Of a stretch of DNA of 64,000 nucleotides, positions 1 through 64,000 are shown piece after piece. The notes beneath the pieces were generated by a model. That model was not told where the DNA came from. It did not search any database and saw only the letters and a program-made list of their open reading frames with translations. The position numbers and the translations under genes were made by a program. Within the stretch, counting starts at the first letter, position 1. Every line of letters begins with the position of its first letter. The stretch comes from Sphingomonas morindae (GTDB lineage Bacteria > Pseudomonadota > Alphaproteobacteria > Sphingomonadales > Sphingomonadaceae), in the NCBI RefSeq assembly GCF_023822065.1, contig NZ_CP084930.1, positions 2,806,001 through 2,870,000 of the forward strand, given 5' to 3'.

Positions 1-297
1 ATCGGGATATTCCAGCGCCGCCAGCCGTAGCGCCTCCGCATCGAGATCGAGTGCCGTGACGCTATTGAGTTTGAGCCGGGCGAACGAATTCGGATGATGG
101 ATGGCGCGCAGCAGCGCGGTGCCGGCAGCGGTGCGGGCACCAACATCAAGCATGTCAAATGCCTGCTGGCCCTTGATGTGCCGCGATATGAAAGAAGCGA
201 TATCGCTGTAGAAGGACAGGCTCTGACTGTCGCAGCGAAGCTTGAGCTCGGCTTCGGCGTTCAGTTCGGCAGCTGCCGGCTGGAAGATCGCGGTCAT
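1..297 (-). CDS. SAM-dependent methyltransferase, partial (N-terminus only)
   Basis: The 99 N-terminal codons of a minus-strand gene run off the left edge of the window. After about 45 residues comes 'FDMLDVGARTAAGT', which fits the glycine-rich SAM-binding motif I of class I methyltransferases. A following 'VTALDLDAEAL' fits the acidic motif that binds the SAM ribose. The ATG at 297 overlaps the TGA of the WcbI gene as ATGA, so the gene is the next one in the polysaccharide operon and is probably translationally coupled. The likely role is methylation of a sugar or polysaccharide chain end, inferred only from context. The substrate and the C-terminus cannot be seen. Confidence 0.72.
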   Translation of the reverse strand, partial: MTAIFQPAAAELNAEAELKLRCDSQSLSFYSDIASFISRHIKGQQAFDMLDVGARTAAGTALLRAIHHPNSFARLKLNSVTALDLDAEALRLAALEYPD

Positions 298-1157
298 GAT
301 GCTGTCTCTCGCTGTAGGTCGGGAACAGAGTCGTAGAATCGGAAGAAGGCTTCGATGATCTCTCGGTCATCGATATAGACCCTGGTCGGAGCATGCTCCA
401 AGGGCCGCCCAAGCACGGGACGATCGATGCCGACGAAAGAGCCAGCCTGGAGATGCCTTAGTCCCCCGAATTGCGCGACTGCCGGATGAAGAGGAAGATG
501 GATTCGCGAGAGACTGTACGTGCAATGGCGCTCCCTCAGACGCGACCCGTCAGCCTTATCGATGAGGCGCGCCGCCAACTCGAGTAGAACATCATTAATC
601 GGATGATTGGGCGTGTAGAAAAGCTTGCGGTGCGATAAATTATTAGCGATGAAATCACTGATGATGATGTCGAGTCCGTTTTCGCGCTCCTTTAGCGCGG
701 CAAGAGAAGCCTCGATGGCGTTGGGGTAAACGTCCAGATAAGCGTCACTCCGCCATCGAGCCGTGGTTTCAAACGCGGTCAGCCCATTGCGATAGGCGTT
801 CAGGACGAACATGGAATGATAGTCGTCCATCGGTCCGACAAGTTTGCCTATCTCATCCAAATACACATACTCGATATCGGGAAAGTAGCCCGCGAAATAG
901 GCATTAGGCCAGCTGATGCAGCAATGCGCCCTTTGTTTCAGCGATGAGGTTCTGACAAAGTCCAGAGGATAGGAGTCCGTAACCCGCTGCGCGAAGACGA
1001 AGTCGCTGCTGGCGGCAAGGGCCGTGACTTCAGCCCGATGAGCCTCGGTCATCTCGAAAACCGGTGGCAGGCGGGTGATTGCCCAATCCGTATGCTCGAT
1101 CAGGATGGCCTCGATCAACTGCGCTTGACAATTTCCAATTACGACGGCGCTGGGCAT
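294..1157 (-). CDS. WcbI-family polysaccharide biosynthesis protein
   Basis: 287 residues beginning 'MPSAVVIGNCQAQ', the characteristic N-terminal signature of WcbI-like proteins; this is a Rossmann-like start followed by a Cys-Gln pair. Burkholderia WcbI is a capsule-locus protein that binds acetyl-CoA/CoA and is thought to act in an acyl- or acetyl-transfer step. A further conserved-looking stretch is 'CCISWPNAYFAGYFPD'. No transmembrane segment or signal peptide is visible, so it should act in the cytoplasm on precursor or nascent polymer. It lies 14 bp after the pyruvyl transferase gene and overlaps the next gene by 4 bp. The family assignment is good; the exact reaction is not established. 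Confidence 0.8.
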   Translation of the reverse strand: MPSAVVIGNCQAQLIEAILIEHTDWAITRLPPVFEMTEAHRAEVTALAASSDFVFAQRVTDSYPLDFVRTSSLKQRAHCCISWPNAYFAGYFPDIEYVYLDEIGKLVGPMDDYHSMFVLNAYRNGLTAFETTARWRSDAYLDVYPNAIEASLAALKERENGLDIIISDFIANNLSHRKLFYTPNHPINDVLLELAARLIDKADGSRLRERHCTYSLSRIHLPLHPAVAQFGGLRHLQAGSFVGIDRPVLGRPLEHAPTRVYIDDREIIEAFFRFYDSVPDLQRETAS

Positions 1158-1171
1158 GACAGGAGTACTCG

Positions 1172-2701
1172 TTATTGGTCGAGAAAATTTGAGAAAAGCA
1201 ACGATGACAACGCAACTCCAAGCATTTCGTCAGTGGTTGAGCGGCCCCCACCGGGTTGAAGAACCGGGCCGAGGTGAAAGTCGATCATTAGCGGCTTGGC
1301 CGCGCGCCGGCTACGGAGTGGAAGCGCGAGAGGTACGGAGAGGTACACTGTATCCTCGGTGCCTCGATTGACGATCATCTCATCAAAGTGCAGCTCGCGA
1401 TCGATTGACACGGACAAGCGACGGTGGGCGCCATCGGCACCAGGAAGATAGACAAGGAGCGCAATTGTCATCTGCTCGGCATTAGCCCAGCCCAGACTAG
1501 ACGGAAGTGTGCAGCGCGCTGAGGCAGCGGTCGACCATGGAGAAACTTGAGTGTCGAGCTCCCAGCCGCTGTCCAGAAAGGCTTTGGCGACGCTGTCATT
1601 CTCGAATGTTATAAGCGGAGCTTCGGGCGAGAGGCTCGTGTTGAGCGCTGCGCTTCGGCGGCGGAGTTGATGGGTCAAGGCGGCAAGCGCCTCCGCTGCC
1701 GCGAGCGCCTCCGCTGCCGTATCTTCCGCACACGCGGAGGGTCGGCGACGATCCGCCTCAATTGCAGCGCGTCGAGCGGCAACTGTCTCATGGACGCGAA
1801 GGCGTATTTGGGTCACCTGCGCGGCACGGGCCATGATGTCGGGACCGCCGGCATCGGCCGCGGCATCATGCGCAAGCGCATCAAGCAAAACGTCAGGGCG
1901 ATTTTCAAAAGGTGCGGCCGCAAGGATTGGCGCCAGATCCGGCAACATCAGCGACGCAGCCGTTTCCCGATACACCGCGAGTCCCTCCTCTACGGTATCG
2001 ACAAAGATTGCCGTGCCGCCCGTAGAGGCTGCAAAATCCGCCCATTTGAAAGGAATGTCCACGCCGTCCCCGCGCCAGAAGGCATGCGGCACGCCATAGG
2101 CTCGGGCGATGATTGCGCCATGCAACGAGCCGCTCAAAATGAAGGAGGCTGAGGCGATATCGTCCAGAAGGGCGCGCAATTCCGCTTCCGTCGCGACGAT
2201 GGGGGACAGCACCATATCCGCGCCCGCGCGCCCGCGCAGAGCCTCCGCCCGATCCATCTGTAGAATATGCGGTATGCACACATTCTTGCCACTCGTCCGC
2301 GCAGAGTGTGATGGTGCGTGATAGAGGGGCGCGAGCAGCCCGGGATCGCCGAACGGCGTGTCCGCGGGCAAGCCGAGGCTGTCCCGCGTCAGCGGGCCGC
2401 GCACGCTCGGCATGACTAGATGCTGCGCAACGTCCGCGCTGAGCGGGGCGCCATCGCGCGCGCCGCAGCCCCAAGCAGCGATAATAGCGTTGGCTGGAAG
2501 CTGCTGCAGGGCATCCGCCTGAAGCGCATCATCGATAATGCTGCCGATCAGGTGATAGGTGTCGATGTCGAACAAGGGACCTGCTGCCGCCCAAGCCGCG
2601 AGACAGGTTCCGAGATAGTCGCCGAAGTTCTTCCGCCCGAGATGCTGCGTCCAGAACTTAATGCGCCCGGCATGATCTCCAAGACCACCGGCCTCGTTCA
2701 T
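1172..2701 (-). CDS. polysaccharide pyruvyl transferase family protein with extra C-terminal domain
   Basis: About 509 residues. The first ~260 match the polysaccharide pyruvyl transferase family: 'KNFGDYLG' near the N-terminus, 'FGDPGLLAPL' in the middle and 'ILSGSLHGAIIARAYGVP' with the family's His. Such enzymes transfer pyruvate from phosphoenolpyruvate as a ketal onto a sugar, giving the polymer acidic groups. An Ala/Arg-rich linker (about 290-350) follows, then ~150 residues of beta-rich, unassigned sequence. I chose the ATG at 2701 over the GTG at 2707 because it makes an ATGA overlap with the preceding gene. It belongs to the minus-strand capsule operon. Family members also include sugar-ketal enzymes with other substrates, so activity on this polymer is inferred. 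Confidence 0.82.
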   Translation of the reverse strand: MNEAGGLGDHAGRIKFWTQHLGRKNFGDYLGTCLAAWAAAGPLFDIDTYHLIGSIIDDALQADALQQLPANAIIAAWGCGARDGAPLSADVAQHLVMPSVRGPLTRDSLGLPADTPFGDPGLLAPLYHAPSHSARTSGKNVCIPHILQMDRAEALRGRAGADMVLSPIVATEAELRALLDDIASASFILSGSLHGAIIARAYGVPHAFWRGDGVDIPFKWADFAASTGGTAIFVDTVEEGLAVYRETAASLMLPDLAPILAAAPFENRPDVLLDALAHDAAADAGGPDIMARAAQVTQIRLRVHETVAARRAAIEADRRRPSACAEDTAAEALAAAEALAALTHQLRRRSAALNTSLSPEAPLITFENDSVAKAFLDSGWELDTQVSPWSTAASARCTLPSSLGWANAEQMTIALLVYLPGADGAHRRLSVSIDRELHFDEMIVNRGTEDTVYLSVPLALPLRSRRAAKPLMIDFHLGPVLQPGGGRSTTDEMLGVALSSLLFSNFLDQ

Positions 2702-3567
2702 GCCCACTGCCTAGCTTGGAATTCCTCGCTCGCCACCAGTTCGGCGGTGGCTCGTTCAAGACCGGACGCCAGCCCCTCTCGCTCCAACACCTCCAGAACG
2801 TGGCCGATTTCCGCCTGGCCGGGCGAGCGACCGAGGATCGCTCGATAGGTGGCCGCCGCGATCGTCGAGGCGGTGTCGACGCCAACGGTCGCATCGGGCG
2901 CCCGCCGAAGCGCGCTCTCGACTTCGGTGGCAATCCTGGCGAGCCGAACTTGAAAGCTGTCGCTATAAGATCGCAATTCCTGGCGGATGAAGGTTGCGAA
3001 GTTCGAGTTGATCAGATCGGTCGACTGCAAGTAGGTCGCCGCGGCGACCTGCGGCTGCGTCCGCAAGATGACTTGAATAAGGTCCTGATCGCTACCGGCG
3101 TGCAGCCATTCGGCAGAGTCGCGGAGGAGCTGCTCGCTGAGCCCATCGAATCCGGCCCGCCATTCGCGGACGACATGGCGCCCGATCTCATGGCCAAGGT
3201 TGATCATAACGACGCCGGCGTTGATGTCCCAATGGTGATCGGTTGCCATCGAAGGGGTAAGAACCAGGCCGAAATCGTTTCGTTCTTCAAGGTAGGAGCG
3301 GAGATCGAAGCTAGGATCATAGACGTACGCGTCGGCGTCCATGTAGATGGCCCAGCCGCCGAAGCCTCGCTGCAGCAGCTCCTCTAGCTGATAGATGCGG
3401 TTATAGGTCGCCTGCCAATTGTGGTAACCACGCTTGATGCCGGTGTAGCTCTCGTAAAGAAAGCCGTGTCGGGCGCAGTATTCCTTTACCGTCTGTGACG
3501 TGAGCTGGAGCATCTCGTCATAACGGTACGGATCAGCGGTTTGAAGAAATATGATCTGCATCTTCAT
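2698..3567 (-). CDS. GT34-like glycosyltransferase with C-terminal DUF4214-like segment
   Basis: About 289 residues. The first ~200 resemble the galactosyl/mannosyl transferase GMA12/MNN10 (GT34) group: the DXD motif lies in 'AIYMDADAYVYD', followed by 'WDINAGVVMINLG'. The last ~60 residues ('YRAILGRSPG' to 'ELVASEEF') look like a single DUF4214 repeat, a module often attached to glycosyltransferases and secreted proteins. The ATG at 3567 has GGAAG about 8 nt upstream and starts 4 bp after the giant transferase gene ends; an earlier in-frame start would overlap that gene. It probably adds one hexose to the growing capsule repeat in the cytoplasm. Linkage and sugar are unknown. Confidence 0.74.
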   Translation of the reverse strand: MKMQIIFLQTADPYRYDEMLQLTSQTVKEYCARHGFLYESYTGIKRGYHNWQATYNRIYQLEELLQRGFGGWAIYMDADAYVYDPSFDLRSYLEERNDFGLVLTPSMATDHHWDINAGVVMINLGHEIGRHVVREWRAGFDGLSEQLLRDSAEWLHAGSDQDLIQVILRTQPQVAAATYLQSTDLINSNFATFIRQELRSYSDSFQVRLARIATEVESALRRAPDATVGVDTASTIAAATYRAILGRSPGQAEIGHVLEVLEREGLASGLERATAELVASEEFQARQWA

Positions 3568-3571
3568 GTCT

Positions 3572-6500
3572 CTACTTCCGGATCTTGCCAATGTGCGAGT
3601 AGCTCGTGCGCGATGTTAAGCTACCCAAGACCTGCTGCGTTGATCGCGCCCAGGTCTGGACGGAAACGAGATCGGAATCAGGCGCGCTCCCTGCGGCCGC
3701 GAGGTCTAGCCATGCCATAATTGCCGCGCTTACGTGCTGCGGTTGCTGACCGGAGAAGTAAAAGGCGTGGTCGCCGGCAACTTCGCGGAAAACTGGTATG
3801 TCGCGCGCAATCAGCGGAAGATGATGATAAGCCGCTTCAATCAGTGGCAGCCCAAAGCCCTCGCCCTCCGAAGCGGCGATCAGCGCGGTGGCGGCTTTGT
3901 ACACCTCCTCAAGGAATTCGTCACTTATCCCGGTAAGCAGGAAGAGACGGCGATTGAACTCGGGATGCCGTTCGATCTCCGCAAGGAAGTCGTCCATCAT
4001 CCACCCGGCCTTGCCGACGATCACTAGTCGGACGTTCAGGCCACTGCGCCATAATTGTTCAAATCCGCGCAGCACTTGGCCATGGCCTTTGCGCGGCTCG
4101 ACGGTACCGACCATGAGAAAGGAGGGGCCGGCAGATAGCGCGGCGAGCACGGCTTCGCCGTCGGCAGGCATGCCAGTGGTCGGCAAGCTGGCCGTGAGGT
4201 CTGCGGCATTGTGGAAGTAGTCGACGTCAATAGAGCGATTTGGATTATCTAGCAATGCCGACCCGAACTTCACGACATCGTCCGCCACACTGCGCGAGAC
4301 GCAGAGGAACTTGTCGGCGACGCGGAGCGCCGTCTCGAACCAGCGGCGGGTGACTTGAGGCATGAAGTCGGGAAAGTGCTGCGGAAGATCGAATGGAAGG
4401 AGATCGTGCACGCCGATCACGACAGTGCCGCCGCGCATCGAGAAGCGGGTCAGCCAAGTTTCAACATCAGGAAGCCGGTCCGGTACCCAGTCGATTGCCA
4501 GAAAAATGTCTCCCGGACTATATTCAACCGGTGCGTCGGGCAGCACCCATGCGGGCAGGCCGAGCGCCCTCGTCGTCCACTGGCGGGCATATCGATAGCC
4601 ATGGCCATCGATGTAGATCGGCTCGATCGCGAAGTCGTGGTCTCCAGACTCGAGCAAACCCATCAGAATACTGCGCACCACCCGCTGGATGCCGGTCCGT
4701 GCATCCTTCTCGGCTAATACGGTGACGTCGTACAGGATTTGGCGTTTCGCCGCTCGCGGCCATTGCTGCGTCACAAGGCGGGACAAGGCCGCAAAATCCG
4801 CCGGGCTCGGGTGCGCCGGTGCGACGATGGCGCTCACCTGCTCCGCCACGCGATTGTGCAGCCAGCTGCGACCAGCCGCGAAACGCTCAAGCGCTGCCTT
4901 GAACAGTCCACCGATACGAGCGGGAGCGTGTTCTGCCTTCAGAAAGGCTACCGCGCGCTGGCTCTGTGCGCCCGCGGTCTCGGGATCGGCAATTACATTG
5001 TCGATCGTCGCCGCGAGCGCCTCCGTCGAGAAGCTGTCTGCCAATTTGAAGACTATGTCGTCGGGCAATTCCGCCATTGGTCCATGTGCGTTGACGATCA
5101 GTGGCACTCGATTGGCCAAGCAATCAAGTACCGTTCCCGAAGTCTCTCCCCGCGACTGCGTTCGAATTTGCACGGCGAGATCGGCTGCTGCCAGATAGTC
5201 CTGATACTGCTCGTCCGCGGCGTAACCAGTGATGGACAGGTTCGGGGTTTCTGCAACTAGGGCGTCGATGCGCTCGCCATAAGCGCCGCCGCTGTTCTCG
5301 CCGACAAAGACCAGCCGGGCATGCGTCGATCGGCCGGTGGCGGAGGCCCGCCAGGCATTAATCAAGTCAATGCTACGCTTGCGTTCTGTAAGGATGCCGA
5401 AGGAGCAGACCAGCACCTCATCGTCCGCGACGCCGAGCCGCGCACGCGCTTCGGTGCGACGATCAACACGCGGAACCGCGCGCAGATGAGGGATCAGAGC
5501 AAAATTGTCGGCCAGAGCGGCCGAATAGAGCGTCCGGGTCTGTTCAATCGCCCAATTCGAGTGAACGATGACGCCGTTCGCCGCTTCCAGCACGGCGCGG
5601 TTGCACGGGTAGCGGTTGATGGCCGCGCTCCGGCCATGTGTTTGTTCAAAGAGCAGCGCGCCCAAGCCGTGCGATAGATAGAGTGCGCGTAAGAACTCCT
5701 CCGCGGGAGCGACGCCGGTGGTCGATAGCCATTCGATAAGATCGCTGAGGAAGAAATCGTGTAGCAGCACCACACCAGGATACCGCTGCACGAGATCAAG
5801 CATGTGCCCGTGGAAATGGGAATTGCCGATTGAATAAAGGATATGATCGTAGTGAGCGGCATTGCGCTCAAAAAAAGCCAGATCCCTGATGACGTAGTTG
5901 GCTTGGATCCAGGCATCGGTGACGATCGTGTCACCGGTTATGATGCATTCGATATCAAAATGGCGGCCAAGCTCCGGAAGCAGGGCGGCCGAGTAGGTCG
6001 CGACACCGGACCGATCTGACGGCAGCGGCGATACGAAGGCAAGTGTCGGCTTGCGGCGCAGCGCGAGCGGCCGCGCCGATTGAGGCTGGCGGCTCGCGTT
6101 AAGCCGCTCCAGTGCGGCGAGCGCGGCTTCGGCCGACCGTTCCCACGTAAATTCGGCGGCCCGGGCGATGCCGGCGGCGCGTGCTGCCGCTGCCGCAGCG
6201 GGATCGTCGAGCAGGCGGCCCAGCTTGTCCGCGCACTCGGTCGGATCGGTTGGATCGATCAGATAGGCGTCGTCGCGTACGACCTCAATCAGGCTGGTGG
6301 CTCGTGCCGCCAGCACCGGGGCGCCGCACGCCATCGCCTCGAGCGCGGGCAGGCCAAAGCCTTCATAGACCGACGGGAAGAGAAAGGCGGCGCAGCTCTT
6401 GTAGAGCAGGATTAGGTCGCCATCGGATACGTGTTGGAGAAATTTCAACCGGCTCACATGAATTCCGTGCCGCGCCGCCGCGATCTTTAGCTGGCCGATC

Positions 6501-7309
6501 TCCTCCTCGAAGAGACGGCCGGCGAAGACCAGCAGATGGCGTTCCTGCAGAGCCGCCGGCAGACGCGCGAAAGCCTTGAAGATCAGCTCTGGGTTCTTGC
6601 GCGGATCGACCGCGCCGACGAATAAGATGAAGGCCCGGTCGAGCCCCCAGCGAGTGGTTAAGGTTGCCCGCTCGCCGGCGTCGGGCGGAATGGCGTTGAA
6701 AACGGGATCGACGCCGGCATGCATTACTGCGATCCGCTCCGGCTCGATGTGAAGCAGCGAAGACGCTTCCGCCGCCGAATAATGCGAGACGGCGAGCAGC
6801 AAATCGGCGCGCTTGAGTTGCTGCGCCCGTCGCAGCCAGTGGCGCCGCACGGTTTCGTGCAAAAAATATCGCTTCGGATCGCCCAACGGGATCAGGTCGT
6901 GCAGCGTCACTGCTGTTGCCGGTCCGCCGTCGAAACAGCCGAGCGACGTCACGGCATCGTCAACAAACCCTTCAAAGAGCGAGGCGACATGAACGATGTC
7001 TGGAGCGATGGCGGCAATGGCCGCTTCGCGCACCACCTCGGACGCTCGGGTGCGCCAGAGATTGTTCGGCTCGCGCTCGGCGACTGGGCCGCAGGTGTCG
7101 AAGAGGTGAATGTTGCCGCGCCCTACAAGCGGCTCGAACTCGTCGATGAGTTCCGAAAGCCCCGCGGTCAGCGATAGATTGAGCAGGATATGCACGTCGT
7201 GGGCGCTCGCCACGGAGACAATGGCCCGCGCCAACGAGCGGGTCTGACGGCCAATCCCGCGAAAGCGACTCTCGGTCTGAGCGCCTTGCAAATCCAAAAG
7301 TAACTTCAT
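3572..7309 (-). CDS. giant glycosyltransferase with three tandem GT4 domains
   Basis: 1245 residues containing three complete GT-B/GT4-type units. Domain 1 (about 1-400) starts 'MKLLLDLQGAQTE' and has 'PSVYEGFGLPALEAMACG'. Domain 2 (about 415-780) starts 'PTLAFVSPLPSDRSGVATY' and has 'GETSGTVLDCLANRVP'. Domain 3 (about 855-1245) starts 'RQILYDVTVLAEKDARTG' and has 'EGEGFGLPLIEAAYH'. Domains 1 and 3 keep the EX7E nucleotide-sugar-binding motif; domain 2 has the weaker GETSGTVLD variant. Such fused enzymes can add several sugars of one repeat unit in sequence. The gene follows the TPR gene by 8 bp in the capsule operon and should act at the cytoplasmic face of the membrane. Donor sugars cannot be read from sequence. 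Confidence 0.9.
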   Translation of the reverse strand: MKLLLDLQGAQTESRFRGIGRQTRSLARAIVSVASAHDVHILLNLSLTAGLSELIDEFEPLVGRGNIHLFDTCGPVAEREPNNLWRTRASEVVREAAIAAIAPDIVHVASLFEGFVDDAVTSLGCFDGGPATAVTLHDLIPLGDPKRYFLHETVRRHWLRRAQQLKRADLLLAVSHYSAAEASSLLHIEPERIAVMHAGVDPVFNAIPPDAGERATLTTRWGLDRAFILFVGAVDPRKNPELIFKAFARLPAALQERHLLVFAGRLFEEEIGQLKIAAARHGIHVSRLKFLQHVSDGDLILLYKSCAAFLFPSVYEGFGLPALEAMACGAPVLAARATSLIEVVRDDAYLIDPTDPTECADKLGRLLDDPAAAAAARAAGIARAAEFTWERSAEAALAALERLNASRQPQSARPLALRRKPTLAFVSPLPSDRSGVATYSAALLPELGRHFDIECIITGDTIVTDAWIQANYVIRDLAFFERNAAHYDHILYSIGNSHFHGHMLDLVQRYPGVVLLHDFFLSDLIEWLSTTGVAPAEEFLRALYLSHGLGALLFEQTHGRSAAINRYPCNRAVLEAANGVIVHSNWAIEQTRTLYSAALADNFALIPHLRAVPRVDRRTEARARLGVADDEVLVCSFGILTERKRSIDLINAWRASATGRSTHARLVFVGENSGGAYGERIDALVAETPNLSITGYAADEQYQDYLAAADLAVQIRTQSRGETSGTVLDCLANRVPLIVNAHGPMAELPDDIVFKLADSFSTEALAATIDNVIADPETAGAQSQRAVAFLKAEHAPARIGGLFKAALERFAAGRSWLHNRVAEQVSAIVAPAHPSPADFAALSRLVTQQWPRAAKRQILYDVTVLAEKDARTGIQRVVRSILMGLLESGDHDFAIEPIYIDGHGYRYARQWTTRALGLPAWVLPDAPVEYSPGDIFLAIDWVPDRLPDVETWLTRFSMRGGTVVIGVHDLLPFDLPQHFPDFMPQVTRRWFETALRVADKFLCVSRSVADDVVKFGSALLDNPNRSIDVDYFHNAADLTASLPTTGMPADGEAVLAALSAGPSFLMVGTVEPRKGHGQVLRGFEQLWRSGLNVRLVIVGKAGWMMDDFLAEIERHPEFNRRLFLLTGISDEFLEEVYKAATALIAASEGEGFGLPLIEAAYHHLPLIARDIPVFREVAGDHAFYFSGQQPQHVSAAIMAWLDLAAAGSAPDSDLVSVQTWARSTQQVLGSLTSRTSYSHIGKIRK

Positions 7310-7317
7310 GGGATACC

Positions 7318-7815
7318 TTAACTCGGCCGGCGGGACATGAACATGGTCAAGCGGTGGAAGACGAGCGAGGCGGCGAAGGCAACGTCGGGCGCACCGTCGG
7401 CTTCGCTGATCTCCGCCTGACTCACGAGGCCGAGTTCCAGCCGCGCCCCGGCATTGCTCGGATCCAGCTCCAGCGCCTTCCTGTAGCAGCGGATCGCTTC
7501 GTTGCGTTCGCCCGTCAGCTTGGCGAGATGGCCGAGTTGCAGATGCAGATCGCTGCTCTGGGGGGCAAGCGCGAGGGCCTTCAGATAGGCGGCGCGGGCT
7601 CTCGCGAAGTCGCCAACGTCCTTGGACATGTTGCCAAGCTGCCCCCAGGCGCCAACATCCGTCGGATAAGCTCGAGCGACGCTGTCGTAGAGCGACGCCG
7701 CCTCGAGCAGGTCGCCCCGGTCACGGGCGGAGTCTGCCTGGGCCATCATGGTGGCCTGCCGGCGTCGCCGACGAGCACCGAACAGGCGCTTGATGCGATA
7801 GATGAGTGCGTGCAT
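7318..7815 (-). CDS. TPR-repeat protein of the polysaccharide locus
   Basis: 165 residues with an N-terminal basic patch (residues 8-20, Arg-rich) and then about three tetratricopeptide repeats, for example 'GDLLEAASLYDSVARAYP', 'GDFARARAAYLKALALAP' and 'NEAIRCYRKALELDP'. TPRs are protein-interaction scaffolds. In capsule loci they often sit beside export or polymerisation proteins, and here the gene lies between the outer-membrane exporter gene (27 bp upstream) and the three-domain glycosyltransferase (8 bp downstream). No signal peptide is obvious, so a cytoplasmic adaptor that keeps glycosyltransferases near the transporter is the likeliest role, by inference. Confidence 0.75.
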   Translation of the reverse strand: MHALIYRIKRLFGARRRRRQATMMAQADSARDRGDLLEAASLYDSVARAYPTDVGAWGQLGNMSKDVGDFARARAAYLKALALAPQSSDLHLQLGHLAKLTGERNEAIRCYRKALELDPSNAGARLELGLVSQAEISEADGAPDVAFAASLVFHRLTMFMSRRPS

Positions 7816-7842
7816 CCAGTCCTCCGGTGCGCCGAGCGCCGC

Positions 7843-9003
7843 TTATCGGCTCAGCGCCCGCGCCGTGACAAACGGCGAGAACAGCTGGTTGATGACATTG
7901 ATCAGCTTGGACGGCTGATTGGCCGCAGCATTGGCGATGTAGAGCACGTCCTTGTCCCGCATGCGAAAGCGCTGCGCGAGCAGGTAGGAACTCGGCTTGA
8001 GCATATTGAGTCGATACACTTTAGGCGGTCCGGCAATGCTACCATCGGGCAGCCCGTCAAGGCGAAACAGGTAGATCGCTGAGGGGTCGGCGGCGGCGTC
8101 ATTCGGACCGCCGGCGCGCGCTAGCGCTTCGGCGAGTGACACCTCGCCCGTTTCGAAATTGACTTGAGACGCTTTTTGCACCGCACCAAATACCGTATAG
8201 GTGCGCGGTCGCTTCAATAGCTCGATATGGTCGCCCGGCGCCAGCATCAGATCGTCAGCGGTACCGGCGCGGATGAAGGCGAGGCGCTCCTCCACGGTCG
8301 TCCCGTCGCGCGTAAAACGCACGATCGTGTCCTCGGCAGAGTTGACGCTGCCGCCGGAGGCCGCGATCGCATCGAGCAGATGCTCGCGGCTAGGGCTGAT
8401 CTCAAAACGGCCCGGGCGACGCAGTTCGCCAGAGACATAGATGCTGTTGGCCACATTCTGTCGGATTGTCACCACAGTCTGAGGATTCTGCGATTTGCCG
8501 CGCAGCGCGCGATTGATCGCCTCCTCCACCTGCGCCGGCGTGAGACCGGCGACCTTCATCCGGCCAACGAACGGGATGGTGATCATGCCATCGCTGTCTA
8601 CGGTGGCAACCGGTATCGTCTGCGCGTGCGCGCTTGGATCAAAGCCTTCCCCGGCTGCCGCCGGCAATGACCCCGAGAAAAGTGCCACGCCCACTTCGTA
8701 AACGCTGATTGAAAGAACGTCGCCCGGGCCGATCTGATCGACCCGGCTGTTCCGCGCGAGCGGGCCGAGCGCGGGGACCTTGCTCGACAGCTCCTCATCC
8801 TGACGACGGGTCGCTTCAACGAGATCGGGAGTGAGGTCCACGATTTCAAAGCGGATCCCGGCATCTGCGGCCTGAGCGCCTTTGCGGATCTGGTGCGCGG
8901 TCGGACCATTGGACGGGAGGGTCGCGCAGCCGCCGAGAAGGACGCTGGTGAGCGCACCGATACAGGCGCGCCGCTTGCTGGCCGAAGACCGCAAGATGTT
9001 CAT
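7843..9003 (-). CDS. outer-membrane polysaccharide export lipoprotein (Wza/KpsD type)
   Basis: 386 residues from the ATG at 9003, which has GAGGAA 4 nt upstream; an in-frame ATG at 9057 would add a poor 18-residue extension. The N-terminus is a lipoprotein signal: 'KRRACIGALTSVLLGGC' with the lipobox Cys at about residue 26. It is followed by a Poly_export domain ('VDQIGPGDVLSISVYEVG') and two SLBB-type units ('IYVSGELRRPGRFEISP' and 'YTVFGAVQKASQVNF'). The protein should form the periplasmic and outer-membrane channel through which the ABC exporter delivers the polymer. It sits 75 bp after kpsT, with KpsE and KpsM encoded further up the locus. Family is certain; naming it KpsD or Wza is convention. 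Confidence 0.9.
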   Translation of the reverse strand: MNILRSSASKRRACIGALTSVLLGGCATLPSNGPTAHQIRKGAQAADAGIRFEIVDLTPDLVEATRRQDEELSSKVPALGPLARNSRVDQIGPGDVLSISVYEVGVALFSGSLPAAAGEGFDPSAHAQTIPVATVDSDGMITIPFVGRMKVAGLTPAQVEEAINRALRGKSQNPQTVVTIRQNVANSIYVSGELRRPGRFEISPSREHLLDAIAASGGSVNSAEDTIVRFTRDGTTVEERLAFIRAGTADDLMLAPGDHIELLKRPRTYTVFGAVQKASQVNFETGEVSLAEALARAGGPNDAAADPSAIYLFRLDGLPDGSIAGPPKVYRLNMLKPSSYLLAQRFRMRDKDVLYIANAAANQPSKLINVINQLFSPFVTARALSR

Positions 9004-9078
9004 TTTTCCTCGAAACCTCGCGTTGAAGGCGACTAACCTGAAGGTGTCCGCCGGCATGTGATCAGTAGGAAACCTGGC

Positions 9079-9744
9079 TCAGGACATCCCGCGAAGCTGC
9101 AAGCGATGATGAACGTCGCATGCTTCCTCGATGGAATCATAGAGTACCAACGTGCCACCGTAGAGGACCGCGCCCCGCGTTGTATAGGCACGAAGCGTGC
9201 CTGGATCGTGCGACGTCATGATCAGCGACGCGCTCTTGCGGCGCGTGTGCAGCGCTTCCTCGGAGCGGGCGCGGAAGCGCTCGTCACCGGCGCCCGTTAC
9301 CTCGTCGACCAGGTAGCATTCGAACTCGATCGCAAGCGAAATTCCGAAGGCGAGGCGCGCCTGCATGCCAGCCGAATAGGTGCTAACGGGCTGATATAGA
9401 TAGGCGCCGAGCTGGGCAAAATCGTCGACGAAGTCGAGCAGTTCCCGCTCGTCGCGCTTGTAGATCCGAGAGATGAAACGGGCATTGTCGGCACCGGTCA
9501 GGGACGATTGAAAGCAGCTGGACAGCCCGAGCGGCCAAGACGTCAGCATCGACCGCGTGACGCGGCCGCGGGTTGGCTTTTCCACGCCGGCGAGCAGGCG
9601 CAGCAATGTGGACTTGCCGGCCCCATTGGCGCCGCAGATACCGACCGACTCACCCTTTGACAGCGCGAAATTGAGGTCGGTAAACACCACCTTTGTGGAT
9701 TTGCCGATGTGATAGTGCTTGGTAACGTTATCCGCCCGGATCAT
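9079..9744 (-). CDS. kpsT: capsule polysaccharide ABC exporter, ATPase subunit KpsT
   Basis: 221 residues from the ATG at 9744 (GGTGAGAG upstream); the 8-residue longer version is less typical of the family. Walker A is 'GANGAGKST', the signature is 'YSAGMQARLAFG' (the reduced form usual in KpsT-type exporters), Walker B is 'CYLVDEVTGAGD' and the switch His is in 'MTSHDPGTL'. With KpsM it forms the inner-membrane ABC transporter that exports the finished lipid-linked chain. Unusually, it is separated from kpsM by about 4.2 kb that includes two plus-strand genes. Divergent transcription starts within the 236 bp upstream. Confidence 0.93.
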   Translation of the reverse strand: MIRADNVTKHYHIGKSTKVVFTDLNFALSKGESVGICGANGAGKSTLLRLLAGVEKPTRGRVTRSMLTSWPLGLSSCFQSSLTGADNARFISRIYKRDERELLDFVDDFAQLGAYLYQPVSTYSAGMQARLAFGISLAIEFECYLVDEVTGAGDERFRARSEEALHTRRKSASLIMTSHDPGTLRAYTTRGAVLYGGTLVLYDSIEEACDVHHRLQLRGMS

Positions 9745-9980
9745 TGCTCTCACCAACAGCCGCGCCACCCGCGCAGGCGGTATGTGGCCATGGAATTGCG
9801 CGGTCGTTTAGCCGCTTTGGCTCGACCTGGGTAGTCCTTCCAATTGCGCGCCGGAGCCGCGGCAATCGGGTCACCCCCGTTTGCGGCCCCGTTCGCCCCT
9901 GCGACTGGCAGGCGCGTTGCGCTCACCGAGCCGCCGGGCTAGTTGGAGCGGCCTTGCTGCAGATTGGGCTTTCAAGTCGT
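9745..9980. promoter_or_regulatory. divergent intergenic region between kpsT and a GT4 gene
   Basis: 236 bp with no coding sequence I can support: the plus-strand frame is open, but the family-like start is the ATG at 9981. It must hold promoters for kpsT (minus) and for the GT4-methyltransferase pair (plus). The 9-mer AATTGCGCG occurs twice in direct orientation, at 9794-9802 and 9842-9850, each preceded by a different base. I cannot identify convincing -35/-10 pairs. Confidence 0.45.
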
Positions 9981-11309
9981 ATGGCATTACCGCAGATCGG
10001 ACTCGATGGCTATAATCTGGCGATGCCGCATGGTACCGGAGTGGCTACCTATGGCGTCACGCTGGCCGCTACGCTGCGATCAATGGGCGCCAATGTGACC
10101 GGCCTGTTCGGCCTTCCGGTAGCTGGCGATCCTGATCTCCGCGAGGTGCTATTCTACGATCTGGTGCAGAGGCCGCCGAGCGCGCAAAAGCGCCGGCGCC
10201 GCTGGCACCATGGCTTACGGGAGGCACTCCGTCCGCTTGCCGGCTTCTCGCTCGCCGAGGTGCCGTCGAGCGGTCACGTTGAGAAGGGCGCCTTTGCGAG
10301 CCGCCTCCCGCAGTTCGACCGCCTGCTTAGTGCGGGAGGCCTGTTCGAGGCCGCGCATGCGCATTTTGCCGCATTCGGTCGCTTCACCACGCTCCGGGTC
10401 GCCAATCCACCCGAGGTGATGCATTGGACCTACCCGGTTCCGATCCGCCTAGCCGGAGCGCGCAACATCTATACGTTACACGATCTGGTGCCGCTCCGCC
10501 TTCCGTACACGACGCTCGACGACAAGAAGACCTACTATAGCCTGGTGAAACGCTGCGCGAAACAAGGCGATCATATCGTCACGGTGTCCGAGGCCAGCGC
10601 GGCGGATATCGTCTCACGATTCGGTGTTCCGCATGATCGCATCACCAATACCTACCAGGCGTCTCCGCCGCCCACGAGCATCGGTGCCAGCGCCGAGGAC
10701 GCAGCCATGGTGGAAGGCATATTCGGTTTGCGACCGGGCGGCTATTTTCTGTTCTTCGGCGCGATCGAACCAAAGAAAAATATCGGTCGACTGATCGAGG
10801 CGTATCTGACGCTGCGCAGCGAAACGCCGCTGGTTTTAGTCGGCGCGCGAGCGTGGCAGAGCGAAGAGGAACTGCGGCTGCTCGGGGGCGCAGGGGCGCT
10901 CAGTGGCGGCTATGGTCAGCGGCTCGGCGATCGCGTTGTGCGGCTAGAATATCTGCCGCGGCAGCTCCTGTTCCGCCTGATTCGATGTGCCAAGGCAGTA
11001 GCGTTCCCGTCGCTTTATGAGGGTTTCGGGCTTCCGGTGCATGAGGCGATGTTGCTCGGCACGCCGGTGCTATCAAGCAATGTCAGCTCGATCCCGGAAG
11101 TTGCGGGCGATGGCGCGCTGCTCGTGGATCCCTATGACACCAACGCTATCGCAGAAGGTCTGAAGCGGCTCGATGAGGACGCTGCCCTCCGAGAATCGCT
11201 TCGCGCGGCCGGGCCGCGCCATGCCCAGCGCTTCTCGATCGATCACTATCGCGCGCGCCTCCAAAGCCTTTACGAACGTGTTGTGAGTCAGCCCAGCCGC
11301 GCGGCGTGA
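9981..11309 (+). CDS. GT4 family glycosyltransferase
   Basis: 442 residues from the ATG at 9981 ('MALPQIGLDGYNLAMPHGTG'). The frame is open further upstream but without family-like sequence. GT-B features: 'GTGVATYGVTLAATL' near the start, 'NIYTLHDLVPLRLP', 'FFGAIEPKKNIGRLIEAY' and the EX7E motif in 'PSLYEGFGLPVHEAMLLG'. It transfers a nucleotide-activated sugar during polymer assembly in the cytoplasm. It is oriented against the flanking kps genes and lies 24 bp before a methyltransferase gene. It resembles the GT4 enzyme at 31031-32155 along its whole length, including the 'WTYPVPI' / 'WAYPVPI' segment, so the two are probably paralogues. Donor and acceptor are unknown. Confidence 0.87.
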   Translation: MALPQIGLDGYNLAMPHGTGVATYGVTLAATLRSMGANVTGLFGLPVAGDPDLREVLFYDLVQRPPSAQKRRRRWHHGLREALRPLAGFSLAEVPSSGHVEKGAFASRLPQFDRLLSAGGLFEAAHAHFAAFGRFTTLRVANPPEVMHWTYPVPIRLAGARNIYTLHDLVPLRLPYTTLDDKKTYYSLVKRCAKQGDHIVTVSEASAADIVSRFGVPHDRITNTYQASPPPTSIGASAEDAAMVEGIFGLRPGGYFLFFGAIEPKKNIGRLIEAYLTLRSETPLVLVGARAWQSEEELRLLGGAGALSGGYGQRLGDRVVRLEYLPRQLLFRLIRCAKAVAFPSLYEGFGLPVHEAMLLGTPVLSSNVSSIPEVAGDGALLVDPYDTNAIAEGLKRLDEDAALRESLRAAGPRHAQRFSIDHYRARLQSLYERVVSQPSRAA

Positions 11310-11333
11310 TCCCGCGGTATCTGGAGAACGAGG

Positions 11334-12677
11334 ATGAATGACTTAGTCGCAGGCGGTGCTGCGATCGCGCAAGGCTTGGAACTCGATCCGTTTGGCTTCG
11401 TGCCGAGCTATGCTAGCCGAATTATCGGTCTCGGAGGCCACGAAGCGTCGCAGGAGCCGGCTTATGCCTTTCATACGCCCTATATCTATTGCTCGCCGGG
11501 CGAGGTGACGTTCCGCTTTAAGTTTAGCGGCCTGCACGCCAGCCTCGGCAACCTCACTATCCGCATCAACGGCATCGCCCCCACCTCCGGCGGGGTTGCG
11601 CGGACAATCAAGCTGACCGCGAAGCCGCTGCGTGACCTAGCCCATCTCGATGGCGAGATGAGCATCTCGATCAAGGCCAAATCGGGCGTTCTCTACGCGG
11701 CGGTGGGCCTGATCCATGGTGTCACCGACGCCGCGGCCGAGCGATTGACCGTCACGATCGATCGGCCAAGCGACGGCCGCGAATTTGATGAAGAGCTTGA
11801 GCTCGCACGCAAGACGGTGTTCGGCCAGACCGCGGCTCGGGAGGTGGCACATCTCATCTCGCCCTTGCCGGCGACGATCGCTGATCCGGTTTCGCAGATG
11901 TGCACGGCTTCGCAATTCGACGAACCGACATATGACTTCTGGGTCGAGGCGATGCGCGCACCCAAGACGCGCCACCGCAAGCAATGGGAATTTGTGTACA
12001 TCCTGCAGGCGCTGGAGCGCTACGGTGTTCTTCAGCCTGGCGCGCGCGGGCTCGGCTTCGGCGTCGGCGAGGAGCCGATCCCGGCCGTGTTGGCATCTCG
12101 CGGCTGCGAACTCGTCGCGACTGACCTATCCGAGGAGGACGAGCGGGCGGCTGGCTGGCGGGGCACCGGCCAGCATGCCGCCTCTCTGGAGAAGCTGCTG
12201 CGTCCGGATATTTGCCCGAACGAGTTGGTGCTCGAGCGAGTCAGCCATCGCGCCGTCGACATGAACCAGATTCCCGCTGACCTGCGAGACTTCGATTTCT
12301 GCTGGTCGTCCTGTGCGCTCGAGCATCTCGGCTCGATCGATCACGGTCTACGCTTCATTCACAATTCGCTGCAGACGCTGAAGATTGGCGGCGTCGCGGT
12401 GCATACCACCGAACTCAATCTCAGCTCCAATTCTGACACGCTAGAAGAAGGTGGTACGGTCCTGTTCCGTCGCAAGGACTTCGAGCGCTTGTGCTTGGAT
12501 CTCGTGTCGCTCGGTCATGAGGTGGCGCAGATCAAGTTTGACCAGGGCGAACAGCCGCTTGACCGGCATGTCGACATGCCGCCGTATCGCCACGACGAGC
12601 ACCTCAAACTTGCGCTTTCCAACTATGTCACTACCTCGTTCGGCGTGATTATCCGCCGGGGCTCTTCGGCTTTCTGA
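11334..12677 (+). CDS. SAM-dependent methyltransferase-like protein with beta-rich N-terminal domain (copy 1)
   Basis: 447 residues. Residues ~1-165 are beta-rich and not recognised. From ~205 there is a class I methyltransferase-like domain: 'GARGLGFGVGEEPIPAVLA' (motif I), 'LVATDLSEED' (motif II acidic end) and 'FDFCWSSCALEHLGSID' (motif IV region). The second half is clearly homologous to the protein at 26263-27306: both have 'HRK-W', 'GLGFG-G-EP-P--LASRG', 'DMN-IPADL-DFDFCWS-CALEHLG' and 'HTTE-N'. It lies 24 bp after the GT4 gene, which suggests sugar or chain-end methylation. The reaction is not established for this family as far as I can tell. Confidence 0.78.
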   Translation: MNDLVAGGAAIAQGLELDPFGFVPSYASRIIGLGGHEASQEPAYAFHTPYIYCSPGEVTFRFKFSGLHASLGNLTIRINGIAPTSGGVARTIKLTAKPLRDLAHLDGEMSISIKAKSGVLYAAVGLIHGVTDAAAERLTVTIDRPSDGREFDEELELARKTVFGQTAAREVAHLISPLPATIADPVSQMCTASQFDEPTYDFWVEAMRAPKTRHRKQWEFVYILQALERYGVLQPGARGLGFGVGEEPIPAVLASRGCELVATDLSEEDERAAGWRGTGQHAASLEKLLRPDICPNELVLERVSHRAVDMNQIPADLRDFDFCWSSCALEHLGSIDHGLRFIHNSLQTLKIGGVAVHTTELNLSSNSDTLEEGGTVLFRRKDFERLCLDLVSLGHEVAQIKFDQGEQPLDRHVDMPPYRHDEHLKLALSNYVTTSFGVIIRRGSSAF

Positions 12678-12712
12678 GTGCCGGTGAAGAGGGGCGTGCG
12701 CCGGGTTGCTTG

Positions 12713-12738
12713 GGCCGGGAGGCGCCCGCCTCCCGGCC
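12713..12738. terminator. hairpin between convergent methyltransferase and kpsE genes
   Basis: A perfect 12-bp inverted repeat, GGCCGGGAGGCG against CGCCTCCCGGCC with two central bases, lies in the 68-bp gap between the convergent genes ending at 12677 and 12746. It could stop transcription from both sides. There is no run of T on either strand, so it may be an attenuating hairpin rather than a classical intrinsic terminator. Confidence 0.6.
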
Positions 12739-12745
12739 GGACCGC

Positions 12746-13909
12746 TCAGATCGCATGCTCCTTCACGCCGGCGATCACTAGCCAGCCAATTCCATAGGCG
12801 ACCAGCAGCGTGATAAGCATCGTCGCGACGATGCGCAGGCGGTGCGGGTAGAGCGCCTTCACCGGCATGCTCGGATCCACAATCCGCACCAGATAGAGAC
12901 TTTGACGCCGCGCTTGCTCGCGCGCCTTTTCCAGCGCCGCGGCAGCCGTATCGTAGCGCTTACCGGCGAATTGCTGGCGCACGCGGAGATCCTCGTAATT
13001 GCCGAGCCGCGCCGCAATCGTTTTGCTTCCGCCGGTCAGCGTCGCTGCCTGGCGATCGACCTCCGTTGAAAGCGCACGCACGCGGGCGTCCATTGCTTTG
13101 TACTGGGGGCTGTTACGACCAACCATGCGGGCGACCACGTCGAGTTGCGCGCGCGCCGCGACGAGATTGCCCGTGATGGTCTTTACCAATGTGGTTTGCG
13201 CCTCGCCCGAGGTCATGGGATCGACATCGGCGTGGGTCTGGCGGAAATTGGTGACTTCCCGTTCGATCTGGCGCGCATTGTCCTCCGCCTCGCTCAACTG
13301 CCGTTCTGCGGAGGAAACGGCATCGGCATAGGCGCGCTCATTAAGCTGGTTTACCCGCTGCTCGCCAAGCTTCAGAAGTTCTTGGATAAGGGCAAAGGAG
13401 TCGCCCGGCCGAAAGGTGCGCACCTGCAGCGTGGAAATACCAGTGTCACGATTGTAGCGAACCGTCACCATGCCTTCGTAATAGCTGTGCAACCGCTCGG
13501 GCGTCGGATAGGCCGGCTTCAGCTTGTAAAATGGATCCGCGCCGGGACGGCGGAAAATTTCAATCAGGTTCAGCTTCTTTTGCAGCGTATCGACGGCCTC
13601 TTGTGAGGCGAGATAATCGCCCACGCCCATCGCCTGCGACTGCGAAACGGACATGGTCGAAAAGCCGATCAGATCCCCGAAGCTGCTCGGCGTGCTGCTG
13701 GTGCTGCCAGGGCTTTGGATGGTGAAATGCGCCTCGGTCTCATACTGGTCGGCCGCCACGAGATAGAGGTAGGCGGCGACGAGCAGCGTCGGTGCGACTA
13801 CGATCAGCAGAAAGATGCGCTTTTCCACGATCCAGTTGCGGATCGATTGGATCAGCGTCGGCCGGGCAGGCTTAACCTGAGCGGGTGCTATGAAGCCGTG
13901 CATATTCAT
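12746..13909 (-). CDS. kpsE: capsule export inner-membrane protein KpsE (PCP family)
   Basis: 387 residues with the polysaccharide co-polymerase layout: an N-terminal transmembrane segment ('IFLLIVVAPTLLVAAYLYLV', about 33-52), a long periplasmic part rich in Gln, Glu and Ala with coiled-coil character (about 190-330, for example 'RQLSEAEDNARQIEREVTNF'), a 'PHRLRIV' segment and a C-terminal transmembrane helix (about 360-380). KpsE spans the periplasm and couples the KpsMT transporter to the outer-membrane channel. It ends just beyond the hairpin at 12713-12738 and lies 37 bp from kpsM, with the same strand and order as in group 2/3 capsule loci. Confidence 0.9.
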   Translation of the reverse strand: MNMHGFIAPAQVKPARPTLIQSIRNWIVEKRIFLLIVVAPTLLVAAYLYLVAADQYETEAHFTIQSPGSTSSTPSSFGDLIGFSTMSVSQSQAMGVGDYLASQEAVDTLQKKLNLIEIFRRPGADPFYKLKPAYPTPERLHSYYEGMVTVRYNRDTGISTLQVRTFRPGDSFALIQELLKLGEQRVNQLNERAYADAVSSAERQLSEAEDNARQIEREVTNFRQTHADVDPMTSGEAQTTLVKTITGNLVAARAQLDVVARMVGRNSPQYKAMDARVRALSTEVDRQAATLTGGSKTIAARLGNYEDLRVRQQFAGKRYDTAAAALEKAREQARRQSLYLVRIVDPSMPVKALYPHRLRIVATMLITLLVAYGIGWLVIAGVKEHAI

Positions 13910-13946
13910 GAAATAAGCCTATCGTTTCCTGAACGCTGCAACCAGA

Positions 13947-14756
13947 TCAACCAAGGTGAATGCGTGCCGGCACGGTGCGAATGGCAAACAGGCCGGCGAG
14001 CGACAAGCCGAGACACCAAGCGGTAAGGTATTCAAAGTCCACGTACTCGAGCGTCGCGCTGGCGAATTGCCCATAGCGGATCGTTTCAAACATGTGCGCC
14101 ATCGGCACCCAGAGAATTGCCTTCCGCAGCGTCTCCGGTAGCCACGAAACCCGAACGAACGCACCCGAAAGCGGCATCATGAAATAGGTGAACGGATGGA
14201 CCAATCGTTCAAGCAGAGGCCGCTCGTAGGTGCCGCCGGCAATCAGCATCGACAGGCCCATCGATAGCCAGAACACATAGAAGATGCCGAGCGCGAGATA
14301 GAGCGGCCGCTCCGGGAGCGACATGAAGCCTAGCAGATTCGCGAGAAAGGCGAGCACAAAGAAGGCGGCGAGGGTGCCTCCGAGCTCGAGAATGCCCCGG
14401 GCCAGCGTCACGTCAAGCACGGTCACCATCCGGTGGTAGAGCAAGGGGGTGTTGCCCTGAAGCGACCCTTCCGCGCGGTTGACGATGCCCCGGAAAATGA
14501 TGAAGATCGAGTAGCCCACTACGGAAAAGGCGACGGGATCGACGTCACCCTCATGCGAGCTTTGTCCGCTGTGGAGAAGGGCGATCACGGTTCCGAGCAT
14601 CAGCGGTTCGCCGATGAGCCACAGATACCCGATATTGTCGCGCCCGTAGCGGGTGTGGAGTTCGCGCATGATAAGCGCGCCAAGCACCTGCATTTGCACC
14701 TTGAATGCTTCGCGCAGCCCGCGTTGCTGCCCGACTCTGTCAGCTTCGGTGATCAT
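13947..14756 (-). CDS. kpsM: capsule polysaccharide ABC exporter, permease subunit KpsM
   Basis: 269 residues of ABC-2 permease type with about six membrane segments. Family cues are 'ALIMRELHTRYGRDNIGYLW' near the N-terminus, 'RGIVNRAEGSLQGNTPLLYH' and 'HPFTYFMMPLSGAFV'. I chose the ATG at 14756 over an upstream TTG because its ATGA overlaps the stop of the GT4 gene before it. It pairs with KpsT (9079-9744) to move the polysaccharide across the inner membrane. The gene is followed by kpsE, so permease and co-polymerase are co-transcribed while the ATPase is encoded separately. Confidence 0.92.
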   Translation of the reverse strand: MITEADRVGQQRGLREAFKVQMQVLGALIMRELHTRYGRDNIGYLWLIGEPLMLGTVIALLHSGQSSHEGDVDPVAFSVVGYSIFIIFRGIVNRAEGSLQGNTPLLYHRMVTVLDVTLARGILELGGTLAAFFVLAFLANLLGFMSLPERPLYLALGIFYVFWLSMGLSMLIAGGTYERPLLERLVHPFTYFMMPLSGAFVRVSWLPETLRKAILWVPMAHMFETIRYGQFASATLEYVDFEYLTAWCLGLSLAGLFAIRTVPARIHLG

Positions 14757-15967
14757 GCGCAAAGCCTATGCACGAAATCGAGCACCAGCGCGAGATGATC
14801 GCGCCAGGCCATGGGCCGCCATCCTACCATACGCTGCAGTTGCGCCGCACGGCGCGGTGATGCCAGATCGGCATAGGCGAGGATGGCATCACGCCAGCCT
14901 GGCCCGTCGAGCGGATCGAGAAACTCCGGAACCTCGCCGCCGGCTTCGCGCAACGCCGGCAGATCCGAGCAGACGACCGGGGTGCCAAGCGCGAGGGCTT
15001 CCGGGACAGGCATGCCAAACCCTTCAGCGAAACTTGGGAGCAGAAGCGCACGCGCGCCGGCAATCAGGCTGCGGACCTCGGCGTCGCGCAGATGCGAGCG
15101 CTCCTCGACGCACGAGCCAAGCGCGGGGCAGCGTTCCAGCAGGTCGACAACCTGCTCATTCTCCCAGCCACGCCGCCCGATCACGACCAGCCGCGGCAGC
15201 TGCGTCGGATCCCGGCTCTCGGCGAGTTGCCGCCAGAGGTGGAGCAGGAGCAGATGGTTCTTGCGTGGCTCGATCGTACCGAGGCAAACAAAATAAGGGC
15301 GTTGGTCGTGCGCCAGCGGGGGTGGCGCGGGTACCGGCTCATGCCCGAGATGGGCTACGATCGCCGGGATGGGGCGGCCCGCGCGGTCAAGATAAGGGCG
15401 CACATCGTTCAGCGTCGCCTGTGAATTTGCGATAAGGCCGTCGGCCTGACGGGCAAGCGTTTCGATTCTTTTGAGATGCAGACGATCGCCGCCGGGGCGC
15501 GCATATTCGGGATGGGTGACCGGAATGATGTCGTGCAGAAGGCACACGAACTTCGCGCGTTCCTTTGCGATGATCGTGCGGACTAGGGCCGGCTTAGTGA
15601 GATGGTGCGGGGATGCCTGAAGCAGAACACGCGCGCCGCCGCCGGATGGCACCGGGCGTGGCCGTGTGCGCCACAATATGCTGAGCAGATGCGCCTTGTG
15701 CGCCGCCCAAGATCGCGCCTGCCGCGCATCTTCCCATTCGTGATCGACGAGGCGGATGAAGTCCGTCGCGGCGTGCTCTGGAAGCCGCCCGTAAAAGCCG
15801 CTTGGATGCACCGCCGCGAAGCGGAGGCGCTCCGGCGCGGCGGCGATTAGCCCATTGGCATAGGCGAGCTCGACCCGATCGACCCCGGTCGGCGTCTTGT
15901 GGAGGATACGCGATACGAGGCGCGACAGATCGAGGATGATCTCCGGTCCGGCTCCCGCTCCGCTCAT
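14753..15967 (-). CDS. GT4 family glycosyltransferase between kpsS and kpsM
   Basis: 404 residues, GT-B fold of the GT4 family: 'HKTPTGVDRVELAYANGL' near the start, 'FVCLLHDIIPVTHPEY', 'FVCLGTIEPRKNHLLLLHLW' and the EX7E motif in 'PSFAEGFGMPVPEALALG'. It overlaps both neighbours by 4 bp (ATGA), so it is locked into the kpsS-GT4-kpsM-kpsE operon. That position suggests an early sugar transfer onto, or close to, the Kdo linker, but this is inference. The N-terminal family resembles the third domain of the giant enzyme at 3572-7309 ('TGIQRVVRS' / 'TGVDRVELA'). Confidence 0.87.
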   Translation of the reverse strand: MSGAGAGPEIILDLSRLVSRILHKTPTGVDRVELAYANGLIAAAPERLRFAAVHPSGFYGRLPEHAATDFIRLVDHEWEDARQARSWAAHKAHLLSILWRTRPRPVPSGGGARVLLQASPHHLTKPALVRTIIAKERAKFVCLLHDIIPVTHPEYARPGGDRLHLKRIETLARQADGLIANSQATLNDVRPYLDRAGRPIPAIVAHLGHEPVPAPPPLAHDQRPYFVCLGTIEPRKNHLLLLHLWRQLAESRDPTQLPRLVVIGRRGWENEQVVDLLERCPALGSCVEERSHLRDAEVRSLIAGARALLLPSFAEGFGMPVPEALALGTPVVCSDLPALREAGGEVPEFLDPLDGPGWRDAILAYADLASPRRAAQLQRMVGWRPMAWRDHLALVLDFVHRLCA

Positions 15968-17220
15968 CGGCCCCCCCGCTGCGCCGAAGCCGGCACGCCT
16001 ATCTCGTCCTCCTCATCTTCCGCAAGCAAACGCCCGGTCGCCACCGCGACGAGCAGTTCTATGCCGATGTCGCTTAGAAAGGCGCCGTGGATCAGGCATC
16101 GATGAGCAAGGACCCGATAGAACGCGTCCCAGGTCGCTGGGTCCGGCCCACGCGGAGCTCGCCAGAAGCTGTCGAGCGGCTGCTGGTCTGTGATATCGGC
16201 GATATCGTACACCGCTTGTCCCAGCACCTTGGTGGGGATTCCGGCGGCAAGCGACAGAGTGCCGCTTGTGCTGTTCACAGTCACAACCCCGCGCGCCTCC
16301 TGCACGAGGCGCAGCAGATCGGCATTCTGAACGAAGTGCACGCGATCGGCAACGCCCGCGGCGACGGCGGCGTCCGCGACGATGCTGCGCCACTCGATCA
16401 GCCCCGACTCCAGCGGATGTTCCTTGACGAGAAGGTGGCACTCGGCGGGTGCGTGCGCGACAAAGCTTTGAAGCACCATCTGGAAAGCGGTGATCATCGA
16501 GCCAAAGGGCGAGTGTACCCGAATCTGGTAGTCGGAGTTCAGCTGTAGAGGCAGCAGGAAGAAGGGCGATCCGCTGAGTTGGCTAAGTGCCTCTCGGTCC
16601 AGCGCATCCCGGTCGATCCTCTGCCTGAAGCGGCGCAAATAGGCGATCCCTTCCCACACCGGGTTGCGGCTCCGATGGGAGCCGTGGAACGGAAAGCGCC
16701 AGTGCTGAAGGACAACCTCCGCGTAATAGAAGAAGGCGGCCCAGCCTCTCGCGGCACGATAGGAGGGAATGGCCGGATAAACCGGCGGCCGCGGCAGTTT
16801 GGCTGCGGCTGCGCGATACCACTCGGGCGACCGCGGCAGCGAGGAGCGGCCGTTCACACCATCGCGCTCAAGCGTCACCCAGTCGGGACGGACATAACCT
16901 TCCTCAAACACGTGAACGCGCGCGCCGGCGCGCTGAGCGGCTTCGATGGCGATAAGATGGGGCGGGCGATTGTCGCCGAACAAGACGAGATCGGTGATGC
17001 CCCATCGCCGCAGGTAGCGATCGATATAGCCCGGCCAACTGCTCGTCGTGCCCCGATAATTGTCGCCTGAGGGCCAGGTGGCGAAATCGCCGCCATTGAG
17101 GTTGATCCGGCGGACGCGGCAACCGGCCTGCTCAATTGCCTTGCCCAGCTTCGGAAAGAAGGAGCCGTGCGGGCCTTGCAGGAAAAGAAAGGCGCGAGGT
17201 GCGCGGTTGCGCTGTTTCAT
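15964..17220 (-). CDS. kpsS: capsule Kdo-linker transferase KpsS
   Basis: 418 residues of the capsule polysaccharide synthesis (KpsS/KpsC) family: 'FLFLQGPHGSFFPKLGKAIE' at the start, 'FEEGYVRPDWVTLERDGVN', 'HLLVKEHPLESGLIEW' and 'GVVTVNSTSGTLSLAAGIPT'. KpsS adds the first beta-linked Kdo to the phosphatidylglycerol acceptor on which ABC-exported capsules are built. The motifs, including the Glu-Glu of 'FEEGY' and the His-Pro of 'KEHP', look intact. The next gene overlaps by 4 bp. The presence of kdsA, kdsB and kpsF in the same window agrees with a Kdo-based linker. Confidence 0.9.
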   Translation of the reverse strand: MKQRNRAPRAFLFLQGPHGSFFPKLGKAIEQAGCRVRRINLNGGDFATWPSGDNYRGTTSSWPGYIDRYLRRWGITDLVLFGDNRPPHLIAIEAAQRAGARVHVFEEGYVRPDWVTLERDGVNGRSSLPRSPEWYRAAAAKLPRPPVYPAIPSYRAARGWAAFFYYAEVVLQHWRFPFHGSHRSRNPVWEGIAYLRRFRQRIDRDALDREALSQLSGSPFFLLPLQLNSDYQIRVHSPFGSMITAFQMVLQSFVAHAPAECHLLVKEHPLESGLIEWRSIVADAAVAAGVADRVHFVQNADLLRLVQEARGVVTVNSTSGTLSLAAGIPTKVLGQAVYDIADITDQQPLDSFWRAPRGPDPATWDAFYRVLAHRCLIHGAFLSDIGIELLVAVATGRLLAEDEEDEIGVPASAQRGGR

Positions 17221-17252
17221 TGGCTCAGCGCCCGCTTTCGGCCGTGCAGGGG

Positions 17253-17924
17253 TCAGACACGGACATTGGTCAGCGTGTTGCGATCGGCGAGCGCGAGCAG
17301 CAGGCCGACGATGAATGGGAGAATGGCTGGCAGCAGCATTAGCGCGGCTGCCACCGGCGGCGGCGCATCAAGGCCGAGCGACGCGGCCGCGAGCAGCCAA
17401 TAGGCAAGATGGCCGGCATAGGCTCTTATGCCGCACAGCGTGCGTCGGAAGCGGCTTACATGAGCGGCGAAAAGCGTCCACGGCCCGGTGGCGACGCCAT
17501 AGCTCCAAAGCTCCAGCAGGAGCGGGTGATCGCCCGGGCGGAGCGCCACTTGGCGAAACACAAACCACTCATAGCTAAGAAAAACAAGCATTGGGAAACC
17601 ACCACTTAGCGCCGCAAAACCATGGGCGGCTCGCCGCCGTCCGCGTTCCGACGCGCGGATCGCCTGATCGTCCAAATAGACAATCAGTCGTTCGAGCAGG
17701 ACCGCCGCCCCATAACCAAGCATGGCTATGACGCACCCATCGATGAGAACCCGTAAATCGCCGAAGAACATCAGCATGGCCCCCGCGCCGATGCTAGCCA
17801 GCGTGAGCAATGCCATCGGGACAGTAACGAGGCTCATGGCTCTTCCAACAAAATCCACGGGCGACGATCCTTTCGCGGCGGCCCTAGCTGATATGGGCTG
17901 GGAAGCAAACCGGCGTGCCAGCAT
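17253..17924 (-). CDS. unknown polytopic membrane protein in the capsule operon
   Basis: 223 residues with about six hydrophobic segments (roughly 31-54, 60-84, 102-123, 135-155, 168-186 and 190-213) and basic loops such as 'RASERGRRRAAHG'. I do not recognise a family. The ATG at 17924 lies 3 bp after the kpsC stop (TGATCAATG), so it is probably coupled to it, and kpsS follows after 32 bp. A role in polymer handling at the inner membrane is only a guess from position. Its base composition resembles the lower-GC half of the locus rather than kpsC. Confidence 0.65.
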   Translation of the reverse strand: MLARRFASQPISARAAAKGSSPVDFVGRAMSLVTVPMALLTLASIGAGAMLMFFGDLRVLIDGCVIAMLGYGAAVLLERLIVYLDDQAIRASERGRRRAAHGFAALSGGFPMLVFLSYEWFVFRQVALRPGDHPLLLELWSYGVATGPWTLFAAHVSRFRRTLCGIRAYAGHLAYWLLAAASLGLDAPPPVAAALMLLPAILPFIVGLLLALADRNTLTNVRV

Positions 17925-17927
17925 TGA

Positions 17928-19433
17928 TCACCGCAACAATCTCAGCAGCCGTCCCTGCACGGCGCGCGCGCGGAGCAGCCAGGGGCGGCGCGGGCGCAGC
18001 GCGCCCGAAACCCGTGTCACCAGCTGTTCAGCGCTGCATGGCAACAGGGTCACCGGATCAAGATAGCGCGGGTAGAGCAGCAGTGTCGCGCATATGAGCT
18101 GGTCAAGCGTGAGCGGCCGTCCGCGCCGCGCGAGCGGCGGCGCGAGATCGCGGGTGAGGCCCCAGCCGGCATAGAAAGGCTGGCCGTGCGTGGTCACGTC
18201 GCGGCCGCGCAGCAACGCTTCAAAGCCGGCCAGCGAGGTCAGTACATGGACGCCGTCGACATGATCGAGCAGCGCCGCCATGCTGCCGCCGCGGATCACC
18301 CGATCGGCATGGCGGAGCGCCTCGGCATCGGCGATGGCGCCGCGCCGATGACCGGCGTCGACATCGGGATGCGGCCGGAACCACAGGTCCGCCTCGGGCT
18401 CGACGGCGCGAGCGCGGGCGAGCAGATCGAGATTCCCGGCCACCCCGGCACCGCCGCGCAGCACCGACAGATCGTCGCTTACCTGGCCGGTGACGAGCAC
18501 CAGCCGGCGTCCAGGCCGCCGTGGCGGGAAGCTCGGCGGCCTGGACGCCTCGTTATATTTGCTGATCCCGCGCGCCACCACCGCCTCGCGTAGCGCACGA
18601 GCCCGAGCGAGCAGATCGGGAGAGAAGTCGGCGGTGGCGAGCAGCGTCTCGAGGTCGCTTCGGCCTGCGGGGTCATAATGGATGCCGGTGCGATCGACGA
18701 TGATCGAGTAAGGCGGGTGCAGTCCGCTGCCGAGCCCGACGGAGCGGATAAAGCCGTCTTCCACACGGATCAGTGGCACCGCGGCGGCGCGGGTCGCCGC
18801 CGCAAGCCCGCGTCCGACGCGCGACGGCCAGGCTGCCACCGCGCCGCCGCGCCGCCGCGCCTGGCGCGCCGCTGCCCGATCTCCGCGCACGAAGCGCGGC
18901 AACGCCGCCGTGCCCGGCCACAGCATTGCCCGCATCTCGCGTCGCTTCCACCAAGCGATACCCGTGGCGACGACAATTCCGCGATTAGCGGCGATCCCAG
19001 CGCGCCATTGCGCCAGGAGCGCCACCGCCGCCTCGGCCGGGATCGTCGCGTCAGTAAAAGGATCGCGGTAGCGGCAGCGACGCAGCAGATGCTCGGCGAG
19101 AGCCGCGCGGTCCGGACCCCCCGCCGGATCGCCGAAGGCCCCGGCCCGCGCGATGCTCAGCGGAAGCCCACGCAATAGGCCGACGGCGACGCGCTCGTCA
19201 TCACCGTCGAGCGCGACGAAGCGCTCCACCGGGAGGCGCCAAGGATCCTCGTCTTCATTCCAGAAGGCGCCGCCGATCTGCGCGTCGGCAATCAGGGCGA
19301 ACAGCCGAGCGGCGCGATCGATGTCGATCCGATCGGCCTCCGTCCCCGCATCCACCACCTCGCTGATCGCGACGACGCGCGGTTCAGTGCCGGGGAAGGG
19401 CGGCGTGCGCAGGAACGGCAGGGTCCGACGCAA
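17928..19433 (-). CDS. kpsC: KpsC-like beta-Kdo transferase, first module mostly missing
   Basis: 501 residues. From about 160 it matches a complete KpsC module: 'VEDGFIRSVGLGSG', 'YSIIVDRTGIHYDPAGRSD', 'LVTGQVSDDLSVLRGGAG', 'LWFRPHPDVDAGHRRG', 'TSLAGFEALLRG' and 'QPFYAGWGLTRD'. Before that, 'YRDPFTDATIPAEAAVALLAQWR' looks like the linker KpsC has between its two modules, so the N-terminal ~120 residues are probably only the tail of module 1. Full KpsC proteins are typically about 650-680 residues and extend the Kdo linker with alternating linkages. The start is uncertain: a TTG at 19433, 3 bp after and in frame with the TGA of the upstream dioxygenase gene. Confidence 0.82.
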   Translation of the reverse strand: MRRTLPFLRTPPFPGTEPRVVAISEVVDAGTEADRIDIDRAARLFALIADAQIGGAFWNEDEDPWRLPVERFVALDGDDERVAVGLLRGLPLSIARAGAFGDPAGGPDRAALAEHLLRRCRYRDPFTDATIPAEAAVALLAQWRAGIAANRGIVVATGIAWWKRREMRAMLWPGTAALPRFVRGDRAAARQARRRGGAVAAWPSRVGRGLAAATRAAAVPLIRVEDGFIRSVGLGSGLHPPYSIIVDRTGIHYDPAGRSDLETLLATADFSPDLLARARALREAVVARGISKYNEASRPPSFPPRRPGRRLVLVTGQVSDDLSVLRGGAGVAGNLDLLARARAVEPEADLWFRPHPDVDAGHRRGAIADAEALRHADRVIRGGSMAALLDHVDGVHVLTSLAGFEALLRGRDVTTHGQPFYAGWGLTRDLAPPLARRGRPLTLDQLICATLLLYPRYLDPVTLLPCSAEQLVTRVSGALRPRRPWLLRARAVQGRLLRLLR

Positions 19434-19436
19434 GTG

Positions 19437-20468
19437 TCAGCCCCGCGTCGCGCGGCGCACCGGCGTCGTCCGGCCGACATCCGCCCAGGGCTGGCCCATC
19501 CAGCCGCGCAGCCGGTCGCGCGCGGCCCACATCAGCGGGGCGCGGCGGTCCGCCAGGCCGGGCGCGGCCAGCGGGTCGAGCCCGGTCCAGGGGAGGAAGG
19601 GATTGCGCCGCTGATAGGCCCAGATCTCGACCCGTAGCGAGGGCCGCACCGAAGGGCCGCGCGCGTGGAAGCCCGATGTGTCGGCGACGACCAGCGTGTT
19701 GGCGGGCACGGCGAAGGCCTTGGGGGCGGGCAGGCCGAGCGCGGGCAGCTCCTCGGCGCCGATCCGCAGCGAGCCGCGCGCCGAGAGCCGGTCCAGCCCC
19801 TGGGCGGCGCGCAGGCTGCGCGCCTGCTCCCACGCCAGCCGCTCCGGCGTCATCCGGTGCGAGCCCGGCACATAGACGAAGGGACCCTCATCCTCCGCGA
19901 CATCGGTGAGGAACAGCCAGGCCTTCATCGTCGCGTGGAACGTGTCGGCGTGCAGCGCCGTCTGCGGATCGGGATCAGCGTCGGCGACATGGCTGAGGAT
20001 GGACTGAATATAGGTGATGGGCGCACTGTCGAAGCTGCCGACATAGCGGGTCAGGCCGCGCCAGGCCGGATCGGCGAGCAGCGCGCGCACCTGCGGCATG
20101 GCGCGCAGCGCGGCGGGATCGAGCGCGATCCGCCGGGTGATGGTATCGCCCTGGAGCATCTCGCGCGCCGGCCCCTCATAGCCCAGCGCCTGCGCGCGGA
20201 GCGCCTCGAAAGCGGCGGGCGGCAGGAAGTTGCGCTTCAGCACGAACCCGTCGCGCGCGAAGGCGGCGCGATCCTCGGCCGAGACCATCCCGGCCAGCCG
20301 GGCGCGACGGCGCGCGGCCATGCCGGCGGCGGCGCGCACCCGGCCGACATGGAGCCCCAGCCGGTTGAGCCGCTCCGATCCGATCACCGGATTGTCGCAA
20401 AAGGCCTTGGCGCCCGTGCCGAGCTGGGCGACCCACCAGGGAAGCAGCAGATAGCGCGCCGGAGTCAT
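19437..20468 (-). CDS. Fe(II)/2-oxoglutarate dioxygenase, phytanoyl-CoA dioxygenase (PhyH)-like
   Basis: 343 residues from the ATG at 20468, which has GGGAGG 6 nt upstream; an in-frame ATG at 20480 is possible. The metal-binding HxD is in 'ALHADTFHATMKAW', and the distal His and Arg are probably in 'DTSGFHARGPSVRPSLRVE'. 'VYVPGSHRMTPERLAWE' is a usual PhyH stretch. It should hydroxylate an organic substrate using 2-oxoglutarate and O2. It lies between the histidine phosphatase and kpsC genes, so a Kdo, sugar or lipid acceptor of the capsule linker is a reasonable but unproven substrate. Kdo hydroxylases are known in this broad superfamily. Confidence 0.82.
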   Translation of the reverse strand: MTPARYLLLPWWVAQLGTGAKAFCDNPVIGSERLNRLGLHVGRVRAAAGMAARRRARLAGMVSAEDRAAFARDGFVLKRNFLPPAAFEALRAQALGYEGPAREMLQGDTITRRIALDPAALRAMPQVRALLADPAWRGLTRYVGSFDSAPITYIQSILSHVADADPDPQTALHADTFHATMKAWLFLTDVAEDEGPFVYVPGSHRMTPERLAWEQARSLRAAQGLDRLSARGSLRIGAEELPALGLPAPKAFAVPANTLVVADTSGFHARGPSVRPSLRVEIWAYQRRNPFLPWTGLDPLAAPGLADRRAPLMWAARDRLRGWMGQPWADVGRTTPVRRATRG

Positions 20469-20508
20469 GCCGCCTCCCATTGTCCAGCCTCGGCCCCGGC
20501 GCAAGCCC

Positions 20509-21099
20509 CTAGGGCCGGTGATTCCACGCGACCAGCCGGGGCGAGGGATCGCAGACGATCTCGCCCCAGGCGCCCGTCGCCAGCGCGCGCGAGGGCAGCG
20601 CCGCCGCCGCCGCCGCCAGCGCGGGCGTGGCGTCCAGCACGAAGCGGGCGGCGCCGTTGCTCGTCACCATCAGCCATGTGCCGTGGCCGGGCGCCAGCGC
20701 CGCGCGCCAGCCCGCGCGGCGCGCCTCCGCATCGGCGATCCAGTCGGGCGGCGCCTCGCCCGCGCGGTCCCAGGCGGCGAGCGCCTCGGCGCCGATCCGC
20801 GCGCGGACCGCCTCCTCCTCGCCATTCTCGTCCGGCCCGTGATCGATTTCCGCCAGCCAGCCCCGGCTGAGGATCGGCGCGCCCGGCGCGATCAGCGCTG
20901 CCATCTCGCGCGTGCGCCGCAGCGGGCCGGCGGCGACATGATCGAAGCGCACGCCCAGGGCGTCGAAATGCGCCGCCAGCGCGCGCGCCTGGGCGCGGCC
21001 GCTCGCCACCAGCGGCAGATCGGTCCGCAGGCCGATCCGACGCGCCGGCGTGCCCGGCGCGAAGGTGTTGCCGTGGCGCACGATCCACAGGCGCGTCAT
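20509..21099 (-). CDS. histidine phosphatase family protein beside kdsB
   Basis: 196 residues of the phosphoglycerate mutase/histidine phosphatase superfamily. The catalytic motif is 'LWIVRHGNTF' at residues 4-13, 'AGPLRRTREMAAL' carries the usual Arg, and 'VTSNGAARFVLD' replaces the usual second-His 'V-HG' segment with Ser-Asn. The gene overlaps kdsB by 4 bp (ATGA) and is followed by the dioxygenase gene. No kdsC (HAD-type Kdo-8-phosphate phosphatase) is visible in the window, so this enzyme may dephosphorylate Kdo-8-phosphate. That idea is context-based; the altered second-His segment needs checking. Confidence 0.8.
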   Translation of the reverse strand: MTRLWIVRHGNTFAPGTPARRIGLRTDLPLVASGRAQARALAAHFDALGVRFDHVAAGPLRRTREMAALIAPGAPILSRGWLAEIDHGPDENGEEEAVRARIGAEALAAWDRAGEAPPDWIADAEARRAGWRAALAPGHGTWLMVTSNGAARFVLDATPALAAAAAALPSRALATGAWGEIVCDPSPRLVAWNHRP

Positions 21100-21908
21100 G
21101 CGGCGAGCGGATCGCCATGGCGCGCGATCAGCGCTTCGGCGAGGCGCACATCCTCGATCGTGTCCACGCCCGTCGCCGCGAAGGGCGGCGGCGCCACCTC
21201 GACCGCGCGGATCGGCACGCCCATTTCGAGGAAGCGCAGCTGCTCCAGCCCCTCGAGACGCTCATAGGGGGAGGGCGGCGTCGCCTCGAACCGGGCGAGC
21301 GCCTCGGGGCGATAGGCGTAGAGCCCGACATGCTGGCAGACGGGCGAGAGGCCGCCGGCGAGCCTGAGCCGCGCCTCGTCGCGGATCGCGGGGATGATCG
21401 CCTTGGAGAACCAGAGCGCGCGGCCATCCTCGCCGCGGATGCAGGTGGTGCCGCTGAACGGCGCCGCCCGCTTGTGCGCGCGCAGCGCCGACAGCGCGTC
21501 CCAATCGAGCCGGACGATCGGCGTGGCGACGGGCTCGGCCGCGCCGCGCAACGCCGCCAGCAGCTCCGCGATCATCGCCGGCGGGGTGAAGGGCGCGTCA
21601 CCCTGGAGATTGACCAGCGCGCCCCAGGCGCCGCCGCTGGCTTGGGCGGCGGCATGGGCGCGGCCCGAGCCGGTGGTGATGGCGGTGTCCGTCATCACCG
21701 CCGTGCAGCCCAGCGCCTCGGCATGGTCGGCGATGCGCCGATCGTCGGTTGCGACGAGAAGCTCGGCCGCACCCGCCAGCGCCGCTGCCCGCCGGGCGAC
21801 ATGCACCACCCGCGCAAGCAGCGTGTGCCCGGCGATCTCGATCAGCGGCTTGCCGGGCAGCCGGGTCGATCCGTAGCGGGCGGGAATGACGATCAGGTCG
21901 CGCGCCAC
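21096..21908 (-). CDS. kdsB: CMP-Kdo synthetase (3-deoxy-manno-octulosonate cytidylyltransferase)
   Basis: 270 residues. KdsB signatures: 'LIVIPARYGSTRLPGKPL' at the N-terminus, 'ELLVATDDRRIADHAEALG', 'ALVNLQGDAPFTPP' and 'HVGLYAYRPEALARF'. It activates Kdo with CTP to CMP-Kdo, the donor used by KpsS and KpsC and by lipid A Kdo transferase. The usual 'NVQGDEP' is 'NLQGDAP' here, a mild deviation in a metal-binding loop. It starts 15 bp after kpsF and overlaps the phosphatase gene, so Kdo synthesis and activation are one transcription unit. Confidence 0.93.
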   Translation of the reverse strand: MARDLIVIPARYGSTRLPGKPLIEIAGHTLLARVVHVARRAAALAGAAELLVATDDRRIADHAEALGCTAVMTDTAITTGSGRAHAAAQASGGAWGALVNLQGDAPFTPPAMIAELLAALRGAAEPVATPIVRLDWDALSALRAHKRAAPFSGTTCIRGEDGRALWFSKAIIPAIRDEARLRLAGGLSPVCQHVGLYAYRPEALARFEATPPSPYERLEGLEQLRFLEMGVPIRAVEVAPPPFAATGVDTIEDVRLAEALIARHGDPLAA

Positions 21909-21923
21909 CGGCGGCTCCTGCGG

Positions 21924-22907
21924 TCAGGCGATGCCGGCGCGCAGCATGTCGTGGAGATGGACGACGCCGACCAGGCGATCGTCCGCCTCGCACACGAACA
22001 GCACCGACACGGCATTGTCGTTCATGATCCTGAGCGCATCGGGCAGCAGCGTGGTCGGCGCCACCGAGAGCGGCTGCACGCTCATATGATCGGTGATGAA
22101 GCCGTTGAGATCGCCGCTGGCGAAGGCGCGGCGCAGATCGCCATCGGTGAAGGCGCCCACCAGCCGGCCGCCATCATCCACCACGGCGGTGCCGCCATAG
22201 CGCTTGCGGCTCATCTCCACCGTCGCGTCCATCAGCGTGGCCTGCGAATGGATCACCGGGATTTCCGGACCCGTGCCCATGATCTGCTCGACCGTGGTGA
22301 GCTGCGCGCCGAGCCGCCCGCCCGGGTGGAAGAGCAGGAAATCCGATTCCGAAAAGCCGCGCTCCTCGATCAGCGCCACCGCCAGCGCATCGCCCAGCAC
22401 CGCCTGGAGCGTGGTGGAGGAGGTGGGGGCGAGCTGGTTGGGGCAGGCCTCGCGCACCAGCGGCAGCGTCAGGCAGATATCGGCGGCGCGGCCCGCCGTG
22501 CTGTCCGCGCGCGAGGTGACGACGATCAGCTTGGCGCCGAAGCGGCGGCAATAGGCGATGATGTCGCCCAATTCGGTGGTCTCGCCCGACCAGGTGACGG
22601 CCAGCACGATGTCCTCGGGCGTGATCATGCCGAGATCGCCATGGCTCGCCTCGGCCGGATGGATGAAGAGCGAGGGCGTGCCGGTGGAGGTCATGGTGGC
22701 GGCGATCTTGCGGCCGATGATGCCGCTCTTGCCCATGCCGGTCACGATCAGGCGCCCGCGCGTCGCCGCGATCGCGGCGACCGCCTCGGCGAAGGCGCGG
22801 CACAGATCGGGCTGCTGGAGCGCCAGAGCCAGGGCGGAAAGCGCGTTCTGCTCGATTCGGACGGTATTGACGGCGGACAGCAGGATGCCGTGCTGAAGCT
22901 TCGTCAT
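21924..22907 (-). CDS. kpsF: arabinose-5-phosphate isomerase, KpsF/KdsD type
   Basis: About 327 residues: a SIS domain ('GRLIVTGMGKSGIIGRKIAATM', 'EASHGDLGMITPEDIVLAVTWSGET', 'TSRADSTAGRAADICL') followed by two CBS domains (about 205-325; 'GGTAVVDDGGRLVGAFTDGDLRRA' and 'VSVLFVCEADDRLVGVVHLHD'). It converts ribulose-5-phosphate to arabinose-5-phosphate, the first step of Kdo synthesis. Two starts are plausible: ATG at 22907 (AGG 7 nt upstream) and GTG at 22913 (GGAG 9 nt upstream). It is the first gene of the minus-strand operon and diverges from kdsA, so both ends of the Kdo pathway share a 171-bp control region. Confidence 0.92.
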   Translation of the reverse strand: MTKLQHGILLSAVNTVRIEQNALSALALALQQPDLCRAFAEAVAAIAATRGRLIVTGMGKSGIIGRKIAATMTSTGTPSLFIHPAEASHGDLGMITPEDIVLAVTWSGETTELGDIIAYCRRFGAKLIVVTSRADSTAGRAADICLTLPLVREACPNQLAPTSSTTLQAVLGDALAVALIEERGFSESDFLLFHPGGRLGAQLTTVEQIMGTGPEIPVIHSQATLMDATVEMSRKRYGGTAVVDDGGRLVGAFTDGDLRRAFASGDLNGFITDHMSVQPLSVAPTTLLPDALRIMNDNAVSVLFVCEADDRLVGVVHLHDMLRAGIA

Positions 22908-23078
22908 TTCCACGCCTGCTCACTCCCGACGCCGTTCAGGTCCATACACCGGCCTGTTGGTAAGGCCTGTCTATTGCGCAACGCCCCTGACTTCTAGCCC
23001 ATGATCGTGCAATGCGGAGAAACCGATTCGGAGCGAAAACCGCCCCGCCTGCCGCAAATCCTTGGAAGTGAGACATCT
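22908..23078. promoter_or_regulatory. divergent kpsF/kdsA control region
   Basis: 171 bp between the start of kpsF (minus) and the chosen kdsA start (plus, 23079). Open reading continues upstream of kdsA, but without the conserved family sequence. The region must contain promoters in both directions. I could not pick a single convincing hexamer pair or operator. Confidence 0.4.
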
Positions 23079-23909
23079 ATGCACCTGCTCGGCGCGCCGA
23101 TCGCCCCGGATAGCCCGCTCTTCCTGATCGCCGGCCCCTGTGTGATCGAGAGCGAGGCGCTGGCGCTGCGCACCGCCGAGCAGCTGGCCGGCATCGCCAA
23201 CCGGCTGAACGTGCGGCTGATCTACAAAAGCTCGTTCGACAAGGCGAACCGCAGCTCGGGCCGCTCCTTCCGCGGGCTCGGGATGGAGGAGGGGCTGCGC
23301 ATCCTCGCCAAGGTGCGCGCCGAGACCGGCCTGCCGGTGCTGACCGACGTCCATACCGAGGATCAGGTCGATGCCGTGGCGGCGGTGGTCGACATGCTGC
23401 AGACCCCGGCCTTTCTCGCGCGGCAGAGCGATTTCATCGCCAAGGTCGCGGCCTGCGGCAAGCCGGTGAACATCAAGAAGGCGCAGTTCATGGCGCCGGC
23501 GGATATGGTGCATGTCGTCGCCAAGGCGCGCGCCGCCGCCAGCGCGGCGGGGGTGGAGCCCGATAATTTCACCGTGTGCGAGCGCGGCGTCTCGTTCGGC
23601 TACAATAATCTCGTCTCCGACATGCGCAGCCTCGCCATTCTGCGCGACACCGGCTGCCCCGTGGTGTTCGACGCGACCCATTCGGTGCAGCTGCCGGGCG
23701 GCCAGGGCGAGCGCTCGGGCGGCCAGCGCGAATTCGTGCCCGTGCTGGCGCGCGCCGCGACGGCGGTGGGCATCGCCGGCCTGTTCATGGAAACGCACCC
23801 CGATCCCGATCAGGCGCTGTCCGACGGCCCCAATGCCTGGCCGCTCGATCAGCTGGAGCCGCTGCTCCAGCGCCTGCTGGCACTGGACGCGATCGCCAAA
23901 CAGGGGTGA
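23079..23909 (+). CDS. kdsA: Kdo-8-phosphate synthase
   Basis: 276 residues, the standard family length, from the ATG at 23079 (GGAAGTGAG upstream). Motifs: '[17 protein letters not shown]', '[14 protein letters not shown]', '[10 protein letters not shown]', '[11 protein letters not shown]' and '[23 protein letters not shown]'. It condenses phosphoenolpyruvate with arabinose-5-phosphate. 'VNIKKAQF' lacks a Cys at the metal position (metal-dependent KdsA has 'CGKP..VKKGQFL' variants), so I do not call the metal class. It sits 67 bp before glmM and supplies Kdo for both lipopolysaccharide and capsule linker. Confidence 0.95.
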
Positions 23910-23976
23910 GGGTGGAGCGGCTCTAGCCTCGTGCCGGTGGTGCGCTGTATGAGGCATGCTCGCTTTGGAGACGGAT

Positions 23977-25314
23977 ATGGCCCGCAGATACTTCGGAACG
24001 GACGGCATACGGGGCCGCACCAATGAGCCGCCGATGACGGCCGAGCTGGCGATGCGGGTGGGGCAGGCGGCGGGCGCGCATTTTCTGCGGGGCGAGCATC
24101 GCCACCGCGTCGTGATCGGGAAGGATACCCGGCTCTCGGGCTATATGATGGAGTCCGCGCTGGTCGCCGGCTTCACCTCGGTCGGCATGGACGTGGTGAT
24201 GGTCGGGCCGATGCCGACGCCCGCCGTGGCGATGCTGACGCGCGCGATGCGGGCGGACATCGGCGTGATGATCTCGGCCAGCCACAATCCCTATCAGGAC
24301 AACGGCATCAAGCTGTTCGGCCCGGACGGCTTCAAGCTTTCGGACGAGGAGGAGGCGCAGATCGAGGCCGCGCTGGAACGGCCGGCGCGGCTCGCCGCCG
24401 CCGAGGAGATCGGCCGCGCGCGGCGCGTGGAGGATGCGCGCGGCCGCTACATCCATGCGATGAAATCCACCTTTCCCGAGGATCTGCGGCTCGACAAGCT
24501 GCGCGTGGTGATCGATTGCGCCAATGGCGCGGCCTATCAGGTCGCCCCCGCCGCGCTGTGGGAACTCGGCGCCGACGTCATCACGCTCGGCGTCTCGCCC
24601 GACGGCACCAATGTCAACGATCATGTCGGCTCGACCGCGCCCGAGGCGTTGCAGCGCAAGGTGGTGGAGACGCGCGCCGATATCGGCATCGCGCTGGATG
24701 GCGACGCCGACCGGCTGATCATCGTCGACGAGCGCGGCAAGATCGTGGATGGCGACCAGATCATGGCGCTGATCGGCACCAGCTGGCAGCAGCGCGGGCT
24801 GCTGCGCGGCGATGGCGTGGTGGCGACTGTCATGTCCAATCTCGGGCTGGAGCGCTATCTCGCCGGCGCGGGGCTGACATTGCACCGCACCGCGGTCGGC
24901 GATCGCCATGTGCTGGAAGCGATGCGGCGCGGCGGCTTCAATGTCGGCGGCGAACAGTCCGGCCACATCATCCTGTCCGATTACGCCACCACGGGCGATG
25001 GCATGGTGGCCGCGCTGCAGGTGCTGGCGGCGCTGGTGGAGCAGGGGCGGCCCGCCTCCGAGCTGCTGCGCTGTTTCGAGCCGCTGCCGCAGCGGCTTCA
25101 GAATGTTCGGTTCAAGAGCGGGGCGCCGCTGGAGAGCGAGATCGTGCGCGCCGCCATCGCCACCGCCGAGGCGCGGCTGGGGCCGGCGGGGCGGCTGCTG
25201 ATCCGCAAATCGGGCACCGAACCGCTGATCCGGGTGATGGCCGAGGGCGAGGATCCCGCCCTTGTCGCGGAGATCGTGGACGAAGTGTGCGAGGCGGTGC
25301 GGCGCGCGGCATGA
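23977..25314 (+). CDS. glmM: phosphoglucosamine mutase
   Basis: 445 residues from the ATG at 23977 (GGAG 6 nt upstream; '[14 protein letters not shown]'), the usual size. The catalytic phosphoserine loop is '[17 protein letters not shown]', the metal loop '[14 protein letters not shown]', the sugar-binding loop '[11 protein letters not shown]' and the phosphate-binding loop '[12 protein letters not shown]'. It converts glucosamine-6-phosphate to glucosamine-1-phosphate for UDP-GlcNAc, feeding peptidoglycan, lipopolysaccharide and probably capsule. The stop overlaps thiD as ATGA. Confidence 0.97.
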
Positions 25315-26111
25315 GCATCGCGCGCGTGCTGGTGATCGCCGGCTCGGATTCGGGCGCGGGCGCGGGCATCCAGGCCGATGTGAAGACGGTGATGGCGCTG
25401 GGCGGCTATGCCACCACCGCGATCACCGCCATCACCGCGCAGAACACGCGCGGCGTTTCCGCCGCCCTGGCGCTCGATTCCGCGCTGGTTGTGGCCCAGA
25501 TCGACGCGATTCTGAGCGATATCGGCACGGATTCGATCAAGATCGGCATGCTTGGGAACGCCGCGATCGCGGCCGCCGTGGCGGCGCGGCTGGACCGCCC
25601 GGACGCGCGGCGGCCGCTCGTCTTCGATCCGGTGATGGTGGCGACGAGCGGCGCCGTGCTGGCCGACGCGGCGACGATCGCCGCGTTCGAGCGGCTGATG
25701 GCGCTGGCGACGATCATCACGCCCAATCTGCCCGAACTGCACGCGCTCGGCGGTTCGGCCGAGGCGCTGGCACGGCGCAGCGGCGCGCTGGTGCTCGTCA
25801 AGGGCGGCCATGGCGAAGGGCCGCTGCTGACCGATCGCCTGATCGGGCCGGACGGCGAGGTGGCGGCCTGGTCGGGCGCGCGGATCGAGACCCGCCACAG
25901 CCATGGCACCGGCTGCACGCTGGCGAGCGCGATCGCGACCGGGCTGGCGGCGGGCCTGCCGGTCGAGGCGGCGGTGGGCCGCGCGCGCGACTATGTCCGC
26001 GCGGCGCTGGCGGCCGCGCCCGGCCTCGGCCAGGGCCATGGCCCCCTGGGTCATCGCGCGGGGATCATGACCGGCGACTACGGTCTCGCCAATGGCGGGA
26101 TCAAGAGCTAA
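25311..26111 (+). CDS. thiD: hydroxymethylpyrimidine/phosphomethylpyrimidine kinase
   Basis: 266 residues. ThiD features: '[20 protein letters not shown]' at the start, '[11 protein letters not shown]', '[10 protein letters not shown]', '[12 protein letters not shown]', 'TPNLPEL' and the anion hole in '[13 protein letters not shown]'. It phosphorylates HMP and HMP-phosphate for thiamine synthesis. The start ATG at 25311 overlaps the glmM stop, so the two unrelated functions are translationally coupled, an arrangement I would attribute to operon packing. A 151-bp gap follows before the methyltransferase-like gene. Confidence 0.95.
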
Positions 26112-26262
26112 GAGCCGGCGGGAATCTGGCCCTGGCGCCGTCATACGGACATGAACACGCCAAATACCCGTGCGACCAAGCGGGGGCCGCCGCTCCCTTG
26201 TCCCCCTGTAGCGTAGTATCTGATCCCCTATCAGCGCCGCTCGCGGCGGAGGGAAAGAAGCT

Positions 26263-27306
26263 ATGTCCGTTCATTCCGGCATGATCAACGCGGTACTTCG
26301 CGCCAAAATGGGTGCGGTGCTTTCTCTCCTGAACAATCGGTACAAGCCCAACATCAACGCGCTCAACGATGTCGTGCGGAACATCAACATGCTGCACCTC
26401 AACGTGAAGACCTTGGGCTATGAGCTTGCGCGGCAGCTCTCGGCGGCTTTGCCGGTGCAGCAGGGTCTTACGCCGCGCCATGTCGGCCTGAGCTGCAAGG
26501 CGTCGATCCAGGCCGATCTGGAGAGCGACTGGGTGGCGCAGTGGTGCGCGGCGCTGCAGATCCCCGTGATGTTCCACCGCAAGGTCTGGGAGCTCGCCTA
26601 TGTGCTCCAGGCCATCTACGAGAATGGCCATATTCGCGAAGGCGCGCGCGGCCTCGGCTTCGGCTGTGGCGTCGAGCCGCTGCCGAGCCTTCTGGCCTCT
26701 CGCGGCGTTTCGATCACCATGACCGATCTCGAGCCGGTCCAGGCGGCGGAGTCGGGCTGGATCGAGACCCACCAGCATATGTCGGACCGCGACGGCGCGT
26801 TCCGCAGCGAACTGGTCGACCGCGCGACGTTCGACGAGAAGGTGCGGCTGCGCTATGTCGACATGAACGCCATCCCCGCCGACCTGACCGATTTCGACTT
26901 CTGCTGGTCGATCTGCGCCTTGGAGCATCTCGGCACGATCGAGAAGGGGCTCGCCTTTGTCGAGAACAGCCTCGCCACGCTGAAGCCGGGCGGGCTGTCG
27001 GTGCATACGACCGAGTATAACATCAATCCGGATGGGCCAACGGTGGATGACCAAGGAACGGTTTTGTACCAGAAGCACCATGTCGAAGCACTCGCCACCC
27101 GATTGCGCGCAAAGGGCCATTTTGTGGCGCCGTTTGACTTTGCGCTGGGCGACAAGCCGTTGGACCGCTTCATCGACGTTCCGCCCTTCCACCCCGACCT
27201 CGGTATCGAGATGCAGCAATTCCTTGGCAATCCGTTGCATCTCAAGGTGGCGGTGGACGGGTTTGCGTGCACCTGTTTCGGGCTGCTGATCCGAAAGGTC
27301 GCCTAA
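26263..27306 (+). CDS. SAM-dependent methyltransferase-like protein (copy 2)
   Basis: 347 residues. ATG at 26263 with GGAGGGAAAG about 6 nt upstream; a small CGCCGC/GCGGCG hairpin sits just 5' of it. The N-terminal ~95 residues look helical ('NALNDVVRNINMLHLNVKTL') and differ from copy 1. From ~105 it is homologous to copy 1 (11334-12677): 'GARGLGFGCGVEPLPSLLA', 'MTDLEPVQ', 'DFDFCWSICALEHLGTIEKG' and 'VHTTEYNINPDGPTV'. The glycine-rich and acidic motifs support SAM binding. It is alone, flanked by a 151-bp gap and a 514-bp gene-free stretch. A glycan-methylating role is inferred only from the paralogue's place in the capsule locus. Confidence 0.78.
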   Translation: MSVHSGMINAVLRAKMGAVLSLLNNRYKPNINALNDVVRNINMLHLNVKTLGYELARQLSAALPVQQGLTPRHVGLSCKASIQADLESDWVAQWCAALQIPVMFHRKVWELAYVLQAIYENGHIREGARGLGFGCGVEPLPSLLASRGVSITMTDLEPVQAAESGWIETHQHMSDRDGAFRSELVDRATFDEKVRLRYVDMNAIPADLTDFDFCWSICALEHLGTIEKGLAFVENSLATLKPGGLSVHTTEYNINPDGPTVDDQGTVLYQKHHVEALATRLRAKGHFVAPFDFALGDKPLDRFIDVPPFHPDLGIEMQQFLGNPLHLKVAVDGFACTCFGLLIRKVA

Positions 27307-27820
27307 AGGGCCGCGCAGGGCAGTTGCGATCTCGGGCGCGTCCGATCTTCTGCGTCTGTCTTTCGGTTTACCGCATCAGCCATGAAGGTCGCGCGCGTAG
27401 ATCCGTGCCATTATCCCCTACCATCGGGGCCTTGATTGGCTGCTCTGGCGCGGATCTCCTGCAGACCGGCAATTGCCCGGAATAGCCCGGCGATTATCGC
27501 GGCGCCCCGCATGCCTATGCGGCGGTGCGCAGCGCGCCAAGCTTGAGCGCCGCGCGTTAAAGCGGGCCAATAAGGCCAGCGCCGGGCGGCCTGGCGAACA
27601 GCAATGGGAAATCCGGCGCGCTAAAAAACAGGCAGCTTCGATGAGGTCTAGCTTGACCAGGTCGACAGCTTCCGATTTGGTGGCGGAGGTGCTGGCGGCG
27701 GTGCGGCCCTATCTGGGCGAAGCGGCGTAGCGGAGGCGGGATGATCGGCTGCGCGCCGCAGGTCGGCGCGGCATGAGGCGGCGGATCGGGATGCCGCATC
27801 ATGGCCGCGCAAGGAATCGA
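27307..27820. other. gene-free stretch after methyltransferase copy 2
   Basis: 514 bp in which I cannot support a gene. Short open frames exist on both strands, for example 27473-27730 on plus, but they lack a ribosome binding site, recognisable sequence or convincing codon use. Composition is uneven and less GC-biased at third positions than in the neighbours. It may be decayed coding sequence. Confidence 0.5.
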
Positions 27821-27928
27821 TCAATGTACCAGTGCGAGTGCCATGCTGCCCCAGAAGATGCTGCCCGCAACCAGGCCGGCAAGCATCGTCAGAGCAAGGG
27901 AACGAGGCATTTGATCCGCGTTAACCAT
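27821..27928 (-). CDS. 35-residue single-span membrane peptide
   Basis: A small ORF too short for ordinary gene calling. It starts at ATG 27928 with the strong ribosome binding site AGGAGAGGAAA directly upstream, and encodes a short polar N-terminus ('MVNADQMPRS') followed by one hydrophobic helix ('LALTMLAGLVAGSIFWGSMALALV') ending 'H' and TGA. It should be an inner-membrane peptide with the N-terminus probably inside. I do not recognise a family. It stands alone between the gene-free region and rnhB, with 119 bp of its own upstream sequence before rnhB. Evidence is the ribosome binding site plus the clean hydrophobic span; expression is not shown. Confidence 0.6.
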   Translation of the reverse strand: MVNADQMPRSLALTMLAGLVAGSIFWGSMALALVH

Positions 27929-28047
27929 TTTCCTCTCCTATCGAGCGTGCTGCTCTTGTCGTTCATCCACGGTACACAGGGAAAAATGGTTAGCAAGCTA
28001 GGAAGTTCCCGTAATGGGACAATCATCGAGCGCTAAGGTCCGCAGCC

Positions 28048-28644
28048 GTGCCGCCTGACTTTTTTCACGAGCGACAACATGCACATCCGGTCGCCGGCGT
28101 GGACGAGGCCGGGCGCGGCCCGCTGGCCGGGCCGGTGGTCGCGGCGGCGGTGGTGCTGGATCGCAAGCGCGTGCCGCGCGGGCTGGACGATTCGAAAAAG
28201 CTGGACGAGGCGGCGCGCGAGCAGGCCTATGCGCGCATCACGCGTCATGCCGCCTGGGCGGTGGGGATCGCGGAGGTGGACGAGATCGATCGCCTCAACA
28301 TCTATCATGCCACGCTGCTCGCCATGACGCGCGCGGTGGACGCGCTCGGGCTCGATCCGTCGATGGTGCTGGTGGACGGCAATGCCCTGCCCAAGTGGCG
28401 CTATGCCGCGCGCGCGATCATCGCCGGGGATGCGCTGTGCCGCTCGATCGCGGCGGCCTCGATCATCGCCAAGGTGACCCGCGACCGGCTGATGGCCGAC
28501 TATGACGCCACCCATCCCGGCTATGGCTGGTGCCGCAACAAGGGCTATGGCACACCGGAGCACAAGGCGGCGCTGGCGCGGCTGGGGCCGAGCCCGCTGC
28601 ATCGCCGCAGTTTCGCGCCGGTCGCGCAGCTTTGTCTCTTGTAA
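28048..28644 (+). CDS. rnhB: ribonuclease HII
   Basis: 198 residues with a GTG start at 28048 (AAGG about 10 nt upstream). Motifs: '[22 protein letters not shown]' (catalytic Asp-Glu pair), '[11 protein letters not shown]', 'VDGNALP' (catalytic Asp) and '[15 protein letters not shown]' plus '[15 protein letters not shown]'. It cleaves RNA of RNA-DNA hybrids, including single ribonucleotides in DNA. The neighbour downstream is ccrM, the order seen in other alphaproteobacteria. Confidence 0.95.
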
Positions 28645-28658
28645 AACGCGCGCCTTTA

Positions 28659-28748
28659 GAGTCCGCCCTCCATGTCTCTATGGTGCCACACTAAGCGACT
28701 CGTGGGAATCCCCCGATTTTTTTGTTGACCGCCGAGTCGCGTCGACTC
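28659..28748. promoter_or_regulatory. cluster of five GANTC (CcrM) sites in the ccrM upstream region
   Basis: GANTC occurs at 28659-28663 (GAGTC), 28697-28701 (GACTC), 28706-28710 (GAATC), 28734-28738 (GAGTC) and 28744-28748 (GACTC), all in the 141-bp gap before ccrM. A TTGACC at 28725-28730 is a good -35 candidate; the -10 about 17 bp on (CATTTT) is weak and directly abuts the last GANTC. That layout fits a methylation-sensitive, GcrA-type promoter as known for cell-cycle genes of Caulobacter. The sites are directly visible; the control is inferred. Confidence 0.7.
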
Positions 28749-28770
28749 ATTTTGGGCGCTCTCGGCGTAG

Positions 28771-31030
<2,260 letters not shown>

Positions 31031-31034
<4 letters not shown>

Positions 31035-32155
31035 GCCCGGCGCCGCTTCGTCTGGCGGTCGATGCGCGGATGGATGCGGCGGGGGGCACGGGCGTGTCCA
31101 CCTATACGCGCACCGTGCTCGCCGCCGCCGCGCTGCGCGGGTTGACGGCGGAGCGGATCGCCGCCTCGGGGTCGCGCGGCACGGCGCTGCGCTGGCTGCG
31201 CGCGGGCGTGCCGCTGCCGCTGCGGCTCAGGCGGCGCGGCGAGGGGCTGGTCGCGCGGGATCTGTTCCGGCTGGCGCAGAGCCGCTTCAACCGCACCGGC
31301 GCGATGCTCGAGCTGATCGCGCCAGGGCCGCCGGGGGTGGCGCACTGGGCCTATCCGGTGCCGATCTTCGTGCGGGGCTGGCGCAATCTCTACACCGTGC
31401 ACGATCTCATTCCGCTGACCCACCCCGCGCTGACCTCGATCGATCCCGCGCGGCACCGTCGCCTGCTCGCGCTGGTGGCGCGCCATGCTGCGCGGATCGT
31501 CACCATCTCGGAGGCCTCGCGCCGGCTGATGCTCGATCAGCTGGGCTGGTCGCCCGCGCGGGTGGTCAATGCCGGGCTGGCGGTGGACGTGGCGGCCGCC
31601 GCCGACGCCACGCTCCCTGCCGGCGTGACCCCGGGCGGCTATTATTTCTTCTGCGGCCGGATCGAGCCGCGCAAAAATCTGCTGCGGCTGATCGAGGCGC
31701 ATGCCGCGTCGGGCGCCACACGGCCGCTGCTGCTGGCCGGGCCGCCGGCCGAGGGCGCGGCGCCGATCCTGGCGGCGGCGGCGGCGGCGCCGGGGGTGAG
31801 GCTGCTCGATTATGTCGACCGCGCCACGCTGCTCGGGCTCGTCGCCGGCGCGCGCGCCTTGCTCTTCCCCTCGCTGGCCGAGGGCTTCGGCCTGCCGCTC
31901 GCCGAGGCGATGGCGCTCGGCACGCCGGCGCTGATCTCGCGCGATCCGGCGCTGCGCGAGGTGGCGGGCGAGGCGGCGCTGGTCGTGGACGAGCAGTCCG
32001 TACCCGCGCTCGCCGACGGGATCGCGCGGCTGGAACGCGACGACGCGCTGTGCGCGACGCTGGTGGCGCGCGGCCGGGCGCGCGCCGAAGCCTTCCGGCT
32101 GGAGCGGTTCGCCGATCGGCTGGGCGCGCTGTATGAAGAGGTGGCGCGCGGCTGA
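31031..32155 (+). CDS. GT4 family glycosyltransferase downstream of folP
   Basis: 374 residues from the ATG at 31031, which overlaps the folP stop as ATGA. GT-B features: 'LAVDARMDAAGGTGVSTYTR', 'NLYTVHDLIPLTHPALTSID', 'FFCGRIEPRKNLLRLIEAH' and the EX7E motif in 'PSLAEGFGLPLAEAMALG'. It is a paralogue of the enzyme at 9981-11309 and also shares 'PVPIFVRGWRNLYTVHDL' with it. It is outside the kps cluster, about 8 kb from kdsA. Whether it serves the capsule or another glycan cannot be told from the sequence. GC content matches its high-GC neighbours. Confidence 0.88.
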
Positions 32156-32168
32156 GCGCGGGCGGCGC

Positions 32169-33608
32169 TCAGGCGGCGCTGTCGATGCCGAGATCGCCGA
32201 GCTTGCGGTAAAGGGTCGAGCGGCCGATCCCGAGGCGGCGCGCCACCTCGCTCATCCGCCCGCGATAATGGGCGATGGCGAGCCGGATGACGTCGGCCTC
32301 GATCTCGTCGAGCGGTCGGAGATGGCCTTCGGGCGTGTAGAGCGGGACGCCGCTCTGGGGCGCGCCCGGCCGGCGGGCGCCCGGCGCCGCCGCGCGGCCC
32401 GGCCGGCGGCGCGCGAAGCTTTCCTGCGCGATCTGCGGGAAATCGGCGGTGGTCAGCTCGTCGCCATCGGACAGCACGGCGGCGCGGAACAGCGCGTTCT
32501 GAAGCTGGCGGACATTGCCCGGCCAGTCATAGGCGGCGAGCAGCTCCAGCGCGTCGTCGGCGATGGCGAGTTCGCGCAGGCCCGGCTGCTGGGCGATACG
32601 GGCGAGCAGATGGTGGACCAGCGCGGGCAGATCCTCCATCCGTTCGCGCAGCGGCGGAATGGCGACGAACACGCCCGCGAGCCGATAGAGAAGATCCTCG
32701 CGGAAGCGGCCCGCGGCGACTTCCTCGGCCAGCGGTACGCGGCTGGCGGCGATCACGCGCACATCCACCTCGACCCAGCCGCGCGCGCCGAGCGGCCAGA
32801 TCCGGCCGCTGTCGATGGCGGCGAGCAGCCGCGCCTGCGTATCGAGCGGAAGCGCGCTGATCTCGTCGAGAAAGAGGGTGCCGCCATCGGCCTCGTAGAA
32901 GCGGCCGAGCTTGCGCTCGAAGGCGCCGGCAAAGGCGCCGCGCTCATGGCCAAACAGATCCGAATCGATGACGTTGGAGGGCACGGCACCACAATCCAGC
33001 ACCACCAGCGGGCGCTGCGCGCGCGGCGACGCGGCATGGAGCGCCTCGGCCAGCATCTCGCGTCCGGTGCCGCGCTCGCCCTCGATCAGCACCGGCACGC
33101 GCGCCTGGGCGGCGTTGGCGGCGATCTGGATGGCCGAGCGGAAGGCCGGGGTTTCGCCGACAATCTGTTCCATCGCCAGCGGCTGCCACAATTTCTCCGC
33201 CATGGGGCGCAGCTCGCCCTCGCCGGCGTTGCGGCTCGCGGCGGCATCCAGCGCCGCGAGCAGCCGATCGGGGGCGAGCGGCTTGACCAGATAATCGGTG
33301 GCGCCGACGCGCATCGCCTCGATCGCCACCGCCAGCCGATCGAGCGAGGTGAGGGTGTAGATCGGCGTTTCCGCGGCGGAGCCGCGCAGCGCGGCGACCA
33401 GCGCGACCGATTCCGAAACCTCCTGCTGATCGATCAGCACCGCCTCGATCGAGCCGCCATGCGGCGCGGCGAGATGCGCCTGCGCCTCGGCCGCATCGGC
33501 CGCCACGGTGGTCCGCCAGCCCGCGCGCGCCGCGATGGCGGTGACGAGACGACGCTGTCCGGCGTCGTGGCCGACTAGCAACAGACTTCTGATCGTCTCG
33601 CGCGGCAT
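32169..33608 (-). CDS. NtrC-family regulator with altered Walker A and GAFTGA motifs
   Basis: 479 residues from the ATG at 33608 (GGA upstream). It has a receiver-like domain (1-125), an AAA+ domain (about 145-385) and a C-terminal Fis-type helix-turn-helix ('MSEVARRLGIGRSTLYRKLGDLG'). Receiver: likely phospho-Asp in 'VLIDQQEV', Lys in 'YLVKPL', but only one acidic residue at 'VGHDAG'. AAA+: Walker A reads 'GERGTGRE', Arg in place of the invariant Lys. The sigma-54 contact loop reads GAFAGA instead of GAFTGA. Walker B 'GGTLFLDEI' and 'FREDLLYRL' are intact. It may therefore be a non-canonical activator or a repressor. It diverges from the subunit IV gene. Confidence 0.88.
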   Translation of the reverse strand: MPRETIRSLLLVGHDAGQRRLVTAIAARAGWRTTVAADAAEAQAHLAAPHGGSIEAVLIDQQEVSESVALVAALRGSAAETPIYTLTSLDRLAVAIEAMRVGATDYLVKPLAPDRLLAALDAAASRNAGEGELRPMAEKLWQPLAMEQIVGETPAFRSAIQIAANAAQARVPVLIEGERGTGREMLAEALHAASPRAQRPLVVLDCGAVPSNVIDSDLFGHERGAFAGAFERKLGRFYEADGGTLFLDEISALPLDTQARLLAAIDSGRIWPLGARGWVEVDVRVIAASRVPLAEEVAAGRFREDLLYRLAGVFVAIPPLRERMEDLPALVHHLLARIAQQPGLRELAIADDALELLAAYDWPGNVRQLQNALFRAAVLSDGDELTTADFPQIAQESFARRRPGRAAAPGARRPGAPQSGVPLYTPEGHLRPLDEIEADVIRLAIAHYRGRMSEVARRLGIGRSTLYRKLGDLGIDSAA

Positions 33609-33759
33609 GTTTTCCAATCCCCAGATACGCGGCTGCTCTAGGGGCGACCTGTAAAAACCAGCTTAAACCCTTCTTCCCCCCTGCGCGTCATACGAACAGG
33701 GTTGCGATGCTCCAAGAGGGGAGTAGGCTCGGCGCGCCACAGAAAGCCGGGGAGAGCCG

Positions 33760-33888
33760 ATGGCACGGAGCGGAACGGGGCTTGAGGCCCATGAGCGGAC
33801 CTATGGGTCGTTTCTGAAAATGCTGCGCTATGGCGCCGTGGCCGTGTTCGTGGTGGTGGCCGCCGTGGTGTTGATCATCGCGCACTAG
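33760..33888 (+). CDS. aa3-type cytochrome c oxidase subunit IV-like small membrane protein
   Basis: 42 residues, ATG at 33760 with GGGGAG 6 nt upstream. The polar N-terminus 'HERTYGSFLKMLRYG' followed by one hydrophobic span ('AVAVFVVVAAVVLIIAH') matches the bacterial aa3 cytochrome oxidase subunit IV family, in which a short amphipathic part precedes a single membrane helix. In the oxidase it packs beside the catalytic subunits of the inner membrane complex. No other cox gene is nearby. It is transcribed divergently from the NtrC-like regulator across 151 bp. Confidence 0.75.
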   Translation: MARSGTGLEAHERTYGSFLKMLRYGAVAVFVVVAAVVLIIAH

Positions 33889-34093
33889 CGGCCCGTAGCG
33901 CCCGATTTTCCTGATCTCGCGCAGCGTTTCGCGCGTCTTCCGAACAGCGGCACCGGCCGGCGCGCCCGAGTCGAGGCGTCCGTCGCACCGGGCGTGACGA
34001 TGGCCGCGCCGCAGGCCCGGCGGCGGGCCCCGAATCGCTCAGCGGGAGTTCAGCCTCTTTCTGCTAGCCCGGCTGCAACGGAAGAGGTCCATC

Positions 34094-34510
34094 ATGCCTG
34101 GTATCAAGAAACTCACCGTCGCCGCCGCGATGCTCGCGCTGGCGGCGCCCGCGCTCGCCGTCGACAAGCCCGATCCCAAGGGCGAGGCCGAGCTTGCCAA
34201 GCTGCTGCAAGGCCGCGTGGCCGGCAAGCCGGTGCGCTGCATCAACGCCAGCGACACCGGCAACAGCCAGATCATCGACCATACGGCGATCGTCTACCGC
34301 GTCGGCCGCACCCTCTATGTCAATCGCCCGCGCGGCGGAGCCAATTTTCTGGACTGGAACAACATTCTGGTCACAAAAATCTGGGGTAGCGGGCTCTGCT
34401 CGATCGATCCCGTCCAGCTGGTCGACCGGACGACGCGGATGCAGAGCGGCTTCCTGACGCTCGGCGATTTCGTACCCTACACCAAGCCCGACGCGCCCAA
34501 GGCGCACTGA
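34094..34510 (+). CDS. secreted protein of unknown function
   Basis: 138 residues with a clear Sec signal peptide ('MPGIKKLTVAAAMLALAAPALA', cleavage likely after Ala-Leu-Ala at about 22). The mature part has two Cys ('VRCINASDTG' and 'SGLCSIDP') that could form a disulfide, and segments 'TAIVYRVGRTLYVNRPRGG' and 'SGFLTLGDFVPY'. I have seen this pattern as a small uncharacterised periplasmic family in sphingomonads; no function is known to me. The ATG follows GGAAGAGG. It lies 205 bp after the subunit IV gene and is convergent with selO. Confidence 0.72.
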   Translation: MPGIKKLTVAAAMLALAAPALAVDKPDPKGEAELAKLLQGRVAGKPVRCINASDTGNSQIIDHTAIVYRVGRTLYVNRPRGGANFLDWNNILVTKIWGSGLCSIDPVQLVDRTTRMQSGFLTLGDFVPYTKPDAPKAH

Positions 34511-34543
34511 GCCTCGACGCTCTGGGGCGGGCAGCGCCGCGGC

Positions 34544-35983
34544 TCAGGTGCCGCAGAATGTCTGATGGACACGCTCCTCAAGCGCGGGCGGGGCGGCATA
34601 GGCGGCGAATTCCGGCCGATCGGCATAGGGATCCGCCGTCGCCGCCAGCATGGCTTCGAAGGGCCCGAAATCCTCCTCCTCCACGGCGGCGCGGATCAGC
34701 GCCTCGATGCGGTGGTTGCGCGGGATGATCATGGGATTGGCGGTGCGCATGCGTTCGGCGCGGCCCGCCCCGTCCTCCAGCGCCAGCCGCGCCCGCCAGC
34801 CTTCGGCCCAGCCATCAAAGGCGGTGGGATCGATGAAGAGCGCGCGCGCGCCGGCGCCGTCGCCGCTGCCCAGCGCGCGGAAAAACGCGGTGTAATCCAC
34901 CTGATTGGCGGCCATGGCGGCGAACAGCGCCGAGATCAGATCGATATCCTCGGGCCGGGCGGTGGCGAGGCCGAGCTTGCGCCGCAGCCCTTCATGATAG
35001 GCCGCCTCGAACCGGGTGGGGAAGCCGGCCAGCGTCGCTTCCGCCAGCGCGATGGCGCGGGTCTGGTCCGTATCGATCAGCGGCAGCAGCGCCTCGGCCA
35101 GGCGCGTGAGGTTCCACTGCGCGATGCGCGGCTGGTTGCCGAAGGCATAGCGGCCGAACTGATCGATGGCGCTGAAATGCTTGGCGGGATCATAGGCGTC
35201 CAGAAAGGCGCAGGGGCCATAATCGATGGTTTCGCCGGCGATCGACATATTGTCGGTGTTCATCACGCCATGGATGAAGCCGACGCAGAGCCAGCGCGCC
35301 ACCAGCGTCGCCTGGGCGGTGATCACCGCGTCGAGCAGCGCCAGCGCCGGCCGTTCGGCGCCGGCGGCTTCGGGATAATGGCGCTGGATGGCATGGTCCG
35401 CGAGCGCGCGCAGCGCCGCCTCGTCGCCCCGCGCGGCGAAGAATTGGAAGGTGCCGACCCGGATATGGCTGGCCGCCACCCGGGCGAGCACGGCGCCGGG
35501 CAGGATCGTCTCGCGCATCACGCCCTCGCCCGTCAGCGTCGCCGCGAGCGCGCGCGTGGTGGGGATGCCCAGCGCCGCCATCGCCTCGCTCACCACATAT
35601 TCGCGCAGCACCGGGCCGAGCGCGGCGCGGCCATCGCCCATGCGCGAAAAGGGTGTGCGGCCGGCGCCCTTCAGCTGGAGATCGAAGCGCCGCCCGGTGG
35701 GGTCCACCAGCTCGCCGAGCAGCACCGCGCGGCCGTCGCCGAGCTGCGGCACGAAATTGCCGAACTGGTGCCCGGCATAGGCGAGCGCGATCGGCTCGGC
35801 GCCCGTCGGCACGCTGTTGCCCGCGAGCAGCGCCTCGGTCAGCTCCGCCGGATCGAGGCCAAGCGCCTCGGCGAGCGGGCGATTGAGCCGGATGAGCCGC
35901 GGCGCGCGCCCGGGGGTGGGCGCGACGCGGGCGAAGAAATGATCCGGCAGGCGGGCATAGCTATTATCAAAGGCGATCGGCAT
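34544..35983 (-). CDS. selO: protein adenylyltransferase SelO (YdiU)
   Basis: 479 residues of the SelO/YdiU pseudokinase family: '[20 protein letters not shown]', '[12 protein letters not shown]', '[17 protein letters not shown]', '[19 protein letters not shown]' and a C-terminal 'HQTFCGT'. SelO flips ATP in its active site and AMPylates Ser, Thr or Tyr of target proteins in oxidative stress. The C-terminal Cys takes the place of the selenocysteine found in animal SelO. The gene is single, convergent with the secreted protein gene and divergent from gmk across 83 bp. Confidence 0.94.
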
Positions 35984-36066
35984 GCGGCCTAGATAGGGGC
36001 GGCCGGGGCGATCCGCACCGGTGCGGGGGCGATTGACCGAATCCCGTGCCGACGCCAGAAGCGGCT

Positions 36067-36744
36067 ATGGCCGATTTCCGCGATCCGCACTTCTCCCGCC
36101 GCCGTCCGCATGAAACCGAGATGCAGCGGCGCGGCGTGCTCTTCGTCATTTCGTCGCCCTCGGGGGCGGGCAAGTCGACGATCGCGCGCAAGCTGATCGA
36201 GGCCGATGGCCATATCCAGCTTTCGGTCTCGGCCACCACGCGGCCGATGCGCCCCGGCGAGGTGGACGGGCGCGACTATCATTTCGTCGATGTCGGCCAC
36301 TTCAAGCAGATGGTGGCGGACGACGAGTTTCTCGAATGGGCGCATGTCTTCGATCATCGCTACGGCACGCCGCGCGCGCCGGTGGAGTCGATGCTCGCCG
36401 ATGGGCGCGACGTGCTGTTCGATATCGACTGGCAGGGCGCGCAGCAGCTCTACCAGCAGGCGGCGGGCGATGTGGTGCGCGTCTTCATCCTGCCGCCCTC
36501 GATGGCGGAGCTGGAGCGTCGCCTGCGCGGGCGCGGCACCGATGCCGACGCGGTGATCGAAAGCCGCATGGCGCGCGCCGTCGCCGAGATCGGCCATTGG
36601 GACGGCTATGACTATGTGCTCGTCAACGACGATGTCGAGCGCTGCTTCGCGCAGGTGCGGCTGATCCTGCGCGCCGAGCGCCTGCGCCGCCACCGCCAGC
36701 TCGGCCTGATCGGCTTCACCCGCAAGCTGATGCGCGGCGACTAA
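36067..36744 (+). CDS. gmk: guanylate kinase
   Basis: 225 residues from the ATG at 36067 ('MADFRDPHFSRR'); a GTG at 36046 has no ribosome binding site. P-loop 'ISSPSGAGKSTIARKL', GMP-binding 'SVSATTRPMRPGEVDGRDY', 'FLEWAHVFDHRYGTPRA', 'VLFDIDWQGAQQL' and the lid Arg residues in 'ELERRLRGRGTD'. It phosphorylates GMP to GDP for nucleic acid and (p)ppGpp precursors. The ~20-residue N-terminal extension before 'GVLFVISSP' is slightly long. It is followed after 53 bp by a membrane protein gene on the same strand. Confidence 0.95.
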   Translation: MADFRDPHFSRRRPHETEMQRRGVLFVISSPSGAGKSTIARKLIEADGHIQLSVSATTRPMRPGEVDGRDYHFVDVGHFKQMVADDEFLEWAHVFDHRYGTPRAPVESMLADGRDVLFDIDWQGAQQLYQQAAGDVVRVFILPPSMAELERRLRGRGTDADAVIESRMARAVAEIGHWDGYDYVLVNDDVERCFAQVRLILRAERLRRHRQLGLIGFTRKLMRGD

Positions 36745-36797
36745 GGGCACCTTCCCCGCGCTCGGCGGTTGAACCGGCGGCTTGAGGGAGGTTAAGC

Positions 36798-37370
36798 ATG
36801 ATCCGCATCCTGGCCGGCAGCATCGCCGGCGGCATCGTGATGTTCGTGGTGAGCTTTCTCTTCTGGGCGACGCCGCTCGCCGGGATCGGCTATGCCCATG
36901 TCGACGACCAGCGCTCGGCGGCGGTGCAGACGGCGCTCGCGCAAAATCTTCCCGCCACCGGCCGCTATGTGGTGCCCGATACGCGCAGCGCGGCGGGCAC
37001 GATCCTGTACGGGCGCGGTCCGGTCGCGACGATCGACTATAACAGCCACGGCTTCGCCACCAATGATGGCGGCGCGCTGCTGGGCGGGCTGATCCAGGAC
37101 ATGGTGGTGGTGCTGCTGTTCGGCCTCGCGCTGGTGCCGATCCTCTCGCGCGTCACCGACTTCGCATCGCGCGCGCGCGTGGTGATCGGGATCGCGGCGG
37201 CGGCGGCGGTGATGATCCAGCTCGCCGATCCGATCTACGCGCATGGGTCGTGGCGCTTCGCGCTCTACGCGCTGATCGCCGATATCGCGATGCTGGCCGC
37301 CGGCGCGCTGGTGCTGACGCGCTGGTTCCTCCCCTATGCCACCGATCGCGAGCGGACGATCCGGCGCTGA
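36798..37370 (+). CDS. membrane protein of unknown function
   Basis: 190 residues, ATG at 36798 with GAGGGAGG 8 nt upstream. An N-terminal hydrophobic segment ('ILAGSIAGGIVMFVVSFLFW', 4-25) is followed by a ~65-residue soluble, probably periplasmic loop ('YAHVDDQRSAAVQTALAQNL', 'YNSHGFATNDGG') and three further membrane segments (about 93-115, 124-142 and 152-175). I do not recognise the family. Gene order gmk-membrane protein may be an operon; the ATP12 gene converges from the other side. Confidence 0.68.
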   Translation: MIRILAGSIAGGIVMFVVSFLFWATPLAGIGYAHVDDQRSAAVQTALAQNLPATGRYVVPDTRSAAGTILYGRGPVATIDYNSHGFATNDGGALLGGLIQDMVVVLLFGLALVPILSRVTDFASRARVVIGIAAAAAVMIQLADPIYAHGSWRFALYALIADIAMLAAGALVLTRWFLPYATDRERTIRR

Positions 37371-37391
37371 GCGCGGCGGCCGCCCCGGCGG

Positions 37392-38081
37392 TCAGGCGAG
37401 CAGCGCGAGGAAGCGCGCGGCGGCGGTGAAGGCGGCGTGACGATCGACGCGCGCGGCGGTGGCGAGGTTATCCTCCCCCCATTGCTCCGCCTGCCACAGC
37501 TGATCGAGCTCGGCCGCCTGCCAGGCCGGCTCGGCGTCGATGGCGCCCTCGGCCATGGCGAGCGCGAGCACCAGCGATCCGCTGAGCGTGGTGAGCGGCG
37601 ACAGGCCGGCGAGCGCGAAGGCATCATAGTCGCCAAGCGCGGTGGCGAGGCGCGCCACCGTGGCCGGCGGCTGCGCGACATGGACGATGCCTTCGGTGAC
37701 GGTGAAATCGACGCCGAAGTGGCGCCGCGCCCAGTCCAGCGGCGGATCCCAGTGTAGCGCCTGGCGCGCCACGAGCGAGGCCGGGCCATCGGCGCGGTAG
37801 CAGAGCAGGTCGGTCTCGGCATAGGCGGCGAGCTGGCCGGCAAAGGCGGCGCTGTCCGGCGCGATCCGATCGATCGCGGCATTGGCGAGGCCGGTGAGCG
37901 GCATGGCGCGCGGATCCAGCGTCTCGCCGACGCCGCGCCACTCCTCGGCGATCGCCTCCGCCAGCGCCTGGGTGGGAAGGCGCAGCGGCGCGCGCGCTGG
38001 CGTGCGCACCGGCTTGTCGTCGAGCCGGATCCCGCCCTCCGCCACCGTCACCTCGGACCAGAAGCGCCGCATCGGTGTCAT
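37392..38081 (-). CDS. ATP12-family F1-ATPase assembly chaperone
   Basis: 229 residues from the ATG at 38081, which overlaps the HAD gene stop (ATGA). ATP12 features: 'RRFWSEVTVAEGGIRLDDKPVRTP' at the start, 'LRLPTQALAEAIAEEW', 'MPLTGLANAAIDRI', 'AETDLLCYRADGPASLVARQ' and 'WDPPLDWARRHFGVDF'. In mitochondria ATP12 binds the alpha subunit of F1-ATPase before assembly; alphaproteobacteria keep homologues. It acts in the cytoplasm. It is coupled to a HAD phosphatase gene, then rluC and crcB upstream. Confidence 0.88.
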   Translation of the reverse strand: MTPMRRFWSEVTVAEGGIRLDDKPVRTPARAPLRLPTQALAEAIAEEWRGVGETLDPRAMPLTGLANAAIDRIAPDSAAFAGQLAAYAETDLLCYRADGPASLVARQALHWDPPLDWARRHFGVDFTVTEGIVHVAQPPATVARLATALGDYDAFALAGLSPLTTLSGSLVLALAMAEGAIDAEPAWQAAELDQLWQAEQWGEDNLATAARVDRHAAFTAAARFLALLA

Positions 38082-38740
38082 AGCGTCTCTCCCGCGCAGA
38101 GCCGGACGAGTTCGGACGGATGGCGCGCCACCGCGTCCGCGCCGGCGGCGAACAGCTCGTCGGCGCGATGATAGCCCCAGGCGACGCCGATCGCGCGGAC
38201 GCCGGCGCGATGCGCCATGAGGATGTCGTAGCTGGTGTCGCCGATCATGACCGTGCGCGCGGGCTCGGCCCCGGTTTCGGCCATGGCGGCGTGGAGCATC
38301 GAGGGATCGGGCTTGGAGGGATGGCGATCGGCGGTCTGCCGCGTGACGAAGCGCGACCCGAAGCCGTGACCGGCGAGCGCGAGATCGAGCCCGCGATCCG
38401 ATTTGCCGGTGGCGACGCCGAGCCGCCAACCCTCGGCCTCGAGCGCGTCGAGCGCCTCGGCGATGCCCTCGAACAGCGGCTCCTCGACCTTGCCCTCGGC
38501 GCGCAGCCGCTGGAAACAGCCCTTGTAGCGCTGCGCGAGATCGGCGTGGAGCGCATCGTCGCCCGCCGGATGGAGCCGCTGCATCGCCTCGAACAGGCTG
38601 AGGCCGACGATGCGGCGCGTTGCCGCGCGGCCGGGATCGGGCAGGCCGGCCTCGGCGAAGCAGGCGGCCATGGCGGTGCCGATATTGGCCTCGCTGTCCA
38701 CCAGCGTGCCGTCGCAATCGAACACGGCGAGGCGGATCAT
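38078..38740 (-). CDS. HAD-IA hydrolase, phosphoglycolate-phosphatase-like
   Basis: 220 residues. HAD motif I is 'AVFDCDGTLVDS', motif II 'GVATGKSDRGL', the Lys motif 'HPSKPDPSMLH' and motif IV 'MIGDTSYDILMAHRAG'; a helical cap lies between I and II. The family removes phosphate from small molecules such as phosphoglycolate, but the substrate cannot be fixed from sequence. It starts 40 bp after rluC ends and overlaps the ATP12 gene by 4 bp. Genes of this pair often follow rluC in alphaproteobacteria. Confidence 0.9.
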   Translation of the reverse strand: MIRLAVFDCDGTLVDSEANIGTAMAACFAEAGLPDPGRAATRRIVGLSLFEAMQRLHPAGDDALHADLAQRYKGCFQRLRAEGKVEEPLFEGIAEALDALEAEGWRLGVATGKSDRGLDLALAGHGFGSRFVTRQTADRHPSKPDPSMLHAAMAETGAEPARTVMIGDTSYDILMAHRAGVRAIGVAWGYHRADELFAAGADAVARHPSELVRLCAGETL

Positions 38741-38780
38741 GCCGGGCGGCCGGCGCGCGGGCGGGCGGGCTTGCGCGGCA

Positions 38781-39872
38781 TCAGGCGCGGCCGCGCCCGC
38801 GCCGTTCGCCGCGGCGCTCGCGCCGGCGATCCTTGGCGGCATGGGCGGCGGCGCGCTTGCGGCCCTCGGGCGTCTCGGAGGCCTTGATCTCGTCCAGCGG
38901 CAGCGCGTCGCCGGCGGCGGGATCGAAGCCGAGCAGCGCGAGGCTGTCGGCGAAATGGCCGGGCAGATCGGCCTGCACGTCGATGCGGCCGCCATCGGGA
39001 TGATCGATCCGCAGGCGGCGCGCGTGGAGGTGCATCTTGCGGCTCACGCCCCCGGTGAGGAAGGCGTCGGGGCCGCCATATTTGCCGTCGCCGACGATTG
39101 GGTGGCCGATCGCTGCGAGATGGACGCGGAGCTGGTGGGTGCGGCCCGTCAGCGGCTGGAGTTCGACAAAGGCGGCGCGGTTGCCGGCGCGCTCGATCAC
39201 GCGATAGCGGCTGCGCGACGGCAGGCCGGCCTCTTCGGATACATGCATCTTCTCGCCGCCGGTGCCGGGCTGCTTGGCGATCGGCAGATCGATCAGCCCA
39301 TCCTCGGGCGAGGGCACGCCGATCACGATCGCCCAATAGACCTTGCGCGCGGTGCGGCTGGAGAAGCTCTTGGAGAAGGCGGCGGCGGCGCGCGCCGAGC
39401 GGGCCAGCAGCAGCGCGCCGGACGTATCCTTGTCGAGCCGGTGGACGAGCTTGGGGCGCGTTTCGGCCTCGAACTGGAGCGCATCGAGCAGGCCGTCGAG
39501 ATGGCGGTCCGTCTTGGTGCCGCCCTGGGTGGCGAGGCCGGGCGGCTTGTTGACGACCAGCGCCGCCTTGTCCTTGTGGATCACCAGGCCCTGGGCGAAG
39601 CTCTCATCCTCGGGCGACAGCGCGGGCCGCGCGCGGGCGGGACGCGCCTCGGCCGGCGCGGCGGGCTCGAGCGGCGGCACGCGCAGCACCTGGCCGGCCT
39701 CGATGCGATCGCCGGGGGCGACGCGCTTGCCATCCACCCGCAGCTGGCCGGTGCGCGCCCAGCGCGAGACGATGTTGAAGCTCGCCTCGGGCATATGGCG
39801 CTTGAACCAACGATCCAGGCGGATGCCGTCATCGTCGAGCGCGACGGTGAAGCTGCGGATATCCTCGCTCAT
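38781..39872 (-). CDS. rluC: 23S rRNA pseudouridine synthase RluC/RluD-like
   Basis: 363 residues: an S4 RNA-binding domain at the N-terminus ('GIRLDRWFKRHMPEASFNIV', 'GQLRVDGKRVAPGDRIEAGQ') and the RluA-type catalytic domain with 'PKLVHRLDKDTSGALLLA' (catalytic Asp) and 'ELQPLTGRTHQLRVHLAAIG'. It makes pseudouridines in 23S rRNA; RluC versus RluD cannot be separated safely here. A strongly basic C-terminal tail ('RRRERRGERRGRGR') may add RNA binding. The ATG overlaps the crcB stop. Confidence 0.9.
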   Translation of the reverse strand: MSEDIRSFTVALDDDGIRLDRWFKRHMPEASFNIVSRWARTGQLRVDGKRVAPGDRIEAGQVLRVPPLEPAAPAEARPARARPALSPEDESFAQGLVIHKDKAALVVNKPPGLATQGGTKTDRHLDGLLDALQFEAETRPKLVHRLDKDTSGALLLARSARAAAAFSKSFSSRTARKVYWAIVIGVPSPEDGLIDLPIAKQPGTGGEKMHVSEEAGLPSRSRYRVIERAGNRAAFVELQPLTGRTHQLRVHLAAIGHPIVGDGKYGGPDAFLTGGVSRKMHLHARRLRIDHPDGGRIDVQADLPGHFADSLALLGFDPAAGDALPLDEIKASETPEGRKRAAAHAAKDRRRERRGERRGRGRA

Positions 39873-40255
39873 GCCGCCAGGCTCCGGCCGAGCGCGAGGC
39901 CCAGCATCAGCGCCAGGATCGCGCCCAGCGCCGAGGCCAGGACATAGAAGAGCGCGAGGGCGGGCTGGCCACGCTCGATCATCGTCACGGTCTCGAGCGT
40001 GAAGCTGGAGAAGGTCGTGTAGCCGCCGAGCACGCCGACGCCCAGCAGCAGGCGCATCGGCTCGGCGGCGGCGATGCCGCCGGCGGCGCGCGCGAGCAGC
40101 GCGGCGAGCAGCCCCATCAGCAGCCCGCCGCTGACATTGACGAACAGCGTGCCGGCGGGAAAGCCGGTGCCGAGCAGGCGCTGCCCGGCAACGCCGGCGA
40201 GATAGCGCAGCCCCGAGCCCAGGGCGCCGCCAAGCATGACAAGGAATATCGGCAT
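39869..40255 (-). CDS. crcB: fluoride channel CrcB/Fluc
   Basis: 128 residues, four membrane helices, ATG at 40255. Family motifs: 'GGALGSGLRYL' in helix 1, 'PAGTLFVNVSGGLLMGLLAAL' with the conserved Asn, and 'GVLGGYTTFSSFTLE' with the Thr-Thr-Phe-Ser-Ser-Phe stretch that lines the pore. It is a dual-topology dimer that lets fluoride out. I see no crcB-type fluoride riboswitch in the 57 bp upstream. ATGA overlap with rluC. Confidence 0.95.
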   Translation of the reverse strand: MPIFLVMLGGALGSGLRYLAGVAGQRLLGTGFPAGTLFVNVSGGLLMGLLAALLARAAGGIAAAEPMRLLLGVGVLGGYTTFSSFTLETVTMIERGQPALALFYVLASALGAILALMLGLALGRSLAA

Positions 40256-40312
40256 GGCGCCCGCCTTAGTGCCAGATCGGCCCGGGTGGAAGCGCTTAGC
40301 ATCGCGCGCCGG

Positions 40313-40882
40313 TCAGCCGCCGGCGGTCCAGACGAAATCGGCCGGGGCGCGGCCGCCCTGTTCGGGCGCGAGGATGACGGCGAAGGCGCGGCCGCCGCGA
40401 TCGCCCGCCAGCACCCAATCGCCCGCGCGATCGTCGCGCCCCGCCGAATAGCCGGCGGCGGCGGCGCGCGCCTTGTACCAGGCGAGCAGCGCCGCCCGAT
40501 CGCCGGGCACGGTGAAGCTCACCAGCCGCAGCGCGCAGGCGCCGTCATGGCCGGCCGCCTCGCTGATCGCGGCGCCGGGCGGGAGCGGCCATTCGGGCGG
40601 TAGCTTGCCGGCCCAGGCGGCATCATAGCCGAGCGCGTTGGCGGTGCGGCCCAGGCAATCCCCGCGCGCGGACGCACCCGGCCCCCGCGCCGCGACGGCG
40701 GAGGCGGCGCCGGTTCCACCCGCGGCGGCCGTGGCGGCGGGTGCCCCGCCGCCACGGCGGACATGGATCAGCGCGCGCAGCTCCTCGGCGGCGCGGCCGC
40801 CCTGCGGCGGGGCCGGGGGCGGGCGATGGCAGGCCGCCATCGCCAGCAGCAGCGCAAGCGCCGTCCGCGCACGCGGCATCAT
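40313..40882 (-). CDS. lipoprotein of unknown function, downstream member of a pair
   Basis: 189 residues from the ATG at 40882, which overlaps the upstream stop (ATGA). Signal 'MMPRARTALALLLAMAAC' with a lipobox Cys at about 18, followed by a Pro- and Ala-rich linker. The C-terminal half 'SFTVPGDRAALLAWYKARAAAAGYSA' to 'GGRAFAVILAP' resembles the corresponding part of the upstream lipoprotein ('ALLAYYRDAARGSGWREV' to 'EARLALQLGP'), so the two may be distant paralogues. I do not recognise a family. It is probably anchored in the outer membrane facing the periplasm. Confidence 0.7.
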   Translation of the reverse strand: MMPRARTALALLLAMAACHRPPPAPPQGGRAAEELRALIHVRRGGGAPAATAAAGGTGAASAVAARGPGASARGDCLGRTANALGYDAAWAGKLPPEWPLPPGAAISEAAGHDGACALRLVSFTVPGDRAALLAWYKARAAAAGYSAGRDDRAGDWVLAGDRGGRAFAVILAPEQGGRAPADFVWTAGG

Positions 40883-41415
40883 TGGCCGGTGACGATGAAA
40901 TGGCCGGCCGAGCCGCTGCCCTGCGGGCCAAGCTGGAGCGCCAGCCGCGCCTCGCCCTTGTCGCCCGGCTTGGTCGCCGCGAATTGCTGACCGGCCGCCG
41001 GCGGCACCTCGCGCCAGCCGCTGCCGCGCGCGGCATCGCGATAATAAGCGAGCAGCGCCTCGGGGGCGGCGGGATCGGTGAACTGCATCTGCACCGTGCC
41101 GCGACTCTCGCCGCCGGTGCCGTCGCCCGCATCGCCGGCCACCTGCATGCCGGTGATCTTGGTGCCGGGATGGAAGCGCAGCCCGTCGATGCTCGATTCG
41201 TCGGTGCCGAAGGAGAGGCCCGGCACCGCCAGCTTGGCGGAGAAGCCGGGCACCGACAGCGCCAGGGTCTGGCTGTTGCCGTCGCCTTCGGGCGCGCTGA
41301 ACTGCACCGAGGCGGTGCCGTTGGCGGCCCTGGTCTTGTCGTCGCCGTCGCCGCCGCCGCAGCCGGCGAGCAGAAAGGCCAGGGCGAAGGCGGAGCAGGT
41401 TGCGGCGCGGATCAT
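40879..41415 (-). CDS. lipoprotein of unknown function, upstream member of a pair
   Basis: 178 residues from the ATG at 41415 (AGGAGAG 5 nt upstream); the open frame further 5' is not needed. Signal 'AATCSAFALAFLLAGC' with lipobox Leu-Leu-Ala-Gly-Cys at about 19, then Gly/Asp-rich 'GGGDGDDKTRAANG'. The mature part is beta-rich with 'LALSVPGFSAKLAVPGLSFG' and a C-terminal segment related to the next gene's product. I have no family name. The two genes overlap and form a two-gene operon between nrdB and crcB. Confidence 0.7.
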   Translation of the reverse strand: MIRAATCSAFALAFLLAGCGGGDGDDKTRAANGTASVQFSAPEGDGNSQTLALSVPGFSAKLAVPGLSFGTDESSIDGLRFHPGTKITGMQVAGDAGDGTGGESRGTVQMQFTDPAAPEALLAYYRDAARGSGWREVPPAAGQQFAATKPGDKGEARLALQLGPQGSGSAGHFIVTGQ

Positions 41416-41739
41416 GGTCTCTCCTGGGTCGACGAAGCGGCACGTGTAGCGCGCCAACGCGCCAGCGTCGCTTCGGATCACAGGATCGCGGGCGCGCGGC
41501 GGGGCACGGCCGGCGAATGTGTCAGTGCCGAAATCCCCGTGCAAGATACGGAGCCGAGAAGGATCGGGCCAGCGGCGCTGTCATCTTCCCCCCGGGAGCG
41601 TCGCTGGCTCCCCCCCCCCATCCTCGGATCGTCCCTCTTCGGACCATCGCCGCCGCCGCGCGCGACGCGTGCCTGCGCCGCGCGGGCGGGGTACCCGGCG
41701 CGGGCGCGGCGGCGCGCCGAGGCCCGCCGCCGCCCGGCC
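41416..41739. other. intergenic stretch between the lipoprotein pair and nrdB
   Basis: 324 bp, very GC-rich, with no gene I can support. It should hold the lipoprotein promoter and the 3' end of the nrdB transcript. It includes a run of ten C at 41610-41619 and several GC-rich inverted repeats near the nrdB stop, none followed by a T-run. Confidence 0.5.
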
Positions 41740-42789
41740 TTATTCGGCCGCGACGCCGCCGAACATGTCGCCCAGCGATCCGCTCTCCTCGTTCGCGGCG
41801 ACCGCCGTCTTGGCGGCCTTGCGGCGATCGAAATTGTCCCACACCTCGGACCAGTTGCCGCGCGTCGCCGCCTTGGAATATTCGGTGGCGCGGGTTTCGA
41901 AGAAATTGGCGTGCTCGACGCCGTTGAGCAGCGGCGCCAGCCAGGGCAGGGGATGGTCCTCGATCATGTAGATCGGCTTCAGCCCGAGCTGGCCCAGGCG
42001 CCAATCGGCGATGTAGCGGACATAGCGCTTGATGTCCTTGGGCGTCATGCCGTTCACCGGGCCCATCTCGAAGACGAGATCGATGAACGCATCCTCGATC
42101 CGCACCGTCTTCTGGCACATGTCCATGATATCGTCGCGCACGGCCGGCGTCAGGCAGTCGCGCTCCTTCACGAAGGTGTGGAACAGCCGGACGATGCCCT
42201 CGCAATGCAGCGTCTCGTCGCGCACCGACCAGGAGACGATCTGCCCCATGCCCTTCATCTTGTTGAAGCGCGGGAAGTTCATCAGCATGGCGAAGGAGGC
42301 GAACAGCTGCAGCCCCTCGGTGAAGCCGCCGAACATGGCGAGCGTGCGCGCGATATCCTGATCGCTGTCCACGCCGAAGGTGGAAAGGTAATCATGCTTG
42401 TCCTTCATCTCCTTATACTGGAGGAAGGCGGAATATTCGGTTTCCGGCATGCCGATCGTATCGAGCAGATGGCTGTAGGCGGCGATGTGCACCGTCTCCA
42501 TGTTGCTGAACGCCGTCAGCATCATCTTGATCTCGGTGGGCTTGAACACCCGGCCATATTTCTCGTGATAGCAATCCTGCACCTCGACATCCGCCTGGGT
42601 GAAGAAGCGGAAGATCTGGGTGAGGAGGTTGCGCTCGTGCGGGGTCAGCTTCTGCGCCCAATCGCGGCAATCCTCGCCGAGCGGCACCTCCTCGGGCAGC
42701 CAGTGGAGCTGCTGCTGGCGCTTCCAGAACTCGAACGCCCAGGGATATTCAAACGGCTTATAGGTCTTGGAGGCTTGCAGCAGGGGCAT
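41740..42789 (-). CDS. nrdB: class Ia ribonucleotide reductase beta subunit (R2)
   Basis: 349 residues. R2 features: metal-ligand pairs in 'NMETVHIAAYSHLLDTIG' and 'SVRDETLHCEGIVRLFH', 'FRFFTQADVEVQDCYHEKYG' around the first ligand, and the acidic C-terminal tail ('EESGSLGDMFGGVAAE') that docks onto R1. It houses the di-metal/tyrosyl radical cofactor that starts the reduction of ribonucleotides. No N-terminal ATP-cone is present. nrdA lies about 2.7 kb away, separated by two genes, an unusual split. It diverges from the DUF2171 gene. Confidence 0.93.
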   Translation of the reverse strand: MPLLQASKTYKPFEYPWAFEFWKRQQQLHWLPEEVPLGEDCRDWAQKLTPHERNLLTQIFRFFTQADVEVQDCYHEKYGRVFKPTEIKMMLTAFSNMETVHIAAYSHLLDTIGMPETEYSAFLQYKEMKDKHDYLSTFGVDSDQDIARTLAMFGGFTEGLQLFASFAMLMNFPRFNKMKGMGQIVSWSVRDETLHCEGIVRLFHTFVKERDCLTPAVRDDIMDMCQKTVRIEDAFIDLVFEMGPVNGMTPKDIKRYVRYIADWRLGQLGLKPIYMIEDHPLPWLAPLLNGVEHANFFETRATEYSKAATRGNWSEVWDNFDRRKAAKTAVAANEESGSLGDMFGGVAAE

Positions 42790-42876
42790 GGAAAACGTCC
42801 TTCACGAAACGATCGGTGCAGCGGTTCGGGGACTCGCGCGTTCGGGCACGGACCCTTTCAACTTAGGAGACGAACG

Positions 42877-43131
42877 ATGGTCGACAAGAGCGCTATCCAG
42901 GAACATGCCGAAGTGATCGGCGCCGATGGCGTCCATATCGGCACCGTCGATCATGTCGATGGCGACCGCATCAAGCTCACCAAGGCGGACAGCCCCCAGT
43001 CCGAGGACGGGCAGGGCGGCAAGCATCATTATCTGCCGCTCGGCCTCGTCGCCGAGATCGAGAGCGACGGCGTCGTCCGCCTCTCCGCCACGGCGGCCAA
43101 TGCCGTGGAGCTGTTCGAAGAGGCCGAGTGA
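42877..43131 (+). CDS. DUF2171 protein
   Basis: 84 residues, ATG at 42877 with AGGAG 7 nt upstream. The fold is probably PRC-barrel-like: 'HAEVIGADGVHIGTVDHVDGDRIKLTK' then 'KHHYLPLGLVAEIESDGVVRLSA' match the DUF2171 pattern of 'V...DG..VG.VD.V.GD.I.L'. Such proteins are common and often repeated in sphingomonads; function unknown. It is cytoplasmic. It diverges from nrdB and ends at a tandem hairpin repeat before the convergent M28 gene. Confidence 0.85.
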   Translation: MVDKSAIQEHAEVIGADGVHIGTVDHVDGDRIKLTKADSPQSEDGQGGKHHYLPLGLVAEIESDGVVRLSATAANAVELFEEAE

Positions 43132-43141
43132 TCCGGCCCCG

Positions 43142-43213
43142 CCCGCGTCCCTGATCGGACGCGGGCCAGTGACGGCGCCCGCGCTCCTCATCGGGCGCGG
43201 GCCGGTCGCGGCG
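43142..43213. repeat. tandem 36-bp imperfect repeat, each copy a terminator-like hairpin
   Basis: Two adjacent 36-bp units (43142-43177 and 43178-43213) share most bases. Each contains an inverted repeat: GCCCGCGTCC/GGACGCGGGC with a 6-base loop (43141-43166) and GCCCGCGC/GCGCGGGC with a 10-base loop (43177-43202). They fill the gap between the convergent DUF2171 and M28 genes and could act as a double bidirectional terminator. No T-run follows. The second loop differs, so it is not a recent exact copy. Confidence 0.65.
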
Positions 43214-43214
43214 C

Positions 43215-45434
43215 TCATCGCCTGCTCACCGTCGCGAGACGGTCGGCATAGGCGGTGAGCGCCGCCGCCGTTTTGACGATATAGGCGCGCGCATCGTCCC
43301 AGCGCCGCTCCTCGATGGCCTCGCGCACGCCGGGCAGCGTCTTGGCGCCATAGCCGGTGAAGCGGCCGGGCGCATAAGCGAGGTTGCGATACCAGGGTCG
43401 GAAAGGCAGGCCCTGCGCATCCAGCATCAGCCGGTCGATCCGGGCGAGGCCCTCGGCCGGCGCCCCGGCGGCGATCGCCGCGTCGGCGGCGGTGGCGGCC
43501 TGGCTCAGCCGCGCGGACGCGGCCTCGAGCGGCGAGAGATCGAGCGCGGGCGTGGCGGCCTCGGCGGGCGGCTCGGCGATCGGCGCCTTGGGATCGGCGG
43601 CGAGCGCGAAGGCATGCGCCGCCACCAGCGTGGCGCGGCTCCGATCCTTGGCCTGCATGGCGGCCACCAGCTTTTTCAGCTCGCCCACATAGCGCGTCAC
43701 CGCCTGGGCGAAATCGCCGTAGCGGGCGGGGATGCGCGGGCCATCGGCCGCGCGCAGCACCAGCCGCCCCGCCACCTTGGACAAAGTGGCGCCATAGGCG
43801 AGGCCGGGATCGTCGAACTTGGTCACATGGGTGAAGCTGTCATACACCGAATGGTAGGAGCCGCTGGTCGCATCCTCGCCGCCAAAGCCGAGATTGATCG
43901 AGGCGATGCCGAGATGCTGGAGAAAGGCCGAATAGTCCGATCCCGAGCCGAGCGCGTCGACCGGCATGTCGGCGCCGGCGCGCGCGGCGGCGAGCGCCTC
44001 GGCATCGGCGCCGGCGGGCTTGTCATAGGCGCTGGCGAGGGTGTGCGCCTGGGCACGCGCGATCACCGAGACGCCGCTCTCGGGATCGCGCACGTCGCGC
44101 GCCGCCTCGTTCACGAAATGCTGCAGCTCGTGCGACGCCTCGGCCTCGAGAAAGCCGCGGCTGCTCATATCGGTGTTGACGTAGAGCAGCGCCTTGCGAT
44201 CGAGTTCGTCGGCATGGGTCTCGGCCCATTCGGTCGAGCCGAGCAGCCCCGGCTCCTCGCCGTCCCAGCTGGCATAGACGATGGTCCGCTCGGGCCGCCA
44301 GCCGCTCCGGGCGAGCGCGCCCAGCGCCTTGGCTTCGGAGAGCATGGCGCCATGGCCGGTCAGCGGATCGGCCGCGCCGAACACCCAGCCATCGCGATGA
44401 TTGCCGCGGATCACCCATTCGTCCGGGCGGGTGCGGCCCTTCATCGTCGCGATGACATCGTAGATCGGCTTGAGCGACCAGTCCGAGCGGACGAGCAGAT
44501 GCGCCTGCACCGCCGGCGTGCCGCCCCAATGATAGGCGAGCGGCAGCGCGCCGCGCGCGGATTGGGGCACCAGCGGGCCTTCCAGCCCGGCGAGCAGCTG
44601 CCGCGCATCGCCATAGGCGATCGGCAGGGCCGGGATCTTGAGCAAGGTCACCGCCTGGGCGCGATCCAGCCGGCGGGCATTGGCGGTGGCGCCGACCCCC
44701 GGGGTCAGCGGATCGCCCGGATAGGTCGTCATGTCCTGCACCGAGCCGCGCTGCACGCCGCGCTCGGGCCGGCCGCCGCCGCGCGGATAGGGATCGAAGC
44801 GGGCATAGCCATCATCGGCGGGATCGGAATAGATCAGGCAGCCCACCGCGCCATGTTCCTGCGCCAGCTTGGGCTTGAGGCCGCGCCAGCCGGCGCCGTA
44901 GCGCGCCAGCACGATCTTGCCGCGCACATCGATGCCGGCGCGGGCGAGCGCCTCATAGTCCGCCGGCATGCCGTAATTGACATAGACGACGGGCGCCGTG
45001 ACATCGCCATCGCCCTGATAGGCGACATAGGGCGGCAGCGCCGCCTGGGTGGCGGCCGAGGTGGGATCGCCGGCGACCGGCGGCTCCTGGCCGCCCAGCG
45101 TGACGCGCGCGGGCGCGATCATCTCCAGCCGGGTCTCGATCGGCGTTGGGTAGAGCACCTGGAAGGTCTCGATGCGGGCGTCCCAGCCCCATTGCTTGAA
45201 CAGCGCCAGCGTCGCCTCGGCATTGGCCTTGTCGTGCGGCGAACCGACCTGGTTGGGCGCGGAGGAGAAATCCTTGAGCCAGGCGAGCTGGTCGGCGGCG
45301 CTGATCGCGGCATCGAACGCCGCCTCGGTGGCCGCCGGCGTGGCGGGCGGCGGGGCGGCCGGCGCCGCCGCCAGCGGCGCGCCCGCAATCGCCAGAGCCA
45401 GCGCCGTTCCCGCCAAGATCCTGTGACGCATCAT
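43215..45434 (-). CDS. M28 family metallopeptidase, glutamate carboxypeptidase II-like
   Basis: 739 residues from the ATG at 45434 (GAGGGGAAAG upstream). A signal peptide ('ILAGTALALAIAGAPLAAAPA') leads to a protease-associated domain (about 150-300), then the M28 zinc domain: 'VIRGNHRDGWVFGAADPLTGHGAML', 'YASWDGEEPGLLGSTEW', 'YVNTDMSSRG' and 'SGSYHSVYDSFTHV'. A C-terminal helical dimerisation-like region follows (about 560-735). It resembles eukaryotic NAALADase/PSMA in layout. It should be a periplasmic or secreted exopeptidase. It is in line with nrdA, 85 bp downstream of it. Confidence 0.9.
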   Translation of the reverse strand: MMRHRILAGTALALAIAGAPLAAAPAAPPPATPAATEAAFDAAISAADQLAWLKDFSSAPNQVGSPHDKANAEATLALFKQWGWDARIETFQVLYPTPIETRLEMIAPARVTLGGQEPPVAGDPTSAATQAALPPYVAYQGDGDVTAPVVYVNYGMPADYEALARAGIDVRGKIVLARYGAGWRGLKPKLAQEHGAVGCLIYSDPADDGYARFDPYPRGGGRPERGVQRGSVQDMTTYPGDPLTPGVGATANARRLDRAQAVTLLKIPALPIAYGDARQLLAGLEGPLVPQSARGALPLAYHWGGTPAVQAHLLVRSDWSLKPIYDVIATMKGRTRPDEWVIRGNHRDGWVFGAADPLTGHGAMLSEAKALGALARSGWRPERTIVYASWDGEEPGLLGSTEWAETHADELDRKALLYVNTDMSSRGFLEAEASHELQHFVNEAARDVRDPESGVSVIARAQAHTLASAYDKPAGADAEALAAARAGADMPVDALGSGSDYSAFLQHLGIASINLGFGGEDATSGSYHSVYDSFTHVTKFDDPGLAYGATLSKVAGRLVLRAADGPRIPARYGDFAQAVTRYVGELKKLVAAMQAKDRSRATLVAAHAFALAADPKAPIAEPPAEAATPALDLSPLEAASARLSQAATAADAAIAAGAPAEGLARIDRLMLDAQGLPFRPWYRNLAYAPGRFTGYGAKTLPGVREAIEERRWDDARAYIVKTAAALTAYADRLATVSRR

Positions 45435-45519
45435 CGCTTTCCCCTCTTGCCCCCCGGGGATTTCCGTTCGCCCCGGCCGGCGCCGCCCATGCCCCGGGCG
45501 GGCGCGGCCGCCGCCCGCC

Positions 45520-47403
45520 TCACTGGCAGGCGAGGCACTCGTCATAATCGGTCGTCTCCACCTCGATCTTCTTCAGATCGATGGTGTTGTCCGCCTCGAC
45601 CCCACCGGCGAAGCCGGCCCGCTGCACGGATTTGGAGCGGAGATAATAGAGCGACTTGATGCCCAGCTCCCAGGCGCGGAAGTGGAGCATCAGCAGATCC
45701 CATTTCTCAACATCGGCGGGGATGAACAGGTTCAGCGACTGCGCCTGATCGATATAGGGCGTGCGATCCGCCGCCAGTTCGAGCAGCCAGCGCTGATCGA
45801 TCTCGAACGAGGTCTTGTAGCAGTCCTTTTCCTCCTGGCTGAGGAAATCGAGATGCTGCACCGAGCCGCCGCGCTCGAGGATGGTGTTCCAGACGGCGTC
45901 CGAATCCTTGGATTTGTCACGCAGCAGCTGCTGGAGATAGGGATTCTTGATCGAGAAGCTGCCCGACAGCGTCTTGTGCGTGTAGATATTGGCCGGGATC
46001 GGTTCGATACAGGCCGAGGTGCCGCCGCAGATGATCGAGATCGACGCGGTCGGCGCGATCGCCATCTTGCAGGAGAAACGCTCCATCACGCCCTGGTCGG
46101 CGGCATCGGGGCACGGCCCGCGCTCATGGGCGAGCAGCATCGAGGCCTCGTCCGCCTTGGCGCGGATGTGCCGGAACATCTTCAGGTTCCACGACTTCGC
46201 CATGGCGCTTTCAAAGGGCAGGCCGCGCGCCTGGAGAAAGGAGTGGAAGCCCATCACGCCGAGCCCGACCGAACGCTCGCGCGACGCCGAATATTTCGCG
46301 CGCGCCATGCCATCCTCGGCGCGATCGATATAGTCGCTCAGCACATTGTCGAGGAAGCGCATCACATCCTCGATGAAGCGGCCGTCGCCGTGCCACTGGT
46401 CCCAGGTCTCGAGGTTGAGCGAGGAGAGGCAGCACACGGCGGTGCGCGCCTCGCCATTCTGATCGATCCCGGTCGGCAGCGTGATCTCCGAGCAGAGGTT
46501 CGAGGTCGATACCTTGAGGCCGACGTCGCGCTGGAATTTCGGCATGGCGCGGTTCACCGTATCGGCGAACACGATATAGGGCTCGCCCGTCGCCAGCCGG
46601 GTTTCCACCAGCTTCTGGAACAGCGCGCGCGCGTCCACCTCGCCGCGCCGCGAGCCGTCCTTGGGGCTGCGCAGCTCGAAGCTGCCGCCGTCGCGCACGG
46701 CTTCCATGAACTCGTCGGTCAGCAGCACGCCATGGTGCAGGTTCAGCGCCTTGCGGTTGAAATCGCCCGACGGCTTACGGATCTCGAGAAACTCCTCGAT
46801 CTCCGGGTGCGACACATCGAGATAGCAGGCGGCCGAGCCGCGCCGCAGCGAGCCCTGGCTGATCGCCAGCGTCAGCGAATCCATCACCCGCACGAAGGGG
46901 ATGATCCCCGAAGTCTTGCCGTTGAGGCCGACCGGCTCGCCGATGCCGCGGACATTGCCCCAATAGGTGCCGATGCCGCCGCCGCGGCTGGCGAGCCAGA
47001 CATTCTCGTTCCAGGTCTCGACAATGCCGTCCAGGCTGTCGGGCACCGAATTGAGATAGCAGGAGATCGGCAGGCCGCGCCCGGTGCCGCCATTGGACAG
47101 GACGGGGGTGGCGGGCATGAACCAGAGGCGGGAAATATAGTCGTACAGCCGCTGGGCGTGCGCGGCATCGTCGGCATAGGCCGAGGCGACGCGCACGAAC
47201 AGATCCTGGATGCTCTCGCCCGGGAGCAGATAGCGATCCTTCAGCGTCTCCTTGCCGAAATCGGTGAGCAGCGCGTCGCGGCCATGATCCACCTCCACCG
47301 GATAGGGCGCGCGCGGCCCGTCCGCGCGGGCGGGCGCGACGCCGGACTGGGCCTCGCTGGTCGCGTCGATCATGCTCGCCTCGCTGCTGCCTGCCAGATC
47401 CAT
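45520..47403 (-). CDS. nrdA: class Ia ribonucleotide reductase alpha subunit (R1), lacking an ATP-cone
   Basis: 627 residues from the ATG at 47403; the open frame continues 5' without family-like sequence. An ATG at 47373 is an alternative. Catalytic features: 'GLPISCYLNSVPD', 'SNLCSEITLPTG' (Asn, Cys, Glu of the active site), 'AVCCLSSLNLETW' and the C-terminal redox pair 'YDECLACQ'. Only about 50 residues precede the catalytic domain ('LLTDFGKETLKDRYLLPGES'), so no N-terminal ATP-cone is present and dATP inhibition by that route is not expected. Two NrdR-like boxes lie about 130 bp upstream. It reduces ribonucleoside diphosphates together with NrdB. Confidence 0.93.
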   Translation of the reverse strand: MDLAGSSEASMIDATSEAQSGVAPARADGPRAPYPVEVDHGRDALLTDFGKETLKDRYLLPGESIQDLFVRVASAYADDAAHAQRLYDYISRLWFMPATPVLSNGGTGRGLPISCYLNSVPDSLDGIVETWNENVWLASRGGGIGTYWGNVRGIGEPVGLNGKTSGIIPFVRVMDSLTLAISQGSLRRGSAACYLDVSHPEIEEFLEIRKPSGDFNRKALNLHHGVLLTDEFMEAVRDGGSFELRSPKDGSRRGEVDARALFQKLVETRLATGEPYIVFADTVNRAMPKFQRDVGLKVSTSNLCSEITLPTGIDQNGEARTAVCCLSSLNLETWDQWHGDGRFIEDVMRFLDNVLSDYIDRAEDGMARAKYSASRERSVGLGVMGFHSFLQARGLPFESAMAKSWNLKMFRHIRAKADEASMLLAHERGPCPDAADQGVMERFSCKMAIAPTASISIICGGTSACIEPIPANIYTHKTLSGSFSIKNPYLQQLLRDKSKDSDAVWNTILERGGSVQHLDFLSQEEKDCYKTSFEIDQRWLLELAADRTPYIDQAQSLNLFIPADVEKWDLLMLHFRAWELGIKSLYYLRSKSVQRAGFAGGVEADNTIDLKKIEVETTDYDECLACQ

Positions 47404-47533
47404 CTCTTCGCCGCTCCGTTCCTGATCCGTTCGACTCACGGCGCCGGGATTGCCCGGATGCCGCCCATCTCGCAATGCCTGTGTTCGGGGCACGGGACAC
47501 ACCGGACGGGACAGGGCCTCGACCCCACCGCAT

Positions 47534-47581
47534 CCGCTATATAGTGCGTCGCCCGCGCTCCCCCTACACAATGGCTTGTGC
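47534..47581 (-). promoter_or_regulatory. pair of NrdR-like boxes upstream of nrdA
   Basis: Two 16-bp sites start 32 bp apart: CCGCTATATAGTGCGT (47534-47549) and ACACAATGGCTTGTGC (47566-47581). Each matches 12 of 16 positions of the NrdR consensus acaCwAtATaTwGtgt as I recall it. NrdR boxes normally occur as two such sites separated by 15-16 bp, as here. They lie in the 343-bp divergent region between nrdA and the fumarase gene, so repression of nrdA by NrdR is expected; an effect on the fumarase gene is possible. Confidence 0.72.
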
Positions 47582-47746
47582 CGTGCTTCTTTCCGCGAGG
47601 GTAGGCGGTATTTTTTCGGAGCGTGCAAATTTCCCGCTTGCAGTCTCCGGAAGCCAGCTTGGTCCACGCGTCGCGGCCGGCCGGATGGTTGGCGTGCGCC
47701 GCCACTGGCGCTAAGGCGTGCGCGACATCCGCACGAAGGCCGTTTC

Positions 47747-49267
47747 ATGACAATCCTCATCCGCGAAGCCGACCTGATCGAGAGCGTCGCCGACGCGCTG
47801 CAATATATCTCCTACTATCACCCGATGGATTATATCCGGGCGCTGGGGGATGCCTATGAAGCCGAGCAATCGCCCGCCGCGCGCGATGCGATCGCGCAGA
47901 TCCTCACCAACAGCCGGATGTGCGCCGAGGGCCATCGCCCGATCTGCCAGGATACGGGCATCGTCACCGTCTTCGTCAAATGGGGGATGAACTGCCGGCT
48001 GGACAGCGCGCATGCGCTCCAGGCGGTGATCGACGAGGGTGTCCGCCGCGCCTATCTCCACCCCGAGAATCGGCTGCGCGCCTCGATTCTCGCCGATCCC
48101 GCCTTCGGCCGCGTCAACACCCGCGACAACACGCCGTCGGTGCTCCATGTCGAGCTGGTGCCGGGCGACCGCGTCGACGTGACCGTCGCCGCCAAGGGTG
48201 GCGGATCGGAGAACAAGTCCAAGTTCAAGATGCTCAACCCATCGGACAGCATCGTCGACTGGGTGCTGGAGATGGTGCCGCAGATGGGCGCCGGCTGGTG
48301 CCCGCCCGGCATGCTGGGGATCGGCATCGGCGGCACCGCCGAAAAGGCGATGCTGCTCGCCAAGGAATCGCTCATGGGCGATATCGACATGGCGCAGCTC
48401 AAGGCGCGCGGTCCGGCGAGCCGGCTGGAGGAATTGCGGATCGAGCTGTTCGACAAGGTCAACGCGCTCGGCATCGGCGCGCAGGGGCTGGGCGGCCTGG
48501 CCACCGTGCTGGACGTGAAGATCCTCGACTGGCCGACCCATGCCGCCTCCAAGCCGATCGCGATGATCCCCAATTGCGCCGCGACGCGCCACGCGCATTT
48601 CCATCTCGACGGCAGCGGACCGGCCTATCTGCCGACGCCCAATCTCGATGCCTGGCCCAAGGTGGAATGGACGCCGTCCAAGGAATCGATCCGTGTCGAT
48701 CTCGATACGCTCACGCCGGAGATCGTCGCCAGCTGGAAGCCGGGCGATCGGCTGCTGCTGAATGGCCGCATGCTCACCGGGCGCGATGCCGCGCACAAGC
48801 GCATCCAGGACATGCTCGCCCGCGGCGAGACGCTGCCGGTCGCCTTCAAGGGCCGCGTGATCTATTATGTCGGCCCGGTCGATCCGGTCGGCGATGAGGT
48901 GGTCGGCCCCGCCGGCCCCACCACCGCGACGCGGATGGACAAGTTCACCAAGATGATGCTCGATCAGGGCCTGCTCGCCATGGTCGGCAAGGCGGAGCGC
49001 GGGCCGGCCGCGATCGCGGCGATCAAGGAGGCGCGCTCCGCCTATCTGATGGCGGTCGGCGGCGCGGCCTATCTGGTGGCGCGCGCGATCAAGGCGGCGC
49101 GCGTGGTGGGCTTCGAGGATCTCGGGATGGAAGCCATTTACGAGTTCGACGTGAAGGACATGCCGGTCACCGTCGCGGTCGATGCCGAGGGCGTGAGCGT
49201 GCATCATACGGGGCCGCTCGTGTGGCGCGACAAGATCGCCAAGGCGCGCGCGGCGGAGCCGGCATGA
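47747..49267 (+). CDS. class I fumarate hydratase (iron-sulfur)
   Basis: 506 residues from the ATG at 47747. Class I fumarase motifs: 'GHRPICQDTGIVTVFVKWG', 'AAKGGGSENKSKF', 'GWCPPGMLGIGIGGTAEKAM', 'IPNCAATRHAHFHLDG' and a C-terminal beta domain with 'GPTTATRMDKFTKMMLDQGLLAM'. The three Cys at 'PICQD', 'GWCPP' and 'PNCAA' bind the oxygen-sensitive 4Fe-4S cluster. Alpha and beta parts are fused in one chain as in E. coli FumA. It hydrates fumarate to malate in the citric acid cycle. It starts 14 bp before the ABC-F gene. Confidence 0.94.
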   Translation: MTILIREADLIESVADALQYISYYHPMDYIRALGDAYEAEQSPAARDAIAQILTNSRMCAEGHRPICQDTGIVTVFVKWGMNCRLDSAHALQAVIDEGVRRAYLHPENRLRASILADPAFGRVNTRDNTPSVLHVELVPGDRVDVTVAAKGGGSENKSKFKMLNPSDSIVDWVLEMVPQMGAGWCPPGMLGIGIGGTAEKAMLLAKESLMGDIDMAQLKARGPASRLEELRIELFDKVNALGIGAQGLGGLATVLDVKILDWPTHAASKPIAMIPNCAATRHAHFHLDGSGPAYLPTPNLDAWPKVEWTPSKESIRVDLDTLTPEIVASWKPGDRLLLNGRMLTGRDAAHKRIQDMLARGETLPVAFKGRVIYYVGPVDPVGDEVVGPAGPTTATRMDKFTKMMLDQGLLAMVGKAERGPAAIAAIKEARSAYLMAVGGAAYLVARAIKAARVVGFEDLGMEAIYEFDVKDMPVTVAVDAEGVSVHHTGPLVWRDKIAKARAAEPA

Positions 49268-49280
49268 TCCGGACCGGCCG

Positions 49281-51137
49281 ATGCTGAACCTCAACGGCAT
49301 TACGGTGCGGCTCGGCGGCCGCACCATCCTGGATGGCGCCACCGCCATGCTGCCCACCCGCGCGCGCGTGGGGCTGATCGGCCGCAACGGCGCCGGCAAG
49401 TCGACACTGGTGAAGATCATCGCCGGCGCGCTCGAGCCCGATGGCGGCGCGGTGGAGATGCCGCGCGGCGCGCGCATCGGCTATGTCGCGCAGGAAGCGC
49501 CCGCCGGCCGCACCACCCCGGCCGAGGCGGTGCTCGCCGCCGATACCGAGCGCGCGGCGCTGCTCCACGAGGCGGAGGATTGCGCCGATCCCGATCGGCT
49601 GGGCGACATTCACGAGCGGCTCAACGCCATCGACGCCTATGCCGCGCCGGCGCGCGCGGCACGCATCCTCAACGGGCTCGGCTTTGACGAGGAGATGCAG
49701 GCGCGGCCGCTGGACAGCTATTCGGGCGGCTGGCGGATGCGCGTCGCGCTGGCGGCGCTGCTCTTCTCCCAGCCCGATCTGCTGCTGCTCGACGAGCCCT
49801 CCAACCATCTCGATCTCGAGGCGGTGCTGTGGCTCGAGGATTTCCTGAAGACCTATCCGGCGACGATCGTCATCGTCAGCCACGAGCGCGACTTTCTGAA
49901 CAATATCGTGGACCATATCCTGCATCTGCAGGGCGGCAAGATCACCCTCTATGCCGGCGGCTACGACAGTTTCGAGCGCCAGCGCGCGGAACGGCTGGCG
50001 CAGCTCGAGGCGGCGCGCGCCAACCAGGCGGCGCAGCGGGCCAAGCTCCAGGATTATATCGCGCGCAACTCGGCGCGCGCCTCCACCGCCAAGCAGGCGC
50101 AGAGCCGCGTCAAGGCGCTGGCGCGGCTCCAGCCGATCGCCGAGGCGTTCGAGGATCCCTCGCTCACTTTCGGCTTTCCCGATCCCACCGAGCTGAAGCC
50201 GCCGCTCATCACGCTCGACATGGCCAGTGTCGGCTATGCGGAGACGCCGGTGCTCCAGCGGCTGAACCTGCGCATCGATCCGGACGACCGGCTGGCGCTG
50301 CTCGGCCGCAACGGCAATGGCAAGACGACGCTGGCGCGCCTGCTCGCCGCGCAGCTGGCGCCGATGGCGGGCGCGATGGCCGCGAGCGGCAAGCTGAAGG
50401 TCGGCTATTTCACCCAATATCAGGTCGAGGAGCTGGATAGCGGCGATACGCCCGTCGAGCATATGGCGCGGGTGATGAAGGGCGCCACGCCGGGCGCGGT
50501 GCGCGCGCAGCTGGGCCGCTTCGGCTTTTCGGGCGACAAGGCGACGACGCAGGTCGGCCGGCTCTCGGGTGGCGAGCGGGCGCGGCTGGCGCTGGCGCTG
50601 ATCACGCGCGAGGCGCCGCACCTGCTGATCCTGGACGAGCCGACCAACCATCTCGACGTCGACGCGCGCGAGGCGCTGGTGCGCGCCCTGGCCGAATATC
50701 GCGGCGCGGTGGTGATCGTCAGCCATGACCGCCACATGATCGAGCTTGCGGCGGACCGGCTGGTGCTGGTGGATGGCGGCACCGCGCGCGAGTTCGACGG
50801 ATCGCTCGACGATTATACGGCGCTGGTGCTGGCCCGTCCGGCGGCGGGCGACAAGAAGGCCAACCGCAAGGAGGATCGCCGCGCCGCCGCCGAGCGGCGC
50901 GAGGCCGCGCAGGCGCTGCGCAAGGCGGTGCGCGAGGCCGAGACGGAGATGGCGCGGCTGCAGACGCTGCGCTCCGCGCTGGACCGCGCCATGTTCGATC
51001 CCGCCGGCGCCGAGCCCGGCTTCGCCAAGCTGACCATGACGGAGCTGATGAAGCGCCGCGCCGATGCCGAGGCCAGGCTCGAGGCGATCGAGGCCGAATG
51101 GCTGGCGGCGAGCGAGGCGCTGGAGGCGGCGGCCTGA
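49281..51137 (+). CDS. ABC-F family ATPase (Uup/YheS type)
   Basis: 618 residues with two ABC domains and no membrane segments. Walker A 'GRNGAGKSTLV' (about 35) and 'GRNGNGKTTLARLL' (about 345); signatures 'LDSYSGGWRMRVALAALL' and 'GRLSGGERARLALALI'; Walker B 'LLLLDEPSNHLDLEAVLWLEDFL' and 'LLILDEPTNHLDVDAREAL'. The linker (about 240-310) is Arg/Lys-rich, and a C-terminal coiled coil (about 530-615) follows. ABC-F proteins act on ribosomes, relieving stalled or difficult translation. The overlap with the next ORF is discussed there. The Uup/YheS assignment rests on the C-terminal coiled coil. Confidence 0.9.
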   Translation: MLNLNGITVRLGGRTILDGATAMLPTRARVGLIGRNGAGKSTLVKIIAGALEPDGGAVEMPRGARIGYVAQEAPAGRTTPAEAVLAADTERAALLHEAEDCADPDRLGDIHERLNAIDAYAAPARAARILNGLGFDEEMQARPLDSYSGGWRMRVALAALLFSQPDLLLLDEPSNHLDLEAVLWLEDFLKTYPATIVIVSHERDFLNNIVDHILHLQGGKITLYAGGYDSFERQRAERLAQLEAARANQAAQRAKLQDYIARNSARASTAKQAQSRVKALARLQPIAEAFEDPSLTFGFPDPTELKPPLITLDMASVGYAETPVLQRLNLRIDPDDRLALLGRNGNGKTTLARLLAAQLAPMAGAMAASGKLKVGYFTQYQVEELDSGDTPVEHMARVMKGATPGAVRAQLGRFGFSGDKATTQVGRLSGGERARLALALITREAPHLLILDEPTNHLDVDAREALVRALAEYRGAVVIVSHDRHMIELAADRLVLVDGGTAREFDGSLDDYTALVLARPAAGDKKANRKEDRRAAAERREAAQALRKAVREAETEMARLQTLRSALDRAMFDPAGAEPGFAKLTMTELMKRRADAEARLEAIEAEWLAASEALEAAA

Positions 51138-51859
51138 GCGGCGCGCGCACCCGGCCGCGCGCGGCGGGCGGGCTCGCGCTCGTCCCGCCCCGCCGCCCCG
51201 CGCCCGTCCGCGGGCGGCCGCGTGGCCGCAAGCCGGCGCGCCGGCGCGCGGCGCCGCTGCCGCCGCTCGTCACGCTCATGCTGCTGTGGAGCTTCGGCTT
51301 CACGCTGCTGTGGCTGTTCGATCATCGCCGGCCGGCGGCGCCGCCGGCGCCGGCGCGGACCGAGCGGCCCGATTTCGCCGCCGCCCGCGCCGCCAACGCC
51401 CTTCTGCCGATCGTGCGCGCGCCGCGCGCGGCGGCGCCCTTCCGCTTCCATGGCAGCGAGGCCGCGCGCGAGCAGGCGGCGCAATGCCTCGCCACCGCGG
51501 CGCTCTACGAGGCGGGCGACGACGAGGAGGGCCAGCGCGCGGTGATGCAGGTGGTGCTCAACCGCGCCCGCCGGCCGGGCTTCCCCAAGACGATCTGCGG
51601 CGTGGTCTATCAGGGTGCCGCGCTCGCCACCGGCTGCCAATTCTCCTTCGCCTGCGACGGCTCGGCGACGCGCCGCACCGAGCGCAGCGGCTGGGATGCG
51701 GCGCGGCGCCGCGCCCGCGCCGCGCTGGCGGGCGCGGTGTATCGCCCGGTCGGCAGCGCCACCCATTATCACGCGGACTATGTGCTGCCCTATTGGATGG
51801 GGACGCTCGACAAGATCGCCCGCGTCCGCACCCATATCTTCTACGAGCCGCGCGGCTGA
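51098..51859 (+). CDS. cell wall hydrolase, SleB family, membrane-anchored
   Basis: Up to 253 residues. The hydrolase domain starts at about 125 with 'QAAQCLATAALYEAGDDEEG', then 'QRAVMQVVLNRARRPGFPKT', 'ICGVVYQGA', 'TGCQFSFACDGS' and 'GSATHYHADYVLPYWMGTLDKI'. These match the SleB/Hydrolase_2 family that cleaves peptidoglycan. Before it are a basic Pro/Arg-rich stretch and a single hydrophobic segment ('PLVTLMLLWSFGFTLLWLFDH', about 55-76). The start is unsure: ATG 51098 lies within the ABC-F gene (40-bp overlap, GAGG upstream) and ATG 51278 would begin inside the membrane segment. The 3' end overlaps the NUDIX gene by 19 bp. Confidence 0.85.
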   Translation: MAGGERGAGGGGLSGARTRPRAAGGLALVPPRRPAPVRGRPRGRKPARRRAAPLPPLVTLMLLWSFGFTLLWLFDHRRPAAPPAPARTERPDFAAARAANALLPIVRAPRAAAPFRFHGSEAAREQAAQCLATAALYEAGDDEEGQRAVMQVVLNRARRPGFPKTICGVVYQGAALATGCQFSFACDGSATRRTERSGWDAARRRARAALAGAVYRPVGSATHYHADYVLPYWMGTLDKIARVRTHIFYEPRG

Positions 51860-52320
51860 TCGGCTTCGAGCAGCGCGGCGAGCGCCTCCAGCAGCGGGCG
51901 CTGGCTCGGCAGCATCATCGCCTCCGCCTCGGCCAGCCTGAACCAGGCGGCGCGGTCCACCTCGGGAAAGGCGCGGATCCGGCCGCTGCGCGGCGGCCAT
52001 TCGAGATCGAAGGCCTGGCTCCGCAGCGTCGCCGGATCGAAATCGCCGGCCAGCGCGAAGGCGCACACCTGCTTGCCGCCGGCCTGGCGGATCGGCGGCA
52101 GCGGCCGCGGCGCGCCGTGCGGGGCGCTGCCAAGCTCCTCCGCGAACTCGCGCAGCGCCGCCGCGAGCATCGTCTCGCCGGGCTCGGGCGCGCCCTTGGG
52201 GATCTGCCACGCGCCCGCGTCGCGCCGCGCCCAATAGGGGCCGCCGGGATGGACGAGCAGCACCTCCACCCCGTCGGCGCCGGGGCGGTGGAGCAGGATG
52301 CCGGCGCTCACCGCGCCCAT
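51841..52320 (-). CDS. NUDIX hydrolase
   Basis: 159 residues. The Nudix box reads 'GAPEPGETMLAAALREFAEELG', fitting Gx5Ex7REUxEExGU with all catalytic Glu residues. The N-terminus 'VSAGILLHRPGADGVEVLLVHPGG' and 'WQIPKGAPEPGE' match the subgroup related to diadenosine polyphosphate or NUDT2-like hydrolases. It cleaves a nucleoside diphosphate linked to another moiety; the substrate is open. It is the last gene of the minus-strand set PEBP-phosphoesterase-NUDIX and overlaps the phosphoesterase stop by one base (TGATG). Confidence 0.9.
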   Translation of the reverse strand: MGAVSAGILLHRPGADGVEVLLVHPGGPYWARRDAGAWQIPKGAPEPGETMLAAALREFAEELGSAPHGAPRPLPPIRQAGGKQVCAFALAGDFDPATLRSQAFDLEWPPRSGRIRAFPEVDRAAWFRLAEAEAMMLPSQRPLLEALAALLEADQPRGS

Positions 52321-52808
52321 CAGCCCGCCTCCAGCAGCGCCGCCAGCGTCACCGGCCGGAAGCCGCGCGCATCCACCCCGACATCGAACTGACGCGGCAT
52401 CGGCGCGAGCCGGCCATGGCTGTGGCCGTGCAGGTTGATGGCGCCGCGATGCTTGTTGTGCCAGGTGCGGAAGGGATAGTGGCAGAGGATGCAGAGCCGA
52501 TCCTCCACCACCAGCTCGGCATAGGCGCTCACCCCCGCCCAGCCCGGCGCGGCGGCGGTGTCGGCATCGTCATTATTGCCGGTGACGAGATATTTGGTGC
52601 CGTTGAGCCGGGCGAGCCACGCCGCCACCGACGCGCCCGAGCGCGCGACATCGCCGAGATGCCACACCGTGTCCGCCGGCGTCACCACCGCGTTCCAGCC
52701 GGCGATCAGCGCCGCGTCCATCTCCGCCACCGAGCCAAAGCCGCGCTTGTGGATGTTGAGCGTGCGATGATCGCCGAAATGGGTGTCGGCGGTGAAGTAG
52801 AGCGTCAT
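52320..52808 (-). CDS. calcineurin-like metallophosphoesterase
   Basis: 162 residues. Metal-binding motifs: 'MTLYFTADTHFGDHRTL' (Asp-x-His), 'VWHLGDVARSG' (Gly-Asp), 'LVTGNNDDADT' (Gly-Asn-x-Asp form), 'CHYPFRTWHN' and 'INLHGHSHGRL' (Gly-His-x-His). It is a small cytoplasmic phosphoesterase of the MPP superfamily; YfcE-like proteins hydrolyse phosphodiesters, but the substrate is unknown here. It starts with ATGA overlapping the PEBP gene stop and is overlapped by the NUDIX start, so all three genes are translationally linked. Confidence 0.9.
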   Translation of the reverse strand: MTLYFTADTHFGDHRTLNIHKRGFGSVAEMDAALIAGWNAVVTPADTVWHLGDVARSGASVAAWLARLNGTKYLVTGNNDDADTAAAPGWAGVSAYAELVVEDRLCILCHYPFRTWHNKHRGAINLHGHSHGRLAPMPRQFDVGVDARGFRPVTLAALLEAG

Positions 52809-53428
52809 TCCGGGGCGAGGGCGGGGGCGCCGGCCGGCCCGATCGCGGCGGGTTCGCCGCGCGAATAGCAGCCCACCAGCGCGCCCGCCGCCAGCACCCG
52901 GCCGGCCAGCGCCTCGACACAGGCCGAGCGGCCCGGCTCCTCGCCGAGATCGACCCGCTCCGACAGGGCGAAGAGCTGGAAGACATAATCGTGCGTGCCG
53001 TGGCCGGTGGGCGGATCGGGCGGCAGCCAGCCGCGGCGCAGCGCGCTGTTGCGGCCCACCGCGCCGCCCGCCAGCATGGCCGATCCGTCCAGCGCGCCCT
53101 CGGCGAGGGCGGCCGTTCCCGGATCCATCCCCCAGACCAGCGCATGCACCAGCGGCCGCGCGGCGGGCGCGTCGGGATCCTCGACGATCAGCGCGAGCGC
53201 GGCGGTCGCGTCCGGCACGCCATGCCAGAGCAGCGGCGGCGACACGCCCTCGCCATCGGCGGTGAAGCGCGGCGGCAGCCGGCCGTCCTGCGCGAAGGCG
53301 GGGCTGCCGAGCGTCACCGCCGGCACCGCGCCGAGCGCCAGCCGCGGATCGGCGATGACGAGCGAATCATGGCCGGCGCGCGCGCCGCGCAGCAAACTGC
53401 CCAGCCAGGCGGGAATATGTTCGAGCAT
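52805..53428 (-). CDS. YbhB/YbcL-type phosphatidylethanolamine-binding protein (PEBP)
   Basis: 207 residues with an N-terminal extension. PEBP features: 'PRFTADGEGVSPPLLWHGVP', 'ALIVEDPDAPAARPLVHALVWGM' (DPDxP and the His), 'GRNSALRRGWLPPDPPTGHGTHDYVF' (GxxxxxGY-like and the HxY loop) and 'LFALSERVDL'. Bacterial YbhB/YbcL bind small ligands and have no clear enzymatic role. No signal peptide is seen, so it should be cytoplasmic. ATGA overlap with the phosphoesterase gene. A 57-bp gap separates it from the HI0933 gene upstream. Confidence 0.9.
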   Translation of the reverse strand: MLEHIPAWLGSLLRGARAGHDSLVIADPRLALGAVPAVTLGSPAFAQDGRLPPRFTADGEGVSPPLLWHGVPDATAALALIVEDPDAPAARPLVHALVWGMDPGTAALAEGALDGSAMLAGGAVGRNSALRRGWLPPDPPTGHGTHDYVFQLFALSERVDLGEEPGRSACVEALAGRVLAAGALVGCYSRGEPAAIGPAGAPALAPE

Positions 53429-53485
53429 AAGGACCTCCTCGCCCGGTCGAGCGCGCGAGCGGCGAAATCGTTCAACCGGACGGCG

Positions 53486-54670
53486 CTACACCGCCAGCCC
53501 GGCGGCGTGGCCGCTCGCCCACGCCCATTGGAAATTATAGCCGCCGAGCCAGCCCGTGACATCGACGCACTCGCCGATGCAGTAGAGCCCGGGCAGATGG
53601 CGCGCGGCCATGGTCTGCGAGGACAGGCCGGCGGTGGCGATGCCGCCCACCGTCACCTCGGCCTTGGCATAGCCCTCGCTGCCGCTCGGCTGGAAGGACC
53701 AGCGGCGCAGCCGCGCCTCGGCGGCGCGGAGGCTCGCATCCTTGCAGGCGGCCAGCGTCTCGCCCAGCGCCAGCCGTGCCGCCAGCGCGTCCGCGAGCCG
53801 CTGCGGTACCAGCCCGGCGAGCACCGCGCGCGGCGTGGCGCGCGGCCGGGCCTGCTTCTCGGCGAGCAGCCAATCCGCCGGGCGATCGCCCACGAAGTCG
53901 ATCGCGATCGCCGAGCCCGGCCGCCAATAGGACGAGGCCTGGAGGATGGCGGGCCCCGACAGGCCGCGATGCGTGAACAGCGCCGCCTCGCTGAAGCGCG
54001 CCTTCCCGGCCATCGCCGTGACGGGCGCGGCGACGCCGGCCAGCTCGCGGAACAGCGCCTCGTCCGCGCCCAATGTCAGCGGCACCAGCGCCGGGCGCGG
54101 CTCGACCAGCTTGAGGCCGAACTGCTTGGCGAGCGCGAAGGCGAAGCCGGTCGCGCCGATCTTGGGGATGGAGGGGCCGCCGGTGGCGATGACCAGCGCG
54201 GGCGCGGCATAGGCGCCGTCGCCGGCGGTCACGCGGAACAGGCCGTCGCCATGCTCCACCGCACGGATCGGCGCGCCCAGCGCGAAGCGGGCATCGCCGC
54301 ATTCGCGCATCAGCATCGCCACGATCTGCCGCGCCGATCCGTCGCAGAAGAGCTGGCCCAGCGTCTTCTCGTGCCAGGCGATGCCGTGGCGATCGACCAG
54401 CGCGACGAAATCCTGCGGCGTGTAGCGGCCCAAGGCCGATTTGGCGAAATGGGGGTTGGCCGAAAGGAAGCGGTCCGGCGCGGTGTGGATATTGGTGAAG
54501 TTGCACCGGCCGCCGCCGGAGATCACGATCTTGGCGCCGGGCTCGACATTATGATCGATCACCAGCACGCGCCGTCCGCGCGCCGCCGCGGTGGCGGCGC
54601 AGAACAGGCCGGCGGCACCGGCGCCGAGCACGATCGCATCGAAGCGGTCGTGCCCCGCCGCCGGGCTCAT
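53486..54670 (-). CDS. HI0933-family FAD-dependent oxidoreductase
   Basis: 394 residues of the HI0933/BaiN-like flavoprotein family. FAD-binding motif 'DAIVLGAGAAGLFCAATAAARG', then 'VISGGGRCNFTNIHTAP' (typical of the family), 'VIATGGPSIPKIGATGFAFALAKQFG', and C-terminal 'GLYCIGECVDVTGWLGGYNFQWAWASG'. It binds FAD and NAD(P)H; the physiological substrate is unknown for most members. The N-terminus starts on ATGA overlapping the helicase stop. GC content and codon use match the neighbours. Confidence 0.9.
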   Translation of the reverse strand: MSPAAGHDRFDAIVLGAGAAGLFCAATAAARGRRVLVIDHNVEPGAKIVISGGGRCNFTNIHTAPDRFLSANPHFAKSALGRYTPQDFVALVDRHGIAWHEKTLGQLFCDGSARQIVAMLMRECGDARFALGAPIRAVEHGDGLFRVTAGDGAYAAPALVIATGGPSIPKIGATGFAFALAKQFGLKLVEPRPALVPLTLGADEALFRELAGVAAPVTAMAGKARFSEAALFTHRGLSGPAILQASSYWRPGSAIAIDFVGDRPADWLLAEKQARPRATPRAVLAGLVPQRLADALAARLALGETLAACKDASLRAAEARLRRWSFQPSGSEGYAKAEVTVGGIATAGLSSQTMAARHLPGLYCIGECVDVTGWLGGYNFQWAWASGHAAGLAV

Positions 54671-56334
54671 CGGCGGGGCGGACGGCCGCGAGGCGGGGCC
54701 GCGCGCCGCGGCGGCCCGGTGCGCGCCGGACGCGGCGGCGGGGCATCGGCGGGCTCGATCATCACGCCTTCCTCGTCACCGCGCGCGGTGCGCTTCACCG
54801 CCGCCACGAAGCGCGCCGCCTGGTGGCGCGGGATCTCGAACAGGCTGTCCTCGGTGTTGATGCGGATCGCGCCGACATCGGCCTTGGTGATGTGGCCGCG
54901 CCGGCACAGCAGCGGCAGCAGCCAGCGCGGATCGGCATTCTGCCGCCGGCCGATATTGATCCGGAACCACACCGAATCGACCGCCGCCGCGCGCGGCTGA
55001 TCCTCGTAGCCGCGCCCCGGCGCGGGGGCGTCGACCAGCTCTTCGGGGGCGGGGAGGCGCGCGCGGTGGGCGCGCACCAGCATCGCCGCCAGCTCTTCCG
55101 CCGGGCGTTCGGCGAGCAGCCGTGCGCCCAGCGCGCGATCCTCCTCGTCCAGCTCGACCGGCTGGTTGAGCAGCGCCACCAGCCGCTCGCGATCGGCGGC
55201 CTGGATGGTGGCGGGATCGGGCGCGGGCACCCACTCATAGGGCACGCGCGCCTGGCGCAGCAGCGCGTCGACGCGGCGGCGGCGCGTATAGGGCACGACC
55301 AGCGCGGCGATCCCCTTGCGGCCGGCGCGGCCGGTGCGGCCCGAGCGGTGCTGCAGCGTCTCCGGATCGCGCGGCAGATCGACATGGATGACCAGCGAAA
55401 GCGACGGCAGATCGATGCCGCGCGCCGCCACGTCGGTGGCGACGCAGACGCGCGCGCGCCGGTCGCGCAGCGCCTGGAGCGCATGGTTGCGCTCGCTCTG
55501 GCTGTGCTCGCCCGACAGCGCCACCGCCTCGAAACCGCGCTCCATCAGCCGCGCATGGACCTGGCGCACCGCCTCGCGCGTCGCGCAGAACAGGATGGCG
55601 GTGTCGGGCTCGTGGAAGCGCAGCAGATTCACCACCGCGTTCTCGATGTCCGAGGGCGCCACCGCCACCGCCTGATAGGCGATATCGCCATGGCCGCGCT
55701 CGGTGCCGACCGTCGAGATCGGCAGGGCGTCGCGCTGGTAGCGCTTGGCCAGCAGCGCGATCGGCTTGGGCATGGTGGCGGAGAACATGAGCGTGCGGCG
55801 TTCGGGCGAGGCCGCGTCCAGCAGCTCCTCCAGCTCCTCGCGAAAGCCCATGTCGAGCATCTCGTCGGCCTCGTCGAGCACCACCGCGCGAAGCTGGGAC
55901 AGATCGAGCGCGCCGCGCTCGAGATGGTCGCGCAGCCGGCCCGGCGTGCCGACCACGACATGCGCGCCGCCCTGCAGCGCGCGCCGCTCGCGCACCGGAT
56001 CCATGCCGCCGACACAGGCGAGGATGCGCGCATTGGCCTCGGCATAGAGCCAGGCCAGCTCGCGATTGACCTGGAGCGCCAGCTCGCGCGTCGGCGCGAT
56101 CACCAGCGCCAGCGGCGCGGCGGGCCCGGCCATGCGCTCGGCGCCGGCGAGCAGCTCGGGCGCCATGGCGAGCCCGAAGGCCACCGTCTTGCCCGAGCCG
56201 GTCTGCGCCGAGACGATCAGATCGCGGCCGGCGGCCTCGGGCGCGAGCACCGCCGCCTGGACGGGGGTGAGGCTTTCATAGCCGCGCGCGGCGATCGCCC
56301 TGGCGAGGGCGGGAGGAACGGAGTCGATAGGCAT
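54667..56334 (-). CDS. DEAD-box RNA helicase with DbpA-type C-terminal domain
   Basis: 555 residues from the ATG at 56334 (AAGGGG upstream). Helicase motifs: Q motif 'YESLTPVQ', I 'AQTGSGKTV', Ia 'PTRELALQV', 'TPGRLRDHL', II 'VVLDEADEMLDMG', III 'SATMP' and VI 'HRSGRTGRAGRKG'. After about 450 comes a DbpA-type RNA-binding domain ('VWFRINIGRRQNADPRWLLPLL', 'RINTEDSLFEIPRHQAARF') and a basic Arg/Pro tail. DeaD/CsdA and DbpA act in ribosome assembly and RNA unwinding, often in the cold. A hairpin (GCCGGAC/GTCCGGC) lies in its leader about 25 nt before the ATG. Confidence 0.92.
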   Translation of the reverse strand: MPIDSVPPALARAIAARGYESLTPVQAAVLAPEAAGRDLIVSAQTGSGKTVAFGLAMAPELLAGAERMAGPAAPLALVIAPTRELALQVNRELAWLYAEANARILACVGGMDPVRERRALQGGAHVVVGTPGRLRDHLERGALDLSQLRAVVLDEADEMLDMGFREELEELLDAASPERRTLMFSATMPKPIALLAKRYQRDALPISTVGTERGHGDIAYQAVAVAPSDIENAVVNLLRFHEPDTAILFCATREAVRQVHARLMERGFEAVALSGEHSQSERNHALQALRDRRARVCVATDVAARGIDLPSLSLVIHVDLPRDPETLQHRSGRTGRAGRKGIAALVVPYTRRRRVDALLRQARVPYEWVPAPDPATIQAADRERLVALLNQPVELDEEDRALGARLLAERPAEELAAMLVRAHRARLPAPEELVDAPAPGRGYEDQPRAAAVDSVWFRINIGRRQNADPRWLLPLLCRRGHITKADVGAIRINTEDSLFEIPRHQAARFVAAVKRTARGDEEGVMIEPADAPPPRPARTGPPRRAAPPRGRPPRR

Positions 56335-56380
56335 GGCGGCCCCTTCGGCCTGAAAGCCGCCGGACACAAGTCCGGCAACG

Positions 56381-56413
56381 AAAAAGAAAGGCCGGCCCGC
56401 AATTGGGCCGGCC
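56381..56413 (-). terminator. intrinsic terminator of the hsp20 gene
   Basis: On the minus strand a perfect 9-bp GGCCGGCCC/GGGCCGGCC stem with the 6-base loop AATTGC is followed directly by TTTCTTTTT. It lies 27 bp after the hsp20 stop at 56440. It is the clearest Rho-independent terminator in the window and would also insulate the downstream helicase gene. Confidence 0.92.
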
Positions 56414-56439
56414 CCGTTTCCGCCGAGCGGGCGTGGCGA

Positions 56440-56913
56440 TCAGGCCGCGACGCGCACCGCGGTCGCCTCGCCTTCGATCGCTTCCGGCTGCTGGCCGTCG
56501 ATCAGAATGCGGCGGGGCTTCTTGTGCTCGGGCACTTCACGCTTCAGCTCGATGTTGAGCAGGCCGTTGTCGAAGCCGGCGCCCACCACCTTGATCGTAT
56601 CGGCGAGCTGGAAGCGGCGCTCGAAGGCGCGCTTCGCGATGCCGCGATGCAGGAACTGGCGGTTGGCGTCCTCGGCGCGCGGTTCGGCCTTGCCGATCAC
56701 GATGAGCACATTGTCCTGCACCGTCAGCTCCAGCTCGTCACGGGCAAAGCCGGCGACGGCCATGGAGATGCGGTAATCGTCCTCGGCGACCTTCTCGATA
56801 TTGTACGGCGGATAGGCATCGCCCTCGCCACGGGTGGCGAAGTCGACCAGCCGGTTCAGATTCTCGAAGCCGATCGAAGACCGGAGCAGGGGGGTGAAAT
56901 CAAGAGTACGCAT
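56440..56913 (-). CDS. small heat-shock protein, Hsp20/IbpA family
   Basis: 157 residues from the ATG at 56913. The alpha-crystallin domain (about 35-125) shows 'YPPYNIEKVAEDDYRISMAVAGF', 'ELELTVQDNVLIVIGKAEP', 'FLHRGIAKRAFERRFQLADTIKV' and 'GAGFDNGLLNIELKREVPE', and the C-terminal tail has 'RRILID', a likely I-x-I/V-like motif. It is an ATP-independent holdase that forms large oligomers. The short leader contains a hairpin that places the AGGG ribosome binding site in its loop (56918-56931). A strong terminator follows. Confidence 0.92.
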   Translation of the reverse strand: MRTLDFTPLLRSSIGFENLNRLVDFATRGEGDAYPPYNIEKVAEDDYRISMAVAGFARDELELTVQDNVLIVIGKAEPRAEDANRQFLHRGIAKRAFERRFQLADTIKVVGAGFDNGLLNIELKREVPEHKKPRRILIDGQQPEAIEGEATAVRVAA

Positions 56914-56917
56914 TGGT

Positions 56918-56931
56918 CCAAACCCTTTTGG
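56918..56931 (-). promoter_or_regulatory. possible thermosensor hairpin over the hsp20 ribosome binding site
   Basis: On the minus strand CCAAA-AGGG-TTTGG forms a 5-bp stem with the AGGG of the Shine-Dalgarno in the 4-base loop, 4 nt before the ATG at 56913. Small hsp20 genes are often controlled by such RNA thermometers. The stem is short and A/T-rich at its core, which would melt readily, but it is weaker than known ROSE or 4U elements. Suggestive only. Confidence 0.4.
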
Positions 56932-57119
56932 CGATTGAACGATAAGCGAGCCCGCGGCACTCCGCCGGGCCGGCCGCGACACCCCTCTGGGGCGGCATCG
57001 CGACGAGGCGTGAGATGGGAAGGGGCCGGGTCTTTTCAAGAGGCCGTCGATGGTCGAACGGGTCTCGCCCCGGGACGCGGCGGGGACGGCGATGGTTTCG
57101 TTTCCGCGCGGCGCGTGCC

Positions 57120-57596
57120 ATGGCGAGCGGGATGCCGCAGGCCTTCTCCGATCCCGTCGTCGCGCCGCTCATCGATGCGCTCTACACCGAAGCCATGCTG
57201 CTGGCGGACGAGGCGCGCGGCTATTTCGAATATGAGGGGCGGCTCGACCGGGACGCGCTCGCGCCGCGCGACCGCATCGCCTTTTCCTGTGAATCGCTGC
57301 GCGTCACCACGCGGCTGATGCATGTGATCGCCTGGCTGCTGGGGCGCCGCGCGGTGCTGGCGGGCGAGCTTGAGGCGGCCCGGGCGAGCGAGGGCGAGTG
57401 GCGGCTCGGCCTCGTCACCAACGCGCTCGAGGACCATGGCGCGCGGCTGCCGGAGGGCGCGCGGCGCATCATCGATGCCAGCATCGATCTCCATGCGCGC
57501 GCGGCGCGGCTGGACACGCAATTCGCCGAGGCCGAGGCGGGCGGCCTGTCCGGCCCCGCCAATGCGCTGCTCGATCGGCTGCGCCAGATCTACTGA
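57120..57596 (+). CDS. DUF1465 / RcdA-like protein
   Basis: 158 residues from the ATG at 57120; an ATG at 57132 is also possible and earlier starts lack support. It is a mostly helical protein: 'LIDALYTEAMLLADEARGYFEYEGR', 'DRIAFSCESLRVTTRLMHVIAWLLGRRAV' and 'LPEGARRIIDASIDLHARAARLD'. The DUF1465 family includes Caulobacter RcdA, the adaptor that helps CpdR and PopA direct ClpXP to degrade CtrA and other cell-cycle proteins. It sits between hsp20 (divergent) and phhB (convergent). Homology to RcdA is from memory of the family, not a search. Confidence 0.78.
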   Translation: MASGMPQAFSDPVVAPLIDALYTEAMLLADEARGYFEYEGRLDRDALAPRDRIAFSCESLRVTTRLMHVIAWLLGRRAVLAGELEAARASEGEWRLGLVTNALEDHGARLPEGARRIIDASIDLHARAARLDTQFAEAEAGGLSGPANALLDRLRQIY

Positions 57597-57606
57597 GCGC
57601 CGACTC

Positions 57607-57906
57607 TCACCGCGCGTCGGCGGCGGCCGCGTCGATCAGCCGGGCGAGCGCGATGTCGCGCTCGGATACGCCGCCCGCGTCATGCGTCGTCAGCACGATC
57701 TCGACGCGATTATAGACGTTCGACCATTCCGGATGATGATCGGCCTTTTCCGCCGCCAGTGCGATCCGCGTCATGAAGCCGAAGGCGGCGTTGAAATCGG
57801 CGAAGCGAAAGCTGCGGCGGATGGCGTCGCGGTCAGCATCCCATTGCCATTGGGGCAGGGCGGCCAGCGCTTCGGCGCGCGCGCTTTCGGAGAGGCGGCT
57901 GATCAT
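57607..57906 (-). CDS. phhB: 4a-hydroxytetrahydrobiopterin dehydratase (PCD/PhhB)
   Basis: 99 residues from the ATG at 57906, the usual length. Motifs: '[47 protein letters not shown]' region: the key residues are the two adjacent His in 'ADHHPEW' and '[16 protein letters not shown]'. It regenerates pterin after aromatic amino acid hydroxylation; a phhA gene is not in the window. The small alpha/beta protein may also have other roles. It converges with the DUF1465 gene across 10 bp. Confidence 0.93.
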
Positions 57907-58000
57907 GCGCCGGTGCTGCCCCGGCCGGCCGCCGGCGTCAACCGCCGGCGCGACGCGGCCGCCCCGGTGCATGGCCGCTCTGGCGCGGCCCGGCCGGCGC

Positions 58001-58043
58001 TTGCTATACAGATGGCCATGGACCTGTAACATACCAGTCGGTA
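58001..58043 (+). promoter_or_regulatory. promoter and TetR-type operator candidate of the RND efflux operon
   Basis: A possible -35 TTGCTA (58001-58006) is followed after 18 bp by TGTAAC (58025-58030) as -10. The -10 region runs into TACCAGTCGGTA (58032-58043), an imperfect palindrome with TACC/GGTA arms of the kind bound by TetR-family efflux repressors. No tetR gene is within the window upstream. Steric repression of the efflux operon is inferred. The first gene starts at 58103. Confidence 0.5.
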
Positions 58044-58102
58044 GAAAAAGGTTGCACGGGGCTGCGATCCGGCTATTGCCGCACCGCACAAAGGGAGCGT
58101 TC

Positions 58103-59302
58103 ATGAGCCGCACTGCGTATTCCGCCGCCCTCCTCCTGTGCGTGGCGGCCTGCCACAAGCAGCAGCCCCCGGCGGCGCCGCCGGCCCCCACCGTGTCCGT
58201 CGCCCAGCCTCTGCAGCGCGACGTGGTGAATTGGGACGAGTATATCGGCCATTTCGAGGCGCCGCAGTCGGTCGATCTGCGCGCCCGCGTCACCGGCGTC
58301 GTCACCAAGATCCTGTTCCGCGACGGGCAGGATGTGCGCGCCGGCCAGCCGCTGTTCGTGATCGATCCGCGCCCCTATGAGGCGCAGCTCCGCCAGGCCG
58401 AGGCGCAGGTCGCCAGCTCGCGCGCCACGCTCATCAACGCGCAGGCGGTGGAGGCGCGCTCGGCGCAGCTCGTCCAGGCGCAGGCGGTGAGCCGCGAGGA
58501 GCTGGAGAACAACCAGGCGCAGACGCGCACCGCGCGCGCCAATCTCCAGTCGGCCGAGGCGCAGCTCTACAATGCGCGGCTCAATCTCGGCTTCACCACG
58601 GTGCGCGCGCCGGTCGCGGGGCGCGTGTCCAGCCGCCGCGTGTCGCTGGGCGATCAGGTGACGAGCGGCGATACCCTGCTCACCACCGTCGTGTCGCTCG
58701 ATCCGATCTGGTTCACCTTCGACGGCGCCGAAAGCTTCTACCTGAAATATCTGCGGCAGGCGCAGGAAGGCCAGCGCAAATCCTCGCGCGTGGCGCCCAA
58801 CCCGGTGGACATCCAGCTCTCCGACGAGAGCGGCTATCGCTGGCACGGCCATATGGCCTTTGTCGACAATGCGGTGGATCCGGCGGCCGGGACGATCCGC
58901 GCCCATGCCGTGGTCGCCAATCCCGATCATTTCCTCACCCCGGGCCTGTTCGGCCGCGCGCGGCTACTCGGCTCGGGCACCTATCGCGCGATGCTGGTGC
59001 CCGACGAGGTGATCAGCGCCGATCAGTCGCGCAAGGTCGTCTATGTGCTCGGCCGCGACGGCAAGGTGGTGCAGCGCCCGGTCGAGGTCGGACCCGAGGT
59101 GATGGGGCTGCGCGCGGTGCGCGACGGCCTGGCGCCCACCGATCTCGTGGTGCTCGATGGGCTGGGCGGCCTCCAGCCCGGCATGAAGGTGCAGTCGCGT
59201 CGCACCACCATCAAGCCGCGCTCCGCCGACAGCGGGCCGCAGGTGCCGCAGGTCACCGTGCCCGAACCCAGCGCGGCGACGCTCTCCGGCCAGGGGGCCT
59301 GA
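58103..59302 (+). CDS. RND efflux periplasmic adaptor (MexA/AcrA type)
   Basis: 399 residues, ATG at 58103 with AAAGGGAG upstream. Lipoprotein signal '[11 protein letters not shown]' (Cys ~17). Then the adaptor layout: barrel-sandwich/lipoyl half-motif '[31 protein letters not shown]', an alpha-helical hairpin (about 95-165), the return half '[23 protein letters not shown]', a beta-barrel ('[19 protein letters not shown]') and a membrane-proximal domain ('[24 protein letters not shown]'). It joins the RND pump to the outer-membrane factor. First gene of a three-gene operon: 7 bp to the pump. Confidence 0.95.
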
Positions 59303-59309
59303 GGCCGCC

Positions 59310-62494
<3,185 letters not shown>

Positions 62495-62498
<4 letters not shown>

Positions 62499-64000
62499 TC
62501 CGGCGTCTGTTCGTCGCCGCGGCGCCGCTCGCGCTCGCGGCCTGCGCGGTCGGCCCCAATTACCAGCCGCCCAAGCTGGCGCCGGGCACGACCAAGGCCT
62601 TCGCCGAAAGCAACGCCAGCGCAATGCTCTCGAGCCAGCCGCTCGCCCCCAATTGGTGGCAGCTCTTCCAGGATCCGGTGCTCGACCGGCTGGTCGGCGA
62701 GGCCTTCGCCTATAATACCGATATCCGCCAGGCCGAGGCCAATCTCCGCCAGGCGCGTGGCGTGCTGCTGGAGCAGCGCGCCGGCCTCCTGCCCACCACC
62801 AGCATCTCCGGCAGCTATACGCATGGCCGGATCGGCACGGGGCAGATCAGCAGCTTCGGCGCCGGAACGGGTGCCGGCACCGGCACGGGCGTCGGCACCG
62901 GAACGGGCACCGGCACCGGAACGGGGATCGGCGTCGGCACCGGCACCGGCGGCGTTGGAACGGGCACGAGCGGGGTCGGCACGGGATCGACGCTGGGCGG
63001 GCTCACCTCGCCCGTCACCTATGATCTGTTCCGCGCCGGCTTCGATGCCAGCTACGAGGTGGATATTTTCGGCCGGGTGCGGCGCTCGATCGAGGCGGCG
63101 CGGGGCGAGGAACAGGCCGCCAAGGCGGCGCTGGACGCGGCGCGCATCTCGGTCGCGGCGCAGGTGGCGCAGAGCTATGCCGATGCCTGCGGCTATGCCG
63201 CCCAGGCCGATGTGGCGCGCGAGACGGCCCGGCTCCAGACCAACACGCTCTCGCTCACCCAGCGGCTGCTCGATGCCGGGCGCGGCACGCGGCGCGACGT
63301 GGATCAGGCGCGCGTCACGGTGGAGCAGGCGCTGGCTCAGGTGCCGCAGCTCGAAGCCGAACGGCGCGCGCAGCTTTATGCGATCGCGGCGCTTACCGGC
63401 CGCCCCGCCTCGGAAATCGATGGCGAGGCCTCGGTGTGCCGCCAGGTGCCGGTGATCCGCACCGTCATCCCCGTCGGCGACGGATCGGCGCTGCTGGCGC
63501 GGCGGCCCGATGTACGCCAGGCCGAGCGCACGCTCGCCGCCGATACGGCGCGTATCGGCATCGCCACATCGGCGCTCTTCCCGCGCGTCAGCCTGACCGG
63601 CTCGGTCAATACCAGCGGCCAGCATTTCAGCGACCTCGGCCACAGCAACGCGCTCGGCTTCTCGTTCGGCCCGCTCATCTCGTGGAGCTTCCCGAACATC
63701 GCGGTGGCCACGGCGCAGATCAAGCAGGCGCGCGCGGGCGCGGACGCCTCGCTCGCCGCCTTCCAGGGCACCGTGCTGACCGCGCTGCGCGAGACCGAAC
63801 AGGCGCTGGCGCGCTACGCCGCCGCGCTGGATCGGAACGCGGCGCTGCGCCGCGCGGCCGCGGCGGCCGATGATGCGGCCAACCAGTCGCAGCTGCGCTT
63901 CCGCTCCGGGCGCGACAATTTCCTGACCGTGCTCGTCGCGGAACAGGATCGCGCCTCGGCGCGCGCCGCGCTCGCCCAGTCGGATACGACGGTGGCGGAC
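62495..64000 (+). CDS. RND outer-membrane factor (OprM/NodT family), partial
   Basis: 502 codons are seen; the 3' end is beyond the window. Lipobox 'LALAACAVGPNYQPP' (Cys 17) is typical of OprM/NodT lipoproteins, followed by 'NWWQLFQDPVLDRLVGEAF' and two repeats of the TolC-like fold ('ADIRQAEANLRQARGV'-type helices; second half from 'LARRPDVRQAERTLAADTARIGIA'). 'RFRSGRDNFLTVLVAEQDR' marks the last conserved part. Residues 122-169 are a Gly-Thr-rich insertion in the first strand-loop-strand of the beta-barrel, which in this family is the outside loop. ATG 62495 overlaps the pump stop. Confidence 0.94.
62858..63001 (+). repeat. Gly-Thr coding repeat within the outer-membrane factor
   Basis: 144 bp of degenerate 6- and 12-bp units related to GGCACCGGAACG, encoding residues 122-169 made almost only of Gly, Thr, Val, Ala and Ser. 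Units are multiples of 3, so length changes keep the frame. It lies between 'SYTHGRIGTGQ' and 'TYDLFRAGFDASYEVDIFG', i.e. in the first beta-hairpin of the barrel. Confidence 0.88.

Follow-up and report, generated by a model that had tools for sequence, protein, structure and literature searches.

A conserved cluster of GANTC sites before ccrM in Sphingomonas morindae, probably a methylation-responsive control region

GANTC sites between rnhB and ccrM

The window, by which we mean the whole 64,000-nucleotide stretch of Sphingomonas morindae DNA analysed here, contains ccrM, the gene of a GANTC adenine methyltransferase, flanked by rnhB and folP. The first-pass annotation of this DNA had reported five GANTC sites within the 90 bp before ccrM. 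All five were recovered, with first bases at 28659, 28697, 28706, 28734 and 28744, and all are located between rnhB and ccrM. Two of them, sites 4 and 5, follow the TTGAC at 28725-28729, as had also been claimed for the likely -35 element. The features of the locus are as follows.

28048..28644, + strand: rnhB, ribonuclease HII (PF01351, E = 1.8e-42), the 5' neighbour, same direction as ccrM
28659..28663: GANTC site 1 (GAGTC), without the extended GcrA motif YGAKTCG
28697..28701: GANTC site 2 (GACTC), 28 bp 5' of the -35 element; YGAKTCG match on the - strand
28706..28710: GANTC site 3 (GAATC), 19 bp 5' of the -35 element, conserved in the genus
28725..28730, + strand: -35 element TTGACC, of which TTGAC is aligned over relatives
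28734..28738: GANTC site 4 (GAGTC), with an offset of +9 relative to the first base of the -35 element, within the spacer; YGAKTCG match
28744..28748: GANTC site 5 (GACTC), with an offset of exactly +19 relative to the first base of the -35 element; YGAKTCG match on the - strand
28748..28753, + strand: predicted -10 element CATTTT (CANNNT), after a 17-bp spacer from the -35 element
28786..29910, + strand: ccrM, GANTC adenine methyltransferase (N6_N4_Mtase PF01555, E = 1.2e-68; RAMA PF18755, E = 1.7e-16)
29907..31034, + strand: folP, dihydropteroate synthase (PF00809, E = 1.4e-69), the 3' neighbour, overlapping the end of ccrM

The ccrM product has the traits of the CcrM orphan methyltransferases, an N6/N4 methylase domain and a C-terminal RAMA domain, and is near-universal in genomes of the family: in the genus all 10 genomes had the gene, in the family 296 of 297, and in the class sample 107 of 143. 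Further ccrM loci were taken from 80 named Sphingomonadales contigs. Translation probably starts at ATG 28786 and not at the alternative GTG 28777, because the same ATG is common to the aligned relatives. The genome also encodes GcrA (PF07750, E = 1.4e-38).

GANTC occurs 79 times in the window, or once per 810 bp, compared to about 274 times in dinucleotide shuffles; the motif is thus avoided, and the earlier expectation of about one site per 300 bp was too high for this genome. Avoidance fits the predicted methylation of GANTC by CcrM, and in Sphingomonas sp. AAP5 GANTC is m6A-methylated (PMC8067484). At the density of the window, five or more sites in 90 bp have a Poisson probability of 1.3e-7. 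Other 90-bp stretches of the window hold four GANTC at most, and that run of four is the tail of the ccrM cluster itself. It has been reported that GANTC is more than 1.5-fold over-represented in the intergenic regions of alphaproteobacteria relative to genes (PMC3973325), but an intergenic rate raised a few-fold leaves the cluster still out of the ordinary. Genome-wide counts were derived from pattern searches. Two triple-cluster scans, which cover gaps of up to 30 bp and are nearly exhaustive, turned up the same density, five sites in 90 bp, at a single other place in the genome: the small contig C3, which is probably a plasmid, carries a GAATC-rich, iteron-like tandem repeat (GAATCTATGAATCATTAGAATCTGAGAATC; G000:C3:54249-54625; L342, L349).

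Conservation and geometry of the promoter core

A lack of enrichment in the ccrM promoters of relatives had been named at the outset as an observation that would refute methylation-based self-control of ccrM. Instead, the enrichment proved to be strong, so the proposal is not refuted on this ground. Upstream of CcrM genes there are on average 7.1 GANTC per 300 bp in the genus, 5.9 in other Sphingomonadales (family and order) and 4.1 in 27 class loci, against a background of about 0.4, taken from DNA downstream at these loci. In a second class sample of 59 loci, the corresponding values were 3.25 and, in the stretch further upstream, 0.20. Over 174 sphingomonad ccrM upstream regions the mean was about 6 per 300 bp, with up to 11 sites in relatives, and over 86 regions elsewhere in the class it was 3-4. 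Dereplication to 146 sphingomonad regions gave a mean of 5.8 GANTC, and 142 of these regions had at least 3. Sites 2 and 3 form a pair that the genus alignment shows to be conserved as GACTC-N4/5-GANTC (GACTC-N4-GAATC in the window).

Two of the sites are fixed relative to the -35 element. A GANTC at exactly +19 from the start of TTGAC/T (TTGAY) was present in 133 of the 174 sphingomonad regions and in 37 of 87 from the class, and most relatives have a partner GANTC in the spacer at +8 to +10. Apart from this partner, no other offset from TTGAY was occupied in more than 13 regions. Among the regions with a +19 site, an A at +24 follows in 99-100%; position +28 is a T in 60% of those from sphingomonads and in 100% of those from the rest of the class. 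Together, the +19 GANTC, the +24 A and the +28 T define a -10 element CANNNT with a 17-bp spacer, in which the last GANTC base is base -12. The same is found here, where site 5 contributes its last C as base -12 to the predicted -10 element and sites 4 and 5, in the spacer and overlapping the -10 element, are one helical turn apart. Such a core would predict a transcription start near 28760. Such base-pair-exact positions of the two core sites are hard to account for without function. The double core TTGAC-N3-4-GANTC-N5-6-GANTC has one match in the 4.24-Mb genome, at ccrM; over 25 genomes there were 23 matches, 17 of them at ccrM, and none for a reversed control pattern.

The single +19 geometry was also considered as a general signature of GcrA promoters in this genome but found no support there, with 7 matches genome-wide versus 2 for the reversed control; it therefore offers no calibration on other GcrA promoters. 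In about 49 of the 174 sphingomonad ccrM promoters, a DnaA-box-like element, TGTGGATA or TGTGGACA, directly follows the -10 element on its 3' side (e.g. upstream regions L107, L129, L139 and L143), and it was found in none of the coding controls.

Could the GANTC letters of the core simply be promoter sequence, with sigma or another protein preferring a GACTCA-like spacer and -10 region and methylation having little regulatory effect? In favour of this reading, site 5 ends on base -12 and is followed by a nearly invariant A, and some GANTC in Agrobacterium have been judged to be possibly just parts of the sigma-binding core promoter (PMC11514494). We nevertheless consider this explanation improbable. 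Only the N of the motif is variable, its four defined letters being kept; the spacer site shifts among +8, +9 and +10 yet remains GANTC, upstream sites without a core role are conserved too, and the double core hardly occurs anywhere but at the GANTC methylase gene itself. Still less credit can be given to the idea that CcrM, or a protein that blocks methylation, lands or is titrated at the cluster, which would then time local remethylation without being a GcrA promoter. Dense sites could slow full remethylation, and locally hypomethylated GANTC loci reportedly exist in alphaproteobacteria, but titration does not need two sites with base-pair-exact spacing from the -35 element. An origin by chance, by base composition or as a by-product of the tolerance for GANTC in intergenic regions, which are richer in this motif than genes (PMC3973325), is for practical purposes ruled out by conservation across hundreds of genomes, in which the sites stand in fixed positions and are 10-15 times as dense as in the background.

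An NrdR-like module upstream of ccrM in relatives

Most relatives carry a further module, CCACNAGATATTGAGTC ... GACTCAACATCTTGTGG, about 60 bp 5' of the -35 element, which resembles a pair of NrdR boxes. NrdR boxes were first located at nrd genes in 24 genomes by the textbook consensus, and a matrix was then built solely from these nrd boxes (22 promoters). The sequences in this comparison are not phylogenetically independent. With this matrix, a box pair scoring above the 99% shuffle level was found before ccrM in 161 of 174 sphingomonads (about 92%). The centres of the two boxes are mostly 32-33 bp apart, i.e. 16-17 bp lie between the boxes, and NrdR binds and represses with spacers of this length (PMC12051234). 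The base pairs C4 and G13, which are critical for NrdR (PMC9110341), are retained in 152-156 of 156 ccrM boxes. GANTC overlaps 201 of 260 ccrM boxes (77%) and none of 44 nrd boxes. All 9 genomes in which nrdR was looked for have the gene; in Caulobacter, a strain with nrdR deleted is viable (PMC12186491).

In the class sample, the spacing of box pairs peaks at 31-33 bp (18, 12 and 9 of 86 regions), with mostly 0-7 at other spacings; the coding-sequence control gave 0, 0 and 3 of 141 at 31, 32 and 33 bp. In other orders, several boxes share sequence with the 3' end of rnhB, where ...PVHKIL... is encoded, so that coding constraint may explain part of this peak. The last rnhB codons in some of these loci (L067, L070, L285, L312) are CACAAGATATTG-like, with the codons ATA and TTG, and may contain an embedded NrdR box. 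Just 3' of the second NrdR-like box, many relatives have a conserved TTTCGTTC after a GANTC (GACTCCTTTCGTTC), in which we recognised no known factor's site.

From these sequence data, we lean towards the view that ccrM belongs to the NrdR regulon in Sphingomonadales and, in a scattered manner, over the Alphaproteobacteria, and that with GANTC placed at C4 and G13 of the boxes, methylation and dNTP level may be read together. A rather unlikely competitor is that the inverted module of the relatives is a GANTC-based palindrome for another factor, e.g. GcrA dimers. The inner half of each box is indeed GAGTC or GACTC, and the commonest centre distance is 33 bp versus 31-32 bp at nrdA. This competitor is countered by the discovery of the module with a matrix made from nrdA promoters alone, by the fit of the GANTC-free outer halves to NrdR, by the retention of C4 and G13, and by the binding and repression seen with 16-17 bp spacers in the NrdR assays cited above.

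The window genome is an exception to the NrdR-type arrangement. At its ccrM gene we found no NrdR pair with boxes 14-17 bp apart; the best pair scored -7 and the best single box -0.4, where nrd boxes typically score 7-20. An NrdR-regulated ccrM promoter was accordingly rejected for this genome, on the pair score and on the genus alignment, in which it is without the upstream module. The gap between rnhB and ccrM is short here, and what it keeps is the core pair, the genus-typical GACTC-N4-GAATC pair 5' of the -35 element and one further site. As genus relatives carry the module, the cluster in the window is best described as the remainder of a larger regulatory region. Two features outside the ccrM promoter serve for comparison.

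45640..47064: nrdA (PF02867 match)
47534..47581, - strand: NrdR box pair before nrdA, with boxes at 47566-47581 and 47534-47549

Judging by this pair, the predicted NrdR control of nrd is intact in the window genome. In many sphingomonads the nrdA start is closely preceded by a conserved (C)GAGTCGAAC element, which in the window lies at 47433 (GAGTC) on the - strand, in the nrdA leader. Since nrdA is activated by CcrM in Caulobacter (PMC3973325), this leader element suggests that ccrM and nrdA may share both inputs.

Proposed control of ccrM and comparison with known systems

Given the class-wide enrichment and the fixed +19 geometry, the ccrM promoter is very probably methylation-responsive. 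The original proposal that ccrM is controlled by its own methylation thereby gains support, to which the GcrA gene also contributes; YGAKTCG fits three of the five sites (17 of the 79 GANTC in the whole window). We consider it probable that the cluster is a methylation-responsive control region that would give one self-limiting pulse of ccrM expression per replication round. Passage of the replication fork would leave the GANTC sites of the promoter hemimethylated. GcrA, bound to the sigma subunit of RNA polymerase, would then read the methylated spacer sites and aid promoter opening; ccrM would be transcribed, and the enzyme would fully methylate its own promoter and so damp expression. This would be the same type of loop as in Caulobacter, with more sites. 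In most sphingomonads, the NrdR box pair would add a second input, the cellular dATP/ATP state, whereas the window genome would have lost that module and kept the methylation core alone.

GcrA is the most likely reader of the methylated sites, a role that we infer from sequence. GcrA acts together with sigma-70 and relies on GANTC being methylated (PMC3667746, PMC7987155), and mutated GANTC sites cripple GcrA-dependent promoters by 60-80% (PMC3667746). The GcrA gene and GANTC between the -35 and -10 elements (+9, +19) are both present here, and in Caulobacter the transcription start sites that have a GANTC between -10 and -35 become active at 40-60 min (PMC4287350). The extended motif YGAKTCG, as quoted in PMC7987155, is the Caulobacter extension; among the 133 sphingomonad +9/+19 cores it fits only 15 and 4 sites, respectively, so the reader in sphingomonads may differ from Caulobacter GcrA. 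As to the direction of the feedback, we infer that the promoter is on when hemimethylated and off when fully methylated. If GcrA activates the promoter, feedback should be positive when the DNA is methylated; the Caulobacter model, in contrast, is hemimethylated-on and fully-methylated-off, and the sequence would fit either. In Caulobacter, expression from the ccrM promoter with its two GANTC is linked to the hemimethylated state (PMC10073500), and in the published model CcrM shuts itself off (PMC8865702).

For Caulobacter, autoregulation of ccrM by way of its GANTC sites has thus already been described. What appears to be new is the fixed class-wide geometry and the upstream composite NrdR-GANTC module of about 92% of sphingomonads, which is lost in the window genome; the open-licence papers that we searched contained neither of the two, nor any link between NrdR and ccrM. 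The Caulobacter feedback was proposed from two GANTC, and a ccrM core arrangement that recurs with base-pair precision bears on its generality and gives a precise prediction at +9/+19 for any alphaproteobacterium that has it. If the NrdR module is confirmed, it would be the first link, within the literature searched, between a dNTP sensor and an epigenetic cell-cycle clock, and would couple the methylation clock with the supply of nucleotides for replication. Genomes without the NrdR-like module, such as this one, are natural controls.

In its architecture, the module of the relatives resembles the NrdR operators of ribonucleotide reductase genes, with two 16-bp boxes that are 16-17 bp apart and keep C4 and G13; it differs from them in that it fronts a DNA methyltransferase gene and its boxes bear GANTC. 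The ccrM promoter of Caulobacter crescentus, compared here by its published description, likewise precedes a GANTC methylase gene, has the enzyme's own targets in the promoter and has been proposed to be under methylation feedback (PMC10073500, PMC8865702). That promoter is activated by CtrA and has two GANTC, compared to five in the window, where two sites are fixed at +9 and +19 relative to the -35 element. A CtrA-activated promoter of the Caulobacter type was not supported for sphingomonad ccrM, since the full CtrA site TTAA-N7-TTAA was found in 0 of 174 upstream regions. In 81 of the 174 regions (e.g. L123, L160, L181), CtrA-like TTAACC half-sites stand in the stretch that separates the NrdR-like module from the core, versus 1 of 114 coding controls; the ccrM upstream region of the window has none.

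The GcrA/CcrM-activated promoters of mipZ, podJ, ctrA P1 and ftsZ share with the present one a GANTC between the -35 and -10 elements, and at mipZ there are two juxtaposed sites (PMC3667746, PMC4287350). Unlike these promoters, the ccrM core combines an exact overlap of the +19 site with base -12 and a double spacer arrangement, which is essentially confined to ccrM.
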